From a virus, in IMG/VR virus record IMGVR_UViG_3300043568_002015, positions 1-62,080 of that record: 62,080 nucleotides of DNA; one strand, written 5' to 3'. The notes beneath the pieces are model-generated. The model saw nothing but the letters and a program-made list of their open reading frames with translations. It had not been told where the DNA came from and searched no databases. This document shows, piece after piece, positions 1 through 62,080 of this stretch. The translations under genes were made by a program, and so were the position numbers. How positions within the stretch are numbered: position 1 is the stretch's first letter; each line of letters opens with the position of its first letter.

Positions 1-678
1 TAGCATGGTGTAGTATGTGCCTAATCTGGCACCATATATGGCCCAAAAACCGTTGTCAACATCTGCGCCTACTGATTGCCAAATACATAAATGGTCATAA
101 TTACGATTGTTTACTCGACTTTCAAACTCAGCTAATGTGGGCTTTGCTCCACGATCCAGGCACATCTTGACCCCTTCACGAAATCCAGCTCGCCAGGCCT
201 GGAATGGAGTGGCATTGGGATAAGTGGTACTATAGCAATCATTCATGGCCCAGTAATTGGGATAGAAACAAAACTCCACGTCGTTAGCAGCATCGCCATC
301 AGTGTTCTCATGTGTACGCATGTTGTAGACAAATTCCCGGGTCCAACAACTCATACCACCGTTGCCGTACATTAGTCCGTTGACAGCATTCCGAGCCCGC
401 CAGCGAAATACACTAGACCGATTAGCATCGTCCAGGACCAACTGCAGGTTGAAGAAAGCAGCATCTGGTATATTATCACCGTCAATGAGAATAAAGCGGT
501 CTGTGTCACTAGCATCAGCAGCCGCTTTGTGCGCGGCGTCTGAACCTTTGATGCCATCCACTCTTTTAGCCCAGGGCACCATGTTTTGAATTTTGATCCA
601 AAATTCTTCTTTTTTAGGTTCATCATAAGTTAGATAAATACATGAGAGGTCAGCAACATCCACTATTTCTTTTTTCAT
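1..678 (-). CDS. Glycosyltransferase-like protein, C-terminus off window
   Basis: The reading frame runs without a stop from the ATG at 678 to the window edge, giving 226 visible residues; the C-terminus lies outside. The start MKKEIVDVADLSCIYLTYDE leads into a segment with FILIDGDN near residue 65. That is an acidic DxD-like motif after a hydrophobic strand, as in GT-A fold nucleotide-sugar transferases, where it binds metal and the sugar nucleotide. Later parts are rich in Trp and Tyr (CFYPNYWAMND, FQAWRAGF). It is last in a run of four overlapping minus-strand genes and overlaps its upstream neighbour by 29 bases, so it is probably translated as part of that operon. Acceptor and sugar cannot be told from sequence. 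It is a recurrent phage family as far as I recognise it; the exact GT family is not assigned. Confidence 0.6.
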   Translation of the reverse strand, partial: MKKEIVDVADLSCIYLTYDEPKKEEFWIKIQNMVPWAKRVDGIKGSDAAHKAAADASDTDRFILIDGDNIPDAAFFNLQLVLDDANRSSVFRWRARNAVNGLMYGNGGMSCWTREFVYNMRTHENTDGDAANDVEFCFYPNYWAMNDCYSTTYPNATPFQAWRAGFREGVKMCLDRGAKPTLAEFESRVNNRNYDHLCIWQSVGADVDNGFWAIYGARLGTYYTML

Positions 679-1036
679 AAAATTCCGTGTCTTGATATGT
701 TTCATGTGGTGCCAGTGCCACTACTGCATGTCCACGAACCACCTGCTGGCCCTGTGTGGATCGTTGTAATCTAAATTGATCCTGTATACGTGGATCCAGT
801 ACAGTTAACTGCCCGTCACGCACACGCATGAGATTGGTGTTTGACCTGTGAAATTCATCAGGATCAGACAATACAATATAATCACCCACAGGATGATCTC
901 GTTCCCACATGCCGATGATGGTGCCATCGTCTGCATTATAATACAGGCGATACTCTTTTACAGCCATTTTGGCAGCACGTACAGCATCTGCTTCAGCAAT
1001 CAACTGCCAGGCTAAATCGTAATCTGTTGAATCCAT
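650..1036 (-). CDS. Hypothetical protein in glycosyltransferase cluster
   Basis: 128 residues, starting MDSTDYDLAWQLIAEADA. I do not recognise the family. It is soluble in appearance, with no membrane segment or signal peptide. The middle (YRLYYNADDGTIIGMWERD, then GDYIVLSDPDEF) looks like a small beta-rich domain, and the tail ends in two cysteines. It overlaps the gene on each side (1012-1839 upstream, 1-678 downstream) by about 25-30 bases, so it is translationally coupled inside the glycosyltransferase-like operon. A supporting role there is a guess from position only. Confidence 0.65.
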   Translation of the reverse strand: MDSTDYDLAWQLIAEADAVRAAKMAVKEYRLYYNADDGTIIGMWERDHPVGDYIVLSDPDEFHRSNTNLMRVRDGQLTVLDPRIQDQFRLQRSTQGQQVVRGHAVVALAPHETYQDTEFYEKRNSGCC

Positions 1037-1839
1037 GTCTTATCGTGATAATGTAATGGGTGATACTGATTTATGTTATTGATACGAATCATATTACCAT
1101 CTTGTTCAGTATTAAAAACATCCGAGAATACCTGATCTTCGTCGTATCCGTTTATTGCTGGCTTCATGTGAACAAAATTTATAAAATCCAGACTGGGTGC
1201 GGTGCATTGCTCACGGCCAACTATATGTGCAGTGACCGCATATAATAAATCTGTGCTGGGAGTCTGCTCATCACAGCCTCGAAGTTGGTCTCGTATCATT
1301 GGCCAATTTTCAAATACTTGTCTTGCTGTGGTGAAAAATTGCTGTGCTTCCTGGCTAAATCTAAAATACATCAAGCCATTGTATACATCAGGCAAATGAT
1401 TGTCGTCAAATACTCGTCTGTAAGTTCTGACTGTGCTTAATTCCTGCCGATAGTTTCTACAACCAGTACTCAGGAATACATTGCGTAATCTAAATGCGTC
1501 CCACCAATGATCTATACTGCGGGTAAACAGTAAATCGCTTTCCAGCTTGATGGTTTCCTTGAATGGGGTTAGCCAAAAGACTTGCCATTCATTGGCTAAC
1601 CGCCAAGTAGAATCAGCACTATTAAAATCGTGTGTAATATCGATGATGTAATCAAATACTGATAGATGGTCTTCATTTACTTGATCTCGGGTCGCTGTAT
1701 CCACTGCCACTGCAAATTTACTATGACGTTGTGTTGCTTTTATATTTAGTGCTTGCAAATAAGCCAGATGCAGATAATCCACTTGATCAGTATTCTGAGC
1801 AAAGGTGAAATATCCCTGTTGTTCTTTATGCTGACTCAT
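1012..1839 (-). CDS. Glycosyltransferase-like protein
   Basis: 275 residues from the ATG at 1839. The open frame continues upstream, but starting at MSQHKEQQGYFTFAQNTD fits better because it gives a short 14-base overlap with the preceding gene and aligns with that gene's own N-terminus (SRGILSFAYNTDTTDY). The two genes are therefore likely paralogues. After a Rossmann-like start comes WLTPFKETIKLESDLLF, matching the DxD position of the neighbour, but the motif here reads ESD rather than DAD, so activity is less certain. The stop codon is UAG, followed three codons later by UGA. Role: probably sugar transfer to a phage or host glycan; substrate unknown. Confidence 0.6.
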   Translation of the reverse strand: MSQHKEQQGYFTFAQNTDQVDYLHLAYLQALNIKATQRHSKFAVAVDTATRDQVNEDHLSVFDYIIDITHDFNSADSTWRLANEWQVFWLTPFKETIKLESDLLFTRSIDHWWDAFRLRNVFLSTGCRNYRQELSTVRTYRRVFDDNHLPDVYNGLMYFRFSQEAQQFFTTARQVFENWPMIRDQLRGCDEQTPSTDLLYAVTAHIVGREQCTAPSLDFINFVHMKPAINGYDEDQVFSDVFNTEQDGNMIRINNINQYHPLHYHDKTWIQQITI

Positions 1840-2608
1840 GGTCCATGAACTCCTGAAATTGTTGGCTTTGCAAATAGGCTTTGCTGATGACATGCATGTT
1901 GGTCCTGGGCACGACAAATGCTCGCTCAGCATCACGTATGACAAAGTTGCCGCCCTGTGCAGTTATGCTGGTAACGGCATTGTCCACGTGTAACATCGGA
2001 CCCAACAGCGCAGGTTGTCCTGATGCAGTATACCCACTCAGGGCCATGTCGGCCATGGCAAACGCATAATCATTTCTAAAATTACGTTGTTCAACATTAA
2101 ATAGAGCTCGATAGTATCCGTAATTTTCTTGTATACGCTGTACCAATTGGAAGTATGCCTGAGCCTTGGGCGTCTTTCTAAATGCAAAAGCCGTGGCCCA
2201 GACATAGGGCAGACTATTTTTGCCCATGTCACGTGGGTATTGCTGAGTCAATCCCGTGGCATCACGCATGATTTGCCAATCCCAGAATTCCTGCTCAAAT
2301 ACGTTAATTAATGTTTTATTGAATATCAGAAAGTCTGCATCAATCACCAGTGTCTCATCGTAAGGTGTGAGATCATATGCACGATAGCGACCAGCATTGC
2401 GCCATTGCACAAACTGCCCGGTATCTGCATCGTAACGTTGATTGTCGTAGTCCTGTGGATTGTCGGTAATCAATGTATAGGGCAAACCCAATGTTCGACT
2501 GGCCAATCGCAATGTTCGTTGGGCTATGCTGACATAATCCGTGGTGTCAGTATTGTAGGCAAAGGACAGTATGCCCCTAGATTTTTCTGAGTTTACGGAG
2601 TTCAGCAT
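1826..2608 (-). CDS. Glycosyltransferase-like protein with DAD motif
   Basis: 260 residues. The N-terminal strand ILSFAYNTDTTDYVSIAQRT is followed by YDLTPYDETLVIDADFLIF around residues 80-100, a textbook position for the metal-binding DxD of GT-A enzymes such as GT8. The remainder (YPRDMGKNSLPYVWATAFAF, then FRNDYAFAMADMAL) resembles the acceptor side of such enzymes. It overlaps 2577-2924 upstream by 32 bases and 1012-1839 downstream by 14 bases. No clear ribosome binding site precedes the start, so translation is probably coupled to the gene above. The catalytic family is inferred from fold-level motifs only; the acceptor is unknown. Confidence 0.62.
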   Translation of the reverse strand: MLNSVNSEKSRGILSFAYNTDTTDYVSIAQRTLRLASRTLGLPYTLITDNPQDYDNQRYDADTGQFVQWRNAGRYRAYDLTPYDETLVIDADFLIFNKTLINVFEQEFWDWQIMRDATGLTQQYPRDMGKNSLPYVWATAFAFRKTPKAQAYFQLVQRIQENYGYYRALFNVEQRNFRNDYAFAMADMALSGYTASGQPALLGPMLHVDNAVTSITAQGGNFVIRDAERAFVVPRTNMHVISKAYLQSQQFQEFMDHESA

Positions 2609-2924
2609 GTTGTTGGTGCCAGGTATTCATCACTCTTTGATAGTGTTCACAAGCAATACGGTAAAATTCTGCACAATTTTCGATATGTATGGGATTGTCG
2701 TACGTATCTTCCATATACATACTTTCGCCTCCGCCCCAGGGCCATACATCGTCTGCATTACGCCAGGCATGTACGAAGGATATCAATTCTGGTGTGGCCT
2801 TAAACAAACCACCAGCATGTGTGAAGTGTAGATCTGTCTGGATCTTTTCCCGCAGGAATGTTTTGTTAAGTTCATAGTTGGTGGCTTGCTTTAATTGCTC
2901 AACAATTTCTGGTATGTCGCTCAT
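2577..2924 (-). CDS. Hypothetical protein, first gene of the glycosyltransferase operon
   Basis: 115 residues, MSDIPEIVEQLKQATNYELN at the start. Mostly helical in appearance with a central FTHAGGLFKATPELISFV and an aromatic loop VWPWGGGESMYMEDTYDNP. I do not recognise it with certainty; similar small proteins occur in T4-like phages of aquatic bacteria. A GAGAAT sequence just upstream may serve as ribosome binding site. The gene sits just after the terminator at 2938-2972, so it heads the left-end operon and needs its own promoter, which I could not identify, or transcriptional readthrough. The stop is UAG with a UGA nine sense codons later. Confidence 0.6.
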   Translation of the reverse strand: MSDIPEIVEQLKQATNYELNKTFLREKIQTDLHFTHAGGLFKATPELISFVHAWRNADDVWPWGGGESMYMEDTYDNPIHIENCAEFYRIACEHYQRVMNTWHQQHAELRKLRKI

Positions 2925-2937
2925 AGTATTCTCGTAT

Positions 2938-2972
2938 AAAAAAAGGCATAGTAGATTTTACACTACTATGCC
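2938..2972 (-). terminator. Rho-independent terminator after fibre gene
   Basis: A perfect 10-bp inverted repeat (GGCATAGTAG at 2945-2954, CTACTATGCC at 2963-2972) with an 8-base loop is followed, on the minus strand, by seven U residues (the A run at 2938-2944). It lies about 20 bases beyond the stop of the gene at 2994-3947 and separates the fibre block from the glycosyltransferase-like operon. Confidence 0.88.
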
Positions 2973-2993
2973 CGAGCTGTCAACTATATTGGA

Positions 2994-3947
2994 TTATAGT
3001 GATGATATGGTGACTGCACCCCAGGTGTTGCTTAGGTTAGTTAATTCTGGGAATGATAGATCAATTGATCTGATAACGTTGATGCCGAATTCATCATTAA
3101 CACTCAAACCACCAGCGTTGGCGCCGGATGTTGAGCTTAGGTTAATCCAGAAATCTACTTGAAGACCTTTATCATTATTGCTACCTTGTGTACCATTACA
3201 GTTTACTGTTATAGTTGCTGTATCTGTTGTATAGCTGGCAGTAGTACTAGTAACGCTGACGATGGTTACGTTACTGTTGTATGTGGTGGTATGATATCCC
3301 TTAGTGGTATCGTTGGTACCCAATGTACCACCAGAACCTGTTCTACCACCATTTGTGTTGGCTGCAAATAAAGCAATACCACCCAAATTAGTACACAATG
3401 CAATAGCAGCATTGGTTCGGGCTGAGGCACTAGCGTTTTGGGTGCCAGAAACATTTAACTTTAATCTTCCACCGGAATTAAAAAAGTAACGAGCTTGATC
3501 AGCACTGGCAAATGCAGCACGTATGCCAAAACTTCTGGCCAACGTAGCTGCTGTTGAAGTGGTGGTCCAGGCAGTAGTCTGGTTAGTTCCGGCAACTACA
3601 GCCGAGTTACTGGCAAAATTCAAACGGTTGGTATAACCAGTGGTAATGCTTGTTGAAAGAGAGCTTAAATGGTTGATTTTGTTGCCAGCAACGGTGGCAC
3701 TAATGCCTGATCCGGATCCCGCTTGGTGAGTCAATATGCTGTTCAATGTGTTGATAAGTGATGCCCATTGAGTGGCTGTTACTATTCCAGCAGCAGACAC
3801 TTGACTGACAGCAGTCTGTCCGTATCCAGCTGATCCACTTCCCACTGACCAAACTGTATTAATTCGGTTGGTTGTACTGCTGGGACTAGTGCCTACAAAT
3901 GTGTTGTAGTCTGCGGCATCGATAATTCCGCCTTGTGAGTATGACAT
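2994..3947 (-). CDS. Virion structural or fibre-like protein
   Basis: 317 residues, strongly enriched in Ser, Thr, Asn, Gly and Ala, as expected of extended beta-rich phage fibre proteins. The N-terminus MSYSQGGIIDAADYNTFVG followed by a helical stretch with IVTATQWASLINTLNSIL is a pattern seen in virion proteins of T4-like aquatic phages. The centre carries LARSFGIRAAFASADQARYF with FNSGGRLKLNVSG, and the C-terminus ends in NEFGINVIRSIDLSFPEL-type strands. It is last in the minus-strand fibre block and is followed by a strong terminator. Exact location on the virion is not determined; tail fibre tip or tail decoration are both possible. Confidence 0.6.
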   Translation of the reverse strand: MSYSQGGIIDAADYNTFVGTSPSSTTNRINTVWSVGSGSAGYGQTAVSQVSAAGIVTATQWASLINTLNSILTHQAGSGSGISATVAGNKINHLSSLSTSITTGYTNRLNFASNSAVVAGTNQTTAWTTTSTAATLARSFGIRAAFASADQARYFFNSGGRLKLNVSGTQNASASARTNAAIALCTNLGGIALFAANTNGGRTGSGGTLGTNDTTKGYHTTTYNSNVTIVSVTSTTASYTTDTATITVNCNGTQGSNNDKGLQVDFWINLSSTSGANAGGLSVNDEFGINVIRSIDLSFPELTNLSNTWGAVTISSL

Positions 3948-3961
3948 TTACTGTGTATCCT

Positions 3962-5635
3962 TTACGAATTTAGTTTGACCACGGCTTCGATTTCTCCGAC
4001 GCCGTCGTCTAATTTATCTTCCAATGCTCGACCAATGACGTTCCATGTGGTGATTTCGCTACGTGAACCTGCACGAGCAATACCATTACCAGCACTGACC
4101 AGACGGTCACCTTTGCGGATTTGACCAGTTACTTTAACTGGTACTCGACCTTGTACTGCAATTGGGGGATGTGTTTGGTTGTTACCAGCACCGGAGTTCA
4201 TTAAATAAGCTGCTCTAGTACTTATGACTCCGAACACCTTCTCACTTAATTCTTCTACAGCAGCAGTAATTTCGGCAGATCCGCCCAATTCAACTACTGT
4301 TCCTGGACTGTACTCCCCATCTGCCTCAAATCTTTCAGCCAAGTCAGCATATTGCGCTTGTATGGCCGTACCATATATATTATTCCAATATGCAGTGGGA
4401 CTGCCCAAATTAAATGTCAGATTGGCTGATGGAGTGATGTTACTGGCGATACCGATAAAGGAGGTAGCTAGTATGGTGGACGTATAGTTGACCCCATTGG
4501 CCCAAAAAAGACCACTTGTTGTTACAATATTTCCCAGAGTTGCTGCACCAGTCACTGCCAGTGTACTGCTTAATGTAGCTGCACCAGTCACTGCCAGTGT
4601 GCTGCTCAATGTTGCTGCACCAGTTACTGCCAGTGTGCTGCTCAATGTTGCTGCACCAGTTACTGCCAGTGTGCTGCTCAAAGTGGTTGCACCAGTTACT
4701 GTTGCTGTTCCACCGACGGTGATATTGCCCAATGCATTGACATTACGAACATACAATTGATTCCAATACGAAGTAGTGCTACCTAAATTTTGAGTACCAT
4801 TGGCTGTGGGGCTAATGTTGCTGGAAACATTGGATATAGTCACAGGATTAGCTGTTGGGAAGTTGACATTTCCATTGAATGTCACGTCACCCGTGGCGCC
4901 AGATACGTACAGTACGCTGCGAGGAGTTCCACCCACATTGGCTGTTACATTGAATCCGTAGTTTGTTGTCAGTGCGGTAATTTGCACGTTGCCTGAGCTG
5001 ACACCAACTGTCATATTTGGTGTGGAAATTGCAGTGGGTTCAGCCGTGCTGGTGAAGTTCAGGCCAGGATTGACTTTGGTAATACCACTGCTGGGATATG
5101 TAAATGCTGGAGTAAATACTGTGGCATCTGTACTGAAAATTGCAGCCAATTTGTTGTTGACAATTACGTTGCCCACCGTGTGTGATGCTGACGATGTATC
5201 AGTTGCTGCATTTCCTTGGAAATCAGTAGTAGCTGCACCAATGGGAGTCTGTGGTCCAACTAATGTCCATGCACTGCCAGTGTACCCACGCAATTGGCCG
5301 TTTATAGTATCCCACCATAAATCACCAGCTGTGGGTGCCGCTGACGGGGCTGTTGCGCTGGGAACGGCATGTGAAAATACCTTCCAAGCTGTTCCCTGAT
5401 ATACAGCCAATTGTTTGTTTGTACTGTCCCACCACAATTGTCCTTGCAATGGTACGCTGGGAGCCGTGCTGCTGCTGAAACTCTCCATTATTTTAATGAA
5501 GTTCTCGTTAATGGCTTCGCCATAACTGGTGGCGTTCTTGCCCACCAATGTCAGATTAGTAGTTGAAGTGTCAGTGGTTCCATCTGCTAGAACAGTAAGC
5601 AGATCGCCATTTGTTTTGTTTAGGGTATACGCCAT
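3962..5635 (-). CDS. Tail fibre protein with paralogous N- and C-terminal domains
   Basis: 557 residues. Residues 1-90 (MAYTLNKTNGDLLTVLADGT, then GQLWWDSTNKQLAVY) form a module shared with the fibre at 8341-9621. A second WWDTINGQLRGYTG unit follows. The middle is Thr/Asn/Val-rich and contains a run of 12-residue repeats (GAATLSSTLAVT). The C-terminal ~140 residues (from YADLAERFEADGEYSPGTVV to the end) match the end of the fibre at 10333-11766; the motif pattern resembles self-cleaving or chaperone ends of phage fibres such as Peptidase_G2, but I see no proof of cleavage. A late-promoter-like octamer lies 27 bases upstream. Likely a trimeric receptor-binding fibre. Confidence 0.72.
   Translation of the reverse strand: MAYTLNKTNGDLLTVLADGTTDTSTTNLTLVGKNATSYGEAINENFIKIMESFSSSTAPSVPLQGQLWWDSTNKQLAVYQGTAWKVFSHAVPSATAPSAAPTAGDLWWDTINGQLRGYTGSAWTLVGPQTPIGAATTDFQGNAATDTSSASHTVGNVIVNNKLAAIFSTDATVFTPAFTYPSSGITKVNPGLNFTSTAEPTAISTPNMTVGVSSGNVQITALTTNYGFNVTANVGGTPRSVLYVSGATGDVTFNGNVNFPTANPVTISNVSSNISPTANGTQNLGSTTSYWNQLYVRNVNALGNITVGGTATVTGATTLSSTLAVTGAATLSSTLAVTGAATLSSTLAVTGAATLSSTLAVTGAATLGNIVTTSGLFWANGVNYTSTILATSFIGIASNITPSANLTFNLGSPTAYWNNIYGTAIQAQYADLAERFEADGEYSPGTVVELGGSAEITAAVEELSEKVFGVISTRAAYLMNSGAGNNQTHPPIAVQGRVPVKVTGQIRKGDRLVSAGNGIARAGSRSEITTWNVIGRALEDKLDDGVGEIEAVVKLNS
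4539..4700 (-). repeat. 36-bp tandem repeats coding 12-residue fibre repeat
   Basis: Four nearly identical 36-base units (4539-4574, 4575-4610, 4611-4646, 4647-4682) plus a partial fifth, all in frame in the fibre gene, coding LSSTLAVTGAAT-type units. Units 3 and 4 differ only in their last base on the plus strand, which suggests recent slippage or recombination. Confidence 0.9.
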
Positions 5636-5661
5636 AAATCATTAATCCTGGTTAATATGCT

Positions 5662-5669
5662 TATTTATT
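5662..5669 (-). promoter_or_regulatory. Late-type promoter octamer AATAAATA
   Basis: On the minus strand the octamer reads AATAAATA, one base from the T4 late -10 element TATAAATA. It ends 27 bases upstream of the fibre gene starting at 5635, in a 60-base gap without other function. Confidence 0.5.
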
Positions 5670-5698
5670 GTTTTCTGACACTTTATCATCTGGGCACT

Positions 5699-6061
5699 TT
5701 AATATGCACTGGTCAGGTTTATCACACCGGGTTGATAGAAAACATGGGTAATTGTGCCAATTAGGGGATTTCTGGTCAGATCAAATGGATCAGGCGGGCG
5801 GTATGTTATTTCCCCCTCATTGAATAGGATTCCAAACATATCATCATAAGTGATGCTCACATACCCGTTACCATAACTGCCGCCGGTGGTCACCACTGGT
5901 GGAGATGCAAGATACCCTGTCGGCAGTACGTCGGTACCATCAGATCCAGTTACGCCATTGTAGTCTCCATCACCGTAGCTACCACCGACCCCATCTGGGC
6001 CACCACCGCCACCACCACCACCGCCATCTGCTGGGTGATTACCGCCTGCTGTTCCTGCCAT
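5699..6061 (-). CDS. Small glycine-rich virion protein
   Basis: 120 residues. After MAGTAGGNHPADG comes an unbroken run of nine glycines and then GPDGVGGSYGDGDYNGVTGS, followed by a non-repetitive C-terminal half (YVSITYDDMFGILFNEGEIT, then DPFDLTRNPLIGTITHVFYQ). Glycine runs of this kind form polyglycine-II helices in distal phage adhesins such as the S16 gp38 protein, so a fibre tip or adhesin accessory role is reasonable. It lies between the fibre gene and the oxygenase gene, with its ATG touching the oxygenase stop. Family not recognised. Confidence 0.55.
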   Translation of the reverse strand: MAGTAGGNHPADGGGGGGGGGPDGVGGSYGDGDYNGVTGSDGTDVLPTGYLASPPVVTTGGSYGNGYVSITYDDMFGILFNEGEITYRPPDPFDLTRNPLIGTITHVFYQPGVINLTSAY

Positions 6062-7104
6062 TATTGTTCTCCTTCAATTTTTAAAAATGTCTTAATATTG
6101 GGGAATGGACCCAGTGCATTTTGGTCATGTAAATTTGCTGCCTCTATCGCACACAGACTATTTAACTGTTTTTGCGTTAAAATTCTCTCTTCGCCGCCAG
6201 CCAGTTGCACGATTGTATTTTTTTTAAGCAGTGCTGTTTCTAGTGTCTGCGGTCGATGCATTTGCCCAAATAATTCAACCAATTCAGTTGCTTCTTCTCC
6301 GATGTATGACACCACACGACTGCGTTCTGATTTCATTATAGTTTTATATTGGAACACGTTGGTGCCAAATATACTATGGAATGCACCGGCTTGGCATACT
6401 GCTGTGTCGTAGTTCTGTAGTTTCAACAGGTCGTATACCCGCAATAAATGTTCCATGAGATTGCCATTTTGGTGGCGAGTTTTAGTTGTACCCAGTTCCT
6501 GCAACGCTGTCTGGATGTTGTCTCTGACTCTGTCTAAATTTATCGGACAAAACTTGAACATCAATGTTATTCTCAATGCTGGACATATTCTGGTCACACC
6601 CTTGGCCACATGAAATTGATTCCCTGGAAAAATTATTCCATGATTAAATTTGGGTATCTCTGCATGTATTATGTCCTGTCCGGCATATATCATGGTTTCA
6701 CCGCCCCACTCTCGTCGCCATTCCTTATTAAGGTACATCACCATTGTACGATCATCTGGTCTGCTGGAATCAGTATGCGGGTATCCTTCGACTCCATATG
6801 TGTGGGCATTGACATAGCACCTGAGTAATTTAACTTCAGGAAAGTACTGAGCACTTATATGATTCCATGCCGATGATATTGGTTCTGGTAACCGATTGGA
6901 CACATCCAGACTGTTTATTATGCCTTCCCTACCTTCCCCAGTAAAGTCTTTATTCCAATGTGGGTATCCCATGCCTTTGTTGGATACCCACCCGTAATGC
7001 CAATGGTGTCCATTGGCATAATCAGCCACATCGTTTGCCAATTTTTCTGGCAAACATGTTTTGATTTTTTGGATATTTTCTGTATTCAAAGTTTGGCTTG
7101 ACAT
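6061..7104 (-). CDS. 2-oxoglutarate/Fe(II) oxygenase (prolyl 4-hydroxylase-like) fused to a C-terminal His-rich domain
   Basis: 347 residues. Residues about 85-190 contain the full Fe(II)/2-oxoglutarate signature: H110 and D112 (YPHTDSS), distal H165 (GNQFHVAKGVTR) and R178 (ALRITLMFKF), 13 residues after H165, as in prolyl 4-hydroxylases. The enzyme would hydroxylate a protein side chain using O2 and 2-oxoglutarate, releasing succinate and CO2. From about residue 205 a second domain starts with H211, H219 (LMEHLLRVYDLL) and H243 (AGAFHSIFGT), which resembles the HD-like DUF6817 family; that assignment is from memory of the motif. Four bases separate it from the upstream Hint adhesin gene, which has a long proline-rich stalk: an obvious candidate substrate. 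It is an enzyme gene inside a structural operon. Confidence 0.8.
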   Translation of the reverse strand: MSSQTLNTENIQKIKTCLPEKLANDVADYANGHHWHYGWVSNKGMGYPHWNKDFTGEGREGIINSLDVSNRLPEPISSAWNHISAQYFPEVKLLRCYVNAHTYGVEGYPHTDSSRPDDRTMVMYLNKEWRREWGGETMIYAGQDIIHAEIPKFNHGIIFPGNQFHVAKGVTRICPALRITLMFKFCPINLDRVRDNIQTALQELGTTKTRHQNGNLMEHLLRVYDLLKLQNYDTAVCQAGAFHSIFGTNVFQYKTIMKSERSRVVSYIGEEATELVELFGQMHRPQTLETALLKKNTIVQLAGGEERILTQKQLNSLCAIEAANLHDQNALGPFPNIKTFLKIEGEQ

Positions 7105-7107
7105 GAA

Positions 7108-8337
7108 TTAACTTTCATTATGCACCACCACACCGTTGGCAATGTAACGATCATTTCCTGCAACGTTCAACCAGAAAACCTGTTTGGACTTTACATTGAT
7201 GGTCGCGAGCTTTTCTATGGGTATGTATACTAATTCATTATTGACCCAGTGGGCCAGATTCAATCCTTCCCGCAGTGGAGTCAATGGTTTGAAATTATTG
7301 CTGGCCAATATCACCTGATACTGCACTGGCTCGGTCATCTGTAAATATTCAATATCATATACTGCCCATCCCTGATCAGTGAACACAGCATGATTACTGG
7401 TCATAAAATAATCACTGCCATTCATGCTGACTAACTCAACATCGCCAATCCTGGTGCGATTCCATATCACTGACACTACACCTGCATCGCTTCGCACCAG
7501 ATCACCCACTCTGACAGATGATATGGATTTTAATGTTCCGTCGGCCATGAGAACTTTAGTTGATCCAATAAAGCAACCAGCATCTCCGGCCCCGGCATCA
7601 CCGCTGCCAGCACCACTGTCACCACATGCCCCAGGATCGCAATCACTACCAATTCCATCGCCACCGCCAGAATCCCAGTATTCTTGCGGAGGCTCATATG
7701 GAGGGTCCGCTGGTGGTTGTGGCGGTGGTTGTGGCGGAATATATGGGGGTTGTGGTTGCTCTGGTTGTGGATCAGGAGATGGGCCAGGTCCTGGATCGTC
7801 AGCTGGTGGAGGTGGGTCTGGTGGAGGAACATAACCCTGCCCTCCGCCGCCACCACCTGCACCACCTGCAGCTACTACAATATTACTGCCTTCAACACTG
7901 ATGTATGTGGCTCCACCGCCACCGCCACCACCACCCGAATAACCAGATGCACCTGGATTTCCGCCAGCACCACCACCAGTATCGGCACCACCAAATCCAG
8001 GAAGTCCAGCGCCGATGCCAGTGCCAGTATATCCATCACCACCTCGTCCACCTATACCAATTTGAATTTGTTGATCAGCACCCAATGCCACGATGCCGGT
8101 TATTTTATGTCCGGATCTGCCTGTGTAGCCAGTCAGTCGGTCATTTCCACCATTACCGCCTCCGGCACCAATGGCAATCACAACAGCTGGCAGTTGCGGG
8201 GGCCAAAATTGTCGCCACTCCCCGTCGATTCTAGTCCATCCAGCTAAAATTTTAGTGGCAACACCATTGACTATGACGGCTGGTCGGCGCCACGGTCTCA
8301 ATCGCCCATCTTTTGCAATGAAAACGCCCCGTGCCAT
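7108..8337 (-). CDS. Gly- and Pro-rich adhesin with C-terminal intein-like (Hint) domain
   Basis: 409 residues. Residues 1-50 (MARGVFIAKDGRLRPWRRPA) are an anchoring domain. Residues 53-168 are glycine-rich with ATYISVEGSNIVVAAGG, like the Gly-rich domain of ALK-type proteins. Residues 170-218 are a stalk about half proline (PPPDPPPPADD). From C255 a Hint domain runs to the end: C255FIGSTKVLMADGT (block A), T313SNH316 (block B) and terminal VVVH406N407. Only Glu and Ser follow the Asn, so there is no Cys/Ser/Thr to accept a splice; bacterial intein-like domains of this kind usually cleave rather than splice. Self-cleavage or attachment through C255 is inferred. Neighbours are the fibre at 8341 and the oxygenase at 6061. 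Confidence 0.82.
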   Translation of the reverse strand: MARGVFIAKDGRLRPWRRPAVIVNGVATKILAGWTRIDGEWRQFWPPQLPAVVIAIGAGGGNGGNDRLTGYTGRSGHKITGIVALGADQQIQIGIGGRGGDGYTGTGIGAGLPGFGGADTGGGAGGNPGASGYSGGGGGGGGATYISVEGSNIVVAAGGAGGGGGGQGYVPPPDPPPPADDPGPGPSPDPQPEQPQPPYIPPQPPPQPPADPPYEPPQEYWDSGGGDGIGSDCDPGACGDSGAGSGDAGAGDAGCFIGSTKVLMADGTLKSISSVRVGDLVRSDAGVVSVIWNRTRIGDVELVSMNGSDYFMTSNHAVFTDQGWAVYDIEYLQMTEPVQYQVILASNNFKPLTPLREGLNLAHWVNNELVYIPIEKLATINVKSKQVFWLNVAGNDRYIANGVVVHNES

Positions 8338-8340
8338 AAA

Positions 8341-9621
8341 TTACGCCAATCCCTGGATTTGGAACCAAAAATAACCATCAGGTATAACGCCCTCTGGTCT
8401 GTTCTCAGAAACAATATAACGGAATCGCTGATCTTCGATGGCAGTGGTCACAAATTCTGTGCTGGCAATTTGCAGAGTACTGGTACTGGGTGCTGCGGTA
8501 GGTGTAGTGGGTATGCCAGTCAATGCAGGACTTGCCCTTGGCGCCAACGGACTAATGGCAATTTGGGTAAACTCTGTTGTGGCAATTTGAGCAGTATTTG
8601 CACCAAACGCAGCCGTGGGCGCAATGGGTATCCCCACCAATGAAGGACTATCCAATGGCGCCAATGGTGCAATAGCTGTTGCAATACTGGCATCCACATA
8701 TGATTTGTTGGTGACATCGTAGTTATTGCTGGGAGTGCTGCTGACCTGTAGTGTTCCAGTCACACCATTTATATAAACTGCCTTGGTCAACAATCCAGCT
8801 ACATTGACATAAAAATTGGTGCTGGCACCACTGGTTGCATTGGTTATGTCGATGTCACTGGTGGGTGTGGCATTAATTTGTAGTTTGTTACTGGCAATGC
8901 TGACATTACCAGCAAATGCCTCATCAACGTCTGTTCTAGCATAATTTACTGCCAATACATCACCCAATGACAATGCATTGGTTGCTGTACCAACAAACTG
9001 AGCACCAATTGCTGTGTTGACATTCCAACCAGTGGAAATATTAGCAAATCCAGATATTGCAACATTGGGAGTAAATGTCATGTCGTAGCTGGCTATGGAA
9101 CTGACATTACCATTGGTGTAAATTTTAACCACTGTGTGCTTTCCACCCAGTGTATCGTATATGTTCTCAGGAAACGCACCACTCTTACCATCAATCTTAC
9201 TATATGGTGGACCAATTAAAACCCAACCTGAACCAGTGTAAGCAAATACCTGATCATTAGTGGTATCCCACCATTGTGTGCCAATTACCACCGTAGTACC
9301 GGCCACTGTGGGTTCGGTTGCGCTGACAATCATGGGACTCACTGGCTTCCATGTTGTTGTAGCATATACTTTTAACAGATTATTGGTGGTGTCATACCAC
9401 AATTCCCCACGCACTGGTGCTGTTGGAGGTGTGCTGTTGGCGAAATTTTCCAACATCTTTACAAAGTTTTCGTTCTGATATTCACCATATGTGGGGTAAT
9501 TTTTACCAAACAGATTGATGTCCAGCGTGTTTAGTCCAGGATTAATACTGGGACCATCTGCTGTACCATCCAATAGGGTTAATATCAGCTGACCGTTGGT
9601 TTTATTAATGAGATATGACAT
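8341..9621 (-). CDS. Tail fibre protein with phage-fibre repeats
   Basis: 426 residues. The N-terminal 90 residues (MSYLINKTNGQLILTLLDGT, then GELWYDTTNNLLKVY) are paralogous to the start of the fibre at 3962-5635, including the second WWDTTNDQVFAYTGSGW unit. The centre carries SNKLQINATPTSDIDI-type strands. Near residues 315-395 two units of LVGIPIAPTAAFGANTAQIA and TGIPTTPTAAPSTSTLQIAS appear, the classical phage tail-fibre repeat (Phage_fiber_2 type). The C-terminus ends in a short tip, GVIPDGYFWFQIQGLA. Three-base spacing to its neighbours places it firmly in the fibre operon. No late promoter is visible directly upstream. Confidence 0.72.
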   Translation of the reverse strand: MSYLINKTNGQLILTLLDGTADGPSINPGLNTLDINLFGKNYPTYGEYQNENFVKMLENFANSTPPTAPVRGELWYDTTNNLLKVYATTTWKPVSPMIVSATEPTVAGTTVVIGTQWWDTTNDQVFAYTGSGWVLIGPPYSKIDGKSGAFPENIYDTLGGKHTVVKIYTNGNVSSIASYDMTFTPNVAISGFANISTGWNVNTAIGAQFVGTATNALSLGDVLAVNYARTDVDEAFAGNVSIASNKLQINATPTSDIDITNATSGASTNFYVNVAGLLTKAVYINGVTGTLQVSSTPSNNYDVTNKSYVDASIATAIAPLAPLDSPSLVGIPIAPTAAFGANTAQIATTEFTQIAISPLAPRASPALTGIPTTPTAAPSTSTLQIASTEFVTTAIEDQRFRYIVSENRPEGVIPDGYFWFQIQGLA

Positions 9622-9624
9622 ATA

Positions 9625-10323
9625 TTATCCTATGCTGCTTAGTGATGTTAGTGTTTGAATTCTGACAGTATAGTCGATCTGTATCAGACGGTTTAGAGAT
9701 TTTTGTACTGGGTGGAATACCACATGCGTCAACAGTTTACCAGTGGTGGCCAATCCGTAAGTACCATCTGTACTACGAGCTTTCAACCCCAATTCATCAA
9801 ATGTAAATGTGTCGTTTAAGTTGGTGCTATTATCAAATACTGCTTGTCCTGATGGCTCACCGTAATCCAGTAAGCAAGTTACTAAAATATCTGAATACAC
9901 TTGCCCGGGTACATGGCGTATTTCGATTTTGTTACGTGCTGGATCTGGATTAATGTTACTGGTGTCATCCACTATTTTGCTGTATGTGGGATTGTATAGA
10001 TCAGCATTTTGTGTATTGCTGTTGGCCGGCAAGTAGTTGATGACACCAGTGGGGTCTACGCTGGTGCCGCCGTTGCCAAAGTGCATTTCAAATATGTAAC
10101 TCTGACCTTTGTTGGACAGGCTATATGCAATGGCTTCTGAAATATTTTCATAGTGAATGGCGTTGCGCTTATCGATATACACCTCGCCAGATTCTGGATC
10201 GTGAATTTTGATATGGCCCTGTACGTAAATACCGCCAGTTTCGTCGGGCTTGCTTGTGGATTGATTATTCATATTGTGATCTTTACCGTTGTTTGTATAT
10301 TTATCGCCGTTTTCTTGGGTCAT
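9625..10323 (-). CDS. Virion structural protein, conserved in T4-like aquatic phages
   Basis: 232 residues if started at 10323. Core features are GGIYVQGHIKIHDPESGEVY, NAIHYENISEAIAYSLSNKG and a C-terminal HVVFHPVQKSLNRLIQIDYT. I recognise the pattern as a conserved structural protein of T4-like aquatic phages, without a defined T4 equivalent. The start is uncertain: a late-promoter-like GATAAATA sits at 10298-10305, inside the longest frame, and an ATG at 10272 (MNNQSTSKPDETGG) lies about 18 bases after the expected transcription start. The longer start has an AAGAGA sequence upstream. The first 17 residues are hydrophilic and may not be made from the late transcript. Confidence 0.65.
   Translation of the reverse strand: MTQENGDKYTNNGKDHNMNNQSTSKPDETGGIYVQGHIKIHDPESGEVYIDKRNAIHYENISEAIAYSLSNKGQSYIFEMHFGNGGTSVDPTGVINYLPANSNTQNADLYNPTYSKIVDDTSNINPDPARNKIEIRHVPGQVYSDILVTCLLDYGEPSGQAVFDNSTNLNDTFTFDELGLKARSTDGTYGLATTGKLLTHVVFHPVQKSLNRLIQIDYTVRIQTLTSLSSIG
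10298..10305 (-). promoter_or_regulatory. Late-type promoter octamer GATAAATA
   Basis: Minus-strand GATAAATA, seven of eight bases matching the T4 late element. It lies within the first codons of the long form of the gene at 9625-10323, which argues for the shorter start at 10272. Confidence 0.4.
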
Positions 10324-10332
10324 TGTAATCTC

Positions 10333-11766
10333 TTAAAATTTCATTATAACGACTTCAATGGTCGCCAACTCGCCGTCTGGCACAGACGCCAGTGCATAAC
10401 CAATTACGCAACCAGGTTGATACAGCGATGGGTCCAAGCGTCCTGCTGTGCCTGGGGCAACTACTGCCAATCGATCACCTTTGGTTATTGGGCCCAGCAC
10501 ATTACATGGCACTCGTCCACTCAGTGCCAATGGCAACCCAGGCACTGCCGAATTCATTAAATATGCTGGATTTGATGATATAACACCAGCAACAGATGTA
10601 GTATGACTAGTCTGTGCCATCTGCAATTCTTCATCAATCAAATCTGATGCATTCCAACTGACCACTGTCCCTGGAGCATAGTTGTGAACAGAAGTATAGT
10701 TTTCTGCCAAGTCGGCGTATTTTGCTTGAATCGACACACCGTACACATTGTTCCACCATGCTGTTGTCGATCCCAGATTGTAGGTCAAGTTTGCACTGGG
10801 TGTGACATTGCTGGCTATATTGGTAAAACTGGCACCACCTGTACCTGAACTATATGTAGATCCGTTGGACCAAAATATCCCATTGGTGGTCATGAGATTA
10901 CCAACAGTGGTTTGTCCACTGACTGTTAATGTTGCCAATGTACCAATGCTGGTGATGTTGGTCTGGGCCGCTGTGCTTAATGTACCAGTCAATGTGGCAC
11001 TGGCATTACCAATAGTGCCTGCATTCACAGTACTTGCTATAATTGTACCTGAACTAGTAACTGCTCCAACCGCCAAACTGGTCAGGGCACCCACACTGGT
11101 GATATTAGGCTGGGCCGGTGTCAACAATGTACCGGCTACTTGTGTGAATGTGCCCTTGGTGGCACTGATGTTACCGGCAGTTATATTGCCAGTGACTGCC
11201 AGAGACGCCAATGCACCCACACTGGTGATATTGGTCTGTGCTGCTGTTGATAGCGTACCAGTTAATACAGCACTGGCATTACCAATGGTACCTGCATTGA
11301 CTGTTGTTGCTGTGACTGTGGTAAATCTACCAGTGGCATGCAATACGTTACCAATCACAGTGTTATTAATTGCAACAAACGATGCGGCATTATTGGACAC
11401 CAGATTGCCGTATAAATTAGCATTGCCGACAATAGTAACGTTTCCAGATATTACAGAGTTCCCGGTCACTGTTAAATTAGCCAGTGTACCTAGTCCAGTT
11501 ATATTGGGTTGGTAATCAGTAGTTATAGTGCCAGTCAATACCGTTCCGGTATTACCAATGGTAGCTGCTTGTATGGTGTTCGAACTTATGCCGCCGGAAG
11601 CATTAATTAACCCAGAAGCGACTATAGTAGTCGCACTGGACATATAATTTTTAAGTGCTGCTGCGGTGACTTTTCGTGTCAATCCGCTGTCTTCGCTGGC
11701 AAAAACAGTACTGTCACTGACGGTGGATAGGGTTACTAAATTCCCAATGGTTACATTGCTTGCCAT
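10333..11766 (-). CDS. Tail fibre protein sharing the YADLAE C-terminal domain
   Basis: 477 residues. The N-terminus MASNVTIGNLVTLSTVSDST with VFASEDSGLTRKVTAAALKN differs from the other fibres. The shaft is a series of loose repeats built on ATLTGTLSTAAQTNITSVG and INASGG/NAGTIGNAS motifs, which suggest a long beta-structured trimer. The C-terminal ~140 residues, starting YADLAENYTSVHNYAPGTVV and passing AYLMNSAVPG and GRVPCNVLGPITKGDRLAVV, are clearly paralogous to the end of the fibre at 3962-5635. A late-type octamer lies 22 bases upstream. Probably a receptor-binding or side fibre. Confidence 0.72.
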   Translation of the reverse strand: MASNVTIGNLVTLSTVSDSTVFASEDSGLTRKVTAAALKNYMSSATTIVASGLINASGGISSNTIQAATIGNTGTVLTGTITTDYQPNITGLGTLANLTVTGNSVISGNVTIVGNANLYGNLVSNNAASFVAINNTVIGNVLHATGRFTTVTATTVNAGTIGNASAVLTGTLSTAAQTNITSVGALASLAVTGNITAGNISATKGTFTQVAGTLLTPAQPNITSVGALTSLAVGAVTSSGTIIASTVNAGTIGNASATLTGTLSTAAQTNITSIGTLATLTVSGQTTVGNLMTTNGIFWSNGSTYSSGTGGASFTNIASNVTPSANLTYNLGSTTAWWNNVYGVSIQAKYADLAENYTSVHNYAPGTVVSWNASDLIDEELQMAQTSHTTSVAGVISSNPAYLMNSAVPGLPLALSGRVPCNVLGPITKGDRLAVVAPGTAGRLDPSLYQPGCVIGYALASVPDGELATIEVVIMKF

Positions 11767-11787
11767 GATATTCCTTGTGCTATGCTG

Positions 11788-11795
11788 TATTTATT
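11788..11795 (-). promoter_or_regulatory. Late-type promoter octamer AATAAATA
   Basis: Minus-strand AATAAATA in the 39-base gap between the giant gene and the fibre gene that starts at 11766. Spacing of 21 bases to the start codon fits a late promoter with a short leader. Confidence 0.5.
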
Positions 11796-11805
11796 ATACA
11801 TAAAA

Positions 11806-14800
11806 TTATGATCCTCTGAGGAATACTGCTTGCACAGTATCACTATTTTCTAATCCTGACCCTTCCAAGAAATCTGCGCTATATGTTGTGGTAATATATG
11901 CATCTGCTTCGTTTGTCATAAAATCACCTGAATCAGTTATAAAAGAACGTTGAGCTGTATCTGGATTTAAGTTCAGCCATGTGCCTAAATGCACATTTCC
12001 GTTGGTCGATCCAGAGCTGGGAATTAATGATGTAACTCCACTGTCTTCTACTGTGCTTCCAGCTATGTGTACCAATGGAGTTCCGGTCTTATCTGCTCCA
12101 CGACGTATTTGTGCAAGTGTGTTGGCACTAACTTGTGTCACATTGGCTGCAATGTTGGCAAATGTTGTGGAATATACATTGCCCGATGTCAAATATATGT
12201 TTCCGCTGTGCGTAATCAAGCTGCCAGTGCTGATAACAGCATTGGCTGCCCAGGCAATCTTGCTTTCAGTTGCATAGTTTCTCCAATACACGATCTTTTC
12301 ACTGTTGATGTATATAACCCCAGGCGTGTTATATGCAATATTTGGTGTTGAAAATACTGATGCATTAGCAACACTGATGCTGGTGTCAGTCAGATTTAAA
12401 TTAGCAGACAGAACGCTGGTATTAGCAATCTTGTAATACTGTGGCCAGAGACTGGCATTGGTGCCACTACTGTTGGCAATGGTGTTGGATACCATACGGT
12501 AAGCCACTATCTGTGTATTACTGAACAGTTTGGTATAAACTTTAATACCCAAGTGGTCAAATGTTTGTCCTGGTACCAATTCCTCAGGTGCATGACTACT
12601 GAAAGTATCATAGTAAGCACCACCATCAATATTGATATCTTCAGCGCGAGTACCCAGTGCTGAATCCATGTAAGCACTCTGTATACTGCTGTCCAGGTTG
12701 ATTGGATCATTGTCATCATAATATCTCAGTGCAACATTACTGCCATGAGCTATGCTAAACGTCGTACCAGCAATCTCCGACAATTGCAGGCGATCATTGG
12801 TGATGTTAACTATCTTGAATGTTAAATTAGCTGATACCGGCAAATCTAGATTGGATACTGTCAAATATTCACCAGTGGCATATTCTGTTGTGGTAAAATC
12901 AAATACACTGATGTTGCTGCTGATCAATGACAGATTATTGTGATGATAACTCAGTATGTTACTGGTGATGTTGCTGCTGAAGGCATTGAACTTGACACCT
13001 TGAACCTGGACTCCAGGATACTCGACACCGTATACTAATTTGTGCAGATCTCGTCCTGGCATTCCCTCACCAGGGGCATAGTAGGCCATGATGCGATCAT
13101 TGGCATTGTCGAAATCACCAGCACCAATCTTGGTATATTGACTGTAGTCAAATATGTTGTTGACGGTTGCTGGACGAACATTGGATGCTGTGCCATTGAT
13201 TCTGATGTTTCCACCACGAGCGTAATATGCACCAGTCAGGTTGCCCACTGTAATGACGTTGGCCCCGGTGATGGCTGTAACCACTCGAGCGTTACCATTG
13301 GCATTGGCCTGTGTGATATAATCACCCACATTGGCTGTGATATTGCCATTCAACTTCATAGTGGTTGTACTGTATACGTTGGCTTTGGCTTGCCATGCTG
13401 CCCCTGCGTATCGTACATTGGCATTGGCTGCAATGGTGACATTGCTGGCCCAATCAATGATGCTGCTGGTGTAGCTGACACGGTCAAACTTTAAATTACT
13501 ATTGAATGTGCGTACCTTGTTGTAGCTCTTGTCTATAAATTGCGTATAGCTGTTGACTGCCGTCACACTAGTGGCCAGATTGCTATCTGCCAGATACAGC
13601 AGGTTACCATTGTTAAATGTACCAGCAGTATCAATTAACGATATAACGTTACCATTGATAACGTCGGCATATACCGTGCCTTGACTGACAGTATTGGGCT
13701 GGAATACCACATTACCAGTGTACACTGTGACATTGCTGCTGATGGTCAAGTCAGTGGTGGGCAGGCTGTCTATATAGTATTCACCAACCAAATGAGCATA
13801 CGCCAATGCCCCAGATCCTGTACCATTGATGTTAATGGTTGGCTGGCTGGTGAACCCAGTACCAGGTTTAATTATCTCGAATCTGCTGATGGTGTTGGTA
13901 AGGACATCTAAATGAGCTATGACATTAGCCCCGGTTCCGCCTCCACCAGTCACTGTGACTTGTGGGACTTCGTAGTAACCACCAGACTGTAATGTATATG
14001 AATTTATGTCGCCTACATTCACCTGCAGGTTAGCACCATTACGAAAAATGTAAGCATTGTCTATACTGATGGCAGTGACATTGGCTGCTAAGTTGGCACT
14101 GTCGCGATACAGGTATGTATTGGCGGCTGCTGTTGTATCAAATGCACCAACCACATTGCTGATGGTTACTATATTACCGGTGGATGTATAATATACATCA
14201 CCGTAAGCACCAGTACTCAATTGGGTCACTACATTACCAACCCAGACATTGGTATTGGCACTCAGTGTCAATTGTTCAATGATATTGGTGAAAGCGCCAG
14301 TGACCTCCTGCAATGTCATGATGGTATCCACGCTGTTGATGTATACTCGACCATTGGCTCCAGTGCTGGGCTGTGTGACATAATCGCCAGCATTGACTGT
14401 TGTTGCTGCGTTCCATAGACCTAGAGTTATTACAGGAATATCCTGGGTATCACCGGCATTGACCACATCGATTGAACCAATTCCATAACCATAATTGGCA
14501 TACCAATCTTTATAGATAGCAGTGGTAGATACAGTGGTCACATCCTTGTCCATGGTCAGATCAGGACTACGGTATTTCCCTAATTCAGAGTCGTATGTGC
14601 TGGGTAAGTCAAAGTCAGTTACGTCATGCGTATATGTATCTGACCCCTGGTAATCCAACAGATACTCACGTAGGCTGGTACGATAGGGCTTGACCTCATT
14701 GATATAGCTTTCGTAATAAGTCTGGTTGTCTCTGATGTAGTTGGGGAACTGTTCCAGTTTACGCAATTGATGAACAATGCTGACAAAGCTGGTCTTGAAA

Positions 14801-17800
14801 ATCCAATCCACTGTCTTCTGTTCAGTCAAAATGTAATTGATCAAGAAGAAGAACATTTCGTTGAACTTGCCAGCCAATCGTTCTCTAAATATATCGTTTT
14901 GTAAGGTGTCAAATATAATACGGATTTCGTATTGTGACTCTGGGCTACCGTCGTATAGATTACTGTTTAACTGTATGGTGCCGGATTGTACGCCCACCAG
15001 ACTTTCTGTCAGGGTGTCATCGTATCGGTACACTTCCCATTGGCCACGGCCGTTGTTTAAAACTTTGACAGTATTTCCTGACGACAATGTCAATGTCTGT
15101 ATGTCTGCAATGGTAGCCACTTGATACGTAGGCTTGACTGTATATTCGTAAGTGCTATCATACCAGTCAATTTTACTCCAATAGAATGGAGTATAATAGC
15201 TCTGTGTTGTGGTCAATGTAAATGCCGCAGTTGCCCCTGAAATAGCAAGGGTGTAAGTTGACCATAGTCCCTGTTGGGTTTCATCATTGATTACCAACAC
15301 CACATAACCAGACTGTAATCCATTTACGTCAATATAACCCAATTCTTCGTAGCTGTCCACAGTCAAGTCGTAATCTTCAGCGATTGGTAGTGCTTCTGAA
15401 GAATACAGACGGTCAATAATAAAATCATTGACCACTGGTACTGTCAGCAATACGGTATTGACATATGCCACCCAGCTCTTGACTGCTGCAATGCGATCAA
15501 CAAATATAGTTTGTCCACGATCGATGCCTACGTTGCTCTGGATAGGCAGTGTGGTGTCCGGGACTGCACGATTATACTGATCCCGCCCAGCCAGGCTGTC
15601 ACGTAATTTATTGACTATGCGTTCAGGTATATCGCTATTGGCATTGCCCTCTTGAATTAATTGATACTCACTGTGAATAATGTTGTCGTTTTTAACATAA
15701 TCATAATCCATGTGCAATACTGTGGTGTTGCCAGTGATGTAGTTGCTGATGTTATACAGACTAATTGTGTCGTTACGAACCACAGCAGCGTAAGGAATAC
15801 CCTGCGTCTGAGGGCTTCTGATCATATCTTCCAGGGTAACGATACTATTTCTGCGAGCAGTAATATTTGTGTCCACACTGGTTTTATTGATTACCCAATA
15901 ATAGTAACGACTGCGTATGATTTTTGTAGCAGGATCAACATATGTCTCTGACACAAATGCGCTGTTGTCGATTGGATACAGCGGAGTTCCGTCACCAGTA
16001 TACTGACCTGGTAATTCAGAACTGACAATCCATTCTGCTATCTGTATTTGACTGTCCGGGAACATGGTGGCCCAATTGCTGGCTCTATAAGGTAATGATC
16101 CTTGTTCGTAATCCAGGAATCTTACCAGATCCAAATTCCACCAGGTTTTACCAACTTGTGTGGCTCCCCAGGTGTGGTCTAAATTAACGCTGACGTCATT
16201 ACTGACGTAATCTGTAGCACCAGCTGAGTTATACACAGCCGGATCATATGCTGTCCAGAAATCGATATCCTGTTCGGCTTGACCCAACAATTTACCTTTG
16301 GCTGGATCAATGTGATCCAGGTTAGTAAGTATGGAATTAGACACTGTATCGAATAGATACATACGTGTAATGCTGTCTATATCCACTTTAGGAGTCTGCG
16401 AGCTTATGGTATCCCATCCAACATTACCAGTAAAGTTATAATAGGTATAGTAAGTACCAGCATTGATGGCACGAGTCAACGCACCAGTTTCTGGATCAGC
16501 ATATATAACCGTGTTGTCATCACCTGGCGCACCAATCAATAAAGTATCATGGCTGCTGGCCAGACTACTTCCAAATTGGTCGTATGCAGTTAATATAGAA
16601 TTTTGTAGTCGTTGTACAAAAGTCATTTGATCTTGAGCGCCACCGCTCAAAGCGCCACTGACCAATCCATATACATATACTGCACCAGCTGATGGTATAG
16701 GATCCAGGAATGTTGTTGCACCCTGATCCAATAATGTAGTTTCAGCATCAATTGTTAAATTATTATAGGTAGTACTACCAGGACCCGACACTATTAGTGA
16801 ATTTCCGCTGGGATTGATTGATAATTGCGTACCAAATCCATTGATGTCATCTTGGCCCAGATGTCGTATAGTTTGTAGGTTTGTGTATACAGTAATACCC
16901 AGGTTGGCAAATACATTGCTGTTATTGCCAGGTGTCAATACCAATTTGTCCACTGCACTGACGATGTTACTGGTAATGGTTATTGTGTCATACAATGTAA
17001 CAGTGGCAGTGATGCCAGCAATATTTGCACTATTAATATTAGCCGTAATGGATTGTATGTTACCCACTGTGCTGCCCACGCTGTTGGCGCCAAATGTAAT
17101 CAATCGCCCATTAATACGGAAACTATCGCCCACCTTAACCAATGGCAATGTAGCTGTGGCCAATACTTCCCCATATCGTTCACCAGTATTAACAAAGCGA
17201 TAAACCAACCCGCTGTGGTAACCAGGCTCACTGTAGCCAGGACTACTGACATATATATCTGCGTCGTTACCACTGATATCAGCAGCACCACCAAAACCAG
17301 CACCACTAGTCAGGCTAGGTGCTGCTAGTTTTTCCATCAATTGGAACTTATTGGTCTCAATTGTTACGTCCATGCCCACCATTGGGGCTGTGGTAAAGTT
17401 AATGGCTGTAGCATTGGATGTAAATCCAGCAGTTTGTTCAACACCGTTTATGCCAACACGTACTGTGCTAGAGGTAATTGGTTGTTGTGTAAAGAATGCA
17501 GTACGCCCATTGGCGGTAAACGTTTCTATACTGCGATCATATACGTATACTGCACCAGCAGCACTGATGCTGTTGATTGCTTCATAAGGTGCACTGATTA
17601 TAGTCTGGCTGGCATCGCTGGTTGTCTTGACGATGCTACCAAATGCCACGTTGGCATAGCTGCCCACAGAAATAGTATTTGCATAGGTGTAGTAATTGTT
17701 GGCATTGGCGTGGAATACCTCCACATTACCAGAATTGGGTGCTCCAACAAATAACCATGTATTGTCTGAACTAGCACTAATACTATAACCAAATTGGTTA

Positions 17801-20800
17801 CCAGTATTACTTCCCCAGTTACTGGTCAACCGTTGTATCTGTGTAACGGTTGTATTACCATTAAAGCTATAAACATAGACACGGCCATATTGAGCACTGG
17901 TACCAGGAGCACCTACATATAATAAGTTGCCGCGGATATCCAAACTGCTACCAAATCTAGTTATAGTATCAGTTGTACCAATATTAGCTATTTGTGACAG
18001 CACATTACCATTGGTCACGTTGGCCACAAATACTGCCACGTTGCCATTCATTACATTGGGCATACCTGCGGCAGCAAAGTTACCATCACTGCTGATAGCA
18101 GCAACAGAACCATAGCCTGAATCGCTGACGTAAGTGTTGCCTGTCAGATTCATACCTGAAGTAGTTAAGTTAGCTGCTGACCATGGCGTACTCTTGTTGT
18201 ACACAGCCCAGACACCATCACCGTTGTCATCTACCCACAGTTTGTCATTGTCCTTCCAGGTTTTGGCAGGAGTAATATCAGCCAAGTTGGTGGGTGATTT
18301 TAAACGTTGACTTTGCAGTCTCATAATTGGAGCCAGACCAGTGACAGTCTGTGCATTCATTAGCTGATCCAATGTACTGCCAGTCATGATAATATTGATA
18401 CTGACTGCTGAATTGATATTTATTACTTGATAGAATCCATCAAATCTGTCGTCAAAACCTTTTATTACTATTAGATCGCCGTAATATAGATCGTGTGATT
18501 TTTTAGTTGTGACTTCTACAGAATTGTCCACACCGTAGGTCATACTGATGATTGCTGCACCAGTCTCATACACACGATAAACATTCCAATTGCCACCAAA
18601 ATCTTTGGCACACCAAATTTTATACCCAATAGTGACTTGACTCAACTTACTGTTTAATGAACGGTAATTGCCGATGTCGTATATGGTGGCATCGACATCG
18701 TTTTCGTTGACATAACCAGCCGCAAGTATATCGTTTTCGTAGATACTAGTGTCATCCCGATTGAGATAAATTTCTGGAGTATACGACGATGTATTTCTAT
18801 ACAGCAAATCTGGAGTGATGCCAATTATGTTATCGGTGCTGGATCCATTATTGGGCAGCAGCGTAAATGTAGCAGGATCACCAGTAAACGAAGCTTCATC
18901 CAGCTGTAATTCCACATACTGATTGTTTTCAATAGCACCGTATTCTCCAGTGCGTAGAGCCCATTCTTCATACAAATTAATAGTACTGGTTACGCCGTTG
19001 AATCCAGCAGCAGTAAACGCATTGATGGCGTTAATGGTGCCCTTTTCTTTAATGAATCCCTGATAAAATTTAGCCTGTGTGGTTTTGTCGATACCAAAAT
19101 CTGTCATGTATTGACGTGGACTGAATCCAATCATACCTTGACTAAAATCTTCCATGCCCAGTGTGGGTTCAGGATTGTCTATATCAAATACGTTGTTAAA
19201 ACGTTGAGCATTGTAGCTGAAGTTGGGCAGCAGACCGGACTTGACCTGATCCCCAGGTATTTGACGCCAATCATTAATAATGAAATCTGGGGTAGCCACT
19301 AAATCACTCAATGCTGCATAATACAGTCCCTTGAAGGTAACCAGACTGCCTTTATTGTAATCCACTCCAGGCAACCATTCATCAATTATAGGGTTGTTGT
19401 AGATAAATCCTGGGGGATTCATTTCCCCACGCCATCCTCCAGTTTTACTACCCACCAATTTTAGTCGGTATTGTCTATTACCCAATTCAGGTTTGTAGAT
19501 GATGTCGTTGAATACTGTTGTATTATCGAATATCAATACATGCTCGTACTCCACAACGTTCAATGTGGCCAGTGCAATGGTCTGGCCTTGGTTAGCTGTT
19601 ACTGTGAATCGATTGTCTGTTCTGGTCACAGTAAATTGATTTTTACGAATAAATCCAAATCCAGTGTCTAGAATTCTAGCACCATCTGGAGTATTGACAA
19701 TCGCGTCCACTGTGCCACTATCAACAGTCAATGTTAATTTGTTCAGTATGGGGCTAAGAACCAAGATGTTGGTCTCTTTCCAACCCTGTTGGCTCCATAA
19801 CAGGAATTCTCTGATACTTAATTTAAAATCTCGTTGTATTTCGTAATCACGATCAAACTCAGTCATAACCATACCAATGGCACGTAAATAACGCTCATAG
19901 CTGATTAAGAAATCCACAATCTGTTGCTTGTTGGTGAACTCATACCCATATGGTACTGTTAGTTTATACTGTTGAAAATCGTTATAAATCACACCAGTGT
20001 CGGAATTGACTTTAATGCCATAGGCATTATTGTTGGCTAAACTTGGTATAATAGTGAAGTATGGATTATCCTGATCGTATCCGCTGACTGTGTATCCATT
20101 GGCACTTTTCTCTACAATAACTGCACTATAGACTATGGTATTAATGGGCGTAGACTTGTACAATGCCAAATTATAATTTTCAGCTGGTATAACTACACCA
20201 CTGTTGGTGCTGGTGGGACTGCTTTGCTCAGCAATGACTTCCAACAATGTTGGATCGCTGAATCCGGCCATCTTGTAAGCCAACTGAACTTTTACATTAT
20301 TAAAGTATGTGGTTAATTTGGTAACCGGATCAATACCTTGATTTTTTAAATAATCAGCAACCCAATTGATATACCCAGCAGAACGTACCACTGTTAGACC
20401 AGTGGCATCACCATTAATGTCTATTTCTGTGCTAGTGATTCGCCGCAGGGTATCTGATAGTACGTATTGTCCTAAAACGGTATTTTTGTAGTATCTGGTG
20501 ACATTCATCAATGTACCAAAATAATAACCAGGTTGGCTGATGGCAATCGCCTGCTGTAATGCAAAAGGAAAATCGCTACTACGTCTCCAGGCTGTTTCTA
20601 CTGGTCCCTGATCACCAACAGCATAACTAGCGTTGGCGTCGTTGCTGTTAAATCCGCGCACCAGAAATTGATCTGGGCTACGCAATTGTCCGAATTCGTC
20701 CACTGGTATAAAGTTGAGCAATACAGGTCGAGCAAAACGACTGTCTACACCAGCACGTGGACCGGCGTGGATATACCCACGTGACAGTTCTTCCCACAAT

Positions 20801-23800
20801 ACCAGGTTACCACCAGTGTATGGTGCTGGGCCGTATCTTGTTTCCCACCAGTCTGGCTGTTCTGAAAATCCCAACATTTCCCACGGACATTGGTGCGGGC
20901 GATCAGTGTCGAACATGTATTTAAATATGCTGCGCCATGCTCCAGTCAATTGCTCACCGTTGACACTGTCACGGAATCGACGATAGTTCCAGGTGAATGG
21001 GTCACCTGCGTCAAAATAGGTATTGTTAGTAAAATCTACACGATTGCTACCAGCCCATTTAAGGAAGGGCGATGTCAGCAAACGATTGAATTCGCTGTAT
21101 GAATAATTCTGTGTACGGAATTTTCCAGGTATGTAATTGTGCAGATCAAAATCATTGGCTGTATAATCAGCCTTGATGTTATTGTAAATACGTTTTTCAA
21201 ATTCCAATAATAAATCATCACGGAAGTCACCAAACGCTGGCGTGATACTACCATCATGGCCTTGTATCACCATCACTGGTTCACGGTATGTGTTGTCCAG
21301 ATACATACTGGGGCGGAATTTAGGATATAGACCCAACTTAGTGGGAGTTTCTGGAATGTAATTACCGTCAGTATTTTCGTACTCTACTATGGTCAGAGTG
21401 TCGCCAGCATTCAATGGATAGTCAGCTGCAATAGTGAACCCAGCTCTGGTTGTATCAAAAGTGTAATCCAATCCCTTGACCAATTGCACATTGTTAATGT
21501 ACACCAATGTGCCACGATTACTTAGAGCAAAGTCATCAAAAATACTAGTTATCTCATAACCACGTATCTCAGCATTGACTATGGGATATTCGATGACATT
21601 TTTGGTATCTCCGTACGGTACCATGTCGCTGTAATACCATGGAAATGTACGATTTTTTACTTCGTTAATTTTCTTTAGTATAACATCAGTTGTGACCACA
21701 GCGTCAGTCAAGTCTAGCCCCGACATTGTGGCGGATAATTCCAGAAACTTATTCTTGATGTTACTATACTCGTGACGAGCTAAATTCAATCCTTTAAGGA
21801 AGTTTGTGTCGTGATCCACCAGGAATAATTCACTGTATAAAACTGGACTAGCATGTTGAACTATGCTGCCGCCCTGTTGTTTAACCGGAACATCTCTGAT
21901 ATTATTGGATCCCAGCGCATTTCCCACAATACGATTACTATTGCCTACAATCGTAGTAAGATGATTTCGTAATTGCCCCAAGGTTAAATCTGTAAAGTTT
22001 TTATTTTCAGTATTGTAATCTAGATTCTTGGGAACTTCGTAATATCCCAAGCCACTGACAGTATCACTGTATATCAAAATATCATAGTGATCACCCAACG
22101 CTGGTGAGCTGTTGGTTATATCAACAAACTTTCTGACACCAATGGTCAATAAGGAATATTGGCTGACACTAAGTTCTATACTATTTTTGTAAACTCGGAA
22201 ATAAGGCAATTGTCCAGATGCATTGGCTGTTATATCGAAAGGAATACCTGCTGTGGTACCATTGTATACACTCTCGATAATTTGAAATTGCTTGCTGGGC
22301 TCGGAGGTAGTGGTCCAGATATTTCTAGGTGTATACTGGGTAAGACTGATGTTTTTACGCAACAGGTTGCGATTTAATGATGTATTACTGTTATCAGTGT
22401 AACTAAAAACATCAGTGTCAAAATTGTTTACAAATTGAATATCACCAATTTGATTGAAATTTCTATAACTCAGTGGGAATCCCAGAACACTATCGTTATT
22501 GCCATTGCCTAATTTATAGCTGAAAATCTTTGTACCAGTAAAATCACTATCAGGATAGATGGTGGCGTCTGTTATGCTATAGCCATTGGTGTCAATGACG
22601 TCAAATAATGGTGTTTGATTGATGCCTGTTTTGGCTTGCGATTCAATCCAGTCAGCGCCATCGTAATAGAACTCTTTGCCCTGGCTAGTGCCCTGCAATA
22701 CCACTAGATTGTTATACGGCTGAATTTCATAGTCATCAGCCAATACTAAATTAATAATATTAACACCGTTGATCAGCTCAATATTAATGGTATAGATTTT
22801 ATTTGTTATGTTAGGGTCAAAATCATTAGCGAATACCACACGCATGCCATCTTGCAGTGTTACACCATCCAATACGTATGTTGTCTCTAGTTCAATATCT
22901 TCAAATGCGTCGATCGGGTCCAGATATAGAATGTCAATGGGAGCCTTGGCCACACGACCAAAGTTGAATAATTGTATGTCAGCATCAAATTCAATGATGG
23001 GTCTGTTGGCACGTGACGCTTGATCCAAGATCAGCTCAACATTATTGTAAGATGCTGTGGATATTATTACATCTATATGGAACCATCGATTGCTACGACT
23101 CCAGCCGTTTAAGTCCATTGAACCACGATTAATCGTGATGTAATCCTGCGACTCAACTCCATTTACAGCATAATCCTCTGGAGTCAAGAAGTCGGTGATT
23201 GGTAGTAATTTAATGCCTGTACCCACACCATCAACGTAGTATATCTTACTGTCGTAGCTGTTGGGAATGGCACTGGTGTCGAATCGCACTTTTAATCCAT
23301 TGGTAAATTTTACACCATTGGGACTAGTATAATTAGTGCGTCCTAAAATTTCATTGTCGACATTGATGGTGCTGTTGCTAACCGAAACTACGTCCATGGA
23401 TCCAACCATTGTCGCAATGGCTCCGTCCTGGTAATATAACACTGCCGATGGCGCTGTGATATCAGGGACCGGCAAGAATGCTTGTGCATCAGGATCTAAA
23501 TAGTATGTAAATTCACCGCGCTCTACTCCACCCTTGACATACACCTTTTGGTTGTTGGCTACGGCAATATTAGTTTGTAAATCAATGGTGAAATCACCAG
23601 ATCCATTGGCCACCAGATTGATTCTCCACACACCACGGCGATCTTCTACTGGCACTACCAGTGCTGGATCAATGGGAGTATTGATTCCACTTACGTTGCT
23701 GGAAATAGTCCATTGGACGTCGTCGATGTCCTGGTTGGTGAAGATAAATGTCTTGTTTAGCAATTGACTTTTTAAGCCGTCAATTCCTCCCAGGGAATCA

Positions 23801-24624
23801 GTTAAGGTACTTAATAGTTGACCCTGCAACTGTCGGTATCCTAAATTTGTACTGCCATCAACTGTGGCAACCAGACTCATACGTGTGTAATAGTCTTGTG
23901 CAGTGGGTTGTGGCACACGGAAAGTAATGATACCCTGATCAGTTCCGTTGTTTTCCACGCCCACTATTGTGCGTGTTGTAAGGTTATTTTGTCGTGGTCG
24001 ACGACCGCTCGTGCCAGGGTAACTCTGAATCCAGAATGGATATCCAGGTTGGTCTACCACAAATGTATAAATGCCACCATGTGCTAATTTCAGCGTGGGA
24101 TTATCCACAGTACCATAACCATCAATATTGTATGTGCCACTGACTGGATCACGTGTCACTGTAAATTGGCGTTCAGTATCGACGTTGGCGCCATATATAT
24201 CCACTGCGTCTGGTCCGTCGGGCAACCAATAATATTGGTTGAAGTTAACCAATTTATCAAAATCAAATAGACCATCAAAACTATAACTTTCGCTGGCAAA
24301 TAGACGACTATGATCGTCTATCAATCCACCATCGTGTTTAATCTGCTGCAATAGGTCAATGTAGCTACTGAAAAAATTCACATTACCATTGGCATCTTTT
24401 ACTACAACACTGGGCTCAAGTTGGTAATTTCGACGCAGAGCAGAGGGCTCTGGCTGATAATTATCTGAGCTTTTGAATGTGGGAGCATTGGTTCGGCCAA
24501 CATACCCATTGATACGCTGTAGGTTGGGAGGAGTTACCAGCTGATCCAGCGTTGCGTTTAGAAACTTTTGGTTAGTATCTGTACGGAATACGCTGGGTAA
24601 AAAATTAATGGTTTTAATGGCCAT
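11806..24624 (-). CDS. Giant virion structural protein (4272 residues) in the gp7 position, with FG-GAP-like propeller
   Basis: The longest gene of the window, 4272 residues, four times T4 gp7 (1032). It directly follows gp6 on the minus strand, the place held by baseplate wedge gp7 in T4, so a baseplate-anchored role is likely although clear gp7 identity cannot be shown by eye. The N-terminus is MAIKTINFLPSVFRTDTNQK. Residues about 2160-2700 hold repeated integrin-type FG-GAP units (SDSGYGSVAAISSDGNFAAA, FGYSISASSDNTWLFVGAPN, FGSSLASSHDTLLIGAPGDD), implying a beta-propeller. Residues about 3400-3810 contain at least four copies of a module of the form GDYVTQPSTGANGRVY...ITGAF. Similar giant structural proteins exist in T4-like aquatic phages. 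It probably forms a large baseplate periphery or fibre. Confidence 0.8.
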   Translation of the reverse strand: MAIKTINFLPSVFRTDTNQKFLNATLDQLVTPPNLQRINGYVGRTNAPTFKSSDNYQPEPSALRRNYQLEPSVVVKDANGNVNFFSSYIDLLQQIKHDGGLIDDHSRLFASESYSFDGLFDFDKLVNFNQYYWLPDGPDAVDIYGANVDTERQFTVTRDPVSGTYNIDGYGTVDNPTLKLAHGGIYTFVVDQPGYPFWIQSYPGTSGRRPRQNNLTTRTIVGVENNGTDQGIITFRVPQPTAQDYYTRMSLVATVDGSTNLGYRQLQGQLLSTLTDSLGGIDGLKSQLLNKTFIFTNQDIDDVQWTISSNVSGINTPIDPALVVPVEDRRGVWRINLVANGSGDFTIDLQTNIAVANNQKVYVKGGVERGEFTYYLDPDAQAFLPVPDITAPSAVLYYQDGAIATMVGSMDVVSVSNSTINVDNEILGRTNYTSPNGVKFTNGLKVRFDTSAIPNSYDSKIYYVDGVGTGIKLLPITDFLTPEDYAVNGVESQDYITINRGSMDLNGWSRSNRWFHIDVIISTASYNNVELILDQASRANRPIIEFDADIQLFNFGRVAKAPIDILYLDPIDAFEDIELETTYVLDGVTLQDGMRVVFANDFDPNITNKIYTINIELINGVNIINLVLADDYEIQPYNNLVVLQGTSQGKEFYYDGADWIESQAKTGINQTPLFDVIDTNGYSITDATIYPDSDFTGTKIFSYKLGNGNNDSVLGFPLSYRNFNQIGDIQFVNNFDTDVFSYTDNSNTSLNRNLLRKNISLTQYTPRNIWTTTSEPSKQFQIIESVYNGTTAGIPFDITANASGQLPYFRVYKNSIELSVSQYSLLTIGVRKFVDITNSSPALGDHYDILIYSDTVSGLGYYEVPKNLDYNTENKNFTDLTLGQLRNHLTTIVGNSNRIVGNALGSNNIRDVPVKQQGGSIVQHASPVLYSELFLVDHDTNFLKGLNLARHEYSNIKNKFLELSATMSGLDLTDAVVTTDVILKKINEVKNRTFPWYYSDMVPYGDTKNVIEYPIVNAEIRGYEITSIFDDFALSNRGTLVYINNVQLVKGLDYTFDTTRAGFTIAADYPLNAGDTLTIVEYENTDGNYIPETPTKLGLYPKFRPSMYLDNTYREPVMVIQGHDGSITPAFGDFRDDLLLEFEKRIYNNIKADYTANDFDLHNYIPGKFRTQNYSYSEFNRLLTSPFLKWAGSNRVDFTNNTYFDAGDPFTWNYRRFRDSVNGEQLTGAWRSIFKYMFDTDRPHQCPWEMLGFSEQPDWWETRYGPAPYTGGNLVLWEELSRGYIHAGPRAGVDSRFARPVLLNFIPVDEFGQLRSPDQFLVRGFNSNDANASYAVGDQGPVETAWRRSSDFPFALQQAIAISQPGYYFGTLMNVTRYYKNTVLGQYVLSDTLRRITSTEIDINGDATGLTVVRSAGYINWVADYLKNQGIDPVTKLTTYFNNVKVQLAYKMAGFSDPTLLEVIAEQSSPTSTNSGVVIPAENYNLALYKSTPINTIVYSAVIVEKSANGYTVSGYDQDNPYFTIIPSLANNNAYGIKVNSDTGVIYNDFQQYKLTVPYGYEFTNKQQIVDFLISYERYLRAIGMVMTEFDRDYEIQRDFKLSIREFLLWSQQGWKETNILVLSPILNKLTLTVDSGTVDAIVNTPDGARILDTGFGFIRKNQFTVTRTDNRFTVTANQGQTIALATLNVVEYEHVLIFDNTTVFNDIIYKPELGNRQYRLKLVGSKTGGWRGEMNPPGFIYNNPIIDEWLPGVDYNKGSLVTFKGLYYAALSDLVATPDFIINDWRQIPGDQVKSGLLPNFSYNAQRFNNVFDIDNPEPTLGMEDFSQGMIGFSPRQYMTDFGIDKTTQAKFYQGFIKEKGTINAINAFTAAGFNGVTSTINLYEEWALRTGEYGAIENNQYVELQLDEASFTGDPATFTLLPNNGSSTDNIIGITPDLLYRNTSSYTPEIYLNRDDTSIYENDILAAGYVNENDVDATIYDIGNYRSLNSKLSQVTIGYKIWCAKDFGGNWNVYRVYETGAAIISMTYGVDNSVEVTTKKSHDLYYGDLIVIKGFDDRFDGFYQVININSAVSINIIMTGSTLDQLMNAQTVTGLAPIMRLQSQRLKSPTNLADITPAKTWKDNDKLWVDDNGDGVWAVYNKSTPWSAANLTTSGMNLTGNTYVSDSGYGSVAAISSDGNFAAAGMPNVMNGNVAVFVANVTNGNVLSQIANIGTTDTITRFGSSLDIRGNLLYVGAPGTSAQYGRVYVYSFNGNTTVTQIQRLTSNWGSNTGNQFGYSISASSDNTWLFVGAPNSGNVEVFHANANNYYTYANTISVGSYANVAFGSIVKTTSDASQTIISAPYEAINSISAAGAVYVYDRSIETFTANGRTAFFTQQPITSSTVRVGINGVEQTAGFTSNATAINFTTAPMVGMDVTIETNKFQLMEKLAAPSLTSGAGFGGAADISGNDADIYVSSPGYSEPGYHSGLVYRFVNTGERYGEVLATATLPLVKVGDSFRINGRLITFGANSVGSTVGNIQSITANINSANIAGITATVTLYDTITITSNIVSAVDKLVLTPGNNSNVFANLGITVYTNLQTIRHLGQDDINGFGTQLSINPSGNSLIVSGPGSTTYNNLTIDAETTLLDQGATTFLDPIPSAGAVYVYGLVSGALSGGAQDQMTFVQRLQNSILTAYDQFGSSLASSHDTLLIGAPGDDNTVIYADPETGALTRAINAGTYYTYYNFTGNVGWDTISSQTPKVDIDSITRMYLFDTVSNSILTNLDHIDPAKGKLLGQAEQDIDFWTAYDPAVYNSAGATDYVSNDVSVNLDHTWGATQVGKTWWNLDLVRFLDYEQGSLPYRASNWATMFPDSQIQIAEWIVSSELPGQYTGDGTPLYPIDNSAFVSETYVDPATKIIRSRYYYWVINKTSVDTNITARRNSIVTLEDMIRSPQTQGIPYAAVVRNDTISLYNISNYITGNTTVLHMDYDYVKNDNIIHSEYQLIQEGNANSDIPERIVNKLRDSLAGRDQYNRAVPDTTLPIQSNVGIDRGQTIFVDRIAAVKSWVAYVNTVLLTVPVVNDFIIDRLYSSEALPIAEDYDLTVDSYEELGYIDVNGLQSGYVVLVINDETQQGLWSTYTLAISGATAAFTLTTTQSYYTPFYWSKIDWYDSTYEYTVKPTYQVATIADIQTLTLSSGNTVKVLNNGRGQWEVYRYDDTLTESLVGVQSGTIQLNSNLYDGSPESQYEIRIIFDTLQNDIFRERLAGKFNEMFFFLINYILTEQKTVDWIFKTSFVSIVHQLRKLEQFPNYIRDNQTYYESYINEVKPYRTSLREYLLDYQGSDTYTHDVTDFDLPSTYDSELGKYRSPDLTMDKDVTTVSTTAIYKDWYANYGYGIGSIDVVNAGDTQDIPVITLGLWNAATTVNAGDYVTQPSTGANGRVYINSVDTIMTLQEVTGAFTNIIEQLTLSANTNVWVGNVVTQLSTGAYGDVYYTSTGNIVTISNVVGAFDTTAAANTYLYRDSANLAANVTAISIDNAYIFRNGANLQVNVGDINSYTLQSGGYYEVPQVTVTGGGGTGANVIAHLDVLTNTISRFEIIKPGTGFTSQPTININGTGSGALAYAHLVGEYYIDSLPTTDLTISSNVTVYTGNVVFQPNTVSQGTVYADVINGNVISLIDTAGTFNNGNLLYLADSNLATSVTAVNSYTQFIDKSYNKVRTFNSNLKFDRVSYTSSIIDWASNVTIAANANVRYAGAAWQAKANVYSTTTMKLNGNITANVGDYITQANANGNARVVTAITGANVITVGNLTGAYYARGGNIRINGTASNVRPATVNNIFDYSQYTKIGAGDFDNANDRIMAYYAPGEGMPGRDLHKLVYGVEYPGVQVQGVKFNAFSSNITSNILSYHHNNLSLISSNISVFDFTTTEYATGEYLTVSNLDLPVSANLTFKIVNITNDRLQLSEIAGTTFSIAHGSNVALRYYDDNDPINLDSSIQSAYMDSALGTRAEDINIDGGAYYDTFSSHAPEELVPGQTFDHLGIKVYTKLFSNTQIVAYRMVSNTIANSSGTNASLWPQYYKIANTSVLSANLNLTDTSISVANASVFSTPNIAYNTPGVIYINSEKIVYWRNYATESKIAWAANAVISTGSLITHSGNIYLTSGNVYSTTFANIAANVTQVSANTLAQIRRGADKTGTPLVHIAGSTVEDSGVTSLIPSSGSTNGNVHLGTWLNLNPDTAQRSFITDSGDFMTNEADAYITTTYSADFLEGSGLENSDTVQAVFLRGS

Positions 24625-24627
24625 GGT

Positions 24628-27600
24628 TTACCCGTTTAATCCTGCTAAGGTTTGATTTAGTTGTGATGCTGTAATTGCTGAAATAATTTGTACATTGTCC
24701 ACGGTGGCTGCGCTTATGATAATTTCATCAGGGTTGGCGTTGATCTGCATCAATCCACCGAATGCAATATTTGTACTGGCCGGTACTATGATAATACTGG
24801 CAATATTGGGACTCAGAGCATTGTGCAGGTACGTACTCAACTCACTGAAGTAAAAAGGTTCACCAAAATCCCAATTGGCCGTGTCAAAATATGTATTGAT
24901 TGCTGCGACCACACTGGTCTTTACATCGTTATCACTGACGTTAACATTGGGATTTTTAACTATCTTAAAGGTAGCTTGTAATTCCAAGGGTGCTTTGTCA
25001 CCAAACACTGGTTTATATCGACCACTGTTGTAGACTATAGTATCGCTCAATGCTTTGAGATTTTCCAGACTTGTGCTACCAGAGCCATATGTCAGTTTTA
25101 ATGACTCACCATCTGGTATGCTGGGCTCAGATACCGTATTGCTGCTGTCACGAATCCAACTCAGGTAATCTGCGCTGTATTGTTTGGTCAATATATACAG
25201 ATCCATGATGTTATTGGGACTGGGGTCAATGCGTCGATCATTCGGTGCATTGTGTCGATATTGAAAGTATAGACTGCTGCGACCAACACGAGCAATGTAG
25301 GCAGTGGATTCTATTATGGGATTTGCTGCACCGTAATAATCGTAAACATAAAATTTATTTTCAGAGGTTGCATAAAATAATTGTGCATCTGGGTATAAAG
25401 TTTTATTGGCATTGATGGCCGCCTCCGTCGCATAGTCAGCAACCACGGACACATTCTCCAATGGAGTATAGGTAATGAAGTTATTGGTATCAACTACTTC
25501 GTTGAAAAATACATATTTTTTGTTGGGATTAGTAGTTGGATCAACAGTGGTTGCAAACAGGTCAGGATCATCAGGAATACCATCATAGTCACTGTCAGTA
25601 AATGTGACATATACTTTGGTTGTATTTTCGTAGCCATCCTGATCGATCACTGCTTTATTGATGTACCAGGTCTGATCTTGCGCCAATGGGTCTGTGCTAT
25701 CGGGTTGTGAATTGATTTTTAATATTTTAACCTGATCGCGAATGGTCAGTCCAGTGCGACTATCATACACTTTAGTACGTGGGTCAAAATGGAACCGAGT
25801 CTCAGCCAAACTTTCAAATATATATCCCAAGCTACGGTATGAAAAATTATAGCTGGCACCATTATAGACAAAGCTCAATATCCAGCTGGCATCTAAATTA
25901 CTGCTGGCGGTATTTCCTTGATTGTCCAGACTAAAATCGCTAGTTGCATCTAGATCAGCTGGTAATATAATTTTCCATGTTTGCGTGACAATATCGTAGC
26001 GTAATCCAAAATTTTTGTAGCTTTGAATCAATTGTACCATCGTGTCTTTTAGTACCACATCAGTTAGTGTATTCTTAAAAACTGGTATGATTTCTGATAT
26101 TATTGCACCCAGTGGCAGATCGTGGCTCAATCTCACCATGTTGCCAGCAGCGGCTGATACTATGGTGGCAAATATGTATTCACGATCACCGGCATAAGTC
26201 ACTGTGCCGGTTTTAATAATATTTTGTGCATTGAAATATTTGCCGGTGCCTGCGCTGAATTTAATCAGGCTGCCTGGAACAACATATTTCAAATTATTTG
26301 CAGTCAATCTCCCTATATCCTGCACTGAGTTACCTACATTGACAAAATATCCAGTGCTGGTGCCAGTGGCAGTGACTCTGGGGCTCCAACTGATATTACT
26401 GACTGTCAATGGAGTGTCACGGAAGTTGGCATAGTAAAAATGTTGAATTTCCGTGCTGGCCAATACCGGAGTAATGACGTTATAGATTACGTTATATACA
26501 TCATTTAGGGTATTAAAAGTAAAATTCAGACTTTTGTTCATTTGCTCACGATACAACCAGCCATCAGCACCAAACACATTGGTACTGCTGTACTTTCCAG
26601 TACTATCCAATACGTCTAGATAACGGCTGGTCCCGCTGCTGCTACGGTTGACTGCTTTTACCTTTAGTATGCTATTGAAATTGGTATAGGGCAGCAGGTT
26701 ATAATCTTCACCAGTAATCATACGGTTTTGCGTATAGTACTGCTGCGGTGCTTTGACACGGATATCATCACTAACTTCACGAATATCTGCATTGGCTACA
26801 GTGTATTGCAAGCTGGCTCGTATAGTCAAAGTCTCAATGCGATTGTTACGGCTGACATAGTTTAGTGGTATAATTACTCCCTGCATTTCATCAGGAGTGA
26901 TTTTATAACGCTGTCCGTTACTCACACGATAATACAGACGGAAGGAACCCTGTGGTTTATTACTGAAACTGCCGTCACCAAACACCAGATCAATCTGGTC
27001 GTTTGTGCGTGTATTAACCTGGTACAAGTTACGATCAGTGGATTTATTGTAGATTACATTGACGCCCGCCACTGCTGGTACCTGAGTCCATAATGTTGCT
27101 ACGCCAGACGGACTTACTTCATATAACCATGTATCAGTATTATTGATGTTGTCCACTGTGGTGCTGACCACACGGTTGGGCAAGCTCTGTGTGAGATTAA
27201 AATCAATGAAGCCCAGGCTGCCTTGTTTAAAATATACAAAGTAACCAGTGTTGTTGCTGGCATTGCCCAGGTTGTCGCTGCGATAGAGAATGTTAAATTT
27301 ACCCGAAGCATTGGGCTCACGCTCATAGATGTAATTCTCATCCATGGTGGTGGCACTCACTGCCTCAAATTCCACTGTATTGCCTTCCACCACAGCATTA
27401 AATTTATAGGTTGGAATAACACCAGAAATTAAATTAATGCTGTATTCATCAGTCTGAATGCCGTTGATAACCTGCGAGTTTGCTGGATTACCCACGACTT
27501 GATTATTGACCATGGCTGCATTCAATATAGCCGTAAACTGTTCACGCCAGTCCATGTTGGTGGTATCGTTCCAGTTGATCAATAAATTACTGAGATTTAA

Positions 27601-28002
27601 TCCATTGCTGTCAGTTACGCCCTCAGTGGTACTGACACTGTCGATTTTCAATACACCTGATGCTGGTACATTACGCTTGGCATTATAGCTGATCAGACGT
27701 GCCAGTTTGAGAATACTGTCGCGACGCTCGGCTGTGTCAAAGAAGAGTTCTCTGGCATTTAGGTCAGTACGGAAGGCTAAACTTTGGCCCAGAAAAGCAA
27801 TCAGATCAATCAGGGCAACATATTCTGAGCTTTCTGTAAAGTCGTTGAAATCTTCGGGGTAATATGTACGCAAGTAATCGATCATGCTCTTGCGTAGCGT
27901 TTCGAAGTCGTAACTCTGGAAGTCGGCTTCTTTGAAGCTCTGATAGACTGTTTTCCAGTCCTGGTTGACTAACAAGTTCGTCTGGCGGGTAGTAATAGCC
28001 AT
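24628..28002 (-). CDS. 6: Baseplate wedge protein gp6
   Basis: 1124 residues, longer than T4 gp6 (660). The N-terminus has the gp6 hallmark: DWKTVYQSFKEADFQSYDFE, then RTYYPEDFNDFTESSEYVAL and DLIAFLGQSLAFRTDLNARE. Gp6 dimers form the inner ring of the wedge and clamp gp25, gp53 and gp7 around the hub. The central part resembles baseplate J-type beta domains (FYVYDYYGAANPI, KILKINSQPDSTDP), and the C-terminal part with TFKIVKNPNVNVSDNDVKTS and SELSTYLHNALSPNIASIII matches the end of the family. It lies between gp25 and the giant protein in T4 order. A late-type octamer lies 32 bases upstream, within the loop of a 10-bp inverted repeat. Confidence 0.92.
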   Translation of the reverse strand: MAITTRQTNLLVNQDWKTVYQSFKEADFQSYDFETLRKSMIDYLRTYYPEDFNDFTESSEYVALIDLIAFLGQSLAFRTDLNARELFFDTAERRDSILKLARLISYNAKRNVPASGVLKIDSVSTTEGVTDSNGLNLSNLLINWNDTTNMDWREQFTAILNAAMVNNQVVGNPANSQVINGIQTDEYSINLISGVIPTYKFNAVVEGNTVEFEAVSATTMDENYIYEREPNASGKFNILYRSDNLGNASNNTGYFVYFKQGSLGFIDFNLTQSLPNRVVSTTVDNINNTDTWLYEVSPSGVATLWTQVPAVAGVNVIYNKSTDRNLYQVNTRTNDQIDLVFGDGSFSNKPQGSFRLYYRVSNGQRYKITPDEMQGVIIPLNYVSRNNRIETLTIRASLQYTVANADIREVSDDIRVKAPQQYYTQNRMITGEDYNLLPYTNFNSILKVKAVNRSSSGTSRYLDVLDSTGKYSSTNVFGADGWLYREQMNKSLNFTFNTLNDVYNVIYNVITPVLASTEIQHFYYANFRDTPLTVSNISWSPRVTATGTSTGYFVNVGNSVQDIGRLTANNLKYVVPGSLIKFSAGTGKYFNAQNIIKTGTVTYAGDREYIFATIVSAAAGNMVRLSHDLPLGAIISEIIPVFKNTLTDVVLKDTMVQLIQSYKNFGLRYDIVTQTWKIILPADLDATSDFSLDNQGNTASSNLDASWILSFVYNGASYNFSYRSLGYIFESLAETRFHFDPRTKVYDSRTGLTIRDQVKILKINSQPDSTDPLAQDQTWYINKAVIDQDGYENTTKVYVTFTDSDYDGIPDDPDLFATTVDPTTNPNKKYVFFNEVVDTNNFITYTPLENVSVVADYATEAAINANKTLYPDAQLFYATSENKFYVYDYYGAANPIIESTAYIARVGRSSLYFQYRHNAPNDRRIDPSPNNIMDLYILTKQYSADYLSWIRDSSNTVSEPSIPDGESLKLTYGSGSTSLENLKALSDTIVYNSGRYKPVFGDKAPLELQATFKIVKNPNVNVSDNDVKTSVVAAINTYFDTANWDFGEPFYFSELSTYLHNALSPNIASIIIVPASTNIAFGGLMQINANPDEIIISAATVDNVQIISAITASQLNQTLAGLNG

Positions 28003-28019
28003 AAAAGAAGTCCCTGATT

Positions 28020-28062
28020 ATATGCTTACCCAGTATTTATTACAGGATTTAAGTAAGCATAT
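28020..28062. repeat. 10-bp perfect inverted repeat around late promoter
   Basis: ATATGCTTAC at 28020-28029 and GTAAGCATAT at 28053-28062 are perfect complements with a 23-base loop that contains the late-type octamer of gp6. Readthrough RNA from gp25 could form a hairpin here; no U run follows, so it is not a normal terminator. Confidence 0.6.
28034..28041 (-). promoter_or_regulatory. Late-type promoter octamer AATAAATA for gp6
   Basis: Minus-strand AATAAATA, 32 bases before the gp6 start codon at 28002, in the 71-base gap between gp25 and gp6. Confidence 0.5.
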
Positions 28063-28073
28063 TATAGTGACTT

Positions 28074-28454
28074 CTAGACTTGAGAGATGGTCTGGCTGTT
28101 CTTATCAAATTGAACACTGAGGTTGCTGACTTGATTGGTCTGAAGATACACTAGATCTAGTTCAATTTGGATCCCATACTCGTATTCGGTCAGGTTAATA
28201 TTTCGTACACCAATTCTGGGATCGTAGTTGACTACATTTTTAACATCTTCAATAATTTGATTTCTCAACACATCAGTCATGGGCTCAAATATCAGACTCC
28301 AGATTATTGATCCAAAATTGGGCTGCATCAGCTTCTCGCCCTTTTTGATGTTGAAGTTGTTGATTAAGTCTTGTTTGACTAATTCAAAATCAACTGCCCG
28401 AAACTTCTTAGTTCGGTTGTAGGTGCTGAAACCTTTATATAATATATTTGCCAT
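28074..28454 (-). CDS. 25: Baseplate wedge protein gp25 (lysozyme-like fold)
   Basis: 126 residues, close to T4 gp25 (132). The family signature is clear: AVDFELVKQDLINNFNIKKG, then MQPNFGSIIWSLIFEPMTDV and NVVNYDPRIGVRNINLTEYE. Gp25 is the conserved core subunit of contractile-tail baseplates (related to TssE of type VI secretion); it sits at the sheath start and binds gp6 and gp53. It follows the spike gene and precedes gp6. The stop is UAG with UAA three sense codons later. A perfect TATAAATA lies 8 bases upstream but overlaps the stop codon of the spike gene. Confidence 0.94.
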   Translation of the reverse strand: MANILYKGFSTYNRTKKFRAVDFELVKQDLINNFNIKKGEKLMQPNFGSIIWSLIFEPMTDVLRNQIIEDVKNVVNYDPRIGVRNINLTEYEYGIQIELDLVYLQTNQVSNLSVQFDKNSQTISQV

Positions 28455-28461
28455 GGTCTAG

Positions 28462-28469
28462 TATTTATA
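28462..28469 (-). promoter_or_regulatory. Perfect TATAAATA overlapping the spike stop codon
   Basis: Minus-strand TATAAATA exactly matches the T4 late element. Its TAA serves as the stop codon of the spike gene, and transcription would start about two bases before the gp25 ATG, giving almost no leader. May be fortuitous or may give a leaderless gp25 message. Confidence 0.3.
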
Positions 28470-31400
28470 GCATACCTTTTATCTGTGCAGCCAGTGTTCC
28501 GTAGTTCGCTGGGTGTACGTTATCCCCACTGGCCGTAAAGCTCACAGTGGCATCACCGTTGCTGGCAGCAAATGCAGACACTACCTGACTGGCAATGCTG
28601 AAATTGGGTAATATCCAGATACACTTTTCAGCACCCAACGCCGATCGTATCTGATTTAATGTACTGGTCAATCTTGCCTGTGCTGCTGGAGTATGGCTAG
28701 TTGGGTAGCTGGCCACAATGTCGTTACTGCCAGCACTGACTACAGCAATTTTAGCCCCAGTCACAGCCGAAACATATGTGGATAATATAGTGGCTGAACT
28801 CGCCCCAACTAATCCACTGACTGTAATGGTGCTATCCAGTTGTTTAAGTGATGCACCTGTTCCCACAGCAATGCTGTCTCCAACTACAACAACACCACCT
28901 TTTCCGCTTGCAGCAGGGTTTGCTGGAGGAGTTGTGTTGGGTTTGGGGGCGTTCAATAACTGTATGTGTACTCGATCAGGGCTGGCCCAATCACCACCCC
29001 ATTTTAGGCCCAGTTCAGCAACTTTGGCTGCACCAACTGCACTGACCACAGTGGCCATCTGTCCGGAATCCATTGCTATGCCGTCACCATGTGTGCCTAC
29101 TTTGGGCACCGGGGTGGTAATGCCCTTGACAGTGGGATTATTGGGCCCACCACCACCAGCTATCCAGGTCTCATACAGCACTGTCTGCTCGTCTTGGGTT
29201 CTAACTGCACTACTGACTGCTATCTTGCTGCCAGTCTTGTCTTTGTATTCCTTACCCAGCAGACATACCTGTGTCTTAAATTCGCCGTTAAGGCTGTCAA
29301 ATCTGGCACGGGTGCCGGACCCCTGGGTAGTGAATATAAATACGTCATCAGGATTAACACCACTGGTGTTCTCTCCGCCCAATCCTGCTGGGCCACCTGC
29401 TGCTGCACCAGCACTGAGAATGTCAATGGCATAACGTCCATGGTTGAAGTAAACCTCTCCCGGCACTCCATTGACATCTTTGAGTTCGCCTTTATCACGC
29501 CATTCTTTGGCTTTGTCTGCACTACGCATCTGGTGTGCTACAAATAACATACCAGCAGCAGTACAGAGGTCATCGCTTTCCTTGATGCCACCATTGGCTT
29601 TCAATGCATCAAAATTTAAACCAAATTCCTTGAATTGTATGTCATCCTGTGTGCTTTTAAATTCTTTAAAGCTATTCTGACTGTTGATCTTGTCCTTGCC
29701 GGTCCAACTGGCATCGTTGGCCAATGTACCGGATTTGTATTGTTCCAACGCTTCTGATTTAATATAAGCACGTTTTTCATCAGCTAGGTAAGGAGCATCA
29801 ACTTGATATTTGCCCAGACGTGGACCAATGGCTTTTGCTTCAGAGGCGGTGGGGTCTTTGATCAGTGCGTAATCCCACTTGCTTTCCATATAGCCCAGTT
29901 CGGCATGCATGGCTTTAGCGTGATTTTGATTCAATGTGGGTTTGCCTGACCCTATACCACCAGGAGGATTAAACGCTGTGTCCTTGGTGAGAAATTCTTT
30001 GGGGCAAGTATCACCACTCACTGATTTGCCAGCAGCATTGGTTATTCCTATATCTTTTTTATCAGTGGCTGCTGCATTGGTAGTACCGCCCTCACCAGTC
30101 TTGACTGGATTTCCAGATCCGTCTTTGACTACTTCTCCAGATCCGCTGCCCAGTGTTCCTTGCGATGTCGTGACCGGGGCAGTATTGGCTGCGGTGGCTG
30201 GACTTGCATTGGCTGAACCGCCACCTGCTTTCTGATCTCGCAAATATTTCCATTGTGCTTTCAAGGACTCTATTGCTTGAGTTGCTGTGCTGTGTGCCTT
30301 GTTGCCACCAATACCACCATAGTATGACATTGATCCATCTGATGTGGCACCTTTGGCTGTTCTCATACCAGCTGGTACACCAATGGATGCCCAACATTGC
30401 GCTGTGGAAAATGCGGCTGCTTGTAATAAAGATGCATTATTTTGATCATTATTGTCAAAATATGCAGCAATGGGTGGTCTGGCAATACGGCATAGGAAAT
30501 TGTTGAATATATAATCTTGTGTTTTTTCGTCATACTTGGTGGCAGTATCTAACTTCAATGCAGATATAGCCGGAGCAAGAGTATTGGGAATAATCTGATA
30601 ACGTCCAGTGGCAAATAGTCGTTGTGCCGGGGTTGTAGATGCCATTTGTGTCTGTATCTCTGCTAATGACATACTTACCAGACTTAGTCTTTCACCACCA
30701 ATACTACCGCTGCCTCGCGGTGCAGTATTGCTGTCGCCACGGTTAAATGCGTTGTATTGTGCTGCCCCTGCTTCATTGTTGGCAATGAAATCACCAAACG
30801 GCCCTGCACCACCTGTATAGTTCATCCCAGACGAATTAGCACCAGGAGTACCGCTCATGGGAGGACAAATGCTGTTCTCCACCTGCTTCTCTGGTGCTGC
30901 GCCCAGTGTGCTGGCGCTACGTGCCCAGGGCTCATGTGCTGGCATTACTCCCACTATACTGCTGGCACCCTTGGCCACAGCGTTCCATAATCGGGATTTC
31001 TGATCATAGCTGGTGTCATCATGTGAATATGCCTGCAAAGTGGCAGGACCAATACTATTACCACCACCGCCGTTATTGAGATCGATGGTGCTGCCATTGA
31101 CTGCAATGGCCCCACTGGCTCCTACAGATATTTGACTGGCCCCCAACGTCATACTGCCACCTGATCCAATATTGACCTTTCCACCATATAGCAGCGCACC
31201 ATTAATACCAGTTAAACTCAATGAGCTTGCACTGACATTAAATCCATTGCCAGCAGCAATATTAAAGTCGCCTTCAGATTGCATCTTGATGGTCTTGGCG
31301 TGCATATTGAGCTCGCCCTCTGTACGTAAATTAAATCCGCCGGAAGTGTATATGTGCATGTGCCCAGACTCTGCCAGCTCAATCCACACCGATCCTTCAC

Positions 31401-32322
31401 TGTTGGCAATATACATGGTCTTCTTGCTGTCATGCATTAAAATCTGATGACCACCAGCACTTCTTAAACGTAGTAGTTGATCATTGCCTAATGTATCACC
31501 ATCATCCATGACAAATTGATGGCCACCTTTGCGACGTTTTACAGCGTAATCAGCCTGAGATAATGTTCCAGAGGCCAATTGATTTTGATAGTTGGGATTG
31601 TCAGCTGGGTCGTTACCATCTGGTCGCCCGGGTGTGCTGATACCAAATACATGACTGGGAGTCTCACGTTGACTACTGCTGCTGATTGCCCCACGAGTAC
31701 TATCTCTGTCCAATCCCTGTTTGAATAAAATATTGGCTTGGAATTCATGTATGGGCTTTTCATTTTCATAAAATCCACTGTTAATGGCATTTGGTTGATT
31801 TTCATTGAATTCAGCAACAGGTAGGCTTTGTGGTGGTTGGCTGTTCTTTACTATACTGGGGGCCATGGCTGGACTTGTATTAGCCAACTTATTACCGGCT
31901 GCAATTCCAGGTACCATATAATGACTCAGTGTGGGACTGATACAAGCGAACCAATATCCGCGATTAGGGTCACCATTGACAAATGTACACAAAACTTGGT
32001 TACCCACGTCTGGTGGAACCATCCACATACCGTATGTCTGATTGTTGGTTTCAAAATTATTGTTTGCTGATGCCTGTGGTTGTGTGCTACCAAAATACGG
32101 ACTGGCGTAATTGACCGTTCTCCAAAATACTGCATTATTTTCTGTTGTGTCGTTTTGGCTACCACCAAATTCTGGAATCCAGACTTGCAATCTACCACTA
32201 CGAATGGGATCAACATTGTTTTTAACAATACCAATATACGTGGCAGCATCTAGTCGTCGTCCATCTACTTTGTCTGGATTGGCCCAATTGGGGACTCTCT
32301 TGCCGTTAAATTTATCACTCAT
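28465..32322 (-). CDS. 5: gp5-type central spike with muramidase, M15 peptidase and SGNH hydrolase domains
   Basis: 1285 residues against 575 in T4 gp5. Residues 1-150 are the gp5/VgrG OB-fold (NNVDPIRSGRLQVWIPEFGG, WMVPPDVGNQVLCTFVNGDP). Residues about 270-430 are the needle beta-helix. Around 500-690 lies a muramidase-like domain (E in FIANNEAGAAQYNAFNRG; FATGRYQIIPNTL). About 795-960 a second lysozyme-like segment contains GYMESKWDYAL and RLGKYQVDAPYL. About 1020-1120 is a peptidase M15 (VanY-like) domain: SSAVRT, THGDGIAMD, DRVHIQL. The last 140 residues are an SGNH esterase: GDSIAVG, AGSNDI, DNVHP. The protein pierces the envelope and locally opens the wall; the esterase would remove acyl groups. 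Each enzyme call is by motif. Confidence 0.85.
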   Translation of the reverse strand: MSDKFNGKRVPNWANPDKVDGRRLDAATYIGIVKNNVDPIRSGRLQVWIPEFGGSQNDTTENNAVFWRTVNYASPYFGSTQPQASANNNFETNNQTYGMWMVPPDVGNQVLCTFVNGDPNRGYWFACISPTLSHYMVPGIAAGNKLANTSPAMAPSIVKNSQPPQSLPVAEFNENQPNAINSGFYENEKPIHEFQANILFKQGLDRDSTRGAISSSSQRETPSHVFGISTPGRPDGNDPADNPNYQNQLASGTLSQADYAVKRRKGGHQFVMDDGDTLGNDQLLRLRSAGGHQILMHDSKKTMYIANSEGSVWIELAESGHMHIYTSGGFNLRTEGELNMHAKTIKMQSEGDFNIAAGNGFNVSASSLSLTGINGALLYGGKVNIGSGGSMTLGASQISVGASGAIAVNGSTIDLNNGGGGNSIGPATLQAYSHDDTSYDQKSRLWNAVAKGASSIVGVMPAHEPWARSASTLGAAPEKQVENSICPPMSGTPGANSSGMNYTGGAGPFGDFIANNEAGAAQYNAFNRGDSNTAPRGSGSIGGERLSLVSMSLAEIQTQMASTTPAQRLFATGRYQIIPNTLAPAISALKLDTATKYDEKTQDYIFNNFLCRIARPPIAAYFDNNDQNNASLLQAAAFSTAQCWASIGVPAGMRTAKGATSDGSMSYYGGIGGNKAHSTATQAIESLKAQWKYLRDQKAGGGSANASPATAANTAPVTTSQGTLGSGSGEVVKDGSGNPVKTGEGGTTNAAATDKKDIGITNAAGKSVSGDTCPKEFLTKDTAFNPPGGIGSGKPTLNQNHAKAMHAELGYMESKWDYALIKDPTASEAKAIGPRLGKYQVDAPYLADEKRAYIKSEALEQYKSGTLANDASWTGKDKINSQNSFKEFKSTQDDIQFKEFGLNFDALKANGGIKESDDLCTAAGMLFVAHQMRSADKAKEWRDKGELKDVNGVPGEVYFNHGRYAIDILSAGAAAGGPAGLGGENTSGVNPDDVFIFTTQGSGTRARFDSLNGEFKTQVCLLGKEYKDKTGSKIAVSSAVRTQDEQTVLYETWIAGGGGPNNPTVKGITTPVPKVGTHGDGIAMDSGQMATVVSAVGAAKVAELGLKWGGDWASPDRVHIQLLNAPKPNTTPPANPAASGKGGVVVVGDSIAVGTGASLKQLDSTITVSGLVGASSATILSTYVSAVTGAKIAVVSAGSNDIVASYPTSHTPAAQARLTSTLNQIRSALGAEKCIWILPNFSIASQVVSAFAASNGDATVSFTASGDNVHPANYGTLAAQIKGML

Positions 32323-32335
32323 GAGTTATTGTCTT

Positions 32336-35300
32336 CTAAAATGTAGTTGTCGCTCTTTGTCGTGCATCCACTGCATCTAGTGCGGCGTTTAATTCAGCAT
32401 TTTCGTTGGTGGCGTTGGCCTTGATGGCTGCAATTTGTTTTCCGATATCTTCATTAGCACGGGACAATCTTACCAACTCGTTTCTTGTTGATGTCATAGC
32501 AGCTCTCTGCTCTGTCCGGGACGCAAAGAGTCTTGCCCTTTCGACTTCCAATTGTGCCAATTGGTCCGGATTATTTTCAGCCTGAGATTTTAATTTAAGT
32601 ATTTTATCATATTCTGCCGCCAAGGCTTGCAATTTAGCTAATTGGGGTTGATAATCCGCTTGCAGAGCAGCGTATTGCTTTACTAAATCTCCTGATTGTG
32701 CCACCAATGCATCGAGTTGTGCATTAGCCGCAGTACTCTGGCGCTGTACAGCAGTGGCTGGTGCCGATTGTGGTGCTGTTTGTACTGGCGGTGTCTGTGT
32801 GGCTGGAGCAGGCTGTTGAGTTGTTGCAGCTGGATCAGGCACTGGCTCATTGACCACTGGTGCTGGCTGCGGTGGGGCCGCTGCCTGTGTGGTGGCAGAT
32901 GGTGCCCCGACAATTGGTTCACCAGAGTCATCCGAGTTTTGTTCAATGGTGGCTGTTGGGCCATTTTGAGCCACGTTACGCAATAAGGCCTGATTTGGGT
33001 CAGCACTAGCTTCGTCAGGTAGTGGGAAATCAGGACCACTGGACATTCCGGCATTTTCATAATCATCCACTGTTGCAGCATTGTCACGAACTGCCTCTGT
33101 CAATGGATCTGGGCCTGGCCTGTCTGGTGCACCAGTGAGTTGTGTTCTAGTAAGGTTGCCAGTGGCATCTTTAAGTATTGCAGAATCACCGTTTACCACT
33201 AATTCGTTGCCATCGTCGTCAGTTATTGCAAAAGCCCCAGATGACACCCCATCGCTTGATCCTGCTCCAGCAGTGGCTCTAGGTATGGTTATATCAGTAC
33301 TGGTACTTTCTGGTGTGCCGCCAGATGTTGTTCTAACTGAACCTCCACCACCATTCAATGGACCATTATTCCCAGCAGCAGTTCCACTCACTGGATATGC
33401 CACTGCTACCTGTGCTTTGCTATCGCCTTCCTGCGGTGGTCTAATACATTCTAACATCTGTGTGAATTTTCCCTGACGGAATTCACTTTCCACCGTCAAT
33501 ATTTGATAAAATCCGCTGAAATATACATCTTTCCAGACGCTGTCTTTCCTCAGTAGTCCAGATGTTTCATCAATATCCACTGGAGTTTTAAAGTTGACCT
33601 TGCAATGTATTTCCCCAGTGTCCATGGATATACTACCCAGCTCTCCGCCAAGATATTTTGTACCGCCGGGTATTTTATCTGGGCTCCAGAGAATTTCGTC
33701 CTGTTTAATGAACTGTGGATCACCTAATATTTTTAATTTCAACTGACACATATCGCCCTGCGAACCCTGGTAGATATTCTGTGCGTAATTGGCTGCTCTC
33801 TGTTTTAATATGTCATCGTCAGAGCCGCCAGTAATGCTGGCCATGGTACTGGCCAAATATGTTAGCTGTTGTGGAGACATGGAATAACCTGGCAGATCTT
33901 CCCCTGTTCCACCACCACCAGTGGATGCCGCCGGGTTAGTAACTAATTGAGTTTGCTTGGTACCATCGCCGGTGACTAAACTGGCAAATAATGAATTAAA
34001 TTCTATACTGAAATCAATGACATCTTTATTAAGCCCAGTGTACATAAAATTGTAATCTTTAACTGATCCCTTGGGAGAACTCTTGGCAATACCAGGATAT
34101 CTGGCTTCATAATGTTTATATTTGTTTATATAGAAAGTAATTTTCTTACCGTATACACCCCTTCTTGCATCATACTCTTTTAAATCAATCTTGGTTTTAA
34201 TTTTAAACCAATTGATAGGACCGCCGGCCATTTTTGATGCTGCTGCTGCTGTTTCTGGCATTTTAGCATCCTTAGGCGCTGCTTTAAGTGCGGCACCCAA
34301 TTGTTTTTTTATAAAATCGCTGTTGGTCACCATATTATTAATAACAGTGACCACATTGGTGCCGGCATTGATATTAAAAAATCCCTTGGTGAAATCACCA
34401 CCGATTGGTTTGGGTTTATTGGCAGATCGTGCGTTTGCTGTCATTGCAGCACCAAGTTCGGCATCAGCTATATCTGCTGCTGAAATCGCAACTCTGGCTG
34501 GATTGACTTTAAGTGGTTCTGTTATGGCTGCTGCACTGATATCAGGATCTATCACAAATGCTATTTCATCAGCCACACGTTGAAATCCCAATTTTACATC
34601 GTATTCTTGCCACAGATTAAATGCATTGGTAAAACTACCAGCTTTGACTGTGGCCGGAGGGGCTGCTCCTGCTGGAGTGGCGCCAGTTGATCCAGGACTT
34701 GTTCTGGTTTTGTCGTTTTTGGCTGCCTGCTGTTTGCCTAAACTAAAATCTGTTATATTGTTAACTGTTGTTTGGTCTGCCGCAAATGTCTTACTGGCTG
34801 CTCCAGTAGCAAAATAATCACCCACTGTTCTGGAACTTATTTCAAAGTTTGCTTTGGTCGCGGTTAAACTTTCCAAATGCGCCATCTGACTATATGGCAC
34901 AGCGTCGATTGCGTACTCACTACCTTTGGTGCCAGCTTTGATTTTTATATTGATTATGCGTATGGGTATTAACTTGGTCTGTGCATCTAGTTTAGCATAC
35001 ATACCTTTATCGTCAGCACCAAAGAAATTAATTTCCAACAGATAAGGTATGTCAAGATAATTTGGTATTTTAGCACGAACACTGAGGTCTAGAAGTCTAT
35101 TCACAAATGTCATACCGTACGGTTCGATCAATGTAAAATTTATTTTTAGTGCATTAGTCCCACGCTGTGCAGCAGAAAGACCAATATTGGTGGTTACTTT
35201 GCAATTATCAAAATAAAAGTCGTCAGCAAATGCTTTATCTCTGGGCGGACTCGAGCTGTACCGATTTGCACTACTTATAAGTGTATTGTTAGGTTTGAAT

Positions 35301-36379
35301 TTGGTACCAGGAGACTCCAGTAATCTTTTATAATCTGCAGGAGTTAACATATGTAAACTTAATCCATACGTATAGGACGTATATGCATGTAATGGATTAT
35401 CGGTTGGTTTAAAGACAATTGCTGGAGACGCCGGACCTACTGTGGAAGTCGCATTAGATCTAGGCACAGTGCCTGGGTCTCGAGTTCCACTCATATTCAC
35501 TGCATAACTTGTGCCGTCGTTAGACCAACCTTCCTTGAGTTTAGGGGGATTGTCGGACTCCAAAACTGTACCTGTCCGATCATCTGCTGAATCAGCGTCC
35601 CGAGTTACTCGATCAGATTCAGCAGAAGACAGTGCGTCAGCCTCGATAAAATCACCAGTGCTGGTACCAGTATTTCTACCTGGCTCAACACTGGGTGTGG
35701 TTTCACCCAGGGACGGATTGGCTGCTATAATTCTTGCATATGATGCATTAAAATCAGGATCATCGATGCCCACTGGAGCAGCACCGCGTTCAGCTAGTAG
35801 TTCGTTCCAATTACGCAGCCCTTGTTCTTTTGGTGTTTCTGCAGGGACTACACTGCCCTCAGTGTTGGCCACTGAATCACCAGCTGTGTTGGCGCTGGCT
35901 GATTGTACAGTGGTAGTATTTTGTGCTGCTTGCTCTGCAGAAAAGCTGGCATTGACTGCCGACAATGCGGCAGGGTCGCTGGGTACCAGTGGCTCCAGAT
36001 CTTTATTGATTCTGTCCTCGTTGATCTGGTCCAGCCGATTACGTTGCTCTTGTGTTAGTGTGACTGCATCTGATGCCCGTACGGGTTCAGGATCAAAGAC
36101 CTGATCGGGATTATTTAATTCCAATTGCGCTGATGTCAGAGCTGTCTTGGCTTGATTTAGTTCGATCCCAGCTGCCCTTACTGCATTCTGCTCTCGTTGG
36201 ATCGCTGCTTGTGCATTTAATATTGCTCGTGCATCAGCAACTGGGCGACTTTGCAGATCTGCTAAAACAGCCTGCGACTGGGCCAGACTTGATTGTGCTT
36301 CATTCAGCGTCTGTGTCTTACCACGTACATTGATGCCAGCATTTGTAACTGCCAGTTGATATTCTCGACGGGTGGCCAT
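32336..36379 (-). CDS. Baseplate hub protein with coiled-coil ends
   Basis: 1347 residues. Its place between gp53 and the spike is that of a hub protein (gp27 role), and the core supports it: HAYTSYTYGLSLHMLTPADY near residue 330, YLLEINFFGADDKGMYAKLD, and a C-terminal CQLKLKILGDPQFIKQDEIL with YFSGFYQILTVESEFRQGKF, typical of tail hub/gpD-fold proteins. Residues about 10-100 (TLNEAQSSLAQSQAVLADLQ) and 1215-1340 (LDALVAQSGDLVKQYAALQA) are predicted coiled coils. Between about 1100 and 1215 lies a Pro/Ala/Thr/Gln-rich linker. T4 gp27 has only 391 residues, so this is an expanded form. The stop is UAG, with UGA six sense codons later. Homology to gp27 is inferred, not shown. Confidence 0.72.
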   Translation of the reverse strand: MATRREYQLAVTNAGINVRGKTQTLNEAQSSLAQSQAVLADLQSRPVADARAILNAQAAIQREQNAVRAAGIELNQAKTALTSAQLELNNPDQVFDPEPVRASDAVTLTQEQRNRLDQINEDRINKDLEPLVPSDPAALSAVNASFSAEQAAQNTTTVQSASANTAGDSVANTEGSVVPAETPKEQGLRNWNELLAERGAAPVGIDDPDFNASYARIIAANPSLGETTPSVEPGRNTGTSTGDFIEADALSSAESDRVTRDADSADDRTGTVLESDNPPKLKEGWSNDGTSYAVNMSGTRDPGTVPRSNATSTVGPASPAIVFKPTDNPLHAYTSYTYGLSLHMLTPADYKRLLESPGTKFKPNNTLISSANRYSSSPPRDKAFADDFYFDNCKVTTNIGLSAAQRGTNALKINFTLIEPYGMTFVNRLLDLSVRAKIPNYLDIPYLLEINFFGADDKGMYAKLDAQTKLIPIRIINIKIKAGTKGSEYAIDAVPYSQMAHLESLTATKANFEISSRTVGDYFATGAASKTFAADQTTVNNITDFSLGKQQAAKNDKTRTSPGSTGATPAGAAPPATVKAGSFTNAFNLWQEYDVKLGFQRVADEIAFVIDPDISAAAITEPLKVNPARVAISAADIADAELGAAMTANARSANKPKPIGGDFTKGFFNINAGTNVVTVINNMVTNSDFIKKQLGAALKAAPKDAKMPETAAAASKMAGGPINWFKIKTKIDLKEYDARRGVYGKKITFYINKYKHYEARYPGIAKSSPKGSVKDYNFMYTGLNKDVIDFSIEFNSLFASLVTGDGTKQTQLVTNPAASTGGGGTGEDLPGYSMSPQQLTYLASTMASITGGSDDDILKQRAANYAQNIYQGSQGDMCQLKLKILGDPQFIKQDEILWSPDKIPGGTKYLGGELGSISMDTGEIHCKVNFKTPVDIDETSGLLRKDSVWKDVYFSGFYQILTVESEFRQGKFTQMLECIRPPQEGDSKAQVAVAYPVSGTAAGNNGPLNGGGGSVRTTSGGTPESTSTDITIPRATAGAGSSDGVSSGAFAITDDDGNELVVNGDSAILKDATGNLTRTQLTGAPDRPGPDPLTEAVRDNAATVDDYENAGMSSGPDFPLPDEASADPNQALLRNVAQNGPTATIEQNSDDSGEPIVGAPSATTQAAAPPQPAPVVNEPVPDPAATTQQPAPATQTPPVQTAPQSAPATAVQRQSTAANAQLDALVAQSGDLVKQYAALQADYQPQLAKLQALAAEYDKILKLKSQAENNPDQLAQLEVERARLFASRTEQRAAMTSTRNELVRLSRANEDIGKQIAAIKANATNENAELNAALDAVDARQRATTTF

Positions 36380-36382
36380 GGA

Positions 36383-36682
36383 TTAGAGTCCTAAGTCAGA
36401 GACGAGAGTTTCCTTCTTGGGAACATAGATGGTTACTCCTGAACGAAAATCAAATATAGGATCATCTATGCTATTGGGATTGCGGCTGCGAAATACCCAC
36501 CATAGCCCAGCATTGCCGTATAAGTCAAATGCCAACAGATCAGGACGGAACTCGTATACTTTATCAATTACATACAGCACATCATCTGGTTGTTGACTAA
36601 CTGCCGAGTATTCAATGATGTCCAGGAAGTTACCAAACACACCAGTACCGTAATATGGGCTGCTTTTACTATAAGTTGCCAT
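36383..36682 (-). CDS. 53: Baseplate wedge protein gp53
   Basis: 99 residues (T4 gp53 has 196). The sequence YSAVSQQPDDVLYVIDKVYE followed by FRPDLLAFDLYGNAGLWWVF and FDFRSGVTIYVPKKETL is the LysM-like gp53 core that is well conserved in T4-like phages. Gp53 joins the wedges to each other and to the hub together with gp6 and gp25. Its ATG overlaps the stop of the gp48-like gene by one base, so both are coupled. The short length is usual for aquatic T4-like phages. Confidence 0.88.
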   Translation of the reverse strand: MATYSKSSPYYGTGVFGNFLDIIEYSAVSQQPDDVLYVIDKVYEFRPDLLAFDLYGNAGLWWVFRSRNPNSIDDPIFDFRSGVTIYVPKKETLVSDLGL

Positions 36683-37686
36683 TATAGGAATCCATTAGAT
36701 AGAAGACCACCTTTGCTAAACTTAGCCAACGTAAAGTTGTCGTGAATATTTTTTCTACTGTACACTGGCTGTACTATGACTGATATCTGACTGACTGTGG
36801 GTAATCTGACCGTATTGGTGCCAGCCGAGCTAGGTGTAGTTTTTTTAGATGGTCCCGGGGTGGCACTAGGTACTGGTATTTCCAAATAATCCACCTCAGG
36901 ACCCATGGTATGTGTAAATTGTGTAATCACGCAGTTTACGTCAGGAAAATAATGCTGGCCATACCCATTAAGTTTTACCATGGGCGGTGGGTTACCTGCG
37001 TTGGTGTCTTTACCAAAAAACATCTTGGTTGCACTGCGAAAGAAATATATAGCAGCTAACAGGTATTGGCCTTCAGCAATGTTCTGTACAGTGAAATCGC
37101 CAGTTATAGTAATGGCATTGACGTCTGATCCCTCATAAAAATAACTATTATAGTTACTATGCGTCAATTGTTGTGATTGATATCTGGCATTATACTGAAC
37201 TGATATTTGTGGTATATAGGGGAAAATAACTCCACCAGTACCAGCCAACGGACTTTGGATAGTCCCACCTGCTTGATCTATACCAAACAATTTTGGATCA
37301 GCAAGTGATATACTTACTCTCCAGTCCCTGGCTTTGGCTGATGTAGCTGATGAATTAATGATGGTACTGGGCGAAGTTCCCTGTGATACCTGACTACTTG
37401 CTCCACCGGGCAGTAATTTAGCTGCGCTGAGTCTGGCAGAGCTGGGATTGAACAGATTGATAGCCGCAGTGGTACTGGCAAATACCCCACCAAATATTCC
37501 GCTTAGATTGCTTCCGCCAGTGGATTTTGGTGCGCTAAATGGATCGTTGGACTTGGTGGAATTAGAGCTGGAAAATATCCCATCAAAGAATCCCTGCCCA
37601 TCAGCATTGGTGGTTGAAGTAAATTCACCACCCTCGCCAAGAGTGGTGGTCATAGTAGATCCGTCGTCAAATATCTGTGTAGACAT
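36682..37686 (-). CDS. 48: Baseplate tail-tube cap protein, gp48-like
   Basis: 334 residues, near T4 gp48 (364). After a low-complexity Ser/Gly/Thr region (1-115), the conserved part starts RDWRVSISLADPKLFG and continues through VIFPYIPQISVQYNARYQSQ, ITGDFTVQNIAEGQYLLAAI and FFRSATKMFFGKDTNAGNPP to CVITQFTHTMGPEVDYLEIP. These are the features of gp48/gp54, which start and cap the tail tube on the hub. Only one such gene is visible here, so it may do both tasks or the second copy may lie elsewhere. First gene of the minus-strand tail operon, with a good AGAGG ribosome site and a late-type octamer upstream. Confidence 0.82.
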   Translation of the reverse strand: MSTQIFDDGSTMTTTLGEGGEFTSTTNADGQGFFDGIFSSSNSTKSNDPFSAPKSTGGSNLSGIFGGVFASTTAAINLFNPSSARLSAAKLLPGGASSQVSQGTSPSTIINSSATSAKARDWRVSISLADPKLFGIDQAGGTIQSPLAGTGGVIFPYIPQISVQYNARYQSQQLTHSNYNSYFYEGSDVNAITITGDFTVQNIAEGQYLLAAIYFFRSATKMFFGKDTNAGNPPPMVKLNGYGQHYFPDVNCVITQFTHTMGPEVDYLEIPVPSATPGPSKKTTPSSAGTNTVRLPTVSQISVIVQPVYSRKNIHDNFTLAKFSKGGLLSNGFL

Positions 37687-37703
37687 AGTAAACCTCTTTC
37701 GTA

Positions 37704-37711
37704 TATTTATG
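37704..37711 (-). promoter_or_regulatory. Late-type promoter octamer CATAAATA heading the tail operon
   Basis: Minus-strand CATAAATA 18 bases before the start codon at 37686, followed by an AGAGG ribosome site. It heads the longest minus-strand operon of the window. Confidence 0.5.
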
Positions 37712-37738
37712 GGTTTAATTATGTACAGTTATTATTTG

Positions 37739-37746
37739 AATAAATA
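37739..37746 (+). promoter_or_regulatory. Late-type octamer AATAAATA before gp55
   Basis: Plus-strand AATAAATA just ahead of the sigma70-type promoter of gp55. If used, it would let gp55 be made late as well as early. Confidence 0.3.
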
Positions 37747-37748
37747 CG

Positions 37749-37777
37749 TTGACTCGCTGTTGTTTTTTTGCTACAAT
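37749..37777 (+). promoter_or_regulatory. Sigma70-type promoter for gp55
   Basis: TTGACT at 37749-37754 and TACAAT at 37772-37777 with the ideal 17-base spacer. Transcription should start near 37784, just before the AGGAG ribosome site at 37787-37791. It lies downstream of the last upstream ATG, which affects the choice of start codon. Confidence 0.7.
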
Positions 37778-37798
37778 TGCCCAATCAGGAGAAGTAAA

Positions 37799-38674
37799 AT
37801 TAAACACAATTACCTCAACAACAAAGATATCCTCAAGGAAATCCATAAAAGCAAAGTAAGTTATTGTAGTTACGCAGATCCCAAATATCGAGACTATGAT
37901 ATGATACTACCCGTACTGGGCAAGATCAATAAGAAAAACATCATGGAAGCACGGCGAGCACGTTGCGAACGCCTGGCCAAATTGGCCCTGGAAGAAGCCG
38001 TGTTGCGTGGGGAGAAGCGAAAATTAGACGAATTTGAAGTCAAACTTCGAGACGTTGCTGACACTGATGTAGTATTCCGCATCATGACCTGGGATCATGT
38101 GCCCATTGATGATGCCAAAACCCGCAAAGCACGTATGGCGGCCCTGGAAATTGATGATACTGAAGATCCATTGATCACTGAATATGACGAGGAAGATCTA
38201 ACGCACACCAAATATGTCAAAGTAAACTTTCCTCCGTTTCAACATTGGGTTGTGAACTCTGACGGCGAACCTGTCATGGTGGCCAAAAGTCATTGGAAAG
38301 GTGATCTGGAGACCGGCGTGTTCAGCAAGGACCACGGACAAATGACCAATAAATTGGCACACATGTTCATGAAATTATGTGAACGGTACGCCACCCGTAG
38401 CAACTGGCGTGGGTATACATATAACGATGAAATGCGTAGTCAGGCCCTGTTACAATTGGCACAAATTGGTCTACAGTTTGACGAAGCCAAGTCGGCCAAT
38501 CCGTTCGCCTACTATACAGCAGCCATTACCAATAGCTTCACCCGTGTGCTAAACATTGAAAAGCGTAATCAAAACTTGCGTGACGACATCATGGAGATGA
38601 ACGGATTGACTCCAAGTTATACCAGGCAGGGCATGAGTTCGGGTGGTGGTTACGGTAGCGATGGCGACGAATAA
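37799..38674 (+). CDS. 55: Late sigma factor gp55, apparent AUU start
   Basis: 291 residues. Signature regions are KSHWKGDLETGVFSKDHGQM, MFMKLCERYATRSNWRGYTY and NPFAYYTAAITNSFTRVLNI (sigma region 2-like), with EKRNQNLRDDIMEMNGLTPS after it; this is the gp55 family. With coactivator gp33 and clamp gp45 it directs host RNA polymerase to late promoters. The start is unusual: the only in-frame codon with a proper AGGAG site (7-base spacing) downstream of the sigma70 promoter is ATT at 37799, giving a HNYLNNKDILKEI start that fits the family's NYxNNK-like beginning. An in-frame ATG at 37721 would need transcription from further upstream and adds 26 unlikely residues. It is longer than T4 gp55 (185). 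Confidence 0.9.
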   Translation: MKHNYLNNKDILKEIHKSKVSYCSYADPKYRDYDMILPVLGKINKKNIMEARRARCERLAKLALEEAVLRGEKRKLDEFEVKLRDVADTDVVFRIMTWDHVPIDDAKTRKARMAALEIDDTEDPLITEYDEEDLTHTKYVKVNFPPFQHWVVNSDGEPVMVAKSHWKGDLETGVFSKDHGQMTNKLAHMFMKLCERYATRSNWRGYTYNDEMRSQALLQLAQIGLQFDEAKSANPFAYYTAAITNSFTRVLNIEKRNQNLRDDIMEMNGLTPSYTRQGMSSGGGYGSDGDE

Positions 38675-38685
38675 AGCCATAACAT

Positions 38686-38714
38686 TTGATATCAACAACT
38701 CATGCTGTTATACT
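38686..38714 (+). promoter_or_regulatory. Possible sigma70-type promoter before gp47
   Basis: TTGATA (38686-38691) and TATACT (38709-38714) with a 17-base spacer. The start codon at 38722 would lie at or one base from the transcription start, so the message would be leaderless, or the match is chance. Confidence 0.35.
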
Positions 38715-38721
38715 AGGATCT

Positions 38722-39738
38722 ATGTCTAATTTATTTAAGAAAGCCGCGATATTTACAGATATCCATTTTGGGCTCAAGTCCAATAGTACACTACATAACG
38801 ATGACTGTCTGAATTTCATCAAGTGGGCCACAGCCAAGGCCCGATCCGAAGGCTGTGAGACCGCTATGTTCCTGGGCGACTGGCACAACAATAGAGCTTC
38901 CATAAATATTGTTACCCTTAACTACAGCCTAAACGCACTAGAGCATCTGAATGACAATTTCGACCATGTTTTCTTTATTCCTGGTAATCACGATCTATAT
39001 TATCGCGATAAGAGGGATGTTCAAAGCGTGGCATGGGCAAAACATCTTAAGAATATTACTATTGTTAACGATTGGTTCACTACTGGAGATGTTACTTTTG
39101 CTCCTTGGCTAGTGGGCGACGATCATCGTCGCATCAAGAAGTTGTCCGGCAAATACATGTTCGGACATTTTGAACTTCCAGGTTACCTGATGAACGCTAT
39201 GGTGGCCATGCCCGAACACGGAGAGCTCAACAGAGACGACTTTGTGGGTTTCGAACATGTATACAGCGGCCACTTCCACAAACGTCAGACCAAAAAGAAC
39301 ATCACGTATCTGGGCAATTGCTTTCCGCATAACTATGCTGATGCTGGTGACGACGATCGTGGGTTGATGATTCTGGAATGGGGCAAGCAGCCGGAATATC
39401 ACAGTTGGCCCGGACAACCCATGTATCGCGTGTTCCAATTGTCTGACGTTCTCAAGCACACTGAAAAAATGTTACAGCCCGGCATGCACCTCAGAGTCAA
39501 CCTGGACATTGACATCAGCTATGAAGAAGCCACATTCATTAAAGAAACGTTTATTGACACCTACAAGTTACGTGAAATCACTCTGATCCCTGCCAAGACC
39601 ACAGATCTTACTGAGTATGAGATTCAGGGCAATATTGAATTTGAATCAGTTGATCAAATTGTTTTCAGCCAATTGCAGACCATCGACAGTAATCAATACA
39701 ATCCCAATCTGTTGTTAGACATCTATAGAAATTTGTGA
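38722..39738 (+). CDS. 47: Recombination nuclease subunit gp47 (SbcD/Mre11-like)
   Basis: 338 residues, equal to T4 gp47 (about 340). Start MSNLFKKAAIFTDIHFG chosen over an upstream ATG because an AGGA site precedes it and the phosphoesterase motif I sits at its normal distance from the N-terminus. All calcineurin-type motifs are present: DIHFG, FLGDWHNN, PGNHDLYY, GHFELPG and SGHFHKRQ. With gp46 it forms the Mn-dependent exonuclease that resects DNA ends for recombination-driven replication. It is separated from gp46 by a sulfotransferase-like gene. Confidence 0.93.
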   Translation: MSNLFKKAAIFTDIHFGLKSNSTLHNDDCLNFIKWATAKARSEGCETAMFLGDWHNNRASINIVTLNYSLNALEHLNDNFDHVFFIPGNHDLYYRDKRDVQSVAWAKHLKNITIVNDWFTTGDVTFAPWLVGDDHRRIKKLSGKYMFGHFELPGYLMNAMVAMPEHGELNRDDFVGFEHVYSGHFHKRQTKKNITYLGNCFPHNYADAGDDDRGLMILEWGKQPEYHSWPGQPMYRVFQLSDVLKHTEKMLQPGMHLRVNLDIDISYEEATFIKETFIDTYKLREITLIPAKTTDLTEYEIQGNIEFESVDQIVFSQLQTIDSNQYNPNLLLDIYRNL

Positions 39739-40595
39739 TAGACGACCAAATTATTATCATCAGCTACCCGTCTGGAGGGTTCGGAAACTTTATATATCAT
39801 GCATTGAGTGAGTTTTCCAGCAATACATATAAAGTGCCCAATCAGGAGTTTACGTTCTCCCTGGACGGTAATAGTCATGCCACTCGAAAGTATATAACAC
39901 CGTACTTCTTTGATCCTGATGATTATCGTTACGAGCTGCCGGATACTGATAAGCTATGTTTGGTTCTCTGTGATAATGGTATCGTTAACGACAGCTACCT
40001 TCAACTGCGACAAGTATTTCCCACCGCCAGAATCATACGCACCAACATCACCGAATCAATGAGACCAGTGATATATCAGACATGCGTAATCAAAGCACAG
40101 CAACAGGACCTGGTGGGTGTAAATGCCCAGCACATCCATGACAATTGGCAGGATGCTGGCCAGCCTCATGCCGTCAGAGAACATTTTACTCTGCTGTATC
40201 ATGACTGGAAATTTGGTTGGAACCCAACTACAGAATCCAGAGTTGTCAACATCGAGCTAGAGCACTTGATAACACAGCCAGTGGCCTGCTTGCTTGATAT
40301 AATTGGTGCCATTGATGGTCGAGTCACTGATCTCGAACAATTGCAGAAGTTTTGTCAACAATGGCACAGCACTAACAAACAGTACTTCCAAGTCTATTAC
40401 GATTGGTATCGAATTCGAAACAGTCTGACACAAGCAGTGGATTCGGATATCAGCGATATTACCGATTTACACACACAGGGGTATGTTAACTATTGTATAG
40501 AACGTGACTACTGTGTTACAATACCAGTCTATGATTACCGAAACTGGTTTACTTCCACTGATCAAATAAAAGAAATGATACGATGTTTAAAATAA
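39735..40595 (+). CDS. Sulfotransferase-like P-loop protein
   Basis: 286 residues with a GTG start inside the gp47 stop (GTGA overlap). The N-terminus IIIISYPSGGFGNFIYHALS is a strand followed by a glycine loop and helix, as at the PAPS-binding site of sulfotransferases; later WKFGWNPTTESRVVNIELEH and CLLDIIGAIDGRVTDLEQL resemble the second half of that fold. A role in transferring sulfate or as a P-loop protein of other use is inferred; no family can be assigned firmly. It overlaps gp46 by 13 bases, so it is in the same operon. Similar genes occur next to gp46/47 in aquatic T4-like phages. Confidence 0.55.
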   Translation: MIDDQIIIISYPSGGFGNFIYHALSEFSSNTYKVPNQEFTFSLDGNSHATRKYITPYFFDPDDYRYELPDTDKLCLVLCDNGIVNDSYLQLRQVFPTARIIRTNITESMRPVIYQTCVIKAQQQDLVGVNAQHIHDNWQDAGQPHAVREHFTLLYHDWKFGWNPTTESRVVNIELEHLITQPVACLLDIIGAIDGRVTDLEQLQKFCQQWHSTNKQYFQVYYDWYRIRNSLTQAVDSDISDITDLHTQGYVNYCIERDYCVTIPVYDYRNWFTSTDQIKEMIRCLK

Positions 40596-42352
40596 AAACA
40601 CTGACAGTTAAAAATTTCATGAGCGTGGGAAATTCCACACAAGCAGTGGATTTCAATCGCAATGACTTGACATTGGTTTTGGGTGAGAACCTGGACCTGG
40701 GCGGTGACGACAGTGGTGCCCGCAATGGCACTGGCAAGACCACCATCATCAATGCCTTGAGTTTTGCTTTCTATGGCAATGCGCTGACCAACATCAAGAA
40801 AGACAATTTAATTAACAAAACCAATCAAAAGAACATGATGGTGACCATTGACTTTGAAAAGGATGGACAAAGCTATCGTATCGAGCGAGGCCGCAAGCCC
40901 AGCATCATGAAGTTTTGGATTGGCGATATTGAAAAAGAAATCACTGACGACGCACAAGGTGACAGTCGAGAGACACAGGCTGACATAGAACGTATGCTGG
41001 GCATGAGTCACGATATGTTCAAGCATATTGTGGCATTAAACACCTACACCGAGCCGTTCTTGAGCTTAAAAGCCAATGAACAGCGCACTATTATTGAGCA
41101 ATTGCTGGGCATTACCCTACTAAGTGAAAAAGCAGAATCTCTTAAAGAGAACAATAAAGCCACCAAGGACGCCATCACAGCTGAGGAATACCGCATTAAA
41201 GCAGTAGGTGATGCCAACCGACGCATCGAAGAACAGATTGAAAATCTCCGGCGCCGACAAACCATGTGGCAGAACAAACATGCTGAAGATCTGGGCCGGC
41301 TGGAATCAGCGTTGGTACAATTGCAGACCATTGATATTGATGCTGAAGTTCAGGCGCACAAAGACCTCACAGCATATAACCAGAAACGCAAGGACATAAA
41401 TGATTTAACCACCATGTCTAAACGTGCTGCTGTTGATGAACAACGTGGCCAAAAGTTAGTTGACAAGTTAAAACAGGAAATTGCCGATCTAGAAGACCAT
41501 AAATGCAGCACATGTGGTCAGGATTTACATGATATCAAACATGAGCAACTGTTGTCAGAAAAACAGAATGCGCTAAAGGAAGCATCGTTACAAGCACTTA
41601 GTGACAACGGACAATGGATAGAATTGCTGGGTGCGCTACAAGATCTGGGAGAGCTGGGCACACAGCCCAAGGTGTTCTATGATAAAGAAGAAGATGCTAT
41701 TCATCATCGTAGTACATTAGCCAACTTACAACAACAGATTGAAACCAAACGCACTGAAGATGATCCTTACACTGAGCAAATTGTGGAAATGCAGACGCAG
41801 GGTGTGGAAGAGATCAGCTACGATGTCATCAATGACCTGACCAATTTAAAAGATCATCAGGAATTTTTGCTGAAACTGTTGACCAACAAAGACAGTTTCA
41901 TTCGCAAGAGAATTATTGATCAGAACCTGTCCTACTTAAATGCACGTCTGGGACAATACTTGGATCGCATTGGACTACCGCATACTGTAAAATTCAACAA
42001 CGACCTGTCAGTGGCTATTACAGAACTGGGCAGAGACCTGGACTTCGACAATTTATCACGTGGTGAACGCAATAGACTTATATTGTCCTTGAGCTGGGCA
42101 TTCCGAGATGTATGGGAAAGTCTGTATCAGCCCATTAACCTGCTGTTCATTGACGAACTGGTGGATTCAGGCATGGATAGTTCGGGTGTGGAAAACAGTC
42201 TGGCTGTCCTGAAGAAGATGAGCCGCGACGCCAACAAGAGCATTTGGCTGGTATCGCACAAGGACGAGTTGGCTGGCAGAGTCAACAATACCCTACATGT
42301 GGTCAAGGAAAATGGATTCACAACCTACAATACGGACGTGGAAATCACATGA
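40583..42352 (+). CDS. 46: Recombination nuclease ATPase subunit gp46 (SbcC/Rad50-like)
   Basis: 589 residues (T4 gp46 560). Walker A GARNGTGKTT at residues 45-54, a zinc-hook CSTCGQ near 308 at the tip of the two coiled-coil arms, the ABC signature LSRGERNRL near 490 and Walker B INLLFIDEL near 518, followed by a D-loop and the conserved WLVSHKDEL. With gp47 it processes double-strand ends. The start overlaps the preceding gene and its stop overlaps the next start (ATGA), so translation is coupled on both sides. Confidence 0.94.
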   Translation: MFKIKTLTVKNFMSVGNSTQAVDFNRNDLTLVLGENLDLGGDDSGARNGTGKTTIINALSFAFYGNALTNIKKDNLINKTNQKNMMVTIDFEKDGQSYRIERGRKPSIMKFWIGDIEKEITDDAQGDSRETQADIERMLGMSHDMFKHIVALNTYTEPFLSLKANEQRTIIEQLLGITLLSEKAESLKENNKATKDAITAEEYRIKAVGDANRRIEEQIENLRRRQTMWQNKHAEDLGRLESALVQLQTIDIDAEVQAHKDLTAYNQKRKDINDLTTMSKRAAVDEQRGQKLVDKLKQEIADLEDHKCSTCGQDLHDIKHEQLLSEKQNALKEASLQALSDNGQWIELLGALQDLGELGTQPKVFYDKEEDAIHHRSTLANLQQQIETKRTEDDPYTEQIVEMQTQGVEEISYDVINDLTNLKDHQEFLLKLLTNKDSFIRKRIIDQNLSYLNARLGQYLDRIGLPHTVKFNNDLSVAITELGRDLDFDNLSRGERNRLILSLSWAFRDVWESLYQPINLLFIDELVDSGMDSSGVENSLAVLKKMSRDANKSIWLVSHKDELAGRVNNTLHVVKENGFTTYNTDVEIT

Positions 42353-43359
42353 GTTTAGCCACATGGCACTGGCACATAGAGATCAGCAGCAAATGTACAC
42401 TACGTTGCCCACGTTGTGCCCGTCAGGAAGTTCCTGATTCTCTGATTAATACTGAGTTGAATTTGGAGTTTTTTAAACGAAATTTTACTCCAGAGTTTGT
42501 CACCAGCAATGTAGAAAAAATCACATTCTGTGGCGACGATGGCGATCCCATATATGCTCATGACTTGATTCCAGTCATACGATACATTAAGAGCATCAAA
42601 CCTGTGGAGATTGTAATTGTCACCAATGGCAGCTATAAAAAACCCCAATGGTGGACTGAATTGGGTTCTGTACTGGAACATCAGGACACGATACATTTCA
42701 GCATCGATGGTTGGGATCAGGAAAGCAATAGCCGGTATCGTATCAACAGCGACTTCGAAAGCATCATGGCCGGTATGCAGGCTCTACGTGCCACCAGTTC
42801 TTGCCGCATGATCTGGGACATGATTGTGTTTAGTTTTAATGAATTGAACATTGACCGCATGTCGGCGCTGGCACAGACCATGGGGTGTGATTTTATGCAG
42901 TTGACCAAGAGTACCAAATTTGGTAGTATTTACCCGTCATACGGTCAGGACGATGAGCTAGAACCTAACCTTGGATTCGTTAGTAAAACCAAACGGTTTG
43001 AGCGACTAAGCATCGCATTCAACAAAAGAAGAACGTATACTGAACACAAGGTTAATTTTGTCATGTACGACCGGGTCAAGGAAAATAAAGACATCGTTCC
43101 CCTGTGTGAGATAGGCAATAAAGGACTATATATAGATGCACGTGGTCGATTATTTCCGTGCTGTTGGGTGGCCAATCGTTATTCACACAATAACGAATGG
43201 CAAGAATTAGCCAATCGTTTTGATTTACAAAAACGATCGTTAACTGATGTATTGGCAGATGTTTTTTGGGATACGGAGTTTCGTACTTTCCGTTGGCAGG
43301 AATGCCAGACCAAGTGCAACAGTAACGTAGTAGATGAAAAATATGCAACTCAGTGGTAA
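42349..43359 (+). CDS. Radical SAM protein with SPASM-like C-terminus
   Basis: 336 residues from the ATG overlapping the gp46 stop. The iron-sulfur motif is C16-TLR-C20-PR-C23. SAM-binding features follow: ITFCGDDGDPIYAHDLIPVI (the GGE-like position) and PVEIVIVTNGSYKKP, then HFSIDGWDQESN. Near the C-terminus CEIGNKGLYIDARGRLFPCC and CQTKC supply extra cysteines for a SPASM-like auxiliary cluster. Such enzymes generate a 5'-deoxyadenosyl radical and often modify peptides. No precursor peptide is evident beside it, so the substrate is unknown. The longer frame upstream (42244) is rejected as it lies inside gp46. Confidence 0.8.
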   Translation: MSLATWHWHIEISSKCTLRCPRCARQEVPDSLINTELNLEFFKRNFTPEFVTSNVEKITFCGDDGDPIYAHDLIPVIRYIKSIKPVEIVIVTNGSYKKPQWWTELGSVLEHQDTIHFSIDGWDQESNSRYRINSDFESIMAGMQALRATSSCRMIWDMIVFSFNELNIDRMSALAQTMGCDFMQLTKSTKFGSIYPSYGQDDELEPNLGFVSKTKRFERLSIAFNKRRTYTEHKVNFVMYDRVKENKDIVPLCEIGNKGLYIDARGRLFPCCWVANRYSHNNEWQELANRFDLQKRSLTDVLADVFWDTEFRTFRWQECQTKCNSNVVDEKYATQW

Positions 43360-43375
43360 TTAATATAAGTAACAG

Positions 43376-43804
43376 ATGACATGGTATTATCAAGGAACAC
43401 TGGTTGAAGAACTACCCGAAGATTGTGTGGGGTTTGTGTACTTGATCACCAACAATATAACTGGCAGAATGTATGTGGGTAAAAAGCTGGCAAAGTTTGC
43501 CAAAACCTCGTATAAAACTGTAAAATTAAAGAACGGCAACAAAAAACGCAAGAAAATTCGAAGTAAAATTGACTCAGATTGGCAAGAATATTATGGCTCC
43601 TCAACTGAACTAACTGAAGACATCAACTCCCAAGGCCCCGACAAATTTACCCGCCAGATACTTTACTACTGTAAAAGCAAGGCAGAATGCTCATATATAG
43701 AAGCACGTGAACAATTCAGCCGTAGAGTACTGGAATCAAATGATTATTATAACGGACAAATCAGCGTCCGTGTCCATGGCTCACACATTAAAAACAAGCT
43801 CTAA
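43376..43804 (+). CDS. GIY-YIG nuclease-like protein
   Basis: 142 residues. The GIY and YIG strands read FVYLITN (20-26) and MYVGKK (32-37), followed by a Lys-rich loop (KLKNGNKKRKKIRSK), DWQEYYGSSTELTEDI, FTRQILYYCKSKAECSYIEA and a final YNGQISVRVH. The family is common in T4-like phages, often annotated as a homing endonuclease, though no intron or host gene copy is shown here. It is the last gene of the plus-strand early block and is followed by 500 bases of structured non-coding DNA. Confidence 0.75.
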   Translation: MTWYYQGTLVEELPEDCVGFVYLITNNITGRMYVGKKLAKFAKTSYKTVKLKNGNKKRKKIRSKIDSDWQEYYGSSTELTEDINSQGPDKFTRQILYYCKSKAECSYIEAREQFSRRVLESNDYYNGQISVRVHGSHIKNKL

Positions 43805-44304
43805 GCTCAGCATACACAGAACCCTTGACGCAGTATTAGACTAGCACAGGTCAACATCGTGTGCCTACGACAACCGGATGATAACGGGGACGGAAGACTT
43901 GCCGCTGCCGCAAGCACTTAGTGACCATCCTTAACAGGACGCAGATTGGATATGCCTACATACAACCAATTTCACTATTTGAAAAGAATATATACCAAGG
44001 CTAAAAGATTGGAGCTCTGTGAAACAGATACAACTCCAGGCTCATGTACGGCTGGCTAACTACAGCGTATATGGGTACCGTCGTGATGAAGGCTAGGGCA
44101 AGAGGTACAGGATGACCGCCTCTGTGTAGAAATATAAACCCTTTTAGTTATGTGAGTGTGCTACTCGGATGAAGCCACAAAAATTTTTCGCCTGGAGATC
44201 AGGCGAAGTGTGAGCGATTAATCTGGATGAATCATGTCACATCCACTGCTTTAAAGAAATTGTTGTCGAGCGCAAGCGAGTACAACAGATGGACGTAGTC
44301 CATC
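43805..44304. other. 500-base gene-free region with many hairpins; candidate structured RNA
   Basis: No credible gene in any frame. At least nine stems are visible: 43898-43902/43910-43914 nested in 43876-43880/43926-43930; 43945-43949/43966-43970; 44011-44014/44034-44037 with 44017-44020/44024-44027 inside; 44101-44105/44119-44123; a perfect 8-bp TTCGCCTG/CAGGCGAA at 44187-44194/44200-44207; 44225-44229/44240-44244; 44261-44266/44282-44287; and 44288-44294/44298-44304. The region lies between two convergent genes, so it could be the 3' end of either transcript or an independent RNA. It matches no RNA class I can name: no tRNA-like, RNase P or clear group I/II core. Confidence 0.4.
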
Positions 44305-44305
44305 T
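44287..44305 (-). terminator. Hairpin directly after gp51-like stop
   Basis: AGATGGAC and GTCCATCT (about 44287-44294 and 44298-44305) form a perfect 8-bp stem with a 3-base loop touching the stop codon of the gene at 44305. The following minus-strand sequence TGTTGT is only weakly U-rich, so termination is uncertain. Confidence 0.35.
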
Positions 44306-44523
44306 TAGAAGAATGGAAGTCCTGATTCTTTTGTGGTTTCCATGTTTTCCTGAATCAACTTGCCCACCATCTGACGCTCTACAGAGCTCATCATCATGGC
44401 ATCGTCGTAGGTGATACCACCTCGCATGAACCAACTCATCTTGATACTCTCGTTTTTAATGGCTCTTGATTCTTTTTCCAGTCGCTCGATGTATTCCACG
44501 ATGGAATCGTTATCTAGATTCAA
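44305..44523 (-). CDS. 51: Baseplate hub assembly protein, gp51-like
   Basis: 72 residues: SIVEYIERLEKESRAIKNES, then SWFMRGGITYDDAMMMSSVE and RQMVGKLIQENMETTKESGL. A small helical protein placed immediately after gp26, exactly as gene 51 follows 26 in T4. Gp51 acts as a catalytic chaperone in hub assembly and is not in the final virion. It overlaps the gp26 stop by four bases. Identification rests on position and general form rather than a defining motif. Confidence 0.6.
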   Translation of the reverse strand: MNLDNDSIVEYIERLEKESRAIKNESIKMSWFMRGGITYDDAMMMSSVERQMVGKLIQENMETTKESGLPFF

Positions 44524-45371
44524 GAGCCTTTGGCGAAAAAACTGGCGTAATCAAACATCAATGGTAGTTTAAATTTGCTCTGACAACTTTCACACTCCAC
44601 ATCCACTGGTTGTATTCTGGTGGATTCCAGTAGTTCTGCCAGACGTGTTTGTATCGTGGTGACAATCTGAGTCTCGCATTGGTGATAGAATTCCAGAATA
44701 TATTCGGGGTTATTGACGATGTCCCCATCAGTGGTTTCAATGTACTCTGTACTGTCCACCAAAATTTTGATGTTTAATTCAACGATTCTTTCCATGTGTT
44801 TGCTATAGGTGGCAACACGAAACTCGTCAGTGGCATCTTCGGCAGTCAGTGCATTAATAATTCGTTGTTCTTCAAATCTCACCTGATCGGTCTGATTGAC
44901 ACTGAAGTATTCCTGCGGGCGTAATTTGATCTTTATGTGTCCGCAGTCCAGTTTGTCCTGATAGTTGGGCATGTGTAGCCCGTCTAAAATTGTGCTGAGA
45001 CTGACGTTGTATTCATTGTCTTCGCCACATGCTGGACATTTTGTGCCCAGTTCCATGCCGGGACCATAGCTGGCGATGCGGATGGCTATCAGGGTGGCAT
45101 CAACATCAGTGCTGGGCATACGCCAGGCATTTTTAATACTGGGACAGCAGCTTTCAATCACGCTGACCACTCCTTGCCCGTTCAACAGAGCATCGGGTGT
45201 ACGCAGCGTGATCTCGTCACGGGCAGTCATGGGATACACTGGTAAATCCCCAGTGATGGGCAACACCAGACTGTCCTCAGCCCAAAATTTGCCCTGGCTG
45301 GGTAACTTGAAGTAAATTTCTGGTTGACGGAAGTGTTTGGCCAAGGGGTTTAGAGATTGTTTGGAATCCAT
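44520..45371 (-). CDS. 26: Baseplate hub protein gp26
   Basis: 283 residues (T4 gp26 208). Signature: LAKHFRQPEIYFKLPSQGKF, LPVYPMTARDEITLRTPDAL, VIESCCPSIKNAWRMPSTDV and DATLIAIRIASYGPGMELGT. Two CxxC pairs (CPACGED near residue 113 and CESCQSK near the end) suggest a zinc site, as seen in aquatic phage gp26. Part of the baseplate hub. Together with gp51 it forms a two-gene minus-strand operon headed by a perfect late promoter at 45408-45415. Confidence 0.88.
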   Translation of the reverse strand: MDSKQSLNPLAKHFRQPEIYFKLPSQGKFWAEDSLVLPITGDLPVYPMTARDEITLRTPDALLNGQGVVSVIESCCPSIKNAWRMPSTDVDATLIAIRIASYGPGMELGTKCPACGEDNEYNVSLSTILDGLHMPNYQDKLDCGHIKIKLRPQEYFSVNQTDQVRFEEQRIINALTAEDATDEFRVATYSKHMERIVELNIKILVDSTEYIETTDGDIVNNPEYILEFYHQCETQIVTTIQTRLAELLESTRIQPVDVECESCQSKFKLPLMFDYASFFAKGS

Positions 45372-45383
45372 GATTTTCGATCC

Positions 45384-45391
45384 TATAAATA
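45384..45391 (+). promoter_or_regulatory. Late promoter TATAAATA for the tape measure gene
   Basis: Perfect match to the T4 late -10 element. Transcription should start near 45397, 33 bases before the start codon at 45430, with AGGTAAG as ribosome site. Confidence 0.72.
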
Positions 45392-45407
45392 TAGTTGAGT
45401 AGTCATA

Positions 45408-45415
45408 TATTTATA
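45408..45415 (-). promoter_or_regulatory. Late promoter TATAAATA for gp26-gp51
   Basis: Perfect minus-strand TATAAATA. Transcription should start near 45402, about 30 bases before the gp26 start at 45371. It faces the plus-strand promoter. Confidence 0.72.
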
Positions 45416-45429
45416 GGTAAGAAAACCCC

Positions 45430-47847
45430 ATGGCAGATATTGATCCGCAACTGATAGCCGCATTAAATGAAGCGTATCGTACAGGTGCGATAACTTCTGC
45501 TCAACTGGCCACTGGGCTGGCAAATCTTGGTGGAGAATTCAAGAAATTTGCGTCAGTTAATATCAAAAATGTAGCTGATGGATTAACTAGCCTGCATAAA
45601 GAAGTCAAGGGCGGTACTAAAAATTTCAAGGACATTGGTAGCGAATTACAGTATTATAAAAAACAGCTGAACAATGCAGCGGATGGCAAGGAAAAAGAAG
45701 CAGCTCAGGTCAAACTGGGAATATTAGCGCAGAAGGCCTATCAAGACTCCTTGGCCAGTGGTGCCAAAGAGATAGGTGTAGTACTGGTCAAAGGGCTATA
45801 CGACTACTACAAACGGCAAGTAATGACTGGAGTCCGTGGCCTACAAGGCGACGGTAGCCCATTCCAGGTTGCTGCAGATTTACAGCGAGAAGCAATTGAT
45901 TCAGTAGCCGCCACTGCCGGACAATTGGGATCAACCATTGGCAAAGTAGGTCAGGGTCTCATGATGATTCCGCATCCAGCTGCAATGGTGGTGGGTGCAT
46001 TGATGAATATTGGTGGCGGGATATTGGAAGCCGGTGCCAAGGAAGCAGCAGAATTATTAAAGTTTAAGCTGGAAGTTGTCAGTAAAGAATTAGAGAAAAG
46101 CTACAAAAGTTTTCAACAAGCCACAGCAGCAGGTGCATTATTTGCTGGCGGCATGACTGAGTTACGAACGGTTGCGGGGCTTGCGGGGCTAACCCAAGAG
46201 CAATTCAGTAAAGTCATTGCAGATAATAGCGGTTCATTAGCATCGTTTGGTGGAGACGTCACCGAAGGTGGAAAGAAGCTATCCCGTGTTATATCAAATT
46301 ATGATAAAGAAACAAAAAAACAATTATTAAATCTAGGCATCAGTGTCGAGGATCAAGCCCAAGGGGTTGCGGACTATATGGCTATGCTGCAACGAACAGG
46401 CAATTTGCGTGGGCAGTCAGATGCACAGTTAGCAGAAGAAAGTAAGAATTATATGGTGCAATTAAAAGCCATTGCAAGTTTTACTGGAGAAGATGCTAAA
46501 AAAGCAGAAGCCAGGGCCAAGCAAGCAGCAGCACAAGGTGCAGTTGCAGCCAAATTGCAAGAATTAGGTCCAGAGGCGGCGGCAAAATTTAATGCAGCCA
46601 TTAAACTATTACCAGAATCGCAGCAAAAAGCAGCACAGCAGATGTTAGCATTTGGTAATATAATTGATCCTGAATTGGCAATGACACTGGGTCCTGCTAG
46701 TAGAAAATTATTGTCTGGAGTCATTGACGACGTAAAAGATACCAACATTACAGCTGACGTGGCACAACAGAATTTTTATAAAACACTTGATGAGTTGAGC
46801 CCAGCATTGCAAGCTGAGGGCAAGAAGATGGCTGAAATTTTTGGTACTGTTGCGTTAGCAAACGGCCAATATGCCAATCAATCAGTAATCGCGGCTGAAG
46901 TCCTAGCATTGGCAAACAAGAATCTCAGAAGAACGGCTGAAGGTGGTGGTGGTGAACTCTCAGCATTGGATAAAGCCAAATTGGCGTTGGAGACGCAAGA
47001 TAAGTTGACTAAAGGAGTAACTGATAGTGTGGTTGCTCTACAAGCAATGAAAGAATCCTTACAAGATGATCTTACTCCTGCAATACAAAATTTTGCAGTA
47101 GAAGTCCCTAAAATATTAGAAGCATTTAGAGAAAAAATGCGTAAATTGGGATTCATGGACGATAAAGTTGCTGCTGAGCGTGCCGCTGCCGCCGCGGAAG
47201 CAGTTGCAGTATTAACAAGACAAGAAGCGGCGGTAGAAGAAACTGCTGCTGCTCGTGATGCTGCATTAGCAAATGTTAGCTTCGTAAATCGGTTATTTGG
47301 TAGATACACTGACGAGCAGCAAGCTGCTGTTAATGCTGCGTCAGCAGCAGAGTCAGCAAGAAGAGCGAACCCAACATATCTTCCGTCGTCATCCGAAATG
47401 TCAACAGGTGCAGGCCTAGGAATGGCAACTGGTGGGATTATTGCTGCCAGAAGAGGCGGAGTACCAATAGTAGCTGCTGAGGCTGGATTAAACGAAGCAT
47501 TTGTACCGTTGCCCGACGGAAAACGTATACCCATTGATATGTCATCTATGGCTGGAGGTTTGGGATCGATGTTTGGTAAAAAGGGTAGTGGAATTGACGA
47601 TGATTTTAAACGTCAGATTCTGGAAAATAACAGTCTGGTAATTACAGCCTTGCAACAGATGAAGGAGATATATACCAAGTCCATGGAGTCCACTACATTA
47701 GTGTCATCAACATATGCTGCTGAAGCAGAAAAATCATCAGCTCTATTGGAGGCGATGAATGCTGTGGTGGGTGTACTGGAGGACAGCAAGTACGAACTAC
47801 AAGATCAAAGTAGCTCACTGAAGAAATTATATGACGTGACGGCATAA
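45430..47847 (+). CDS. Tail length tape-measure protein (gp29 equivalent)
   Basis: 805 residues, helical and Ala-rich throughout, with hydrophobic helices near 160-200 (MMIPHPAAMVVGALMNIGGG) as is usual in tape measures that later enter the host membrane. The C-terminal GGIIAARRGGVPIVAAEAGL then NEAFVPLPDGKRIPIDMSSM is the typical motif of phage tape measures (AEAG...E..VPLP). Long coiled segments (VAAERAAAAAEAVAVLTRQE) support a ruler. T4 gp29 has 590 residues, so a somewhat longer tail is expected. Driven by a perfect late promoter; next gene is the portal. Alternative: another large tail protein, less likely. Confidence 0.78.
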   Translation: MADIDPQLIAALNEAYRTGAITSAQLATGLANLGGEFKKFASVNIKNVADGLTSLHKEVKGGTKNFKDIGSELQYYKKQLNNAADGKEKEAAQVKLGILAQKAYQDSLASGAKEIGVVLVKGLYDYYKRQVMTGVRGLQGDGSPFQVAADLQREAIDSVAATAGQLGSTIGKVGQGLMMIPHPAAMVVGALMNIGGGILEAGAKEAAELLKFKLEVVSKELEKSYKSFQQATAAGALFAGGMTELRTVAGLAGLTQEQFSKVIADNSGSLASFGGDVTEGGKKLSRVISNYDKETKKQLLNLGISVEDQAQGVADYMAMLQRTGNLRGQSDAQLAEESKNYMVQLKAIASFTGEDAKKAEARAKQAAAQGAVAAKLQELGPEAAAKFNAAIKLLPESQQKAAQQMLAFGNIIDPELAMTLGPASRKLLSGVIDDVKDTNITADVAQQNFYKTLDELSPALQAEGKKMAEIFGTVALANGQYANQSVIAAEVLALANKNLRRTAEGGGGELSALDKAKLALETQDKLTKGVTDSVVALQAMKESLQDDLTPAIQNFAVEVPKILEAFREKMRKLGFMDDKVAAERAAAAAEAVAVLTRQEAAVEETAAARDAALANVSFVNRLFGRYTDEQQAAVNAASAAESARRANPTYLPSSSEMSTGAGLGMATGGIIAARRGGVPIVAAEAGLNEAFVPLPDGKRIPIDMSSMAGGLGSMFGKKGSGIDDDFKRQILENNSLVITALQQMKEIYTKSMESTTLVSSTYAAEAEKSSALLEAMNAVVGVLEDSKYELQDQSSSLKKLYDVTA

Positions 47848-47851
47848 TCCG

Positions 47852-47859
47852 ATAAATAT
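47852..47859 (+). promoter_or_regulatory. Late-type promoter octamer GATAAATA for the portal gene
   Basis: GATAAATA in the 24-base gap between the tape measure and gp20. The first ATG is only 13 bases downstream, so the leader would be very short. Confidence 0.5.
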
Positions 47860-47871
47860 CAGACATAACGG

Positions 47872-49605
47872 ATGACCACAATGAGTTGGAAAAAGTACTT
47901 TAAGACCAGCAATATAACCACAACCAATGCCAGTCCCATGGCCAATGGTATTAACAAGATTGATGCTGGGTATCGCAACTATGCCAGTACCCTACCAGAG
48001 GTGTATATTGGACACCCCAACCGTGTTGAGCGTTATAACCAATACGAACAGATGGACATGGATTCAGAAGTCAATGCTGCACTGGATATCCTGGCCGAAT
48101 TTTGCAGTCAGAAAGGTGAAGAAAATCTCACAGCATTTGACATACACTATCACGAAAAGCCCACTGACAACGAAGTTAAAATCATCAAAGAGCAGCTACA
48201 ACAGTGGGTCAACCTGAACGAATTCAACAAGCGTATCTTTAAGATTGTTCGCAATACTTTAAAATATGGTGATCAGGTGTTTATCCGTGATCCTGAGACT
48301 TTTAAGTTGATGTGGACTGAGATGAGTAAAGTCACCAAGGTCATTGTCAACGAGACCGCGGGCAAAGAGCCTGAACAGTATGTGATCAAAGATCTCAACC
48401 CCAATTTCCAGAATTTAACAGTCACAGCAGTCAGTACCAGCGACACGTTTGTCAATCATCCACAAGTGGGTGGTCCGTCAGGGGCTTATGTACAGCCCAA
48501 AACACCATACGGCGGCGGCAGTCGATTTAGTCATGCACAGAACGAAGCAGTTATCAATGCAGAACACGTGGTTCATCTGAGTTTAACAGAAGGTCTGGAT
48601 GTATTCTGGCCCTTTGGTAACTCAGTGTTGGAAAACGTTTTTAAAGTTTTCAAGCAGAAAGAACTGCTGGAAGACGCCATCATTATATATCGTATACAAC
48701 GTGCGCCTGAGCGCAGAATCTTCAAGATTGATGTGGGTAACATGCCACCTCACATGGCCATGGCCTTTGTGGAACGTATTAAGACTGAAGTCAGTCAGAG
48801 AAGAATACCCACCCAGACTGGTGGCGGCACCAATATGATGGATGCCACTTATAATCCGCTGTCAACAAACGAAGACTATTTCTTCCCCCAAACTGCTGAC
48901 GGTCGTGGTAGTAGTGTGGACACGCTGCAAGGTGGTACAAACCTGGGCGAGATCACGGATTTAAAATTCTTTACCAACAAATTATTCCGTGGACTACGTA
49001 TTCCCAGCAGTTACTTGCCCACCGGCGTAGATGATGGTACACAGAGCTTTAGTGATGGTCGTGTGGGCACAGCATTGATTCAGGAATGGCGTTTTAACCA
49101 GTACTGTATGCGTCTGCAATCCATGATCGTGGACAAGCTGGATACAGAATTTAAAATGTTCCTGCGATGGAGAGGCATTAACATCGACGGTCAATTGTTT
49201 GATCTGTTGTTTAATGAACCGCAAAACTTTGCACAATATCGCCAAGCTGATATTGATTCAGCTAAAATTGCCACATTCACACAGTTAGAGCCCATGCCTT
49301 ACTTCAGTAAACGTTTCTTGATGAAGCGTTATCTGGGCATGAGTGAGCAAGAGCTGACTGAAAACGAAATGCAATGGCGTGAAGAACAGGGACAGGCAGA
49401 AGTGACTGGCCCAGGGCAGGCCAACCTGCGTAACGTGGGTATCACTCCGGGCGGACTGGCAAATGATCTGGAAGCCGCAGGCGATATGCCCACTGGTGAC
49501 GAAATGGCTGCTGGTGCCGAAATGCCTGGCGCTGCTGGCCCAGCTGCTGGTGCAACCGCTGGCGGTGCAGGTACGCCAGCCGCAAGTCCTCCTGGCGTAG
49601 CATAA
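47872..49605 (+). CDS. 20: Portal vertex protein gp20
   Basis: 577 residues (T4 gp20 524). Conserved segments: YEQMDMDSEVNAALDILAEF, GDQVFIRDPETFKLMW, EGLDVFWPFGNSVLENVFKV, DAIIIYRIQRAPERRIFKID, NPLSTNEDYFFPQTADGRGS and FFTNKLFRGLRIPSSYLPTG. Twelve copies form the ring through which DNA is packed. The last 45 residues are a disordered Ala/Gly/Pro/Met tail. An ATG at 47881 (MSWKKYFKTSN) is an alternative start and fits the promoter spacing slightly better. First of the head gene cluster. Confidence 0.95.
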   Translation: MTTMSWKKYFKTSNITTTNASPMANGINKIDAGYRNYASTLPEVYIGHPNRVERYNQYEQMDMDSEVNAALDILAEFCSQKGEENLTAFDIHYHEKPTDNEVKIIKEQLQQWVNLNEFNKRIFKIVRNTLKYGDQVFIRDPETFKLMWTEMSKVTKVIVNETAGKEPEQYVIKDLNPNFQNLTVTAVSTSDTFVNHPQVGGPSGAYVQPKTPYGGGSRFSHAQNEAVINAEHVVHLSLTEGLDVFWPFGNSVLENVFKVFKQKELLEDAIIIYRIQRAPERRIFKIDVGNMPPHMAMAFVERIKTEVSQRRIPTQTGGGTNMMDATYNPLSTNEDYFFPQTADGRGSSVDTLQGGTNLGEITDLKFFTNKLFRGLRIPSSYLPTGVDDGTQSFSDGRVGTALIQEWRFNQYCMRLQSMIVDKLDTEFKMFLRWRGINIDGQLFDLLFNEPQNFAQYRQADIDSAKIATFTQLEPMPYFSKRFLMKRYLGMSEQELTENEMQWREEQGQAEVTGPGQANLRNVGITPGGLANDLEAAGDMPTGDEMAAGAEMPGAAGPAAGATAGGAGTPAASPPGVA

Positions 49606-49630
49606 TTTCACAAAATGGGTAAATACACTT

Positions 49631-49885
49631 ATGTTTATTAATAACCTATTTGAATCCCCACGTGAATCCATGCCCGGGTACGAATCCGAGCAGGACGATC
49701 AGTCCACGATGAAGTTGAGCGATCTACGTAAAACCCGATTGACATTGTCGCACCTCAACCGTTTAAGACAAGCATCTGATGTACGTAAATTCGAACACGA
49801 AAAAAACATCGAACAAATCCAAGGCCAGTACAAAGCACCAGTGGAAGCTGGTGCAATGGGTGGCATGGGTGGTCTGGGTGTGTAA
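49631..49885 (+). CDS. Small prohead-module protein of unknown function
   Basis: 84 residues, MFINNLFESPRESMPGYESE with KLSDLRKTRLTLSHLNRLRQ in the middle and a Gly/Met-rich end. Position between portal and prohead core genes corresponds to the small core proteins gp67/gp68 of T4, and similar small proteins lie here in aquatic T4-like phages. Function is inferred from position. The helical, charged middle fits an internal scaffold component. Confidence 0.65.
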   Translation: MFINNLFESPRESMPGYESEQDDQSTMKLSDLRKTRLTLSHLNRLRQASDVRKFEHEKNIEQIQGQYKAPVEAGAMGGMGGLGV

Positions 49886-49985
49886 ATCTACATATCCTTC
49901 AAAAACCTTCAAAAAACACGCATTTAACCCCAAAAACTACATACATTTGTAAATACATTACAAAGCCATTTAACAGGAGTTCCTT

Positions 49986-51101
49986 ATGAACAAATATGAA
50001 CAGTTGATTGAATACATCATCAACGATAACGAAAAAGCAGCACGTGAATTATTTCACCAAATCGTCGTGGCCAAGAGCCGCGACATCTATGAAAGTCTAA
50101 TGGACGAAGAATTGGGCGGCAATCAAGCTCAAGGTTTCGTAAGCGACATTCAGTCCGGTGTTGAGCAAGATCAACAGGGTCTGGGTGAAGAAGACGAAGA
50201 AGGTGAAGAGTTTGAACTAGGCGGTGACGACGACAGTATCGACGGTGACGACGAGGCTGGTGATGATTTCGGCGGCGATGACATGGGCGACGACGAGTTC
50301 GGCGGCGATGACATGGGCGACGAAGAAGGCAGCGTTGAAGATCGTGTTATGGATCTAGAAGACGAGCTAGATGCTTTGAAAGCAGAATTTGAACAATTGC
50401 TAGGTGGTGGCGATGACATGGGCGGTGACGACATGGGCAGCGACATGGACGGCGACGATGCTGGTGATGATTTCGGCGGTGACGACATGGGCGACATGGA
50501 CGACATGGACGGTGCTGAGGAAGAGCCAGAAATGGGCATGATGGAAGCAGCAGCCGGATCAGGTAAGTCAGGTTCGGGTAAAGCTGGTAGCGGCGCAAGC
50601 GGATCAGGTAAAGCTGGTAGTGGTGCAAGCGGATCAGGTAAGTCAGGTTCGGGTAATCCTTTTGCTAAGAAAGGTTCGGGATCAGGCAAAATGGAAAGCC
50701 GTAGCCAAGCTGAGATTATGAAAGAATACGTGGACAAAGTCAAAGACATGTACAAGGGTGATGCTTCTGAAGGTTCAGAAGTTGGTACTGGTGGTAGTGT
50801 TACTGTTAACAAGACCAGCATCACTGACAACATGAAGAACGACATGGGCGGTACAACTGCTAATATCGTTAAAGGTGGAGCAGAATCTGATCCAAAAGGT
50901 ACTCCTCCTAACAAGACAGGTGGTGTATTGAAGCAAGGCGGTGAAATTGATGTTGCCAAACGCAATGTTAACAAGCCAGGCGGCAACAAAGGCGCTCAAG
51001 ACTGGTACGGTACTAAAGCCAAAGCTAAATCAGCTGAAGGCAGCACAACCGACGGTTCAGTTCCTGTTGCTAAAGACAGTATTGTACAAGCACGTAAATA
51101 A
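49986..51101 (+). CDS. Acidic prohead-core-like protein
   Basis: 371 residues. The N-terminus NKYEQLIEYIINDNEKAARE then LFHQIVVAKSRDIYESLMDE is a conserved short domain of T4-like phages between gp20 and gp21. Residues about 65-180 are extremely acidic, with repeated GGDDMGDDEF and GDDMGGDDMG. About 190-235 is a Gly/Ser/Lys repeat (SGSGKAGSGASGSGKAGSGA). The C-terminal part is Lys/Gly/Asn-rich (GGVLKQGGEIDVAKRNVNKP). Function is not known. An acidic internal core protein that is removed or cleaved during head maturation is the likeliest reading. TGTAAATA at 49948 is a weak late-promoter match, and GGAG precedes the start. Confidence 0.7.
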   Translation: MNKYEQLIEYIINDNEKAARELFHQIVVAKSRDIYESLMDEELGGNQAQGFVSDIQSGVEQDQQGLGEEDEEGEEFELGGDDDSIDGDDEAGDDFGGDDMGDDEFGGDDMGDEEGSVEDRVMDLEDELDALKAEFEQLLGGGDDMGGDDMGSDMDGDDAGDDFGGDDMGDMDDMDGAEEEPEMGMMEAAAGSGKSGSGKAGSGASGSGKAGSGASGSGKSGSGNPFAKKGSGSGKMESRSQAEIMKEYVDKVKDMYKGDASEGSEVGTGGSVTVNKTSITDNMKNDMGGTTANIVKGGAESDPKGTPPNKTGGVLKQGGEIDVAKRNVNKPGGNKGAQDWYGTKAKAKSAEGSTTDGSVPVAKDSIVQARK

Positions 51102-51113
51102 TTAGGAAACAAA

Positions 51114-51755
51114 ATGGCTTTGATTCTTAAAGAGCATCTTACTTTTGACAACGCCGGTATCAAGGTGTTGTCAGAAGACTCTGCCGACGGCAAGGGGAAG
51201 GATCTCTATATGGAAGGGGTATTCATACAAGGTGGCGTCAAGAACGCCAACCAGCGTGTGTACCCCGTCCAAGAAATTGAGAGAGCCGTTACGGCGATCA
51301 ACGGGCAACTGAAGGAAGGATATTCAGTTCTCGGTGAAGTCGATCATCCTGATGATTTAAAAATTAATCTGGATCGTGTTAGCCATATGATTACAAAAAT
51401 GTGGATGGACGGTCCTACAGGATTTGGAAAATTGAAAGTCCTACCAACCCCCATGGGCAAACTTGTTGAAGCCATGTTGACATCTGGTGTCAAATTAGGT
51501 GTCAGCAGCCGTGGCAGTGGTCAGGTCAGCGAATCCAGTGGTCATGTTAGTGATTTTGAAATCATTACAGTAGACATAGTAGCACAACCATCAGCACCCA
51601 ATGCGTATCCCAAGGCCATCTACGAAGGTTTAATGAATATGCAAGGTGGGGCTCAGTTATTTGAAATGGCACGAGATGCTGCACAAGATAAAAAAGTGCA
51701 AAAATACTTACAAACCAGTATTGTTGCGCTGATCAAGGACTTGAAATTAAAATGA
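51114..51755 (+). CDS. 21: Prohead core protease gp21
   Basis: 213 residues, like T4 gp21 (212). Herpesvirus-type serine protease: catalytic His in LGEVDHPDD (H78) and the serine in KLGVSSRGSG (131-132), with DFEIITVDIVAQPSAPNAYP next. It cuts the scaffold and the capsid protein N-terminus after the (I/L)xE consensus. Twelve bases after the core-like gene and 82 bases before gp22, in T4 order. A plain AGGAAAC ribosome site precedes it. Confidence 0.95.
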   Translation: MALILKEHLTFDNAGIKVLSEDSADGKGKDLYMEGVFIQGGVKNANQRVYPVQEIERAVTAINGQLKEGYSVLGEVDHPDDLKINLDRVSHMITKMWMDGPTGFGKLKVLPTPMGKLVEAMLTSGVKLGVSSRGSGQVSESSGHVSDFEIITVDIVAQPSAPNAYPKAIYEGLMNMQGGAQLFEMARDAAQDKKVQKYLQTSIVALIKDLKLK

Positions 51756-51837
51756 TTTTAAGTAACACACCCATCAATCAATCTTTATCTGAGGCGTCGG
51801 TGTACCTCATCAAAGAAGTACCACTAGGAGAAAAACA

Positions 51838-52938
51838 ATGCTAGAAAGTTTAAAACCATTGTTAGACAGTGGCATCATTAACGAATCAACACAGCAAGCG
51901 ATCAGTGAAGCTTGGGAAACCCAGCTAACTGAAGCACGTGAGCAATTACGTGCTGAGCTACGTGAAGAATTCGCTGGACGCTACGAACATGACAAAAGTA
52001 TTATGGTTGAAGCTCTAGACAAAATGGTTACTGAATCCTTAACTGCTGAACTCACAGAGTTTCAAGCAGAAAAACAAGCTCTAGCTGAAGATCGTGCGAG
52101 ATTTGCTTCACGCATGATGGCAGGCGCTGGCAAGTTTAACGATTTCATGGTCACTAAACTGGCCGAAGAAATCCGAGAACTACGTGCAGATCGCAAAAAC
52201 TACGAGAATAGCGTTGCTAAACTTGAAGGTTTTGTCATCCGTGCCCTGGCTGAAGAAATTCAAGAGTTTGAACAAGACAAGAAAGCAATTGTTGAAACAA
52301 AGGTTAAACTTGTTGCTGAAGCCAAACAAAAATTGGCCCAACTACAACAGACATTTGTACAACGTAGTGCTGCTCTTGTAAAAGAATCAGTAGCTAACAA
52401 GCTAGAGTCGGAATTGACTCAACTGAAAGAAGACATCCAAGTTGCTCGTGAGAACATGTTTGGTCGTCGTCTGTTTGAAGCTTTTGCTGGTGAATTTGCC
52501 GTCACTCACTTAAATGAGAACAAGCAATTGGCCAAGATGCAAGCAATCATGATGAAGCAACAAGAAGTTATCGCTGAATCAAAGAAACTTGCTGAAGAAA
52601 AAGCTCTGTTAGTTGAATCAAGAGAAACAGAGATTCGTATCATTAAGGAATCTGCAGAACGCCGTGATGGTATGGCTAAACTGTTGAAACCGCTAAACAA
52701 AGAGAAGGCCGCTGTAATGAGCGAACTACTCGAATCAGTGCAGACCAGTAAGTTGCAGGCTGCATTTGATAAATATTTACCAGCCGTACTTAACAATAGT
52801 TCAGTCAAACCGCTAGCTGAGAAATCAGTCATGTTGGCTGAAAGTCGTCAAGTAGTAACTGGTGATAAAACTGTTAAACAAGCCGAAGTTCGTGACAATA
52901 ATGTTATCGAACTACGCCGTTTAGCAGGGCTAAAGTGA
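51838..52938 (+). CDS. 22: Prohead scaffold protein gp22
   Basis: 366 residues, almost wholly charged helix. LLDSGIINESTQQAISEAWE, EFAGRYEHDKSIMVEALDKM and FGRRLFEAFAGEFAVTHLNE are conserved features of gp22. The protein forms the inner scaffold on which gp23 assembles and is then digested by gp21; several LxE sites are present. GGAG lies 10 bases upstream. Longer than T4 gp22 (269). Confidence 0.9.
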   Translation: MLESLKPLLDSGIINESTQQAISEAWETQLTEAREQLRAELREEFAGRYEHDKSIMVEALDKMVTESLTAELTEFQAEKQALAEDRARFASRMMAGAGKFNDFMVTKLAEEIRELRADRKNYENSVAKLEGFVIRALAEEIQEFEQDKKAIVETKVKLVAEAKQKLAQLQQTFVQRSAALVKESVANKLESELTQLKEDIQVARENMFGRRLFEAFAGEFAVTHLNENKQLAKMQAIMMKQQEVIAESKKLAEEKALLVESRETEIRIIKESAERRDGMAKLLKPLNKEKAAVMSELLESVQTSKLQAAFDKYLPAVLNNSSVKPLAEKSVMLAESRQVVTGDKTVKQAEVRDNNVIELRRLAGLK

Positions 52939-52962
52939 CTTAACCCTAAATAGGAGATTTAA

Positions 52963-54135
52963 ATGACACAAGCATTATTAGAAAGCCGTTGGGGCGAAAC
53001 CAAAGACGCTCTGCTAGAAGGCTTACAAGGTTCGAAAAGAACTTCAATGAGTGTAATCTTAGAAAACACTCGCAAGTATTTGGCTGAAAATGCAACTGCA
53101 GGTGCTACCAGCACAAGCAACGTTGCTACACTTAACCGTGTAATTCTGCCAGTTATCCGCCGTGTTATGCCAACTGTTATTGCTAACGAAATCGTTGGTG
53201 TGCAGCCCATGACAGGTCCTGTTGCCCAGATCCATACTCTACGTGTTCGTTATGCAGATAACGTTTCAGGTACAGGTGGTGCTACTGGTACAACATCTGG
53301 TGACGAAGCTCTATCACCATTCAAGATTGCAACAGCATACTCAGGTACTTCAGCTGGTCGTGCCACAAGCACAGCCACACTAGAAGGCGTACCTGGTAAC
53401 CGTATCAACGTTCAGATCTTGAAGCAAGTTGTTGAAGCTAAGACACGTAAGTTGTCAGCTCGTTGGACTTTCGAAGCCGCTCAAGACGCACAGTCAATGC
53501 ACGGCCTAGACGTTGAAGCAGAAATTATGGCTGCTTTGGCGCAAGAAATCACTGTTGAAATCGACCAAGAGATCCTGGGATCACTACGTTCGTTGTCAGC
53601 AACTGATTTCACATACGACCAATCTGCTGTATCTGGTACTGCTACTTTCGTTGGTGACGAACACGCTGCTCTAGCTGTTCTGATCAACCGTAGTGCAAAC
53701 CTGATTGCACAGCGTACACGTCGTGGTGCTGGTAACTGGGCTGTTGTTTCTCCAGCTTCGTTGACAGTTCTTCAGTCAGCAACAACTTCAGCATTTGCAC
53801 GTACTACAGAAGGTACTTTCGAAGCTCCTACAAACACCAAGTTTGTTGGTACATTGAACGGTGCAATGCGTATTTACGTTGACAGCTACGCTAGCGATAG
53901 CCAAGCTATTCTAGTTGGATACAAAGGTTCGAGCGAAGCAGATGCTGCTGCGTTCTATTGCCCTTATATTCCTCTAATGAGTTCTGGTGTTGTTCTTGAC
54001 CCAGCTACATTCGAACCAGTCGTGGGCTTTATGACTCGTTACGGATACGTTGAGTTGACAAACACAGCATCGTCACTAGGTAACGCTGGTGACTACGTTT
54101 CAGAAATCGCTGTTTCGAACCTATCGTTCCAGTAA
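52963..54135 (+). CDS. 23: Major capsid protein gp23
   Basis: 390 residues, shorter than T4 gp23 (521). Family features: LPVIRRVMPTVIANEIVGVQ, PMTGPVAQIHTLRVRYADNV, ARWTFEAAQDAQSMHGLDVE, AEIMAALAQEITVEIDQEIL and the C-terminal FYCPYIPLMSSGVVLDPATF. A possible gp21 cleavage site is L40-A41-E42, giving a mature start NATAGAT. A clean GGAG precedes the ATG. The reading frame uses a restricted set of codons ending in T/A/C, as expected of the most expressed gene. Followed by a strong terminator. Confidence 0.97.
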   Translation: MTQALLESRWGETKDALLEGLQGSKRTSMSVILENTRKYLAENATAGATSTSNVATLNRVILPVIRRVMPTVIANEIVGVQPMTGPVAQIHTLRVRYADNVSGTGGATGTTSGDEALSPFKIATAYSGTSAGRATSTATLEGVPGNRINVQILKQVVEAKTRKLSARWTFEAAQDAQSMHGLDVEAEIMAALAQEITVEIDQEILGSLRSLSATDFTYDQSAVSGTATFVGDEHAALAVLINRSANLIAQRTRRGAGNWAVVSPASLTVLQSATTSAFARTTEGTFEAPTNTKFVGTLNGAMRIYVDSYASDSQAILVGYKGSSEADAAAFYCPYIPLMSSGVVLDPATFEPVVGFMTRYGYVELTNTASSLGNAGDYVSEIAVSNLSFQ

Positions 54136-54160
54136 TCTCTGCGTAAGTAGATCGTTAAAC

Positions 54161-54186
54161 AAAAACCCACTTCGGTGGGTTTTTTG
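54161..54186 (+). terminator. Terminator after gp23
   Basis: ACCCAC/GTGGGT stem with TTCG tetraloop (54165-54180), flanked by A and U runs (six T after the stem). Lies 26 bases after the gp23 stop. Confidence 0.93.
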
Positions 54187-54260
54187 TTGACTGTATGATC
54201 TTGTGCTAAATATATTTGCTCGTGTTTTAAATACACACACATTCACACAAGGAGAAAACT

Positions 54261-54512
54261 ATGAGCAAAACACCTTACGAGATTCGTCTCGAACTCTTAA
54301 AGCTGGCTAAGGATTCACTCTATGATCCAGTATTCCAAAAACGACAAAATCTTATGGACGAATTTATGGCCAAACGAGAAGTCTTTGTTGGGATGACAGG
54401 TCCCACACCGGAACAATTGGCGTTGAAATTCCCTATTATGCCAGATTTTCCTAGTACGGATACTATTATTGCAGAAGCTGAAAAACTTAATAATTTTGTA
54501 AGTCAGCAATAA
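54261..54512 (+). CDS. Small conserved protein after major capsid gene
   Basis: 83 residues: MSKTPYEIRLELLKLAKDSL, then MDEFMAKREVFVGMTGPTPE and FPIMPDFPSTDTIIAEAEKL. Small helical proteins with this KTPYEIR start are common just after gp23 in aquatic T4-like phages, of unknown function. It stands alone between two terminators and has a good AAGGAG ribosome site, so it must have its own promoter; GCTAAATA near 54207 and TTTAAATA near 54226 are weak late-type matches. Confidence 0.75.
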   Translation: MSKTPYEIRLELLKLAKDSLYDPVFQKRQNLMDEFMAKREVFVGMTGPTPEQLALKFPIMPDFPSTDTIIAEAEKLNNFVSQQ

Positions 54513-54514
54513 TT

Positions 54515-54537
54515 AAAAGCCCCGTGAGGGGCTTTTT
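54515..54537. terminator. Bidirectional terminator between convergent genes
   Basis: AAAAGCCCC and GGGGCTTTT with a GTGA loop, with U runs in both directions. It serves the plus-strand gene ending at 54512 and the minus-strand gene ending at 54544. Confidence 0.92.
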
Positions 54538-54543
54538 GTTGAC

Positions 54544-55131
54544 TCAATCTTCTTCCTCCTCATCGTCGTTACCCCAGATTACATCATCAGATTCTTGCAC
54601 CAGTCGGTCCCATGCAGACTTATCATCATATGCACGATAATAATCTTCGTTCTCTTTGAGTACACGAAACTGTCCTGGATACTTCAGTCCAATTACGGTG
54701 CTATCGGCGGCACGTAGAATATCACACACAGTCCAGGTACTACCGCACCCGGCTGATATACGTTTGAAGGGGCTATGTTTAATGTCGTCTTCTTTGAGGT
54801 ATCTTTCGAATTCAAATCCACGAAATATAATACGAGTAATACCACGGTCTCGGTTATGCAGTCGGATTTTATCAAATTCGGTCAATGCTGTGATGGCTGC
54901 ACAATTGTCGTCATCAATCGTGAGTAGACACTCTTTGAGTTTAATACTGCCTTTGGTTCGGGTATTGTCTGGTGTTTCCTTGGTGCTCCAAGGCAGACTG
55001 CAAGATACGTGATGTACGTAATATGATTCACCTTTGCATTTTACCACCCACATGGGTATGGTTGCATCTTCCAGGTGTTTTTTATTGAAGTGAAAAACTA
55101 ATTCTTTACAAGCATATTCAATCTATTGCAT
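54544..55131 (-). CDS. Conserved phage protein with in-frame UAG at codon 3
   Basis: 195 residues if read from the ATG at 55131. That ATG has an AAAGGA site six bases upstream, but its third codon (55123-55125) is UAG. After it, 23 coding-like codons (IEYACKELVFHFNKKHLEDA) lead without a break into the open frame from the next ATG at 55053 (MWVVKCKGESYYVHHV), which has no good ribosome site. The rest includes PWSTKETPDNTRTKGSIKLK, CLLTIDDDNCAAI, FKRISAGCGSTWTVCDILRA and an acidic tail. I recall the family as a conserved uncharacterised protein of T4-like phages whose N-terminus contains the ACKxLVF-like part; that needs an alignment. Fifteen bases upstream ends a CUA tRNA from the same promoter. 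Function unknown. Confidence 0.72.
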
Positions 55132-55146
55132 TTTATTTCCTTTAAG

Positions 55147-55223
55147 TGGTGGCCCAATTGGGATTTGAACCCAAATCTTGACATTTAGAGTGTCCTGTTC
55201 TAACCATTAAAAACTATTAGGCC
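55147..55223 (-). tRNA. tRNA with CUA anticodon (amber suppressor)
   Basis: Acceptor GGCCTAA (5') pairs with TTGGGCC, discriminator A and encoded CCA at 55147-55149. D stem GTTT/GAAC, T stem TTGGG/CCCAA with loop TTCAAAT. Anticodon loop CTCTAAA places U33 before C-U-A (anticodon bases at 55188-55186) and A37, so it should read UAG. Weak points: the D loop is 10 bases and lacks A14, and the top pair of the anticodon stem is G-A. The short variable loop excludes Leu, Ser and Tyr types; the charged amino acid cannot be told. Confidence 0.82.
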
Positions 55224-55231
55224 ATGTATTT

Positions 55232-55259
55232 ATTATACAGTAAACACCCAGGAAGTCAA
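55232..55259 (-). promoter_or_regulatory. Sigma70-type promoter for the tRNA and downstream gene
   Basis: On the minus strand TTGACT (55259-55254), 16-base spacer, TATAAT (55237-55232). Transcription would start within a few bases of the tRNA 5' end at 55223. The -10 overlaps a late-type AATAAATA (55227-55234), so both early and late transcription are conceivable. Confidence 0.75.
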
Positions 55260-55266
55260 TTTTTTC

Positions 55267-55274
55267 GATAAATA
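55267..55274 (+). promoter_or_regulatory. Late-type promoter octamer GATAAATA
   Basis: Plus-strand GATAAATA 67 bases before the gene at 55342, back to back with the tRNA promoter. Confidence 0.5.
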
Positions 55275-55292
55275 ATCATGTTCACAAGAATT

Positions 55293-55312
55293 CTCGGAGT
55301 CGCCACTCCGAG
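55293..55312 (+). other. 5'-leader hairpin
   Basis: CTCGGAGT (55293-55300) and ACTCCGAG (55305-55312) form a perfect 8-bp stem with CGCC loop in the leader of the gene at 55342, about 20 bases after the expected late transcription start. There is no U run, so it is more likely a stabiliser or leader structure than a terminator. Confidence 0.6.
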
Positions 55313-55341
55313 CAGCCTAGAACGCTAACAGGAGAAATAAA

Positions 55342-56034
55342 ATGGCAAGAGGTTTAAAAATTACACGCACAGAAACAGCAACAGGTCAGATTCATGATCG
55401 TTATGCAATGCAACAGTTAGTCAACGGATCACCCGTTGGTGGTACAGGTGGCCTAACCAGTCAGACTGGTAACCAAATTGCACCCAGAGTCAAAATTGGT
55501 GGTAATGCAGAAGCTGCTGGGTCTATTAGCACACAGAAAGGTTCCAAGAAATTTCGCGTAACTGATGGGACAAATACTGGGGTATGCACACTGGTTAATT
55601 TAGCTACACCAACAGCAGCCAGCACCATGAGTATTCGTGTTGACACTGCAACATTGACAGCAGGGACTGCCAATGCGTATGTGGCATCGGGCGCAAGTAC
55701 CAGTGCTTTTGTAACTGGTACATTTGCAGGTCCAGTGGCATTGGCAGTGGGGCAAGTGGTTTTAGGCACTGGCGCAACTGGCACAGTTACCATCACTGCG
55801 GTCAACACCACAAGTAACGTCACAGTGGGTTATACAAGTCAGACATTCGCCAACGTAGCTGGTGGTACTTTCTATACTACTGTTTATGCTAGCCGTATTT
55901 CCAACAAGTATGTTCGTGATTTTGGTAATAATGGCAATCCACAAGCTGGTACAATTGGTGGTTTTAACCCTAATGAATATCGTTATCACTTGGCAGAACC
56001 TGACAGCATATTCGTAAAAGTAGCTTACGCTTAA
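55342..56034 (+). CDS. Virion structural protein, possible decoration protein
   Basis: 230 residues: MARGLKITRTETATGQIHDR, then KGSKKFRVTDGTNTGVCTLV near residue 55, a Thr/Ala/Val-rich beta region, and a C-terminal SRISNKYVRDFGNNGNPQAG ending in YRYHLAEPDSIFVKVAYA. The KKFRVTDG...GVCTL feature is common in small structural proteins of aquatic T4-like phages. It stands alone with its own late-type promoter, leader hairpin, GGAGAA ribosome site and terminator, as expected of an abundant virion protein. Head decoration or tail component cannot be separated from sequence. Confidence 0.65.
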   Translation: MARGLKITRTETATGQIHDRYAMQQLVNGSPVGGTGGLTSQTGNQIAPRVKIGGNAEAAGSISTQKGSKKFRVTDGTNTGVCTLVNLATPTAASTMSIRVDTATLTAGTANAYVASGASTSAFVTGTFAGPVALAVGQVVLGTGATGTVTITAVNTTSNVTVGYTSQTFANVAGGTFYTTVYASRISNKYVRDFGNNGNPQAGTIGGFNPNEYRYHLAEPDSIFVKVAYA

Positions 56035-56055
56035 TTTACTGTTGTCAACACAACG

Positions 56056-56079
56056 AAAAGCGGCTGAGGCCGCTTTTTG
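56056..56079 (+). terminator. Terminator after 55342-56034
   Basis: GCGGC/GCCGC stem with TGAG loop (56060-56073), preceded by AAAA and followed by TTTTT. Lies about 22 bases after the stop. Confidence 0.9.
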
Positions 56080-56105
56080 TTTCAAGAAACAACTGGTTGT
56101 GCCAG

Positions 56106-56113
56106 CATAAATA
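56106..56113 (+). promoter_or_regulatory. Late-type promoter octamer CATAAATA for the right fibre operon
   Basis: CATAAATA directly after the terminator, 22 bases before the start at 56135. It heads the operon of five fibre-like genes. Confidence 0.55.
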
Positions 56114-56134
56114 TACTAAAACAGGGCTTGTGCA

Positions 56135-56605
56135 ATGACAACTTCTACCGTTAAGAACCTATCAGGCGATTACATCATAAATTCCACTCTGGTCACCATC
56201 AATGGTAACCTAGTGGTCACTGGTAATACCACCAGTATAAACAGTACTGACTTGATCGTTAATGATAATATCATCACATTAAATGGTAATGTCACTGGGG
56301 TACCGGTTTTGAATGCTGCGATATCAGTCAACCGCGGATCATCGGCCAATGTGCAATTACGCTGGAATGAAAGTTTTGATAAATGGCAGCTGACCAACAA
56401 CGGCAGTACTTTTGGCAATATCGCCACAACAGGTAATATCGACCTCACTGGGTTAACAATATTCGATACAGCCAACAGCGTGACATTATATTCGGGGGCA
56501 GTGAGCAGTGGACAAACAGGACTATACGTAGACAATTCCGGTGACGTTCAACAAGAACTGATATCCAAGAACGCAGCAATTTCATATAGTATTATTTTCG
56601 GATAG
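56135..56605 (+). CDS. Small fibre-like structural protein
   Basis: 156 residues. NGNLVVTGNTTSINSTDLIV followed by NDNIITLNGNVTG and NRGSSANVQLRWNESFDKWQ is a motif shared by many phage tail-fibre proteins: a short beta-structured shaft and then a compact domain. The end (GLYVDNSGDVQQELISKNAA) is variable. First gene of the right fibre operon. It stops with UAG, backed up by UAA after one sense codon. Possibly a fibre connector or short fibre. Confidence 0.65.
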   Translation: MTTSTVKNLSGDYIINSTLVTINGNLVVTGNTTSINSTDLIVNDNIITLNGNVTGVPVLNAAISVNRGSSANVQLRWNESFDKWQLTNNGSTFGNIATTGNIDLTGLTIFDTANSVTLYSGAVSSGQTGLYVDNSGDVQQELISKNAAISYSIIFG

Positions 56606-56613
56606 GATTAAAA

Positions 56614-56928
56614 ATGGCAATACAAAACACTCGTCTAACCAATGGTACAGCCGCCAACATTTTTGCTAGTACAGGGTCAAATGCAATCACTACATTACAT
56701 TTATGTAACACCACTGGTGCTACAGTAACTTGCAACGTATACCTGGTGACAGGAGCTGGCATCATTGCCAGTGCCAACAATGCAATATATGCCAATGTGA
56801 CCATAACAGCTCAAAATACATATATTGTATCCACTGAAAAATTTATTTTATCTGATGGCGACAGTCTCCGTGCCAATTGTTCAGCGGCCAATTCAGTAAC
56901 AGCCACTGTCAGCACATTTGGGATTTAA
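56614..56928 (+). CDS. Small beta-rich virion protein
   Basis: 104 residues: MAIQNTRLTNGTAANIFAST, then TTLHLCNTTGATVTCNVYLV and NTYIVSTEKFILSDGDSLRA. This looks like a single beta-sandwich domain found in tail-associated proteins of aquatic phages. It lies eight bases after the previous gene and two before the next. Function unknown; decoration or fibre accessory. Confidence 0.6.
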   Translation: MAIQNTRLTNGTAANIFASTGSNAITTLHLCNTTGATVTCNVYLVTGAGIIASANNAIYANVTITAQNTYIVSTEKFILSDGDSLRANCSAANSVTATVSTFGI

Positions 56929-56930
56929 CC

Positions 56931-57356
56931 ATGGGAAAACTTCTTAAGAACCCAGACATTGCCCCTGGTGTGCTGGGGGTGCGATTGCCTGTGGTCACAT
57001 CAGCATTGAGTGATGCACCAGTTGATGGCATCATTCGGTTTAACACAACCAACAGCAAGGTGGAATTTTATTACAATGGTAATTGGAACCAGATTGCAAA
57101 AATTGGTACAGTGAGTATCACTGTGGATGATTTAGTAGGTGACGGAACAACCACAGTGTTTACCATGAGCCAGAGTGAATCAGATGCCACCAACATAGTG
57201 GTAACAATAGGTGGAGTTTATCAGTTACCCGGCACAAACTACACAGTCAGTGGTACTGGTATCACGTTTACCAGTGCACCACCTGCCCCCAGTTTACCTG
57301 CCAGTCCTAACCGTATAAACATTATACACAACTTAAATAGTACCAACGCTGCCTAA
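56931..57356 (+). CDS. Fibre-associated structural protein
   Basis: 141 residues from the ATG at 56931. A start further upstream would overlap the previous gene and add 18 residues without a ribosome site. DAPVDGIIRFNTTNSKVEFY then YNGNWNQIAKIGTVSITVDD is a motif of fibre adaptor proteins, and DLVGDGTTTVFTMSQSESDA, IVVTIGGVYQLPGTNYTVSG is a second beta domain typical of phage fibre attachment. Function inferred as a fibre or adaptor. Confidence 0.65.
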   Translation: MGKLLKNPDIAPGVLGVRLPVVTSALSDAPVDGIIRFNTTNSKVEFYYNGNWNQIAKIGTVSITVDDLVGDGTTTVFTMSQSESDATNIVVTIGGVYQLPGTNYTVSGTGITFTSAPPAPSLPASPNRINIIHNLNSTNAA

Positions 57357-57365
57357 GGACGGACA

Positions 57366-60300
57366 ATGGCAATAGGACGAATTTCCGGCCCAATGTTATA
57401 CAGCAACCTGGATCGCCAGGGTGCTAATTTAACAATTGATACTGATTTAATTACATTTGATGTAATTAATCGTCGGCTGGGTGTCAATAATCTATATCCA
57501 GGGTATGATATCGATGCCCCTGGTAATGTGCGGCTAGCCAATATCATAGTATCAGGCAATACCATAACCAGCAATACTGGTAAAATTGGACTGGGTAGTA
57601 TTGGTAATTTAGTAGTCACTGGCGGCGTTGCAAACAACATTGTCGTCACTGACGGATTGGGCAATTTAAGTTTTGTAACTGTAGCATCATTGACAGGTGC
57701 TATCATTGGTAATGCTATAGCAATAGGAATACCAACTGATGGTAATCTGACCTCCAATGTGGGATATGATGGTTGGTTATCAACTACCACTGTGACTGAT
57801 GCCATAGATAATTTGAATCAAATGTCATTGAATATTGGCCAGGGTACATTTGTTGGTAACGCACAATTCACAGCCAATATTGTAGCTGGTGCCAGTCCAC
57901 AAACAGTGAGATTTACTGGAACATACAGCGGTACCCCCAATACTTATTATTGGGATTTTGGTGACGGTACGACCAGTACCAGTGGCTCAGCAGTGACAAA
58001 AACATACAGCAACGTTCTTGGTGGTACATTTACGGTTTATTTCCGTGCCAGCAACAGCAGTGGGACCTGGGGCGGTAATGCTGCATTGGGTGCAATTGGT
58101 AGTGTTGATGATTTCACTCGCACTAACTATATCACATTATATACACCCAATCCCATACCTGCATTCACAGCCAATGTCAGTAGTCTAAACTCTGGCAACA
58201 CCATACTATTGACTGATACCAGTCAGTATGCCACCAGCTATAACATTTTCTGGGGCGATGGCACTACTGTTAGTAACTTGGCAGTGGCAGGAACACAACG
58301 TCATACATATACCAATTCGGGCGGTGATACTACGTATAGTATCATTCTCCAGGCCAACAGCAGTACTGCTGGACCAACTGTGGTATCAGTTAACAGCGCA
58401 CCCACAACTGAAAAAGTCTACAGCACACATACACCCAGTATTACGGCCAACGTCTCTAGAGTAATTAACTGGGAAGCCAACGGTGGTGGCACAGTGGGTT
58501 ATACTAACACCACAGCCACCAGTCCCGGATCAGCAGCAACATTTGGTGCTCAACAGGTATATCAATATTGGTGGAGCGACGGTACAGCCAACAGCAACGT
58601 GGCCATTGGTTCAGCATCATCTGGCGATACCAGTCAGACCATCGCACATACATACACCATAAGTACAGCACAACAGATTGCTGGCAATACAGTGACTTAT
58701 TATAGTCTATTGAAATTATACAACGGCCATAGTTCGACTCCATTTACTAGTACCAATGTTAGTATCATTGTTGAACCCAGTGTGCGTAGTAACATACAGG
58801 CACGTGCCAACATCGTCAGTGATGCAACTGGCGATACTGCACGTAGTGGATATATTTTCACTGATTATAACAACTATGATCGTGCATTGTTTACTTTTGA
58901 TACGGCAGCTCAACACGCCACTGTGTATAACTGGGGTTGGGGTGATGGTTCGGACTCAGGCAACCTTAGTGAGGGCGCAGCTGGTACCACAACTGGTGCC
59001 AATATTACTCATGCGTATACTGCAACTGGTAGCAAAACAGCCAATCTGACTGTATTCGGTACACCAGGAACTCTAGCGCAAAGCAACAGTAAATCACTGA
59101 CCATCACCATTAACAGCAACCCTGCAACACCTGGTAATCTCAGCACCAAGACATTGACCATGAGTAGTGCTAGCCAGGGCACTGGCCCATTGTTGGCAGC
59201 GGGTGCCCGCGATAACACCAGCGGTAACATTGCTGCCAATGCCTCATCAGTGACACGATATACCAGTACTACACCAATCGTAACCAGCACAATTACACAG
59301 GCCAACAGCTCTGTTTCTGGTACTTTGACCGCAGTGGTCAACGGTACAGGTGATGGTAATACATCATTTAGTACTGGTACCAATGCAACAGGTACATATA
59401 CCAGCTTGGTAGTTTCTGCTGATGCAGATGCCCATAGTGCAATAGCAGCAACGTATCCCAGTGGATTCTATAAAGTATTCAGCGCACATTCCAGCAAAGC
59501 TCTAATCGGATTTGGTCTGGGCTATAACGATGTCAATCTAAATCACAGCGCGGCCGGAAAAACCAATAATATTGGATTTGTCAAAGACGACGTAACCAGT
59601 GTACCAACTTTGGTAACCAGTGGTGTTACCATGTCCAATGTGGCAGCGACCACTATACGTTATATATCTGGTGTTCCTTACTATCAAGCAGGTGGAAACG
59701 TTGTCATACAAGGGCTGCAAGCATACAATTGGATTGGCCAGACTTATACCAGTTCAACACCATTTAGCATTGCGGCCAATGCCACTCTGGCAGAAAGTAC
59801 AACTGGTACTATTGCCACAACGCAGACAAAAACTTACGCACAGTTAGATGGCTCAACCACATATCTATTCAGCGGTACACCCAAGGCCAATACTGGTAAT
59901 ACCATCACTAACAGCTATACATTTGGTAATATATATCTGAGTGTAAACGGAACAGCAGCCGCAGTGGGCAACGTAAGTGCTACATTGACCAGTGTCAACG
60001 GAGCAAGTACAGCGGTATCATTGCCAGCATTGATCAATGTCTACAGCAGTACGTATTCAGGATTTGATGAGACCAGCATCGGATGTCTGGCTGGTACAGC
60101 CAACAGCACAGTGGCCAAACGTGTGACATTGTACAGCAGCAATATTACCACTCCTGTATATGCCAATACCAGTACTAACTATTACACAGCCAACACCTGG
60201 ACTGGGTCACAAACTGTGGCTAATACCAGCGAAGCTATTTTACGCTGGGGTAATTTAAAAGTAAATACGACTAACTACAGTGCTGGCTACTTGCCACCTG

Positions 60301-60719
60301 GTCCAAATTTAGCAGTATCTGGTGGACGAACAACCACACAAAACTTTAAAATTGCGTTTCAGCGTCCCATCATGCAGAACTTTAAGTTCATATTTACTGG
60401 ACGACTTGCTGGACTATATGTGGCAGCACCTGGAACCAAATTGACAGACACCGCCAGTACGCTAAATGGTTGGATGAATGCCAATGTGGCATACGGTGGT
60501 GCAGGTTATCCTGGTGATAACGTAGCAGCCGGTGGTAATGGTAACCCTGGCTGTGCAGTGGGAACGACGGTACCAACCAGCACTTTTGTCAGTAATGTAG
60601 CGTATACTTTAACTTTAGGATCAGCAGATTTGAGCAACAGCGCCATACATCAATGTTTACTTAACGTAGTGTTAGGTCCCAATGATTTTATAAGTAATAT
60701 TTGGATAGGATCGGCATAA
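57366..60719 (+). CDS. Large fibre protein with PKD-like domains
   Basis: 1117 residues. The first 150 residues are a fibre head (MAIGRISGPMLYSNLDRQGA, RLGVNNLYPGYDIDAPGNVR, then VSGNTITSNTGKIGLGSI). From about 165 several PKD-like Ig modules follow, each with a D/W-F/G-DG signature: YYWDFGDGTTSTSG, YNIFWGDGTTVSN, QYWWSDGTANSN, YNWGWGDGSDSGN, and HTYTI or HAYTA strand endings. The C-terminal part (GYNDVNLNHSAAGKTNNIGF, TNNFKFIFTG-type segment) is a large beta domain ending in AIHQCLLNVVLGPNDFISNI. PKD domains usually bind polysaccharide or other surface molecules. Probably a receptor-binding or side tail fibre. Confidence 0.75.
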   Translation: MAIGRISGPMLYSNLDRQGANLTIDTDLITFDVINRRLGVNNLYPGYDIDAPGNVRLANIIVSGNTITSNTGKIGLGSIGNLVVTGGVANNIVVTDGLGNLSFVTVASLTGAIIGNAIAIGIPTDGNLTSNVGYDGWLSTTTVTDAIDNLNQMSLNIGQGTFVGNAQFTANIVAGASPQTVRFTGTYSGTPNTYYWDFGDGTTSTSGSAVTKTYSNVLGGTFTVYFRASNSSGTWGGNAALGAIGSVDDFTRTNYITLYTPNPIPAFTANVSSLNSGNTILLTDTSQYATSYNIFWGDGTTVSNLAVAGTQRHTYTNSGGDTTYSIILQANSSTAGPTVVSVNSAPTTEKVYSTHTPSITANVSRVINWEANGGGTVGYTNTTATSPGSAATFGAQQVYQYWWSDGTANSNVAIGSASSGDTSQTIAHTYTISTAQQIAGNTVTYYSLLKLYNGHSSTPFTSTNVSIIVEPSVRSNIQARANIVSDATGDTARSGYIFTDYNNYDRALFTFDTAAQHATVYNWGWGDGSDSGNLSEGAAGTTTGANITHAYTATGSKTANLTVFGTPGTLAQSNSKSLTITINSNPATPGNLSTKTLTMSSASQGTGPLLAAGARDNTSGNIAANASSVTRYTSTTPIVTSTITQANSSVSGTLTAVVNGTGDGNTSFSTGTNATGTYTSLVVSADADAHSAIAATYPSGFYKVFSAHSSKALIGFGLGYNDVNLNHSAAGKTNNIGFVKDDVTSVPTLVTSGVTMSNVAATTIRYISGVPYYQAGGNVVIQGLQAYNWIGQTYTSSTPFSIAANATLAESTTGTIATTQTKTYAQLDGSTTYLFSGTPKANTGNTITNSYTFGNIYLSVNGTAAAVGNVSATLTSVNGASTAVSLPALINVYSSTYSGFDETSIGCLAGTANSTVAKRVTLYSSNITTPVYANTSTNYYTANTWTGSQTVANTSEAILRWGNLKVNTTNYSAGYLPPGPNLAVSGGRTTTQNFKIAFQRPIMQNFKFIFTGRLAGLYVAAPGTKLTDTASTLNGWMNANVAYGGAGYPGDNVAAGGNGNPGCAVGTTVPTSTFVSNVAYTLTLGSADLSNSAIHQCLLNVVLGPNDFISNIWIGSA

Positions 60720-62080
60720 TGGCTATTTCAGACAGTCAAAAAGTTGACCTCCTTTATAAAAAAATCGCTTGGGCAGTGGCCAAGACGGACACCAATCCGC
60801 CTAAGGAAGCATACAACGAAACCAATCCCAGCCCATTACTAATTCGTGGCGACGTACTATGGCAATTGTCCGGTAGCATACCTGCCAGTATTCCTGCAGC
60901 AACTTCCAGTATTGTTCAGGTCTACAAAGATGGTGGCGGTAGTTATAGTGCCACTGTGGAATGTACCGAATTGGCAGTTACGGATAACCGTACCTGGAGC
61001 ACTGGATCAACTGATTGGATTTCACAAGAATTTGGCAGTACATATTTTGTAAAAGTCTATATTGATAACACTGGTAGTACCACTCCTCAGACCACTGGTA
61101 CATCGTTACAGGCAGCAGGTGTAAACGATGACCAATGGTTCTTCGATTATCAAGCAGGTATTCTGAACTTCATTGGTACCAATTTACCCACAGCTATAGC
61201 AACTGGTGTAGTTGGTAAAAGTATTTTTATCAGTGGTGCTCGCTATGTTGGCCCCAAGGGTGTAACCAGCTGGAGCGATGGACTAACCATTGGTAATGTC
61301 GTTATCAACGGTAATACCATCACAGGCAACACTGGTGTGACTTTCGGTGGTAATATCACCACAGCCAACATTATATTAACCAATAATCTGTTCTGGAGCA
61401 ATGGTGTTAGTGCATTGGCTCCCACATACGGGAATACGCAAGTAGCGCAATATTTGCCAGTATACGGTGGAAATATTTCTGCTTCCAATGTGACCATAAC
61501 CGTAACTTCCACTGGTACATTGGCAGTCAGTTCCACTGCCAATATAACAGGCAACGTCAGCATTGCTGCCAACCTGTCAGTAACTGGTAACATTTACGGC
61601 AACTTAGCACCCGGATCTAATATCACTGCCAGCCAGAACCAATTGTATGTGGCTAAAAACGGCAGCGATAGCAACAATGGCACAATCAACGCACCTTTCC
61701 TGACCATCAAGGCAGCACTGGCAGCGGCTGGGGCCATTACCTCAGCCACTGGCGTCAGCGTAAACGTTGCACCTGGATCATATACCGAAGACAATCCAGT
61801 AACCATCCCAGCCAAAGTAGCATTGATGGGCGACAATCTACGTAACGTCTCAGTAATTCCACAAACACCCAACGCAGATTTATTCTATGTGACCAATGGA
61901 TGTTATGTCTGGGGCATAACCATCAGGGATTACACAGCCAATGGATTTAGCTATAGTTCCAGTACCAGCAGCCAAAACGTATTCGTCAGCCCATACATAC
62001 AAAACTTGACCAGCGCCACAACAACAGGTACCGCAGTGATGATTGACGGTAATTACACCAGCAGTATCAGTACCAAGGCC
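60719..62080 (+). CDS. Beta-helix tail fibre, C-terminus off window
   Basis: 454 codons visible; the gene runs off the right edge. The ATG overlaps the previous stop (TAATG). MAISDSQKVDLLYKKIAWAV begins a virion attachment domain with DDQWFFDYQAGILNFIGTNL. A fibre shaft (NGNTITGNTGVTFGGNITTA) follows. From about residue 300, YVAKNGSDSNNGTINAPFLT then IKAALAAAGAITS and VNVAPGSYTEDNPVTIP mark the start of a right-handed beta-helix of the DUF1565/pectate-lyase kind, found in host-range tail spikes. The catalytic or binding end is not seen. Confidence 0.75.
   Translation, partial: MAISDSQKVDLLYKKIAWAVAKTDTNPPKEAYNETNPSPLLIRGDVLWQLSGSIPASIPAATSSIVQVYKDGGGSYSATVECTELAVTDNRTWSTGSTDWISQEFGSTYFVKVYIDNTGSTTPQTTGTSLQAAGVNDDQWFFDYQAGILNFIGTNLPTAIATGVVGKSIFISGARYVGPKGVTSWSDGLTIGNVVINGNTITGNTGVTFGGNITTANIILTNNLFWSNGVSALAPTYGNTQVAQYLPVYGGNISASNVTITVTSTGTLAVSSTANITGNVSIAANLSVTGNIYGNLAPGSNITASQNQLYVAKNGSDSNNGTINAPFLTIKAALAAAGAITSATGVSVNVAPGSYTEDNPVTIPAKVALMGDNLRNVSVIPQTPNADLFYVTNGCYVWGITIRDYTANGFSYSSSTSSQNVFVSPYIQNLTSATTTGTAVMIDGNYTSSISTKA

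What the first reader, a model, noticed from the sequence alone, without database searches (positions are those of the whole stretch)
6061..8337. Prolyl-hydroxylase-like enzyme next to a proline-rich stalk adhesin
The 2OG-Fe(II) enzyme has every catalytic residue (H110, D112, H165, R178) and sits four bases from a gene whose product has a proline-rich stalk of about 48 residues. Inference: the phage hydroxylates its own adhesin stalk, like collagen or plant extensin, to stiffen it or to allow O-glycosylation; glycosyltransferase-like genes lie 3.5 kb downstream on the same strand. I know of no described phage system like this.
Basis: partly seen in the sequence, partly recalled or inferred. 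Interest (0 to 1): 0.75.

Follow-up and report, generated by a model that had tools for sequence, protein, structure and literature searches.

The report
Phage enzyme for glycine-aspartate adhesin tails
A virus of bacteria carries an oxygen-using enzyme that probably chemically modifies glycine- and aspartate-rich tails of its own surface proteins, much as some bacteria seem to modify their antibacterial peptides, rather than hydroxylating proline as first thought.

Summary
In detail: an intact 2OG-Fe(II) oxygenase lies 3 bases after a gene with a Pro-rich stretch (27 Pro in residues 170-218). Missed were a second enzyme domain (DUF6817, HD-like), a Gly/Asp-rich segment after the Pro stretch, and a C-terminal Hint (intein-like) domain on the adhesin. 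In relatives the recurrent neighbour feature is a Gly/Asp low-complexity tail, not proline: in the window's clade 11 of 23 phage loci have a strictly Gly/Asp-rich neighbour, 18 a Gly-rich one, 3 a Pro-rich one; background genes 1, 2 and 2 of 615. In bacteria the same two domains, mostly as adjacent genes, sit in microcin- or RiPP-like clusters near precursors with such tails (8 of 13 loci; 0 of 17 with DUF6817 alone; fresh genomes 2 of 2 against 0 of 9). Best reading: a peptide-tailoring oxygenase that oxidises Asp (or Gly) in tails of virion proteins. Prolyl hydroxylation is not supported as the general role. Against: many phage Gly/Asp repeats lack the enzyme, several enzyme clades lack such neighbours, and no chemistry is shown.

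The parts
6061..7104 (-). Oxygenase gene: 2OG-Fe(II) domain fused to DUF6817, 347 aa (P0001)
   Evidence: Pfam 2OG-FeII_Oxy_3 and DUF6817 above cut-off; model pLDDT 91.6
6535..7104 (-). 2OG-Fe(II) domain (residues 1-190), prolyl-hydroxylase fold, ligands H110 D112 H165, R178
   Evidence: VIA-align Z 17.2 to 4j25 (Pseudomonas putida P4H), 17.0 to PHD2 3oui
6100..6519 (-). DUF6817, HD-like domain (residues 196-335) with invariant H211, H219, N324 and near-invariant H243-S244
   Evidence: model pLDDT 93.6, Z 12.0 to small alarmone hydrolase 7qoe
7108..8337 (-). Adhesin-like gene (P0002, 409 aa): Gly-rich domain, Pro-rich stretch, Gly/Asp segment, Hint-like domain
7684..7830 (-). Pro-rich stretch, residues 170-218, 27 Pro of 49
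7576..7674 (-). Gly/Asp-rich segment, residues 222-254, proposed target
   Evidence: sequence; same relative place as the Gly/Asp C-terminal tails of L083, L055, L105, L072 and L033
7111..7575 (-). C-terminal Hint (intein-like) domain, C255 to H406-N407
   Evidence: Pfam Vint 26.5 bits (cut-off 27), Intein_splicing 24.5 bits (cut-off 35.8); TSNH and VVVHN motifs by eye
5699..6061 (-). 120-aa Gly/Asp-rich protein; start codon overlaps the oxygenase stop
   Evidence: same place as small Gly-rich genes in L033, L055, L072, L083, L086, L105
8341..9621 (-). Tail-fibre-like gene upstream of the adhesin
   Evidence: PHROG tail fibre matches

Best explanation
The enzyme is a peptide-tailoring oxygenase of the kind used on ribosomally made peptides. 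Its 2OG-Fe(II) domain oxidises residues, most likely Asp (to beta-hydroxy-Asp), in Gly/Asp-rich low-complexity segments of the virion proteins encoded next to it. The fused HD-like DUF6817 domain either binds this substrate or performs a second step. In the window the modified segment lies between a Pro-rich spacer and a Hint domain, which may then cleave itself off and leave the Gly/Asp segment as the new C-terminus, as it is in related phages. Shown: domain content, conserved catalytic residues, predicted fold, and the association with Gly/Asp tails in phages and in bacterial microcin- or RiPP-like clusters. Inferred: that the tail is the substrate, that Asp is the residue, the role of DUF6817, the Hint cleavage, and any use of the tail in host contact.
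For: Adjacency in the 81 phage loci (of 82) that have a same-strand neighbour: window clade 11 of 23 strictly Gly/Asp-rich and 18 of 23 Gly-rich; other phage clades 2 of 58 for each; background genes 1 and 2 of 615. Several different phage gene orders: tail protein before the enzyme, or Gly/Asp protein after it, in unlike phages. Bacterial loci with both domains: strict Gly/Asp ORF within 5 kb in 8 of 13; DUF6817 alone, 0 of 17 (p 2.2e-4); the part fetched after the criterion was set gave 2 of 2 against 0 of 9 (p 0.018). L154 is a microcin-like cluster: precursor weakly like MccV and ending in DGG repeats, C39 exporter, HlyD, TolC-type protein. L310 has a Gly/Asp precursor-like gene beside a radical-SAM-like gene (by eye). 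Tail codons are mixed, and the L153 and L156 precursors differ by 33 synonymous and 19 nonsynonymous codons, so these look like real genes. The two domains occur split or fused, which points to a joint function. Weak similarity to YhhC, a peptide-modifying 2OG family, in 3 of 43 members.
Against: The reverse test is weak: of 79 ORFs with D-G4-D-G4-D in 80 listed phage stretches, only 6 have DUF6817 in the DNA held. L192, L260 and L265 carry a protein like the L081 Gly/Asp protein with no enzyme after it, and L240 and L209 one like the L010 protein with a phosphoribosyltransferase-like gene in the enzyme's place. Fifty-six of 58 loci in other phage clades have no Gly/Asp neighbour and often sit among replication or packaging genes, named by eye. 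The nearest relative, L002, has none. L150, L151/L315, L152, L155 and L188 fail the strict criterion. In L306 the Gly/Asp segment is internal to a very large protein 1.2 kb away. No activity, residue or product is shown.
Confidence: 0.55

Rival explanations
1. The enzyme hydroxylates prolines of the adhesin stalk.
For: Prolyl-hydroxylase fold, Z about 17; 27 Pro in 49 residues next door; Pro-rich stretches also adjacent in L078 and L086 and two genes away in L083, enriched over 2 of 615 background genes.
Against: Only 3 of 23 clade loci have a Pro-rich neighbour, and 0 of 58 in other clades; tails of L081, L153, L154 and L156 have no Pro; nearest relative L002 has no such neighbour.
Confidence: 0.1
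2. The enzyme acts on a host or general target (translation factor, nucleic acid, metabolite); its place beside Gly-rich virion genes is a hitchhiking effect in one phage clade.
For: Other clades sit among replication, recombination and packaging genes (by eye); the closest folds include a prolyl hydroxylase solved in complex with EF-Tu; a review links cyanophage 2OG genes next to UvsX/UvsY with repair (PMC2984593, passages); Gly/Asp repeats are common without it.
Against: The association recurs in bacterial clusters that hold no virion genes, including a small fresh sample, and in several gene orders.
Confidence: 0.22
3. The pair performs oxidative backbone chemistry on Gly (alpha-hydroxylation, then cleavage or amide formation), not Asp hydroxylation; DUF6817 does the second step.
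For: Gly is as constant as Asp in the tails; a 2OG hydroxylase followed by an HD oxygenase is the PhnY/PhnZ and TmpA/TmpB logic (recalled); weak fold match to PhnZ Z 7.5 and TmpB Z 7.0; another alpha-ketoglutarate-dependent peptide enzyme cleaves backbones (PMC12636437, title and abstract start in the listing).
Against: DUF6817 has His-Ser where HD enzymes have His-Asp (S in 41 of 43) and fits alarmone hydrolases better (Z 12.0).
Confidence: 0.13

Closest known systems
Prolyl hydroxylases of the PHD2 / Pseudomonas P4H fold
   Same: Predicted fold and the HxD...H...R iron and 2OG site
   Different: About 14-17% identity in the aligned part; extra DUF6817; Pro-rich partner not conserved
2OG-Fe(II) oxygenases of T4-like cyanophages (phrog_274, labelled DNA endonuclease V)
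   Same: 2OG domain matches, E 1.4e-20; 98 phage records match some part
   Different: No phage record covers 80% of the query; in S-RIM50 the DUF6817 match is a gene of its own
Peptide-tailoring 2OG oxygenases (NCBIfam FlmC, YhhC)
   Same: All 43 homologues hit FlmC and 3 hit YhhC; bacterial pairs sit with radical SAM genes or C39 exporters. I found no paper on FlmC, so that it tailors peptides is a guess
   Different: FlmC score 81.6 against a cut-off of 240; DUF6817 partner; phage virion proteins as presumed substrate
Class IIb (siderophore) microcins
   Same: L154: microcin-like precursor with low-complexity Gly-rich C-terminal tail, C39 exporter and fusion protein; class definition from PMC10233263, passages
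   Different: Tail is Gly/Asp not Gly/Ser; siderophore-attachment genes were not looked for; modification unknown

Membership tests
Prolyl hydroxylase (P4H/PHD type) | HxD...H iron ligands and 2OG-binding Arg | tested here: met
   H110, D112, H165 43 of 43; R178 41 of 43
Prolyl hydroxylase (P4H/PHD type) | Double-stranded beta-helix fold of the PHD group | tested here: met
   predicted model, Z 17.2 to 4j25, rmsd 2.9, 158 aligned
Prolyl hydroxylase (P4H/PHD type) | Proline as substrate | not testable with these tools
   indirect: Pro-rich neighbour in 3 of 23 clade loci, no Pro in several tails
DUF6817 (PF20680) | Score over the curated cut-off | tested here: met
   74.6 against 25.2 bits
HD-domain diiron oxygenases (PhnZ, TmpB) | His-Asp (HD) metal-binding pair (recalled definition) | tested here: not met
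   position is His-Ser; S244 in 41 of 43
Small alarmone hydrolases (SAH/Mesh1) | Fold | tested here: met
   Z 12.0, rmsd 3.1, 127 aligned to 7qoe; helical folds score high easily
Small alarmone hydrolases (SAH/Mesh1) | His-Asp catalytic pair (recalled definition) | tested here: not met
   His-Ser instead of His-Asp
FlmC family (NF052475) | Score over curated cut-off | tested here: not met
   81.6 against 240 bits
Hint / intein domain (in the adhesin) | Profile match and terminal Cys ... His-Asn | tested here: inconclusive
   Vint 26.5 bits, cut-off 27; Cys255 and His406-Asn407 present
Class IIb microcin (bacterial locus L154) | C39 exporter and membrane fusion protein near the precursor | tested here: met
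   Peptidase_C39 ABC transporter, HlyD, OEP
Class IIb microcin (bacterial locus L154) | Gly/Ser-rich C-terminus carrying a siderophore | tested here: inconclusive
   tail is Gly/Asp-rich with a few Ser; the modification is not testable here

The most novel reading that the evidence does not exclude
Phages and bacteria share a Trojan-horse ligand: the 2OG-DUF6817 enzyme turns Asp residues of Gly/Asp tails into iron-chelating beta-hydroxy-Asp, a siderophore mimic. The tail lets phage adhesins, and microcin-like bacterial peptides, dock on iron-uptake receptors. The Hint domain exposes it in this phage.
Probability: 0.1. Interest if true: 0.95.

Novelty: new variant of a known kind. Interest (0 to 1): 0.7.

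Why it matters
I know of no phage that tailors its receptor-facing proteins with a peptide-modifying oxygenase. If right, this gives a function to part of the large unassigned pool of phage 2OG oxygenases, a role for DUF6817, and a common chemistry for microcin-like peptides and phage adhesins. It would also mean that receptor binding by some phages cannot be understood from sequence alone. The claim is directly testable by co-expression and mass spectrometry.

Tried and rejected
Relatives of the adhesin itself: no match in the phage collection and none in viral contigs. The first genome scan, with a two-sequence alignment, found none. Glycosyltransferase role of downstream genes: no Pfam or structure support. 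Defence-system role: only a generic 2OG model matched. Literature: no paper holds DUF6817, none cyanophage plus prolyl hydroxylase, none FlmC plus oxygenase; broader searches listed nothing that describes this system, judged from titles and abstract starts. Passages were read in PMC10233263, PMC2984593, PMC9602691 and PMC12636437. The library holds open-licence papers only. The reverse test shows that Gly/Asp repeats alone do not predict the enzyme.

Rows dropped or partial: one search kept the best 80 of 457 relatives, so the sample leans to near relatives; one search listed 80 of 105 stretches; 125 fusion ORFs were reduced to 82 by near-identity, 81 of which had a same-strand neighbour. DUF6817 hits in loci L168, L170, L171 (weak or truncated) and L297 (under cut-off) were not followed. 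The 13 bacterial loci count L155 and L190 once and L151 and L315 once. The GD label on the tree was partly set by eye and included weaker Gly-rich cases; the L191 tail was found only, in the same turn, and is not in the tree's label. The strict adjacency count misses L079, whose Gly/Asp neighbour overlaps the enzyme ORF, and L041, whose held DNA ends 51 bases after the enzyme.

Full report
What is there. The oxygenase ORF (6061-7104, minus strand) and the adhesin-like ORF (7108-8337) are intact and 3 bases apart. Pfam finds 2OG-FeII_Oxy_3 and, after it, DUF6817, both over cut-off. The adhesin has a Gly-rich N-terminal part (weakly like the Gly-rich domain of ALK/LTK), a Pro-rich stretch, a Gly/Asp-rich segment and a Hint-like C-terminal domain starting at C255. 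A small Gly/Asp-rich gene follows the oxygenase.

The enzyme. A 43-sequence alignment of fusion homologues keeps H110, D112 and H165 in all rows and R178 in 41. The AlphaFold model is confident (mean pLDDT 91.6). The first domain fits Pseudomonas putida P4H and human PHD2 (Z about 17). DUF6817 alone (pLDDT 93.6) fits HD hydrolases of the small alarmone hydrolase type (Z 12.0) better than PhnZ (7.5) or TmpB (7.0), but has His-Ser instead of His-Asp. In some phages (L035, L039, L049, L057, L066) and in most of the bacterial loci the two domains are separate adjacent genes.

The neighbours. A motif scan gave 67 phage stretches and an alignment scan 80 rows, partly the same contigs. After removing near-copies, 82 fusion loci remain. 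In the window's clade the adjacent gene is strictly Gly/Asp-rich in 11 of 23 loci and Gly-rich in 18 of 23; Pro-rich in 3 of 23. In other phage clades the figures are 2, 2 and 0 of 58. Genes more than 2.5 kb away give 1, 2 and 2 of 615 (a first version with other thresholds is). The Gly/Asp part is often the very C-terminus of the gene just upstream (L005, L019, L081, L084, L087, L088, L090), or internal in the gene just downstream (L010, L015, L047, L059). L083 has a protein of similar design (Pro-rich, then Gly/Asp) that lacks a Hint domain and ends in the Gly/Asp tail, with two genes between it and the enzyme. The L055, L072 and L105 proteins end in Cys after the Gly/Asp part.

Tree. In a 95-row tree the window falls in a 24-row clade (support 100/99), 20 rows of which I had labelled as having a Gly/Asp or Gly-rich neighbour. 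A second clade (10 rows, support 99/97) holds L138 and nine bacterial loci; 7 of its 10 rows bear the label, 8 with L191, whose tail was read; L152 and L188 do not. L019 is the only other labelled row. The other large clades have none. The label was partly set by eye.

Bacteria. Thirteen bacterial loci hold both domains. A strict Gly/Asp ORF lies within 5 kb in 8 of 13 (L153, L154, L156, L184, L189, L191, L306, L310); not in L150, L151/L315, L152, L155, L188, although L150 and L155 have short precursor-like ORFs with FGGDGGW. Of 17 loci with DUF6817 alone, none has one. The part of this sample fetched after the criterion was fixed gives 2 of 2 against 0 of 9. L154 is a microcin-like cluster. 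L150 has a radical SAM gene most like cyclophane-forming maturases and an exporter most like bacteriocin exporters, both scores below the curated cut-offs. L189 has a tail protein like that of L005, so it is probably a prophage. DUF6817 is rare in bacteria: 6 of 297, 5 of 199, 8 of 299, 7 of 398, 5 of 399 and 8 of 65 genomes in the groups searched, which overlap in part.

Against. Gly/Asp repeats are widespread in phage proteins without this enzyme, with direct comparisons in L192, L260, L265, L240 and L209. Many enzyme loci lie among replication or packaging genes, as judged by eye. Contigs are fragments, so absence is weak evidence in both directions.

Mechanism and rivals. The simplest account of a peptide-hydroxylase fold that follows Gly/Asp tails across unrelated gene clusters is that it oxidises those tails. 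Asp beta-hydroxylation is my first guess because Asp is constant in the tails and its hydroxylation by 2OG enzymes is established (AspH, PMC7251097, abstract start in the listing); Gly chemistry is possible. The resemblance to siderophore microcins rests on L154 and on the review passages. That beta-hydroxy-Asp is an iron ligand of siderophores, and the proposal that phage tails may use iron to reach iron-uptake receptors, are recalled and were not checked (paper not held).

Noticed in passing
window 7111-7575: Hint-like domain appended exactly after the Gly/Asp segment; related proteins in L055, L072 and L105 end in a Cys at the corresponding end of the tail.
   Followed up: partly
L240 1-654; L209 3749-4429: A phosphoribosyltransferase-like gene occupies the slot before the Gly/Asp protein that is held by the oxygenase in L010 and relatives (Pfam score for L240 under cut-off; L209 by eye).
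   Followed up: no
L310 6471-8285: Radical-SAM-like gene (by eye) beside a 259-aa Gly/Asp-core precursor-like protein and the 2OG/DUF6817 pair: a possible RiPP cluster.
   Followed up: partly
L072 5797-9249: The protein before the oxygenase carries a subtilase domain as well as a Gly_rich_2 domain.
   Followed up: no
phrog_274, cyanophage records: A family that matches 2OG-Fe(II) oxygenases is labelled 'DNA endonuclease V' in PHROGs and in several phage records, apparently a mislabel.
   Followed up: no
window 11806-24624: A single 4272-aa open frame next to the tail-fibre genes.
   Followed up: no
window 3962-5635: C-terminal match to the Peptidase_G2 autoproteolytic domain, under cut-off; similar C-termini by eye in L083, L086 and L105.
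   Followed up: no

What the first reader, a model, noticed from the sequence alone, without database searches (positions are those of the whole stretch)
54544..55223. Amber-suppressor tRNA followed directly by a gene with in-frame UAG at codon 3
Seen: a cloverleaf with anticodon CUA (55147-55223) and, 15 bases downstream on the same strand, an ATG (55131) with a good ribosome site whose third codon is UAG. After it comes 23 codons of protein-like sequence in frame with a long conserved open frame. Inference: the gene is translated fully only when the co-transcribed tRNA reads UAG, a built-in switch or self-checking cassette. Phage suppressor tRNAs are known from genomes recoded throughout, but here no other gene is interrupted, so the tRNA may serve mainly one gene. 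Possible alternatives are an AUU start at codon 4, as proposed for gp55 here, or a start at 55053.
Basis: partly seen in the sequence, partly recalled or inferred. Interest (0 to 1): 0.9.

Follow-up and report, generated by a model that had tools for sequence, protein, structure and literature searches.

The report
Suppressor-tRNA-gated phage gene
Many large phages carry a tRNA that reads a stop codon as an amino acid, and beside it, or elsewhere in the same phage, a gene that begins with exactly that stop codon, so that gene should be made only when the tRNA works; this gives a job to phage suppressor tRNAs whose purpose was unknown.

Summary
The window holds a self-contained minus-strand unit: promoter, CUA suppressor tRNA, gene with UAG at codon 3, terminator. 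The gene belongs to a family without a named function ('geneX', 327 relatives found in viral contigs). In-frame UAG stands at codon 3-10 in 63 of 66 distinct unbiased homologues, 10-11 codons before the FHFNK motif, while the leader before it varies. A CUA tRNA lies within about 6 kb in 76 of 91 loci, on the same strand in all 72 ARAGORN hits. UAG is still an ordinary stop elsewhere in these phages.

The same device guards a second family in cultured phages: PTH2-type peptidyl-tRNA hydrolases and PTH2-like proteins (GAP32, BF, XbC2, ME3, Arash, Phosso, XacN1). In Agrobacterium phage Atu_ph07 the PTH2 gene has an early UGA and the phage's suppressor tRNA reads UGA. Other PTH2-like loci with a suppressor tRNA instead have a leader ORF ending in the cognate stop, followed by CCUCC and often a hairpin over the next ribosome site. 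PTH2-like loci with neither device have no suppressor tRNA (0 of 15).

Gating is strongly supported by comparative genomics. The charged amino acid, the protein's function and the reason for gating remain inferred.

The parts
55232..55259 (-). sigma-70-like promoter TTGACT-16-TATAAT, 8 bases before the tRNA
   Evidence: 11 of 12 consensus matches; spacing measured. Consensus match only.
55147..55223 (-). suppressor tRNA, anticodon CUA, discriminator A73, encoded CCA
   Evidence: ARAGORN; same-strand CUA tRNA near 72 of 91 homologues by ARAGORN and 4 more by Rfam
55138..55143 (-). ribosome binding site AAAGGA
   Evidence: sequence; SD-to-ATG spacing conserved in homologues
54544..55131 (-). geneX: 195-residue protein if UAG is read (ATG 55131-55129), family without named function
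   Evidence: no Pfam or PHROGs match for this protein
55123..55125 (-). in-frame UAG, codon 3, the gate
   Evidence: UAG at codon 3, 4, 5 or 10 in 63 of 66 distinct unbiased homologues; fixed 10-11 codons before FHFNK
55054..55122 (-). codons 4-26 between UAG and MWVV, translated segment
   Evidence: differences per codon position 0.16/0.11/0.46 over 103 distinct sequences
54515..54536 (-). intrinsic terminator directly after the gene
   Evidence: 9-pair stem with T-rich tail

Best explanation
It is a suppressor-tRNA-gated gene. One promoter makes an RNA holding a CUA suppressor tRNA and the geneX message. Ribosomes start at ATG 55131 and meet UAG at codon 3. Without charged suppressor tRNA, RF1 ends translation after a dipeptide; with it, UAG is read and the 195-residue protein is made. 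[Existence and conservation of the parts: shown. Readthrough: inferred from conservation, not measured.] The same logic guards PTH2 and PTH2-like genes in other phages, directly (early UAG, or UGA with a UCA tRNA) or through a leader ORF whose cognate stop precedes a CCUCC/SD-hiding hairpin, so that reading the stop would let the ribosome open the hairpin. [Anatomy: shown; ribosome opening of the hairpin: inferred.] Why: because the guarded proteins are repeatedly PTH2-type (peptidyl-tRNA handling), I think the stop codon reports active suppressor tRNA against RF1, and the guarded protein deals with the tRNA or with products of failed or suppressed termination, a homeostatic loop. I put about 0.9 on the gating and about 0.4 on this purpose.
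For: UAG in 63/66 distinct homologues, at a fixed place in the protein. CUA tRNA in 76/91 loci, same strand in 72/72 ARAGORN hits, the commonest tRNA there; further contigs have it outside the fetched stretch. Exceptions fit: the L007 contig lacks the UAG and none of its typed tRNAs, nearly all of 37, is CUA; L013, L090 and Phosso lack the UAG in geneX but have it in the PTH2-type gene upstream. Early UAG plus CUA tRNA in GAP32, BF, XbC2, ME3, Arash and Phosso. Atu_ph07: UGA at codon 7 of PTH2, and its single suppressor tRNA is UCA. XacN1: UAG at codon 3 of its PTH2-containing ORF364, in a phage whose authors found no target for its CUA tRNAs. PTH2-like loci with early stop or attenuator have a cognate suppressor tRNA in the locus in 30 of 36, the rest in 0 of 15, Fisher p 2e-8. 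Attenuator hairpins: z -6.7, -4.2, -3.9, -3.3. UAG remains a normal stop.
Against: No expression, peptide or charging data. Two of six folded attenuators are not better than shuffles. Stenotrophomonas phage DLP5 has a CUA tRNA and no target was found. The tRNA is up to several kb from the gene in some loci. geneX has no known fold or function, so the purpose is a guess. The PTH2-like proteins lack the GK of PTH2, so hydrolase activity is uncertain. The 51 PTH2-like loci include near-identical ones, so the Fisher p overstates independence. Early-stop scans of whole phages also return chance-like UAG cases.
Confidence: 0.85

Rival explanations
1. Coherent feed-forward delay: the gate is only for timing and zero leak. 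Promoter fires, tRNA must be made, matured and charged, then the protein appears. The identity of the guarded protein is incidental. Same gating, different purpose.
For: tRNA and gene adjacent and co-oriented, with one promoter and one terminator here. A built version of exactly this circuit removes leak in E. coli (PMC7969014).
Against: The guarded proteins are repeatedly PTH2-type or geneX rather than a mix of toxic late genes; in some phages tRNA and gene lie kilobases apart.
Confidence: 0.35
2. AUU (or other non-AUG) start just after the UAG; ATG-x-UAG is a decoy or minigene and no readthrough happens.
For: Codon after UAG is ATT in 55 of 63, against 42% ATT among other Ile codons in the gene.
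Against: ATC, ATA, GTA and AAC also occur there; the SD is spaced for ATG, not ATT; the ATG stays in frame with leaders of 2-9 codons; it does not explain the linked suppressor tRNA or the UGA/UCA match.
Confidence: 0.06
3. Reinitiation at a downstream ATG (codon 27 here), the GenBank-style short protein, after termination at UAG.
For: Annotation of cultured relatives starts some of these genes downstream; phrog_34073 covers only the C-terminal part of the GAP32 protein.
Against: Codons 4-26 are under strong purifying selection; reinitiation needs no frame and no matching tRNA.
Confidence: 0.04
4. Whole-genome recoding (UAG as sense, code 15), of which this is one instance.
For: Phages with CUA suppressor tRNAs and many in-frame UAGs exist (PMC9523058, PMC10607447).
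Against: Large genes in the window end in UAG, with another stop within 2-7 codons; 35 of 661 called genes in the loci end in UAG; early UAG elsewhere is rare.
Confidence: 0.03

Closest known systems
Stop-codon-recoded (code 15) phages with suppressor tRNAs (crAss-like, Lak)
   Same: phage-borne CUA suppressor tRNA reads UAG
   Different: there UAG is sense in many genes; here UAG stays a normal stop and one gene per phage, at its start, carries the cognate stop
Synthetic suppressor-tRNA feed-forward 'leak dampener' (PMC7969014)
   Same: suppressor tRNA plus nonsense codon in the controlled gene, works with amber and opal
   Different: engineered; the natural version is tied to particular protein families and also exists as a leader-peptide attenuator
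Translational attenuation by leader peptides (erm/cat type; from memory)
   Same: leader ORF followed by a hairpin that hides the next ribosome site
   Different: trigger is reading or not reading a stop codon by the phage's own suppressor tRNA, not drug-induced stalling
Autoregulation of translation factors by their own decoding event (RF2 frameshift at an early UGA, IF3 AUU start; from memory)
   Same: gene of a translation-related protein is controlled by the decoding step it may influence
   Different: control runs through a dedicated tRNA; whether these proteins act on that step is untested
Suppressor tRNAs of phages XacN1, Atu_ph07, Summit (PMC5852040, PMC6102473, PMC9022506)
   Same: same tRNAs, reported without identified targets
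   Different: targets proposed here for XacN1 (ORF364) and Atu_ph07 (gp256); not for Summit

Membership tests
Bacterial-type suppressor tRNA (CUA) | cloverleaf with anticodon complementary to a stop codon | tested here: met
   ARAGORN; 81 distinct CUA tRNAs in relatives, 80 with encoded CCA
Bacterial-type suppressor tRNA (CUA) | is aminoacylated and reads UAG | not testable with these tools
   needs charging assay or peptides; A73 and U35 would suit LysRS (inference)
Stop-codon-recoded phage (code 15) | many genes with internal UAG, UAG avoided as stop | tested here: not met
Pyrrolysine system | PylRS and tRNAPyl-type structure | not tested
   ARAGORN's name 'Pyl' follows from the CUA anticodon only
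PTH2 peptidyl-tRNA hydrolase (PF01981), for the second guarded family | sequence family membership | tested here: met
   Phosso E 3e-20, L013 4e-6; XacN1 ORF364 25.3 bits over cut-off 23; PTH2-like profile hits PDB 24bt, 4e-5; GAP32 and L090 proteins alone below cut-off
PTH2 peptidyl-tRNA hydrolase (PF01981), for the second guarded family | conserved GK of the xxGKxAAQxxH motif (read as the catalytic Lys from memory) | tested here: not met
   kept in Phosso and Atu_ph07 PTH2; replaced by EQQxVQxxH-type sequence in the PTH2-like family
geneX as a PTH2 member | sequence or fold match to PTH2 | tested here: not met
   no Pfam or PHROGs match for P0001, no significant PDB fold or sequence match
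Leader-peptide translational attenuator | leader ORF, hairpin covering the downstream SD | tested here: met
   12 of 12 PTH2-like loci assigned to this class have the leader with CCUCC after the stop (L412 and L433 duplicate L409 and L432); four of six folded are far beyond shuffles, two are not

The most novel reading that the evidence does not exclude
A natural class of tRNA-to-protein control circuits: phages carry a suppressor tRNA whose main duty is to switch on one guarded gene, and the guarded protein (PTH2-type or geneX) in turn acts on suppressor or peptidyl-tRNA, making a closed sensor loop for translation termination during infection.
Probability: 0.35. Interest if true: 0.97.

Novelty: new variant of a known kind. 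Interest (0 to 1): 0.9.

Why it matters
Phage papers report suppressor tRNAs without known targets (XacN1, Atu_ph07, Summit). This supplies targets for two of them and a rule: look before the annotated start, or at the leader ORF, for the cognate stop. It exposes a systematic annotation error, with genes truncated at the N-terminus or missed altogether in GenBank, and it suggests a control principle, stop-codon reading by a dedicated phage tRNA as an on-switch, that can be tested in cultured phages with a simple reporter.

Tried and rejected
Code-15 recoding: rejected, UAG is a working stop. AUU start and reinitiation: disfavoured. GenBank-like near-identical phage for the window: none. Homologues in bacterial genomes: none. 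Function of geneX by Pfam, PHROGs, PDB sequence and fold: none; the AlphaFold model is good (pLDDT 89) but matches only phage proteins without a known function. Target of the DLP5/Summit tRNA: not found by homology, early-stop or attenuator scans. Ralstonia phage RsoM2USA, also with a CUA tRNA, is not in the collection. A degenerate pattern search for the anticodon arm was too noisy. The nearest ordinary relatives of the CUA tRNAs gave no clear parent tRNA, so the inserted residue is unknown. No paper linking suppressor tRNAs to peptidyl-tRNA hydrolase control turned up in the open-access library; subscription journals and preprints were not covered.

Full report
What is in the window. The window is a 62,080-base viral contig. 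Between plus-strand genes (the next one downstream of the gene runs 54261-54512, the one upstream starts at 55342) lies a complete minus-strand unit. It has a promoter-like pair TTGACT-16-TATAAT (55259-55232, 11 of 12 matches), a tRNA with anticodon CUA and encoded CCA (55223-55147), a ribosome site, ATG at 55131, CAA, UAG, then an open frame to TGA at 54544, and 8 bases later an intrinsic terminator (54536-54515). Read through the UAG it encodes 195 residues. I call this gene geneX.

Conservation of the stop codon. A protein search with the part downstream of the second ATG found 13 relatives, and a profile search found 327, of which 80 were fetched. Neither search asked for a stop codon. In 66 distinct sequences UAG is at codon 3 (44), 4 (8), 5 (9) or 10 (2) and absent in 3. 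Relative to the protein body it hardly moves: in 82 of 91 loci the stop lies 10 codons before FHFNK, in 5 it lies 11 before, and the nearest stop is UAG in 86. The residues between UAG and the second ATG (IEYACKDVVFHFNKKHLED...) are the best conserved part of the protein. Over 103 distinct sequences they differ 0.16, 0.11 and 0.46 times per codon at positions 1, 2 and 3, so this stretch is translated. The codon after UAG is ATT in 55 of 63 but also ATC, ATA, GTA, and in a cultured phage AAC. The ribosome site is spaced for the ATG. An ATT start therefore does not explain it.

The tRNA. ARAGORN finds a CUA tRNA in 72 of 91 loci, always on the gene's strand, 69 times upstream, often as the only tRNA. 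Rfam adds L004, L026, L058 and L065, all with CUA loops. For L018, L049 and L090 the CUA tRNA lies elsewhere on the contig. L007, which lacks the UAG, sits on a contig with 37 Rfam tRNA matches; nearly all were typed and none is CUA. Most CUA tRNAs have A73 and a GCG-CGC acceptor end. With U35 this would suit lysyl-tRNA synthetase, but that is inference.

UAG remains a stop. In the fetched loci 35 of 661 called genes end in UAG. In the window large genes end in UAG, with another stop 2-7 codons on. A scan for early stops behind a ribosome site returns 91 UAG cases, 86 of them geneX, against 3 UGA and 3 UAA. This is not genome-wide recoding.

Cultured relatives and a second guarded family. Rhizobium phage RHph_I1_18 has a short geneX (MSEFM-UAG-NESCREVIFHFNK...), not annotated in GenBank, with the CUA tRNA right behind it. 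Where geneX lacks the UAG, an upstream gene has it. In L013 and L090 that gene is PTH2-like; in Sinorhizobium phage Phosso it is a PTH2 peptidyl-tRNA hydrolase (PF01981, E 3e-20) with UAG at codon 4, deposited with a later start, and a CUA tRNA about 4.4 kb upstream. Agrobacterium phage Atu_ph07 is the sharpest test. Its PTH2 gene has an in-frame UGA at codon 7, and its one suppressor tRNA, reported without identified targets, has anticodon UCA. PTH2-like genes of Cronobacter phage GAP32 (MAQ-UAG), Serratia phage BF (MTH-UAG), Xanthomonas phage XbC2 (MAH-UAG), Acinetobacter phage ME3 (MT-UAG) and Salmonella phage Arash (ML-UAG) all carry it, and all five phages encode a same-strand CUA tRNA; that of Arash is annotated as tRNA-Phe. 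Xanthomonas phage XacN1, whose authors could not find a target for its CUA tRNAs, has UAG at codon 3 just before the annotated start of ORF364, which contains a PTH2 domain over the Pfam cut-off.

An attenuator form. A profile of the PTH2-like family found 51 loci. By my reading have an early in-frame UAG (one behind a GTG start) and 12 have instead a short leader ORF ending in a stop. Of these 12, L397 and the near-duplicates L432 and L433 use UGA and lie beside UCA tRNAs; the others use UAG. In all of them a CCUCC follows the stop by 12-39 bases. Folding shows the CCUCC arm pairing with the next gene's ribosome site in several (z -6.7, -4.2, -3.9, -3.3; two others not significant). A cognate suppressor tRNA is in the locus in 30 of these 36 and in none of the 15 loci with neither device (Fisher p 2e-8; some loci are near-duplicates, so the p value is optimistic). 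Some leaders are followed by a further gene without a Pfam match, 'geneY', which in other loci is fused to the PTH2-like domain.

Mechanism. Shown: the anatomy, its conservation, and the match between stop codon and anticodon across three guarded families and two stop codons. Inferred: that the suppressor tRNA is charged and reads the stop, and that without it RF1 ends translation after a few residues. For purpose, the repeated choice of PTH2-type proteins argues for a loop in which the stop codon senses suppressor tRNA against RF1 and the protein handles peptidyl-tRNA or the tRNA itself. Early drop-off of peptidyl-tRNA and its recycling by Pth are established (PMC10192219). A pure timing and anti-leak gate, as built synthetically (PMC7969014), remains close behind. 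The PTH2-like proteins lack the GK of PTH2, so they may bind rather than cleave.

Limits. No expression, peptide or charging data exist here. The function of geneX is unknown: good AlphaFold model, no informative match. The target of the Stenotrophomonas DLP5/Summit tRNA was not found. The literature search covered open-access papers only.

Noticed in passing
L406, L408, L409, L417, L421, L423, L429, L397, L432 (upstream of the PTH2-like gene): Leader ORFs with the cognate stop, then CCUCC and, in several, a hairpin hiding the next SD; a suppressor-tRNA-dependent attenuator, part of the explanation but outside the finding.
   Followed up: yes
L079:4470: An endonuclease-like ORF (GIY-YIG type by eye) whose start is MA-UAG-IEY, the geneX leader, sits upstream of geneX, as if it captured the gated start.
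   Followed up: no
L378:6315-6390 (Sinorhizobium phage phiM12): A tRNA with anticodon UUA, a possible ochre suppressor, in a phage that also has PTH2; whether a UAA gate exists was not worked out.
   Followed up: no
L049:4721-5110; L026:6800-7268; L354: tmRNA genes (Rfam beta and permuted models; ARAGORN tag peptide in L354) on phage contigs close to geneX.
   Followed up: no
L008:7314-7776: GOLLD RNA in a tRNA-rich geneX locus.
   Followed up: no
L222:2810-2884 (Salmonella phage Arash): Annotated as tRNA-Phe, but ARAGORN reads a CUA anticodon.
   Followed up: partly
MN988519.1 about 11,000-11,250; H35-H42 records: geneX and PTH2-like genes missing from GenBank annotation, apparently because of the early stop; phrog_34073 is built on the truncated form.
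   Followed up: partly
window 7108-8337: Protein with a C-terminal intein/hedgehog-like segment (CFIGSTKVLMADGTLKSISSVRVGD...VVHNES), seen by eye.
   Followed up: no
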